NCBI GenBank assembly: GCA_905203195.1
Contig: CAJKVD010000004.1
Location: forward strand, 1 to 12,583
Source of the DNA: an uncultured Clostridium sp.
GTDB taxonomy: Bacteria; Bacillota; Clostridia; TANB77; CAG-508
Direction of reading: 5' to 3'
DNA length: 12,583 nucleotides
The first letter of the stretch is position 1; each line of letters begins with the position of its first letter. Shown here one piece after another: positions 1 through 12,583 of this stretch. The notes under the pieces are model-generated. The model had not been told where the DNA came from, ran no database searches, and was given only the letters and a program-made list of their open reading frames with translations. Made by a program: the position numbers and the translations under genes.

Positions 1-188
1 CCTAATAAATAATCGATTGACACATTAAAAATTGTTGATAATTTTTTTAGTGCTTCAATATTTGGTTCTCTCATATCTAATTCATATTTTGATATTGCTG
101 CAGGTTCTACTCCCAATTTAGTAGCAATATCTTTTTGAGTAAATCCATTTTTTTCTCTTAAATACTTTATTCTTTCTCCGTTTGTCAT
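1..188 (-). CDS. XRE-family HTH repressor of the mobile element (N-terminal part, cut by window edge)
   Basis: This is the N-terminal 62 or so residues of a Cro/CI-type DNA-binding protein; the rest lies left of the window. The visible protein starts MTNGERIKYLREKNGFTQKD and carries the classical HTH_3 pattern: helix 2 around FTQKDIATKLG (residues 16-26), recognition helix around PAAISKYELD (29-38), then the REPNIEALKKLSTIFNVSIDYLL tail typical of phage and ICE repressors. The start ATG (186-188) is preceded on the minus strand by AAGGAGC. It is divergent from the excisionase-replication-integrase operon, and the ATCC-N5-GGAT operators in both promoters are its obvious targets. By analogy with ImmR and CI, it probably keeps the element quiescent and regulates itself. 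The family is clear from the sequence; the regulatory role is inferred from position and operators. Anything C-terminal, such as an induction domain, cannot be seen. Confidence 0.9.
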   Translation of the reverse strand, partial: MTNGERIKYLREKNGFTQKDIATKLGVEPAAISKYELDMREPNIEALKKLSTIFNVSIDYLL

Positions 189-218
189 AGTTTTTGCTCC
201 TTCTTAATTTATGTATAA

Positions 219-247
219 ATTCTATCATATCCATTTTGGAAAGTCAA
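219..247 (-). promoter_or_regulatory. Promoter of the XRE repressor gene
   Basis: On the minus strand there is TTGACT (247-242), a 17-nt spacer and TAGAAT (224-219), about 30 nt ahead of the repressor ATG. The spacer contains an operator copy (229-241). A repressor bound there would block its own promoter, suggesting negative autoregulation. Confidence 0.7.
229..241. promoter_or_regulatory. Repressor operator copy 1 (imperfect)
   Basis: ATCCATTTTGGAA: one of four copies of the ATCC-N5-GGAT inverted repeat in the 250 bp between the divergent genes. The outermost base of one arm is changed. It lies in the spacer of the leftward repressor promoter. Confidence 0.7.
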
Positions 248-315
248 TAATTGCCGAGAAATAAATATTTTTTACAAAAAAGTTTTAGAAAGTTTAAAAA
301 ATTTTGAAAAAGGTA

Positions 316-344
316 TTGACATTATATCCATTTTGGATTATTAT
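316..344 (+). promoter_or_regulatory. Rightward promoter of the element operon
   Basis: TTGACA (316-321), a 17-nt spacer and TATTAT (339-344): near-consensus sigma-A promoter. The spacer is occupied by operator copy 2 and the predicted start region by operator copy 3, so it should be repressible. It would drive the excisionase-like gene and, by read-through, the replication and integrase genes. Confidence 0.75.
326..338. promoter_or_regulatory. Repressor operator copy 2
   Basis: ATCCATTTTGGAT, perfect ATCC/GGAT arms, located exactly between the -35 and -10 of the rightward promoter and ending just before the -10. Confidence 0.75.
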
Positions 345-350
345 ATAAAT

Positions 351-363
351 ATCCAAAACGGAT
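351..363. promoter_or_regulatory. Repressor operator copy 3
   Basis: ATCCAAAACGGAT, perfect arms with one centre change. Its centre is 25 bp from that of copy 2 and it covers the predicted transcription start of the rightward promoter. The close pair could support cooperative repressor binding. Confidence 0.75.
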
Positions 364-376
364 ATAGATAAATTTG

Positions 377-409
377 AAAGGAGGAATGCAATTAAAAGTG
401 AAAATATAA
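377..409 (+). other. Orphan Shine-Dalgarno with a seven-codon leader ORF
   Basis: AAAGGAGG (377-384) is an excellent ribosome-binding sequence, but the only reading frame behind it is ATG at 386, translating MQLKVKI then TAA (407-409). The ATG is too close to the Shine-Dalgarno for efficient use; a GTG at 398 has better spacing but gives only three codons. This may be a leader peptide, a remnant of a lost gene, or chance. Confidence 0.2.
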
Positions 410-439
410 ATATAAGATTTATTTTTTTACTTATCAAGT

Positions 440-452
440 ATCCAAAATGGAT
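440..452. promoter_or_regulatory. Repressor operator copy 4
   Basis: ATCCAAAATGGAT, perfect arms, about 95 nt downstream of the rightward -10 and just before the excisionase-like gene. Its distance makes it a candidate roadblock or DNA-looping site rather than a promoter-occluding one. Confidence 0.7.
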
Positions 453-480
453 TGATAAAATTTCGAAGGAGGACAAATTT

Positions 481-726
481 ATGAATGAAAGTTTTAGTGA
501 AGAACTTAAGAAGGAATTAGTAAAACAAGCTATAAAAAGCTTAGATGACCCATTTAAAATGCTAACTGTAAAAGATGTAGCAAAAGATCTATATATGGGA
601 GAAAACAAAACAAACGAAATATTTAATCGTGCAGATTTCCCATCTGTTAATATAGGCAAAACTAGAAAAATACAAAAGATAGCCTATATTTTATGGAAGA
701 TGGAAAAAAGGATTGATGTTATATGA
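481..726 (+). CDS. Small excisionase-like helix-turn-helix protein
   Basis: An 81-residue protein, first in the rightward operon. Residues 28-75 (LTVKDVAKDLYMGENKTNEI, then FPSVNIGKTRKI) fit a compact winged-HTH/MerR-like excisionase fold: helix VKDVAKDLYMG, recognition helix NKTNEIFNR, then a wing with GKTRKI. Proteins of this kind and size commonly act with tyrosine integrases, or as regulators, in ICEs and prophages. The start is supported by AAGGAGGA at 466-473. Its stop overlaps the next ATG (ATGA at 723-726), suggesting translational coupling to the following small ORF. It lies directly under the operator-controlled promoter, as expected for a gene that must be off during quiescence. 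The role as Xis is inferred; a copy-control or transcription-factor role is equally possible. Confidence 0.75.
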   Translation: MNESFSEELKKELVKQAIKSLDDPFKMLTVKDVAKDLYMGENKTNEIFNRADFPSVNIGKTRKIQKIAYILWKMEKRIDVI

Positions 727-938
727 GAAATATAAAAAGCATTTATACAAAAGCACACTTTGGCGAGCAGACTTTTGCACAAATGCCACATAAAGATATT
801 CGCAATCTTTATAAGAATAGTATATCATTTTTCCTTATATTTAACAATAGAAAATTAAGTAGAAATACTAGAAAGCGAGTAAAATATGGAAAAAACAAAG
901 AGATATTATTGGATAAAATTAAAAACAGATTTCTTTAA
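723..938 (+). CDS. Possible small hypothetical protein, perhaps a remnant
   Basis: A 71-codon frame begins at an ATG overlapping the stop of the excisionase-like gene (ATGA), so its start could be translationally coupled. The sequence (MRNIKSIYTKAHFGEQTFAQ onward) is basic, with many Lys and Arg, and resembles no family I recognise. Its last 53 nt overlap the start of the replisome-organizer gene in another frame, and that part reads like a shadow. If it is not coding, the stretch 727-885 is simply intergenic. No independent Shine-Dalgarno is visible. Treat it as a weak call: a short real gene, the decayed 5' end of a longer one, or noise. Confidence 0.3.
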   Translation: MRNIKSIYTKAHFGEQTFAQMPHKDIRNLYKNSISFFLIFNNRKLSRNTRKRVKYGKNKEILLDKIKNRFL

Positions 939-1689
939 TTTAGCTGAAATAGATTTTTTATTATCACAAAAAGATGGTTGTCAATATATAGTTTTATACC
1001 AAATGCTATGTTTACAAACTGCTAATAATAATGGTGAATTAGCATCAAGAGTTGGAGAAATGATTATTCCATATGATCCAGATAAGATAGCAAGAGATAC
1101 TAAATATTTTAGTAAAGATACTGTTATTGTAGCTATGGAATTATTTAAAAAACTAAATTTAATATATACAGATGATGGAATTTGCTTAAAAATAGCAGGA
1201 TTTGAAAATATGGTAGGTAGTGAAACTGGTTGGGCAAAACAAAAAAGAGAACAGAGAGAAAAGCAAAAATTATTAAGTGGACAATGTCCACCAAATAGTC
1301 CACAAGAGATAGATATAGATAAAGAGTTAGATATAGAGATAGATGAAGATATAGAAAGTGATGGATTGAATGATAGATTAAAGTTAATTAATTTAAAATT
1401 AAATAAAGCAAAGCTAGTTCAAGAGGAAACAACAGAATACAATGCGATTTTCAATCAAAAGAAAATATATATTCAAAACACAGAATATTTACCAGAAAAT
1501 CTATTAACACAAATAAAATTATATCAATCAGCAATCAAAAGATTATATGATAATAAACAAGCTGAATTATTAGAAAAAGTTACTTTACCAATACTAGAGA
1601 AAGTATTTGGTAATATCTTAAAAAATAAAAATATTGAAAACATAATAGAATATTATATTTCAAGTTTGGTTAATGAACTTGCAAAATAG
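886..1689 (+). CDS. Phage-type replisome organizer / replication initiation protein
   Basis: A 267-residue protein whose N-terminus (MEKTKRYYWIKLKTDFFNLA, residues 1-20, through about 125) matches the phage replisome organizer N-terminal domain (Rep_org_N): the opening 'K-RYYW-KLK-DFF' strand/helix, the 'YIVLYQMLCLQT' helix and the 'KKLNLIYTDDG' wing. A very acidic linker (EIDIDKELDIEIDEDIESD, about 141-159) leads to a helical C-terminal domain (160-267). Family members bind the origin and recruit the helicase loader or helicase in phages; an IME would use it to replicate its excised circle. The ribosome site is weak (GAAAGCGAG at about 871-879). It sits 12 nt before the integrase gene, so initiation and recombination are probably co-transcribed. 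No helicase loader is seen nearby. The DNA for the linker carries repeats suggestive of an origin (separate entry). Confidence 0.85.
   Translation: MEKTKRYYWIKLKTDFFNLAEIDFLLSQKDGCQYIVLYQMLCLQTANNNGELASRVGEMIIPYDPDKIARDTKYFSKDTVIVAMELFKKLNLIYTDDGICLKIAGFENMVGSETGWAKQKREQREKQKLLSGQCPPNSPQEIDIDKELDIEIDEDIESDGLNDRLKLINLKLNKAKLVQEETTEYNAIFNQKKIYIQNTEYLPENLLTQIKLYQSAIKRLYDNKQAELLEKVTLPILEKVFGNILKNKNIENIIEYYISSLVNELAK
1277..1356. other. Candidate replication origin inside the initiator gene
   Basis: GTGGAC (1277-1282), AAT, GTCCAC (1286-1291) is a perfect inverted repeat, followed by a third GTCCAC half-site (1298-1303) starting 12 bp after the second. Directly downstream, 1307-1356 is a run of AT-rich GATATA/GAGATA-type near-repeats that could melt easily. 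Lambda O and SPP1 gp38 are established cases of an origin lying within the initiator's own gene. Here the role is inferred only from repeats and location. Confidence 0.35.
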
Positions 1690-1701
1690 GAGGTCAAGGT
1701 T

Positions 1702-2880
1702 ATGAAGAAAAAAAGAAGAAGAGGAAATGGCGAAGGTACAATATTTGAAGATAAGAAAAATAAAAGATGGATAGGTCAATACATATCAGGAATATCTTCA
1801 GAAGGAAAAGCTATTAGAAAATCAGTATATGGAAAAACTCAAAAAGAGGTTTTAAATAAATTAAATGAGATTAAATATAAAATGAATAATGATATGTATG
1901 TAGAGAAAAATGGAATTGAATTAGTAAAAATAATGGAGGATATAAGACAAGAAAAACTTGCGTCAAATACAATTTCTGGTGGTCAATATGCTAGATTAAA
2001 ATGGACTATCAATAAAATTAAAAATAGCAAAATTGGAAATATGAAAATACAAGATATAACAAAAGATGATATTCAAGAATTTTTAAATTCTGTAAAAGAT
2101 TTAAGTGATTCATATATTAAGAAACTTTATGAACAATTTGTACAAGCATATCATAGAGCAGAAATCAAAAAATACATTTCTTATAACCCAATGTATGAAG
2201 TTATAAAACCAAAAAGTAATAAGCAAACTAAAGTTGTGGAAGCTTTAGAAATTAATGTACAAAAGGAATTTACACAATATTTAAATAAAGTTTCAATAGA
2301 AGAACAACCATATAAAAATATATTTTTAATCCAAATGTATATGGGACTTCGAATTGGAGAAGTGTTGGCATTAAGCAAAGAACATATTGATTTAAAAAAT
2401 AAAGTTTTATATGTTAAGAGGACACTCACAAATGACAAAGAATTTGCAATTATTTTAGGAAATAAGACAAAAACATATTCAGGTAATAGAACTTTACCTA
2501 TACCAGAATTTATAGTACCTATTTTTGAAGAACAACTAAAATATACAAATGAAAATTTGCACAATTTAATATTTACAAATAATAATAGTTATATAAGAAC
2601 ATCTGCAATTAATAAAGAGCTAAAAAGAATTTTCAAAGAGGAATTAAATGTAAATTCTAAAAATATTAGTACACATTGTTTAAGACACACTTATGGAACA
2701 AGATGTATTGAAGCAGGAATGACAGCAGTCGTTTTGCAAAGATTAATGGGACACAAAGATGTAACTGTAACTTTAAATACATACACATCTGTGTTCAATA
2801 GATTTAAAGAAGATGAACTTGAAAAAGTAAATACTTATTTAAATAATAATCAATTAAATTTTGTAAATAACAGTAATTAA
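1702..2880 (+). CDS. int: Tyrosine site-specific integrase of the element
   Basis: A 392-residue phage/ICE-type integrase. Residues about 7-57 (RGNGEGTIFEDKKNKRWIGQ and on) form the arm-type DNA-binding domain, about 70-165 the SAM-like core-binding domain, and 185-375 the catalytic domain. The catalytic set is visible and complete: R217 (GLRIGE), K257 (KTYSGNRTLPI), H325-x-x-R328 (HCLRHTYG), H351 (MGHKD) and nucleophile Y361 (NTYTSV). It should integrate and excise the element between attP and attB. The start has GGAGG at 1689-1693. The gene follows the replication gene by 12 nt and precedes the candidate oriT and mob genes. It therefore lies inside the element rather than at an end, which is unusual for tRNA-targeting integrases. 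Family certainty is high; the target site is inferred. Confidence 0.95.
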   Translation: MKKKRRRGNGEGTIFEDKKNKRWIGQYISGISSEGKAIRKSVYGKTQKEVLNKLNEIKYKMNNDMYVEKNGIELVKIMEDIRQEKLASNTISGGQYARLKWTINKIKNSKIGNMKIQDITKDDIQEFLNSVKDLSDSYIKKLYEQFVQAYHRAEIKKYISYNPMYEVIKPKSNKQTKVVEALEINVQKEFTQYLNKVSIEEQPYKNIFLIQMYMGLRIGEVLALSKEHIDLKNKVLYVKRTLTNDKEFAIILGNKTKTYSGNRTLPIPEFIVPIFEEQLKYTNENLHNLIFTNNNSYIRTSAINKELKRIFKEELNVNSKNISTHCLRHTYGTRCIEAGMTAVVLQRLMGHKDVTVTLNTYTSVFNRFKEDELEKVNTYLNNNQLNFVNNSN

Positions 2881-2900
2881 ATACCAAATATATTATAGTA

Positions 2901-2970
2901 TTGCAAGCTTCCTATTTGTAAGTACAAGTACTACAAATAGAGCTTGCAAAATTGGGAGAACCCAACCCCC
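2901..2970 (+). other. Candidate origin of transfer (oriT)
   Basis: Between int and mobC lies a long imperfect inverted repeat, 2901-2949. Its outer arms are TTGCAAGCT/AGCTTGCAA and its inner arms CTATTTGTA/TACAAATAG, with GTAC-aa-GTAC at the centre and two small bulges. It is followed by a second hairpin, TTGGG-AGAA-CCCAA (2952-2965), and a C-run. No T-tract follows, so a terminator is unlikely. An inverted repeat plus a small adjacent motif immediately before a MobC/relaxase pair is the standard oriT layout. The nick position cannot be read from the sequence. Confidence 0.55.
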
Positions 2971-3006
2971 TTTAATTTGTTTTAGGGTAAATCAAGGAGG
3001 AATACA

Positions 3007-3315
3007 ATGCCCAAAGATAAAAAAATAAATATACGATTAACAGAAAAAGAAAAAAGCATAATTGAATCAAAAGCAAAGAAATGTAATATGACAATTACAA
3101 AATTTATTGTAAGTTCTTGTTTAAAAGATAAAATTATTATTGTAAATGGATTAGATAAAGTAGATGTAGAACTTAGAAGAATAGGAAATAATATAAATCA
3201 GTTAACAAGACTCGCAAATGAAAAAATAATTACAGTAGTTGACTTGAAAGAACTGCGAATGGAAGTGAATAACATATGGCAATTATTGAAGCAATTAGTT
3301 CAAAAGCAAATTTAA
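3007..3315 (+). CDS. mobC: MobC-family relaxosome accessory protein
   Basis: A 102-residue basic protein. Residues 7-39 (INIRLTEKEKSIIESKAKKC and on) look like a ribbon-helix-helix DNA-binding unit. Residues 54-71 (VELRRIGNNINQLTRLAN) are the hallmark of the bacterial mobilization MobC family, which binds oriT and helps the relaxase reach the nick site. AGGAGG (2995-3000) precedes the ATG with good spacing. Its last 40 nt overlap the relaxase start in another frame, a common arrangement that couples accessory protein and relaxase synthesis. It lies directly downstream of the candidate oriT, its presumed binding site. Family assignment is by motif and context, and fairly secure. Confidence 0.9.
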   Translation: MPKDKKINIRLTEKEKSIIESKAKKCNMTITKFIVSSCLKDKIIIVNGLDKVDVELRRIGNNINQLTRLANEKIITVVDLKELRMEVNNIWQLLKQLVQKQI

Positions 3316-4511
3316 AAACAATTATAAATTATGTTACGCAAGACAAGAAAACAAATGCTAATTTGATAACAGGGAAAGATTGCTTAGCTGAAAGTAGTTT
3401 AGAAGAAATGTTATATACAAAAGAATTATATAACAAGAATAATGGCAGACAGTATATTCATATTATTCAATCATTTGACCCAAAAGATAATTTATCTGCA
3501 GAGCAAGTTCATAATACAGGTATTAGATTAGCAGAAAAATTCAATGGATACCAGGTATTAGTCGCAACACATATTGATAAAAAACATTTGCATAACCATT
3601 TAGTTGTAAATTCAGTTTCATTTGAAAATGGATATAAAATACAAATGAGTAAAAAGAATTTACAAGATTTAAAAGATTATTCAGACAAGTTGTGTTTGGA
3701 AATAGGAGCTTCAGTTATACCTAAAAAAGAAAACACACAATACATAAAAAGAAATGAATACAGAGTTGCTGAACAAGGTAAGAGTTGGAAATTTAAACTA
3801 ATAAATGCAATTGATTTATCTCTAGCAGAAAGTAGTAACAAACAGGAATTTATAAAATCAATGAACAAGTTAGGTTATCAAGTTAATTGGACTGATACTA
3901 GAAAATATATTACATATACAACACCTGAAGGCTATAAATGTAGAGATAATAAATTATATGAAGAAAAATATACAAAAGGAGTAATGGAAAATGAATTTAG
4001 AAGAATTAAAGAAGAACAATCAAATAGTACAAGACAGTCAAGTAATTCCATCAATAGTAAAGATGAATTATTATCTATTAGAACCAGAGATAATAAAGGA
4101 TTTATATCAAATGGAACAAGCAATAGTAGAAGATATTACAATTATGAAAAAGAAAGTTCAAGATACACAGGAATGTTTATTAAAGGACAATATAAGAATG
4201 AACGAGGAAATGAAGAAATTAGTAGAGGAAAAAGCGAAAGATCAATTTTACAATTTGAAACGAGAATTGAAACAAACGGAAGAAGAACAGAAAAGCAAAA
4301 TTTCCAAAATAAAATGGAAAACGGGGTTAGTAACATTCTTGGTGGGATTATTGCTATCAGCAATATGGTTTCTAACTCACAAGTAAATAATAGACCTAAA
4401 CGAAGAATTAGAAGATATAGAACTTTATCAAAACAAGCTATGAAAGAATATGCAATGAAGAAAGCTAATTCTAGTAGTTTTGATTGGTATGAAGATGAGG
4501 AAGAAATGTAA
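3276..4511 (+). CDS. MobA/VirD2-type relaxase (mobilization nuclease)
   Basis: A 411-residue relaxase of the Relaxase/MobP class (PF03432 type). Motif I has the likely catalytic tyrosine Y19 in INYVTQDKKT. Motif II-like IHIIQSF is at 61-67. Motif III, the metal-binding histidine cluster, is H99-x-D101-x-x-H104-x-H106-N-H108. The enzyme should nick one strand at oriT, stay covalently attached through Y19 and pilot the strand into a recipient via another element's conjugation machinery. The N-terminal 235 or so residues are well structured. Residues 239-370 are low-complexity and rich in Ser, Asn, Arg and Glu, exactly where a second gene runs in another frame. The C-terminus has a basic patch (RPKRRIRRYR) and an acidic end (YEDEEEM). 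It starts inside mobC. No coupling protein follows, so the element appears mobilizable rather than self-transmissible within what is visible. Confidence 0.93.
   Translation: MAIIEAISSKANLKTIINYVTQDKKTNANLITGKDCLAESSLEEMLYTKELYNKNNGRQYIHIIQSFDPKDNLSAEQVHNTGIRLAEKFNGYQVLVATHIDKKHLHNHLVVNSVSFENGYKIQMSKKNLQDLKDYSDKLCLEIGASVIPKKENTQYIKRNEYRVAEQGKSWKFKLINAIDLSLAESSNKQEFIKSMNKLGYQVNWTDTRKYITYTTPEGYKCRDNKLYEEKYTKGVMENEFRRIKEEQSNSTRQSSNSINSKDELLSIRTRDNKGFISNGTSNSRRYYNYEKESSRYTGMFIKGQYKNERGNEEISRGKSERSILQFETRIETNGRRTEKQNFQNKMENGVSNILGGIIAISNMVSNSQVNNRPKRRIRRYRTLSKQAMKEYAMKKANSSSFDWYEDEEEM
3991..4386 (+). CDS. Overlapping gene within the relaxase gene: coiled-coil protein with C-terminal membrane anchor
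   Basis: A 131-residue frame lies wholly within the relaxase gene, shifted by one. AAAAGGAG (3974-3981) stands 9 nt before its ATG, a better ribosome site than many genes here. The product is soluble and helical through about residue 105, with a Glu/Lys-rich, probably coiled-coil stretch (about 55-108, including MNEEMKKLVEEKAKDQ and RELKQTEEEQ). It ends with one clear membrane helix (TGLVTFLVGLLLSAIWFL, 111-128) and a short THK tail: a tail-anchored or type-II-like topology. The host frame encodes low-complexity protein over the same bases, as expected if this frame carries the constraint. Nested mob genes are established elsewhere (mobB in mobA of RSF1010; mobB and mobD within mobA of ColE1-type plasmids). 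The role, perhaps anchoring the relaxosome at the membrane, is inferred. It could still be a chance frame. Confidence 0.6.
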   Translation: MNLEELKKNNQIVQDSQVIPSIVKMNYYLLEPEIIKDLYQMEQAIVEDITIMKKKVQDTQECLLKDNIRMNEEMKKLVEEKAKDQFYNLKRELKQTEEEQKSKISKIKWKTGLVTFLVGLLLSAIWFLTHK

Positions 4512-4568
4512 TAAATTTATAAAAAATTAGAAGCATATATTTTTTTATTTTATTTTAAATTTAAATGC

Positions 4569-4597
4569 TTGATATTACATAAGTGATATGATAAAAT
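4569..4597 (+). promoter_or_regulatory. Weak candidate promoter for the zincin-like gene
   Basis: TTGATA (4569-4574), 17 nt, TAAAAT (4592-4597), in the 181-nt gap between the relaxase stop and the next start. The same gap has a loose AAGCAT/ATGCTT inverted repeat (4531-4536, 4565-4570) around a T-rich stretch that could weakly terminate the mob transcript. In such AT-rich DNA both are low-specificity matches. Confidence 0.3.
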
Positions 4598-4692
4598 TTC
4601 TATGGAAATATTAAATATAATTCTGCAAGAAATAAGTAAATTGATATTTTTTGAAAGGGAACAAAAGAATAAAAGGAAAAGGAGTTAAATAC

Positions 4693-5928
4693 ATGGGATT
4701 TTATTGTAAAGAAGACCAGTTACAGTTTGAAAAGAGTTATGTAGAAATATTAAAATTATTTGGAGAAGGAAATAAAAGTATAATAACAGCTTTTAATAAT
4801 AGATTAAAAGAGGTTAATACATATCCAGGTGAATATTCAGATAGCGATGTAAACTCTGTTACACCTGGAAAGACTGGTTATGAGAATAATCCTAATAGTA
4901 GAATATATATAAAATTAATAGGTTTTGATAGAAGTAGTTGCTCTAAAGCTCAAACCCAACATTACTTTAGCCATGAAACTAGTCATGCTTTTTCAGTTGC
5001 TGCACAGGATGTATTTTCAAATAGACAAAGAGCGGGAATTGGTAATTATAATATTCCTTATTTTTATACTACAAGGATTGGAAATTCCGAGTATCTAGGA
5101 ATAAGTGGAAGTATTTACAAGAAATTGCAACCTAATGAAATAGAAAATGTAATATATGGAGGGGGATTTTGTGAGGTAATGACAGATTTATTTGCGGTAG
5201 CATCCAGGGTTGCATCAAGTCCAGATATGAAAAATCAAGGAATAACTGTTGATACAGTCTTAAAAAAACCAAACAAAGAATGGAATAAAGAAAGAATAAT
5301 ATCAGGATATTTTGCAAGTATGCCACTTGCAAGGTTAGCGATTGCAGCGTTTTCTAATTATCCTAATCCACAATATCAACATATATTGAACACAGGTGGA
5401 AGCATTTTTTCAACCATGCGAACTGATACAAATGCAGAAGTGCATATAAATGATTTTATTTATGGAAGTATGTGTGATCCGTTATATATTGCAGAGGAAT
5501 ATAATAAAATAGCTGGACAACCTGGAGCTTATTTTAAACTTTGTCAGCCAATGGACAAAATAGTAGACGATTATGCTTATAAAAGACCAGTAGACAATAA
5601 GGATATACAGTTTGTTATACAACAATTAAGTAAATTTGCAAAACTTAGAACCATGATAAAAGTTCAAGAAGGTGTATTTACACAGGAATATGCTGATAAA
5701 ATATATGAAGAATTTGAAAAAGTCAAAAGTGATGTTGAAAGAGAATATGGACTTTCAGATAAGTATCAACAAATAAGTAATCAAAATCCTCAGATAACTC
5801 CTACAGTGATTGCTGAAACAAGTAAAAATGCAATAAATGAAAATCCTGGCATAGTAGCAGAAAAAGTAAATAAATCGCACAATATATTTAAGTTACTTAA
5901 TAGAAATAAAGATGATAAGAGGAGATAA
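4693..5928 (+). CDS. Unrecognised zincin-like (HExxH) protein of the mobile element
   Basis: A 411-residue protein that I cannot assign to a named family. It contains HETSH (H94-E95-x-x-H98) in HYFSHETSHAFSVAAQD, the zinc-binding HExxH signature of metallopeptidases. A later conserved-looking GGGFCEVMTDLF puts E161 or D165 in position for a third ligand, as in gluzincins, where a downstream helix supplies Glu. No signal peptide or membrane helix is seen, so it appears cytoplasmic or exported by another route. The C-terminal 60 residues are polar and probably disordered, ending in basic KLLNRNKDDKRR. The ATG at 4693 is chosen because AAAAGGAG (4677-4684) lies 8 nt before it; the frame is open back to a TTG at 4651 with no good ribosome site. 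It is followed 9 nt later by a small gene, probably co-transcribed. Peptidase activity is inferred from the motif only; an inactive zincin fold is possible. Confidence 0.7.
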   Translation: MGFYCKEDQLQFEKSYVEILKLFGEGNKSIITAFNNRLKEVNTYPGEYSDSDVNSVTPGKTGYENNPNSRIYIKLIGFDRSSCSKAQTQHYFSHETSHAFSVAAQDVFSNRQRAGIGNYNIPYFYTTRIGNSEYLGISGSIYKKLQPNEIENVIYGGGFCEVMTDLFAVASRVASSPDMKNQGITVDTVLKKPNKEWNKERIISGYFASMPLARLAIAAFSNYPNPQYQHILNTGGSIFSTMRTDTNAEVHINDFIYGSMCDPLYIAEEYNKIAGQPGAYFKLCQPMDKIVDDYAYKRPVDNKDIQFVIQQLSKFAKLRTMIKVQEGVFTQEYADKIYEEFEKVKSDVEREYGLSDKYQQISNQNPQITPTVIAETSKNAINENPGIVAEKVNKSHNIFKLLNRNKDDKRR

Positions 5929-5937
5929 TCGTTATAT

Positions 5938-6366
5938 ATGGAAGAAATAAATAAAAGATTGGTAGAAGTAGACTATATATTGAAAAAGTTAGACAATAAA
6001 TATATAAATAAAATTCCACAAGAAGTATGGGATTACATTACTGAAAACAAAGATAAAAATTATGTTTTTAAATATGATGATGACAAAACACTAGCTGAAC
6101 AGAATTTAAGTATAGACACTATTTCAATTTTAACATATATAAATATGGAATATTTGCTGGAAGAAGAATCAAAAAGAGAATTATTAACACTATTAAAGAA
6201 TGATGAGATGATTGCTGAACAGAAAAAAAGGAAGAAATATAATCCAGATGATTTATTTAAAAATAAAAAAGCAGAGCAAAAAGAACAAGTTTCTTTGGTA
6301 GAAGTAAAAATTGAAAAATGGTATGAGAAATTGTTTTCATTTTTAAAAAATATGTTTAGAAAATAA
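5938..6366 (+). CDS. Small hypothetical protein, partner of the zincin-like gene
   Basis: A 142-residue protein resembling, from memory, a widespread uncharacterised family in uncultured Clostridia. The pattern is KLDNKYINKIPQEVWDYITE, then a conserved-looking 'EQNLS-DT-SILTYI--EYLL' segment (about 54-74), then a Lys-rich linker with KYNPDDLFKNK (about 99-109). The last 20 residues (about 123-142) could form a basic amphipathic helix (KWYEKLFSFLKNMFRK). There are no catalytic motifs, signal peptide or full membrane helix. AAGAGGAG (5917-5924) is 13 nt upstream of the ATG, a rather long spacing. It is the last gene before the tRNA-Pro end of the element and almost certainly shares a transcript with the zincin-like gene. 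Function unknown; a regulator, inhibitor or membrane-tethering partner of its neighbour are all guesses. Confidence 0.7.
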   Translation: MEEINKRLVEVDYILKKLDNKYINKIPQEVWDYITENKDKNYVFKYDDDKTLAEQNLSIDTISILTYINMEYLLEEESKRELLTLLKNDEMIAEQKKRKKYNPDDLFKNKKAEQKEQVSLVEVKIEKWYEKLFSFLKNMFRK

Positions 6367-6368
6367 TC

Positions 6369-6422
6369 TGAATGCAGTTTTTACATTCAAATAGTGAAAC
6401 CTGAATGCAATAATGAATGCAG
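6369..6422. repeat. Three TGAATGCA direct repeats near the presumed element end
   Basis: TGAATGCAG (6369-6377), TGAATGCAA (6402-6410) and TGAATGCAG (6414-6422), plus a related inverted copy TTACATTCAA (6381-6390). Spaced short repeats between the last element gene and a tRNA 3' end are what arm-type integrase or excisionase sites look like, but no binding is demonstrated. Confidence 0.4.
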
Positions 6423-6468
6423 TAACAGAAATATAGAGGAATTTTGAAAAAGTTTGAGAAAAGAAAAA

Positions 6469-6484
6469 AGGCTTAAAATAGCCT
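6469..6484 (-). terminator. Short intrinsic terminator for leftward transcription
   Basis: On the minus strand AGGCT-ATTTTA-AGCCT is followed at once by TTTTTT. The stem is only 5 bp, but position and T-tract fit termination of the tRNA-Pro transcript, behind the stronger hairpin at 6496-6518. Confidence 0.45.
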
Positions 6485-6495
6485 AAAAACAATTT

Positions 6496-6521
6496 AAGGA
6501 GCTTTCAAAAAGCTCCTTTTT
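6496..6521 (+). terminator. Terminator between the element operon and tRNA-Pro
   Basis: AAGGAGCTTT (6496-6505), CAA loop, AAAGCTCCTT (6509-6518): a perfect 10-bp stem followed on the plus strand by TTTCT and preceded by AAATT. It would end the rightward zincin/small-protein transcript and may act in both directions. Confidence 0.75.
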
Positions 6522-6522
6522 C

Positions 6523-6545
6523 TGGTCGAGGTGACAGGGATCGAA
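6523..6545. other. Possible attachment site at the tRNA-Pro 3' end
   Basis: The 3' end of tRNA-Pro lies at the right border of the element-type genes, where tyrosine integrases often recombine while restoring the tRNA. No second copy of this sequence is visible elsewhere in the window. The call rests on position only; the partner repeat should lie left of base 1. Confidence 0.3.
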
Positions 6546-6598
6546 CCTGCGACCTCATGGTCCCAAACCACGCGCGCTACCAACTGCGCTACACCTCG
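6523..6598 (-). tRNA. tRNA-Pro (TGG anticodon)
   Basis: Complete cloverleaf on the minus strand, 76 nt with encoded CCA. The acceptor stem is CGAGGTG/CACCTCG with discriminator A, the anticodon loop is TTTGGGA (anticodon TGG), and the T arm reads GCAGGTTCGATCCCTGT. The encoded CCA is at 6525-6523. Its 3' end points toward the mobile element, making it a plausible integration target. A familiar spurious protein frame (GVAQLVARVVWDHEVAG) crosses this gene. Confidence 0.96.
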
Positions 6599-6619
6599 AA
6601 ATAACCTTAATGCTAATAT

Positions 6620-6648
6620 ACTATACCACAAAAGAAACAATTTGACAA
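6620..6648 (-). promoter_or_regulatory. Promoter of tRNA-Pro
   Basis: On the minus strand: TTGTCA (6648-6643), 17-nt spacer, TATAGT (6625-6620), about 22 nt before the mature tRNA 5' end. Confidence 0.7.
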
Positions 6649-6687
6649 GGGATTTTGAAAAAAAATTCAAAAAATTCAAAAAAACAC

Positions 6688-6716
6688 TTGAATAAAAATA
6701 AAAATCAAAGTATAAT
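6688..6716 (+). promoter_or_regulatory. Promoter of tRNA-Arg
   Basis: TTGAAT (6688-6693), 17-nt spacer, perfect TATAAT (6711-6716), about 40 nt before the mature tRNA. With the tRNA-Pro promoter it forms a divergent pair in 6599-6756, which otherwise shows only A-rich DNA. Confidence 0.7.
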
Positions 6717-6756
6717 AGAAAAGTAAAAAATAAATGTAAAAACCAACTCGAAAAAT

Positions 6757-6833
6757 GCGCCTGTAGTTTAGCTGGATAGAATGGCAGGCTACGAACTTGC
6801 AGATCGGGGGTTCGAGTCCCTCCAGGCGCACCA
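6757..6833 (+). tRNA. tRNA-Arg (ACG anticodon)
   Basis: Complete cloverleaf, 77 nt with encoded CCA. The acceptor stem is GCGCCTG/CAGGCGC with discriminator A, the anticodon stem-loop is GCAGG-CTACGAA-CTTGC (anticodon ACG, read as ICG after deamination), and the T arm has GGGGGTTCGAGTCCCTC. It closely resembles classical bacterial tRNA-Arg(ACG). Confidence 0.96.
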
Positions 6834-6835
6834 AA

Positions 6836-6874
6836 AAAACATATAAATATTGAAAAAATATTTATATGTTTTTT
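6836..6874. terminator. Bidirectional terminator between tRNA-Arg and hsp20
   Basis: AAAACATATAAATATT (6836-6851), GAAAA loop, AATATTTATATGTTTT (6857-6872): a 16-bp AT-rich stem with a T-run to 6874 on the plus strand and an A-run (T-run on the minus strand) before it. It serves tRNA-Arg rightward and hsp20 leftward. Confidence 0.8.
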
Positions 6875-6881
6875 GTTTATA

Positions 6882-7301
6882 TTATTCTATTTCAATCCAT
6901 TTCTTTTCTTCTGGCAATTTATCTTTCATTTTAGGGAAAGACAAAGTTAAAGTACCATTTTTAAAACTAGCCTTAACATCTTCTTGTTTTACATTTTCGC
7001 CAATATAGAAACTTCTTGAGCATTCTCCAGAATATCTTTCTTTTTGCAAATATTTTCCACCATCATTATGTTCTTCAGTTTCTTTATTAATACTAGCATG
7101 AACAGTCAAATAGCCATCATTAATTTCAATTTTAATGTTTTCTTTATCATAACCAGGTAAATCAATATCAACAAAGTACTTATCACCTTTTTCCTTAATA
7201 TCTGTTTTCATAAATTTAGCCTCATGTCTTTCAAATAAAGGATCCTCAAACATAGAATCAAATAAATCATAATTATTTTTTCTTCTTGGTATAATCATCA
7301 T
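6882..7301 (-). CDS. hsp20: Small heat-shock protein, Hsp20/alpha-crystallin family
   Basis: A 139-residue ATP-independent holdase chaperone that keeps unfolding proteins soluble. The alpha-crystallin domain spans about 32-125: strand KYFVDIDLPGYDKENIKIEI, the DGYLTVHA strand, an acidic/His loop (NKETEEHNDGGKY), SRSFYIGENV, and the family signature A-x-x-x-N-G-x-L (ASFKNGTL, 111-118). A short C-terminal extension ends KKWIEIE, which supplies the I-x-I motif used for oligomer assembly. The start ATG at 7301 is chosen because AAGGAG (7315-7310) lies 8 nt before it; the frame opens at a GTG at 7310 that overlaps that ribosome site. It has its own promoter overlapping a CIRCE-like operator and is followed by a strong terminator, so it is probably a single-gene heat-shock unit. 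Confidence 0.95.
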   Translation of the reverse strand: MMIIPRRKNNYDLFDSMFEDPLFERHEAKFMKTDIKEKGDKYFVDIDLPGYDKENIKIEINDGYLTVHASINKETEEHNDGGKYLQKERYSGECSRSFYIGENVKQEDVKASFKNGTLTLSFPKMKDKLPEEKKWIEIE

Positions 7302-7343
7302 AAAAATCACTCCTTACAAATATTTTTTTCTAATTACAAATAT

Positions 7344-7371
7344 ATTATACAACCATTTTTAGCAAAGTCAA
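7344..7371 (-). promoter_or_regulatory. Promoter of hsp20
   Basis: On the minus strand: TTGACT (7371-7366), 16-nt spacer, TATAAT (7349-7344). The -35 lies inside the CIRCE-like element, so a bound repressor would block RNA polymerase. Confidence 0.75.
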
Positions 7372-7385
7372 TATAAGAGTGCTAA
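7359..7385. promoter_or_regulatory. CIRCE-like operator (HrcA type), one half degenerate
   Basis: The CIRCE consensus is TTAGCACTC-N9-GAGTGCTAA. Here the left arm is TTAGCAAAG (7359-7367), the spacer is exactly 9 nt, and the right arm GAGTGCTAA (7377-7385) is perfect. The left arm keeps the outer six bases and loses the inner three. It overlaps the hsp20 -35, as expected for HrcA control. Confidence 0.7.
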
Positions 7386-7388
7386 AAA

Positions 7389-7814
7389 TCACAAAATATT
7401 CACATAATAAACACAAAAGAAATAAAGAGGATTTGCATCATCTATTCCAAATTGACCATAAGCTGTTACTGGGATAAATATATGATATTTAGGGTCTTGT
7501 AATTGTATTGCTGGTGCTGTTCCCCATTTTACGTCTAAAGAATATGCTTTATTTATGTACCATATTTCCGCTGAAAATGGTGTTTTTTCTCCAAAAGGTG
7601 AATTTATAATTTTACTTAATTTTGGTATATTTTCAGTAGATAATGTATGGTGCCCTGATCCTAAAATATCCAAAATTTTTCCTTCTTTTACAAATACTAC
7701 TTCTTGTGTTTCATTTACTATTACTTGTGTCCATGTTCCTAATTCTTCGTTAGGATATTTCCAAGCCATTATGTTTGGCATTCCAATATATTTTACGACT
7801 TCTACTATAGCCAT
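7389..7814 (-). pseudogene. Truncated SPFH/virion-core-like protein gene
   Basis: Codes for 141 residues. The first 120 or so match the N-terminal SPFH (band-7-like) domain of the bacterial 'virion core protein' family: MAIVEVVKYIGMPNIMAWKY, then EELGTWTQVIVNETQEVVFV, GSGHHTLSTENIPKLSKIIN, WGTAPAIQLQDPKYHIFIPV and AYGQFGI. These proteins are normally some 300 residues or more, with the SPFH core followed by C-terminal regions, sometimes ending in zinc ribbons. Here homology stops at AYGQFGI and an unrelated hydrophobic tail (NPLYFFCVYYVNIL) runs into a stop four bases before the hsp20 CIRCE element. The 3' two-thirds appear deleted, with the break next to the hsp20 control region. The ribosome site is weak (GAG). 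Most likely a remnant; a functional short form is possible but unlikely. Confidence 0.7.
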
Positions 7815-7835
7815 TTGATAATCTCATTTTGAATT

Positions 7836-7866
7836 ATTATATCATACATTTTATTAAATTTATCAA
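7836..7866 (-). promoter_or_regulatory. Possible promoter for the truncated SPFH gene
   Basis: On the minus strand TATAAT (7841-7836) is preceded by TTGATA (7866-7861) with a long 19-nt spacer. The same gap contains an AT-rich TACATTTT/AAAATGTA inverted repeat. A weak match in AT-rich DNA. Confidence 0.3.
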
Positions 7867-7893
7867 AAAATGTAGAAGAATTTTTTTCGAAAT

Positions 7894-8769
7894 TTACAAA
7901 TTTTTACGTAGAAATTCATAAATTTGTTCAGCTAAAATTTCTTCTTTTCCACTATAAGAGTGATTTGCTTCATCTATATAATTAATATCAATCTTGCTGT
8001 TATGCAATTTGCTTTTTAATTTATTAGTTAAATCTTTTGCATTTTGTTTTATTAACTCTTTGTTATTTCCCCATCTCATAAATAACGGTACTTCGATATT
8101 GTTTAGTTCATCATAATCATAATTTTCATCTGTATATTTTGCAAAATCAATGTTCTTATAGTATTTTATATATCGTAAATATGTTTTTACTGAAAATGGA
8201 TGTATAGAGCTTTCCATTGGCATTAATTCTTCTAATTTATTTTCTTTTTCTTTTCTATTTGCTAATTCTATAAATTCTTTTGGCGTAAATGTGTTTAGCA
8301 TATCTGGTATATCTACTAATGATAATAATATTACTGCCTTTATGTTTTTCATGTATTCATTATTTTCTTGTAACATCTTGTTATATGTGTATACTATTTT
8401 GGTTGACCCTAAGCTATGTCCTTGTAGATATATTTTGTTATATCCTAATTCTACTGCAAATTCTATTGCTCCTAAGATATCATTACAACTTTCTTCTACA
8501 TCTTCATATGCTGTTCCTTGTAGTATTTTTTCTCCGTCTTCTTTTGTACAATATTTTATTATTTCACTTCCTCTATTATTAAAACACAAGGTGTCTACGT
8601 CTAATTCTTTAACTTTATTTGCTATTATCTTTTCTCGTTCTTTAAAACAATTGCTTGTCATTCCATGTACTTCAATTAAGATTTTATCTGTGTTTTTTTC
8701 GCATTTTTGTAATATTCCGTCTAATATTATTCCATCTGTTGCTTTAAATTTGACTATTTTTGTTATCAC
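7894..8769 (-). CDS. Alpha/beta-hydrolase family protein
   Basis: A 291-residue predicted cytoplasmic serine hydrolase. The fold is shown by the oxyanion segment LIEVHGMTSN (H35-G36), the nucleophile elbow G117-H-S119-L-G121 in IYLQGHSLGS, and the catalytic His, H270, in DEANHSY near the C-terminus. FNNRGSE (about 63-69) resembles the 'F-N-RG' strand of serine-aminopeptidase-like hydrolases. The usual acid position after strand 7 reads MRWGNNKEL where families have G-x-x-D: K237 stands there with E238 next, so the acid is shifted or missing. Substrate unknown. The start is taken as GTG at 8769 because AAGGAGG (8782-8776) lies 6 nt upstream; the frame opens further to 8805 without a better site. 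It overlaps the end of tag by 26 nt, implying translational coupling and one transcript. Confidence 0.85.
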   Translation of the reverse strand: MITKIVKFKATDGIILDGILQKCEKNTDKILIEVHGMTSNCFKEREKIIANKVKELDVDTLCFNNRGSEIIKYCTKEDGEKILQGTAYEDVEESCNDILGAIEFAVELGYNKIYLQGHSLGSTKIVYTYNKMLQENNEYMKNIKAVILLSLVDIPDMLNTFTPKEFIELANRKEKENKLEELMPMESSIHPFSVKTYLRYIKYYKNIDFAKYTDENYDYDELNNIEVPLFMRWGNNKELIKQNAKDLTNKLKSKLHNSKIDINYIDEANHSYSGKEEILAEQIYEFLRKNL

Positions 8770-9322
8770 TTTTTTCCTCCTTATACATAAAACATTCTTT
8801 GTCATGTGAATATATTGCTCCTATTGCTTGTAGGTATGAATATATAATTGTACTTCCTACAAATTTCATTCCTCTTTTTTGTAAGTCTTTTGATATCTTG
8901 TCTGACAAATTGTTAGTAGTTTTATTTGTTTCATAAATAATTTTTTCTTTAGTGAATGTTGTTAAATATTTATTAAATTTTCCATATTCTTTTTGGATTT
9001 CTTTAAATATTTGTGCATTATTGATACTGGCTTTTATTTTTAATTTGTTTCTTATTATTTTTTCGTTTTGCATTAATTCTTGGATTTTTTTATCATCATA
9101 TTTGCATATTTTATCAATTTCAAAATTGTCATATGCTTTTCTAAAATCTTCCCTTTTGTTCAATACACATTCCCATGATAGTCCTGCTTGAAATGATTCT
9201 AGGATAAGCATTTCAAATAAATATTTTTCATTAAAGTTTGGTTTGCACCATTCTTTATCATGGTATTTTATATATTTGGGATTTTTGGGATTACACCATT
9301 TGCATCTTGTTTTTTGCTCCAT
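8744..9322 (-). CDS. tag: DNA-3-methyladenine glycosylase I
   Basis: A 192-residue base-excision-repair enzyme that releases N3-methyladenine from alkylated DNA. It aligns by eye along its length with E. coli Tag: RCKWCNPKNPKYIKYHDKEW at the start, LFEMLILESFQAGLSW (35-50, with E42 and W50 of the conserved base-binding region), VLNKREDFRKAY, and KRGMKFVGSTIIYSYLQAIG (149-168). The zinc site is conserved: C7, H21, H173 and C177 (SHDKEC). AAAGGAG (9339-9333) stands 10 nt before the ATG. It is 82 nt downstream of the broken copA and overlaps the hydrolase gene, so it probably belongs to an operon starting at csoR or at an unseen internal promoter; no convincing promoter is visible in 9323-9404. 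The usual length is about 187 residues, so it is intact. Confidence 0.95.
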   Translation of the reverse strand: MEQKTRCKWCNPKNPKYIKYHDKEWCKPNFNEKYLFEMLILESFQAGLSWECVLNKREDFRKAYDNFEIDKICKYDDKKIQELMQNEKIIRNKLKIKASINNAQIFKEIQKEYGKFNKYLTTFTKEKIIYETNKTTNNLSDKISKDLQKRGMKFVGSTIIYSYLQAIGAIYSHDKECFMYKEEKSDNKNSQI

Positions 9323-9404
9323 CTTGCTCTTTCTCCTTTATTTTTACTTATTGATGTTTTGTTGTTGGCATATTGGTTATATATACTTTGTTTTTTCTTC
9401 TATT

Positions 9405-11609
9405 TTACCTTAATCTTAGTGCATTTAAAACTACTGTTAAGCTGCTTATTGTCATTGCAAATGCTGCTATCATTGGATTCATTATTATTCCCAGTGGCTC
9501 TAATATTCCACATGCAATTGGTACCATACATATGTTATAGAAAAATGCCCAAAATAAGTTTTGTTTTATGTTTTTTATTGTTTTTCTGCTTATTTCTATT
9601 AATTCTTCTATTTTTTCTAAATTGTCATTCATTAGCACTACTTCTGCTGAATCCATTGCTATGTCTGTTCCACTTGATACTGATACTCCTATATCTGCTG
9701 TTACTAAACTTACACTGTCATTTATTCCATCCCCACACATCATGACTAAGCCATTTTGTTTTAGCTTTTTGATTTCTTCTGCTTTTTGTTTTGGTAATAC
9801 ATTTGCTATTACTTTTTCTATTCCTAATTGTTTGGCTATTGCTTTTGCTGTTTTTTCGTTGTCTCCTGTTAGCATAATTACTTCTATTTTTCTTTTTTTC
9901 AGTTTTTCTATTATTTCTTTGCTTTCTTCTTTTATTGTGTCTTTTACTCCTATTAATGCTATTATTTTTTGGTCTTGTGCTACATATAATATGCTGTTTC
10001 CTTCTGTTACTAATTCTGTTTCATCATCTTCTTTTAGTATTTGTATATTATTTTCTTTCATTAGTTTTTTATTTCCTATTAAATAATTGTGTGATTTTTC
10101 TTGTTCTTGTATTTATGCTACTACACCATATCCTGCTATTGCTTTAAAATTATTTATTTGGTCTAATTCTATTTTTTCTTCTTTTGCTTTTTCTACTATT
10201 GCTCTTGCTATTGGGTGTTCTGATTTGTTTTCTATACTTGCTACTTTTTTTATTATTTCTTTTTCTTCTAAATTGCTGTAATTATATATTTTTGAGATTG
10301 TTAGTTCTCCTTTTGTTAGTGTTCCTGTTTTATCAAAACATATTGTTTTTATTTTGTGTGCATTTTCTAGTGCTTCACTTGTTTTTACTAATATTCCTTT
10401 TTTACTTGCTTTTCCTGATGATATTACTATTGCTAGTGGTGTTGCTAATCCTAAGCTACATGGGCATGCTACTACTAAAATTGTTACAAATATGTTTATT
10501 GCTGTTGCTAAATTTTTGCTTATTGCTAACCAGATTGCAAATGATATTATTGCGATTATTATTATTGTTGGTACAAAATATCCACTTATTTTGTCTGCTA
10601 TTTTTGCTATTGGTGCTTTTGTGTTTGTTGCTTCTACTACTAGTCTTACTATTTCTGATACTGTTGATTCTTTTCCTATTTTTTCTGCTTTGTATTTTAT
10701 TGTTCCTTCATAATTTATACTTCCTGCTATTACTTTTGAGCCTTTTTCTCTTTTTACTGGTACACTTTCTCCTGTTATAAATGATTCATTTATGTGTGTT
10801 GTTCCTTCTATTACTTCTCCATCTACTGCTATTTTTTCTCCTGGCTTACAGATTATTATGTCTCCTTTTTGTATTTCGTCTAGTGTTACTGTTTCTTCTT
10901 TTCCTTCTTTTTCTATTATTGCATGATTTGGCGTTATACTCATTAATTGTTTTAGTGCTTCTTTTGTTTTGTCTTTATTTTTGTTTTCTACATATTTTCC
11001 TATTTTTATGAAAAATATTACTATTGCTGCTGATTCATAATATAGGTTTTCTACATATATTACTTGTCCTTTTATTATTTTTATTGTTCCATATATACTG
11101 TATATATAACTTGCTAGTACTCCTATTGCTACTAATGTGTCCATGTTTGGTGTTTTATGCACTAAGTTTTTGTATCCACTTTTTAGTATGTCTTTCCCCA
11201 TTATAAGCACTATTGTTGTTAATATTAATAATGCTATTGCATAATTTACTGGGTTGTGCATCATGTCTAAATATGGTATTACTGGTAGTTTTACCATATG
11301 TGCCATTGAGATATATAGTATTAATATTGATATTATACTTATTCCTATTAATTTGTTTTTTTCTTTTGTTTTTTTCTTTTCTTCATTTTCTAATTTGTCG
11401 ATTCCTAAACTACTGAATCCTGCTTTTTCTATATATTTTTCTACTTGCTCTAAATTTATTTCTGTTTCATCATATTCTATACTTGCATTGTTCATTATTA
11501 AATTTACTGATGCTGTTTTTATTCCTTCTTGTTTGTTTAAGTATTTTTCTAGTCCTGATGAACATGCACTGCAAGTCATTCCTTCTATTTTTAACAATAC
11601 TTTTTTCAT
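9405..11609 (-). pseudogene. copA: Copper-exporting P1B-type ATPase, interrupted by one in-frame TAA
   Basis: CopA pumps Cu(I) out of the cell using ATP. Reading from ATG 11609, the first part (498 codons) has one HMA domain (GMTCSAC, C13/C16), the TGE actuator motif (279-281), the transmembrane metal site CPC (382-384), the phosphorylation motif D426-KTGT and the SEHP motif (H465). TAA at 10115-10113 then stops it after IAGYGVVA. The same frame continues without a shift for 17 codons (IQEQEKSHNYLIGNKKL) and then an ATG-led 218-residue part with MLTGDN, GDGIND and the last membrane helices, ending NALRLR. Restored length would be 734 codons, normal for CopA. The hinge motif usually reading NDAPAL is NDSVSL here. 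A weak AGGAA precedes ATG 10061, so two separate polypeptides are conceivable. The upstream TTG at 11627 is a less likely start. Best read as a recent nonsense mutation. Confidence 0.85.
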
Positions 11610-11620
11610 TTTTTCTCGTA

Positions 11621-11660
11621 TAATCAATTATATAGAAATATTAATCTATATAATTGATTA
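11621..11660 (-). promoter_or_regulatory. 16-bp perfect inverted repeat between the copA ribosome site and its ATG
   Basis: TAATCAATTATATAGA (11621-11636), 8-nt loop, TCTATATAATTGATTA (11645-11660). In the mRNA it is flanked 5' by AAGGAG and AAGGGAG (11674-11669 and 11667-11661) and 3' by 11 nt and the ATG at 11609. No T-run follows on either strand, so it is not an intrinsic terminator. Folding would bring the purine-rich Shine-Dalgarno to about 11 nt from the start codon. It may control copA translation or protect or process the copZ-copA mRNA. Confidence 0.6.
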
Positions 11661-11782
11661 CTCCCTTTCTCCTTCTTCAAGGTTATATTTTGGTAATGTA
11701 AATTTTATTTAAACTGCAAGGCCTGTCTTTTTTTGTTTTTAACTCAAGTTTTAATTAAAATTTTATTCTGCTAATATTGTAA

Positions 11783-11989
11783 TTACTCAGCCTTAAATCC
11801 TGCTTCTCCTATTTCGCTTTTTATTTGTTCTTCTGATATTTTTTCTTCATTATATGTTATTGTTGCTTCTTTTTCTGCAAAGCTTACTGTTGCTTTTTCT
11901 ACTCCTTCTATATTATTTAAGACTTTCTCTAATCTGTTTGAACATCCTGTACAATGCATTCCTTCTATTTTTAATTTTATATCTTTCAT
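11783..11989 (-). CDS. copZ: Copper chaperone, HMA-domain protein
   Basis: A 68-residue soluble Cu(I) carrier of the ferredoxin-like HMA fold. The metal-binding loop is GMHCTGC (M12, C14, C17 in MKDIKLKIEGMHCTGCSNRL), followed by LEKVLNNIEGVEKATVSFAE and the final EIGEAGFKAE strand. It would deliver copper to CopA or to the CsoR sensor. ATG 11989 is chosen because AAAGGTGA lies just upstream; the frame opens at a GTG at 11998 inside that ribosome site. It lies 18 nt after csoR and 173 nt before copA, clearly one operon. The longer gap to copA holds a hairpin and no convincing promoter. The His between Met and Cys (MHC rather than MTC) occurs in other CopZ proteins. Confidence 0.92.
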   Translation of the reverse strand: MKDIKLKIEGMHCTGCSNRLEKVLNNIEGVEKATVSFAEKEATITYNEEKISEEQIKSEIGEAGFKAE

Positions 11990-12007
11990 AATTCTCACCT
12001 TTCTTTT

Positions 12008-12319
12008 TTATCTTAATCTTTTAAATAATTCCATTATTTCTGCTACAATTTCATTATTGCCTAATTTTATTTCTCTTGTTACACAATTTTTTATATGACT
12101 CTCTAGTATGGAGTTTTCTACACTTTCTAGGGCTTTATTTATTGCTGATATTTGCATTAGTATGTCTGCACAATATCTATCCTCTTCTATCATTTTCTTT
12201 ACTCCTCTTATTTGTCCTTCTATTATGTTTAGCCTTTTTTCTAGATTTTTCTTTTCTTCTTCTGTTCTATATGTTGATTTTTTGCATTCTTTACATCCTT
12301 CTATTTTTATCATCTCCAT
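12008..12319 (-). CDS. csoR: Copper-sensing repressor CsoR
   Basis: A 103-residue all-helical repressor of the CsoR/RcnR family. The Cu(I) ligand set C-x24-H-x3-C is present: C50 (DRYCADIL), H75 and C79 (ESHIKNC). The helical core LEKRLNIIEGQIRGVKKMIE (about 26-45) is the family's typical first helix. When copper binds, CsoR releases its operator and the operon is expressed. An N-terminal pair C9/C12 (GCKECKKS) is extra compared with minimal CsoR proteins. It is the first gene of csoR-copZ-copA, and an operator overlaps its promoter, so it regulates itself. The start ATG 12319 has only a weak ribosome site (AAAGA); a second ATG six bases in is an alternative. Confidence 0.93.
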   Translation of the reverse strand: MEMIKIEGCKECKKSTYRTEEEKKNLEKRLNIIEGQIRGVKKMIEEDRYCADILMQISAINKALESVENSILESHIKNCVTREIKLGNNEIVAEIMELFKRLR

Positions 12320-12355
12320 TCTTTGTTTTATTATTACTGTTTGTAATATATTTTT

Positions 12356-12384
12356 ATTATATACCCCCCTATGGTATGTGTCAA
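12356..12384 (-). promoter_or_regulatory. Consensus promoter of the csoR-copZ-copA operon
   Basis: On the minus strand: TTGACA (12384-12379), exactly 17 nt, TATAAT (12361-12356). Both hexamers match consensus perfectly, so the promoter should be strong and fully dependent on repression by CsoR. Confidence 0.85.
12361..12377. promoter_or_regulatory. CsoR operator
   Basis: ATACCCCCCTATGGTAT, with ATACC/GGTAT arms around a C-run: the typical copper-operon CsoR box (compare the ATACC...GGTAT boxes of Bacillus copZA). It nearly fills the promoter spacer. Confidence 0.85.
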
Positions 12385-12411
12385 GTTGTTTTTTGTTTTT
12401 TTAAAAAACTT

Positions 12412-12442
12412 AAGGACGGAGCCATTTTTTGGCTTCGTCCTT
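12412..12442 (-). terminator. Terminator between the M23 peptidase gene and the copper operon
   Basis: AAGGACGGAGCCA (12412-12424), TTTTT loop, TGGCTTCGTCCTT (12430-12442): a 13-bp stem with one G-T pair. On the minus strand it is followed by AAG then TTTTTT, ending the peptidase transcript before the copper promoter; on the plus strand it is followed by TT. Confidence 0.7.
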
Positions 12443-12451
12443 TTGGTCTTT

Positions 12452-12512
12452 AGTGTTTTTTGAGTCCGGCCCCAAAACATTAATGTTTTTTTGCTCCGTC
12501 CCCAAAAACACT
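12452..12512. repeat. Two tandem 30-31 bp hairpin-type repeat units
   Basis: Unit 1 (12452-12481) and unit 2 (12482-12512) share the layout [AR]TGTTTTTT, a TCCGKCCCC core, then AAAACAYT. Each can fold, because the outer AGTGTTTT/AAAACATT-type ends pair. The core also resembles the GGACGGAGC stem of the neighbouring terminator. The stop codon of the M23 gene lies on the junction of the two units. Confidence 0.55.
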
Positions 12513-12583
12513 AGTTGGGTCTATGTCGTTTCCGTATCCACTTGCTTTTCTTAGCTCGAAGTGTAGGTGGTGACCTGTTGAGT
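12480..12583 (-). CDS. M23 family metallopeptidase, C-terminal end (cut by window edge)
   Basis: Only the last 34 or so codons are visible. STGHHLHFELRKASGYGNDI, then DPTSVFG, is the hallmark end of LytM/M23 peptidoglycan endopeptidases: H-x-H in HHLHFEL supplies zinc and catalytic histidines, and 'DP' with a short tail closes the domain. Such enzymes cut peptide cross-bridges in the cell wall and usually lie outside the membrane. After VFG the frame continues GDGAKKH and stops at TAA 12482-12480. These last residues come from repeat unit 2, suggesting the repeat was inserted at, or overlaps, the original 3' end. The gene is transcribed toward the copper operon and ends at the terminator that follows. 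Confidence 0.88.
   Translation of the reverse strand, partial: STGHHLHFELRKASGYGNDIDPTSVFGDGAKKH

Follow-up and report, generated by a model that had tools for sequence, protein, structure and literature searches.

Does a relaxase gene in an uncultured Clostridium sp. hold a second gene within it, and what would the product of that gene do? Many small mobile elements do not themselves encode a secretion system, and the route by which a Gram-positive relaxosome reaches a helper channel is poorly known. A conserved membrane partner hidden in a relaxase gene would be a specific candidate for reaching that channel, and would define a family to search for. The locus lies in what we call the window, the whole 12,583-nucleotide stretch of contig CAJKVD010000004.1 analyzed here. 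A sequence-only reading of the window had proposed a 131-codon frame (3991 to 4386) inside the relaxase gene in another frame, with a Shine-Dalgarno-like sequence 9 nt before its ATG and a product made of a Glu/Lys-rich helix and one C-terminal membrane helix. The coordinates and length proved exact, the Shine-Dalgarno-like sequence is present, and the product is predicted to have that architecture (Table 1; see below).

Table 1. Features of the window and of mobB-type genes in related plasmid records.
Feature	Record	Positions	Strand	Basis or remark
Small, possibly HTH, protein	Window	481-726	+	Weak match (E=0.001) to PHROG 668 "HTH DNA binding protein"
Phage-type replisome organizer	Window	886-1689	+	Pfam Phage_rep_org_N 2.8e-11; PHROG 5968 2.7e-37
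Tyrosine integrase	Window	1702-2880	+	Pfam Phage_integrase 3.5e-24
mobC/nikA-type relaxosome protein, 102 aa	Window	3007-3315	+	Pfam NikA-like 1e-20, MobC 4.7e-12
MOBP-type relaxase (mobA), 411 aa	Window	3276-4511	+	Pfam Relaxase PF03432 6.9e-34, residues 19-144
Relaxase nuclease domain, residues 19-144	Window	3330-3707	+	Pfam
Shine-Dalgarno-like AAAAGGAG	Window	3974-3981	+	Sequence; ends 9 nt upstream of nested ATG
Predicted nested mobB-type gene	Window	3991-4386	+	131 aa, +1 frame of relaxase gene 3276-4511
Conserved N-terminal peptide MNLEELKKNNQ, nested product	Window	3991-4023	+	Alignments
Predicted long charged helix, nested product residues 32-110	Window	4084-4320	+	AlphaFold2
Predicted C-terminal membrane helix, nested product residues 111-129	Window	4321-4377	+	Hydropathy, conservation
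Relaxase C-terminal tail after nested stop	Window	4386-4508	+	Variable sites, conserved blocks
Cargo ORF, 411 aa	Window	4693-5928		HETSH (HExxH-like) stretch
Probable right attachment core TGGTCGAGGTGA, equal to tRNA-Pro 3' end	Window	6523-6534	.	Homology ends, tRNA
tRNA-Pro gene	Window	6523-6598	-	Element's right end falls in its 3' end
mobB-type gene	L021	3710-4492		Listed with late start
mobB-type gene	L077	2207-2650		Listed with late start
mobB-type gene	L080	2132-2938		Listed with late start
mobB-type gene	L083	2216-2785		Listed with late start
mobB-type gene	L017	3417-3992		Unlisted

The host gene fits the MOBP class of relaxases. Besides its PF03432 match it has a MobC partner and an H-x-D-x-x-H-x-H-x-H motif, whose residues H99, D101, H104, H106, and H108 are invariant across 15 relaxases, and its relatives are typed MOBP in PLSDB. 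The mobC/nikA-type gene and the start of the relaxase gene share 40 nt. Homologues of the relaxase occur in 1392 plasmid records, none of them reaching 60% identity.

Taken alone, the nested ORF is of only moderately surprising length. A +1 frame open over 133 codons was reached in 2 of 20,000 codon-order permutations but in 959 of 20,000 synonymous permutations, and the exact interval 3991 to 4386 was still open in 69 of 20,000 permutations. The membrane helix alone is likewise weak evidence, as hydropathy of at least 1.6 arose in 385 of 2,000 synonymous permutations of the window's interval. Across 12 nested relaxases, the run stayed open in 0 to 1564 of 2,000 synonymous permutations and hydropathy reached at least 1.6 in 112 to 1115. 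The 959 permutations with the open length and the range for hydropathy are what speaks for regarding the frame as untranslated, a by-product of the codons that the relaxase uses in an AT-rich linker of low complexity. Since length and hydropathy are insufficient by themselves, the case for the nested gene rests on comparison.

We compared variable sites by codon position in eight relaxases (the window, L001, L003, L004, L005, L007, L008, and L009). Before the overlap (238 codons), 53, 22, and 117 variable sites fall at relaxase codon positions 1, 2, and 3; inside it (130 codons) the counts are 72, 65, and 38, and after it (40 codons) they are 7, 6, and 16. The inversion is confined to the overlap, and the relaxase tail behind the nested stop is again constrained as relaxase. 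Because the nested wobble base coincides with relaxase position 1, the nested protein is, inside the overlap, more constrained than the relaxase, and over these bases the relaxase frame evolves faster than the nested frame. Synonymous variation of the relaxase, for which constraint had been anticipated over the overlap, is indeed lowered there rather than normal in these eight relaxases.

Silent changes in six pairs of sequences point the same way. Changes silent only in the nested frame number 92, against 39 silent only in the relaxase (p=4.7e-7). The null expects 51.3% relaxase-only-silent changes if the relaxase frame is neutral and the nested frame absent, and is conservative because relaxase constraint would raise that share. 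All six pairs show the codon-position inversion; taken singly, the excess of nested-silent changes is significant for window/L001 (p=0.018), L003/L005 (p=0.0074), L007/L009 (p=0.0063), and L017/L083 (p=0.011), and not significant alone for L034/L055 (p=0.20) and L021/L080 (p=0.25). Further, in L006/L029 the relaxase frame carries one TAG while the nested frame is intact at 131 aa. Taken together, the comparisons show a nested frame that behaves as a protein under purifying selection.

Relatives were drawn from genome collections (13 loci) and from plasmid and phage records. Relaxase matches were found in 113 of 287 genomes of one order (E<=1e-20), 28 of 398 genomes of the phylum, and 118 of 391 genomes of the class (both E<=1e-30), with only the best fetched; viral contigs scanned with the relaxase alignment gave no match. 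A rule demanding ATG was applied to 126 loci that have a relaxase ORF, some of them duplicates; it sorted 37 as nested, 7 as overlapping, and 80 as without the frame, with one more cut at a record end and one lacking the membrane helix. This set was reduced to 69 distinct relaxases with a score of at least 255, in which ATG, GTG, and TTG starts were allowed. In 30 of the 69, a +1 frame that spans at least 90 codons and encodes a membrane helix starts exactly five codons after a conserved Lys (Lys+5), a figure that is not a prevalence, the relaxases having been gathered with bearer-rich queries and best matches only. The frame lies inside the relaxase in 25 of these bearers and runs past its stop in 5, which include Staphylococcus and Enterococcus plasmids. 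The window's ATG is at this very place, five codons after Lys234.

The start codon is ATG in 27 bearers, TTG in 2, and GTG in 1; the ATG-only rule had missed L087, L092, and L118, which bear the frame with TTG or GTG at Lys+5. The relaxase residue that bears the start varies among the 30, being N, D, Y, or H (NAT then G), L (CTT-G), or R (CGT-G), so it is the start codon and not the amino acid that is conserved. A separate table of start sites was drawn from loci picked as frame bearers. In three further relaxases the nested frame begins two or three codons farther on (L059, L128, and L129, the last two with GTG). The start is present in six others: the frame is cut by a contig or record end in L018, L076, and L130, and is short in L093, L127, and L131, L127 being interrupted by a stop. 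Read across the start of its circular record, L018 has an open frame of 236 codons that includes a strong hydrophobic stretch. No start in the +2 frame, at 41 offsets in the 69 relaxases, opens a product with a membrane helix. In the Lacticaseibacillus relaxase of L081, a nested +1 frame (2432-2770) begins at Lys+5 and has no membrane helix.

The choice of codons upstream of the start also separates the two groups. In the window, AAAAGGAG overlaps relaxase codons Lys234 (AAA) and Gly235 (GGA), and the mRNA near the nested start is almost unfolded (-1 kcal/mol). AAGGAG occurs upstream in 25 of 30 bearers versus 2 of 30 nonbearers, the latter being 30 of 33 rows scored "no start"; L059, L128, and L129 are left out of the comparison, as are L093, L127, L131, L018, L076, and L130. 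Among relaxases with Lys-Glu at this place, 18 of 18 bearers encode the pair as AAG-GAG, versus 2 of 22 nonbearers. These data show, at the level of sequence, that a large group of MOBP relaxases shares one fixed start site.

Thirty of the 69 relaxases have no nested frame, indicating that the gene is not needed by every member. The sequence-only reading had named homologues without the frame, or with stops in it, and with normal synonymous variation across the region as evidence against it. The gene survives this comparison; most of the homologues lack the DNA for the frame as well, with 66 to 113 residues from Lys to the relaxase end in 26 of 30 (192, 427, 528, and 553 in the others) versus 178 to 268 in the 25 fully nested cases. 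In most cases the extra length of a bearer relaxase is roughly that of the nested gene. On a nuclease-domain tree the trait is patchy, as expected from repeated loss or exchange. The tree requires 10 bearer/nonbearer changes with ATG-only labels, probably too many because those labels missed the TTG and GTG bearers.

A chance ORF, considered as a candidate explanation, was ruled out by the codon-position inversion, the excess of nested-silent changes, the fixed start, and the AAG-GAG choice. The inversion and the fixed start site, both obtained from comparison, are what chance does not explain, and on this comparative evidence we regard the nested gene as real.

The nested product is Glu/Lys-rich and has one strong hydrophobic stretch, at its C terminus, with a 19-residue hydropathy of 2.03 from residue 111; KIKWK precedes the membrane helix and HK follows it. 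AlphaFold2 models a single helix over residues 32 to 129, with a loose N-terminal part that includes a short helix at residues 3 to 9 (mean pLDDT, 83.4; pTM, 0.37; ten-residue pLDDT means of 85 to 96 over residues 31 to 110). The model is a lone helix from which no partner can be read. The predicted architecture is therefore an N-terminal peptide, a long helix, and a C-terminal membrane helix. Both ends of the product are conserved: M1, E4, K7, N10, G119, and H130 are invariant in an alignment of 14 nested products, and among 10 nested products the C-terminal region is strongly conserved and the middle divergent. LEELKQRN recurs near the N terminus of the otherwise dissimilar nested products of L087, L092, L128, and L129, close to LEELKKNN in the window, which suggests that the LEELK-type peptide is a short binding motif.

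No Pfam or NCBIfam model reached its cut-off when the nested product and its relatives were scanned. Against PHROG the product gave only weak matches (best E-value, 0.098), which we took as coiled-coil noise and rejected as a family assignment, and a search of plasmids returned one weak match (E=0.1), within an annotated polyphosphate kinase gene.

In its position, frame, and architecture, the nested gene is of the mobB type. Staphylococcal and enterococcal MOBP plasmids (pVGA, pRJ6, pC101MK3, and a 6.3-kb E. faecium plasmid) have the order mobC-mobA-mobB with mobB in the +1 frame, as here. Their mobB starts at the same Lys+5 position in L021, L077, and L080, and with TTG in L018. This shared start opens a mobB overlapping the end of mobA in plasmids of S. 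aureus, S. epidermidis, and E. faecium. Its product, like the nested one, consists of a long helical-looking part followed by a membrane helix or helices, judged by hydropathy alone. Staphylococcal and enterococcal mobB nevertheless passes the mobA stop (148 to 269 aa in L021, L077, and L080), whereas the window's gene ends inside mobA and the window's relaxase, unlike theirs, resumes with a conserved tail. Profile alignment with hhalign of the nested products against five overlapping MobBs plus nested L014 and L015 gave a probability of 1.9%, and no homology was detected. We take pC221-type plasmids to belong with these staphylococcal mobB plasmids; mobilization of pC221 reportedly requires mobB.

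Overlapping mobB genes were already known in Firmicutes. The arrangement had been thought unfamiliar for Firmicute MobP relaxases, an impression corrected by the Lys+5 +1 frames of Staphylococcus and Enterococcus plasmids. For a mobB fully nested in a Firmicute MOBP relaxase we found no description, in a literature search that was thin in subscription journals.

The sequence-only reading had also noted that ColE1 and RSF1010 nest mob genes in mobA, and both do. ColE1 MbeB lies inside the gene for the MOBP relaxase MbeA in the +1 frame, as the nested gene does, and is comparable to it in having a charged N-terminal part, a hydrophobic stretch (1.85), and AAAGGAG before its start. Unlike that of the nested gene, its start is apparently not at Lys+5, as read by eye without alignment. 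ColE1, a proteobacterial system, has a second nested gene, mbeD, after MbeB. MbeB matches MbeB_N (PF04837) at 3.6e-22, a model that found no match in the window's product (P0001) and the relatives scanned; hhalign of the nested products against MbeB gave a probability of 0.2%, with no homology detected. The MobB protein of RSF1010/R1162 has a membrane helix, and the transport signals of the R1162 relaxase reportedly require MobB. PMC2200642 places RSF1010 mobB within mobA in another reading frame, like the nested gene, and calls MobA, MobB, and MobC essential for mobilization. The RSF1010 relaxase is MOBQ, according to PMC12857230, whereas the window's relaxase is of the PF03432 type with MOBP relatives. 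For ColE-type mobA, PMC9282650 speaks of "internally encoded" MobB and MobD.

Other mob modules differ in how far the genes overlap. The lactococcal plasmids pLd2, pLd7, and pLd10 have a mobC-mobA-mobB module, as here, but according to PMC6098607 their mobB start merely overlaps the mobA stop. In the sole Lactococcus relaxase examined (L079), no nested frame encodes a membrane helix. In pKKS49, mobA, mobB, and mobC partly overlap, as stated in PMC6157413, and a Fusobacterium plasmid has a gene for a helical-looking membrane protein after mobA with no overlap.

We read the carrier of the module as an integrative and mobilizable element; its left end falls outside the window. Nine of 12 loci (L001 to L009) align with most of the window up to about 4510 to 4567; alignments of L003 to L005 are interrupted, those of L007 and L008 begin at 75 and 289 (contig starts), and L010, L011, and L012 align in part. 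Most loci then diverge from the window until about 6350 to 6385 and realign to 6534 or beyond. Homology to L002, L003, L006, L007, and L011 stops at 6534 to 6535, while the other loci continue into the tRNA. Elements akin to the window's (L001, L002, and L004) sit at a tRNA-Pro 3' end, and the core TGGTCGAGG occurs twice in L004, at 598 and 8422. Direct repeats at 453-470 and 4589-4606 were considered as element ends and dropped, as homology between elements continues to the tRNA-Pro end. L001 and L002 are two element copies on one contig, 9.6 kb apart. No coupling or secretion protein was found among the element ORFs scanned in the window. The cargo ORF, shared by L004 at 95% over this stretch, has no Pfam, NCBIfam, or PHROG match and is possibly a zinc metalloprotease.

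Several related loci have peculiarities of their own. In L011/L030 the relaxase frame is broken, with many stops across the match. L007, labeled Candidatus Gastranaerophilales, is very close to the Clostridia-labeled L008, through either a binning error or a recent transfer. In the database proteins P0010, P0012, P0013, P0027, and P0031, part of the nested product is fused to the integrase start, to the replisome organizer, or to a third sequence, which we presume to resemble tyrosyl-tRNA synthetase; these fusions are either deleted element copies or assembly joins.

We consider it fairly likely that this integrative and mobilizable element uses an internal +1 start in its relaxase gene to make a selected, membrane-anchored, mobB-type protein that tethers the relaxosome for a helper. 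The mob module would then be mobC-mobA with the mobB-type gene nested in mobA. Ribosomes translating the mobA message would also initiate internally. The site, AAAAGGAG, is built from the codons of the conserved Lys and the residue after it, and translation would begin five codons past this Lys in the +1 frame. One message would thereby yield both the relaxase and a 131-aa anchor. The anchor would sit in the cell membrane with its long helix in the cytoplasm; the positive KIKWK before the membrane helix, with only HK after it, suggests a tail anchor whose bulk is cytoplasmic. It may bind the relaxosome, through the relaxase or MobC, by way of its helix or the LEELK peptide, and would hold it close to a helper conjugative element's coupling protein. 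Being encoded together would keep the relaxase and its anchor in step and in cis. We infer that the product probably acts as a relaxosome membrane anchor that aids in using the conjugation machine of another element.

The main rival is a regulator of the relaxase, which would stabilize the relaxosome, restrain nicking, or govern mob expression, with the anchor secondary. Nesting gives co-expression with the relaxase, and R1162 MobB is said to stabilize the relaxosome and to stimulate transfer as distinct functions, both of which count toward a regulator. However, the membrane-helix region is among the best-conserved parts in the window's family, which points to a function in location, and regulation is compatible with the anchor model; as the primary role we hold it to be unlikely. 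An entry-exclusion or immunity protein, hindering entry of a second copy from the membrane, would also be a small membrane protein encoded within a mob gene, and the ColE1 gene for an "MbeD family mobilization/exclusion protein" is likewise inside mbeA. Yet MbeD lies downstream of MbeB and is not strongly hydrophobic in any stretch (0.06), and the two copies in L001/L002 argue against strong exclusion unless that contig is misassembled, leaving this role quite improbable. A role as the element's membrane toxin or lysis factor, although suggested by small size and one membrane helix flanked by positive residues, is very hard to reconcile with the long conserved helix and the strict mobA-internal position common to plasmid mobB genes. 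The untranslated by-product introduced above has next to no room left beside the inversion with its 92 versus 39 silent changes, the fixed NTG start, the synonymous AAG-GAG choice, and the intact nested frame of L006/L029.

Returning to the anchor, we lean toward a broader reading in which the internal +1 start is old and general in a large MOBP branch and the Lys-Glu/Gly codons serve as ribosome site. The anchor would have been swallowed whole in many Clostridia elements, where it would dictate a linker of about 100 residues, and would belong to a family with no above-cut-off match in the Pfam and NCBIfam libraries searched, one that annotation missed or truncated in all five loci checked. 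A portion of the relaxase C terminus would then be a linker that owes its shape to another protein, a point to bear in mind when relaxase domains are interpreted. Because the nested start can be abolished while the relaxase stays unaltered, the arrangement offers a clean genetic test.

Annotation had been expected to discard such a gene, and it does tend to miss or shorten it: the full frame is listed in none of the five annotated plasmid loci checked. The listed mobB gene starts 168 to 315 bases downstream of the Lys+5 start in L021, L077, L080, and L083, indicating that listed MobB starts can be wrong, and L017, a Waltera plasmid, has no mobB gene listed, in a plasmid gene table that is incomplete by its own description. 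L083 is the Campylobacter jejuni plasmid pCjH32, in which positions 1753-2785 hold a relaxase fragment without its N-terminal part together with the mobB-type frame. The mobB products of L083 and L017 are 82% identical, and the pCjH32 module looks like a clostridial mob module in Campylobacter.
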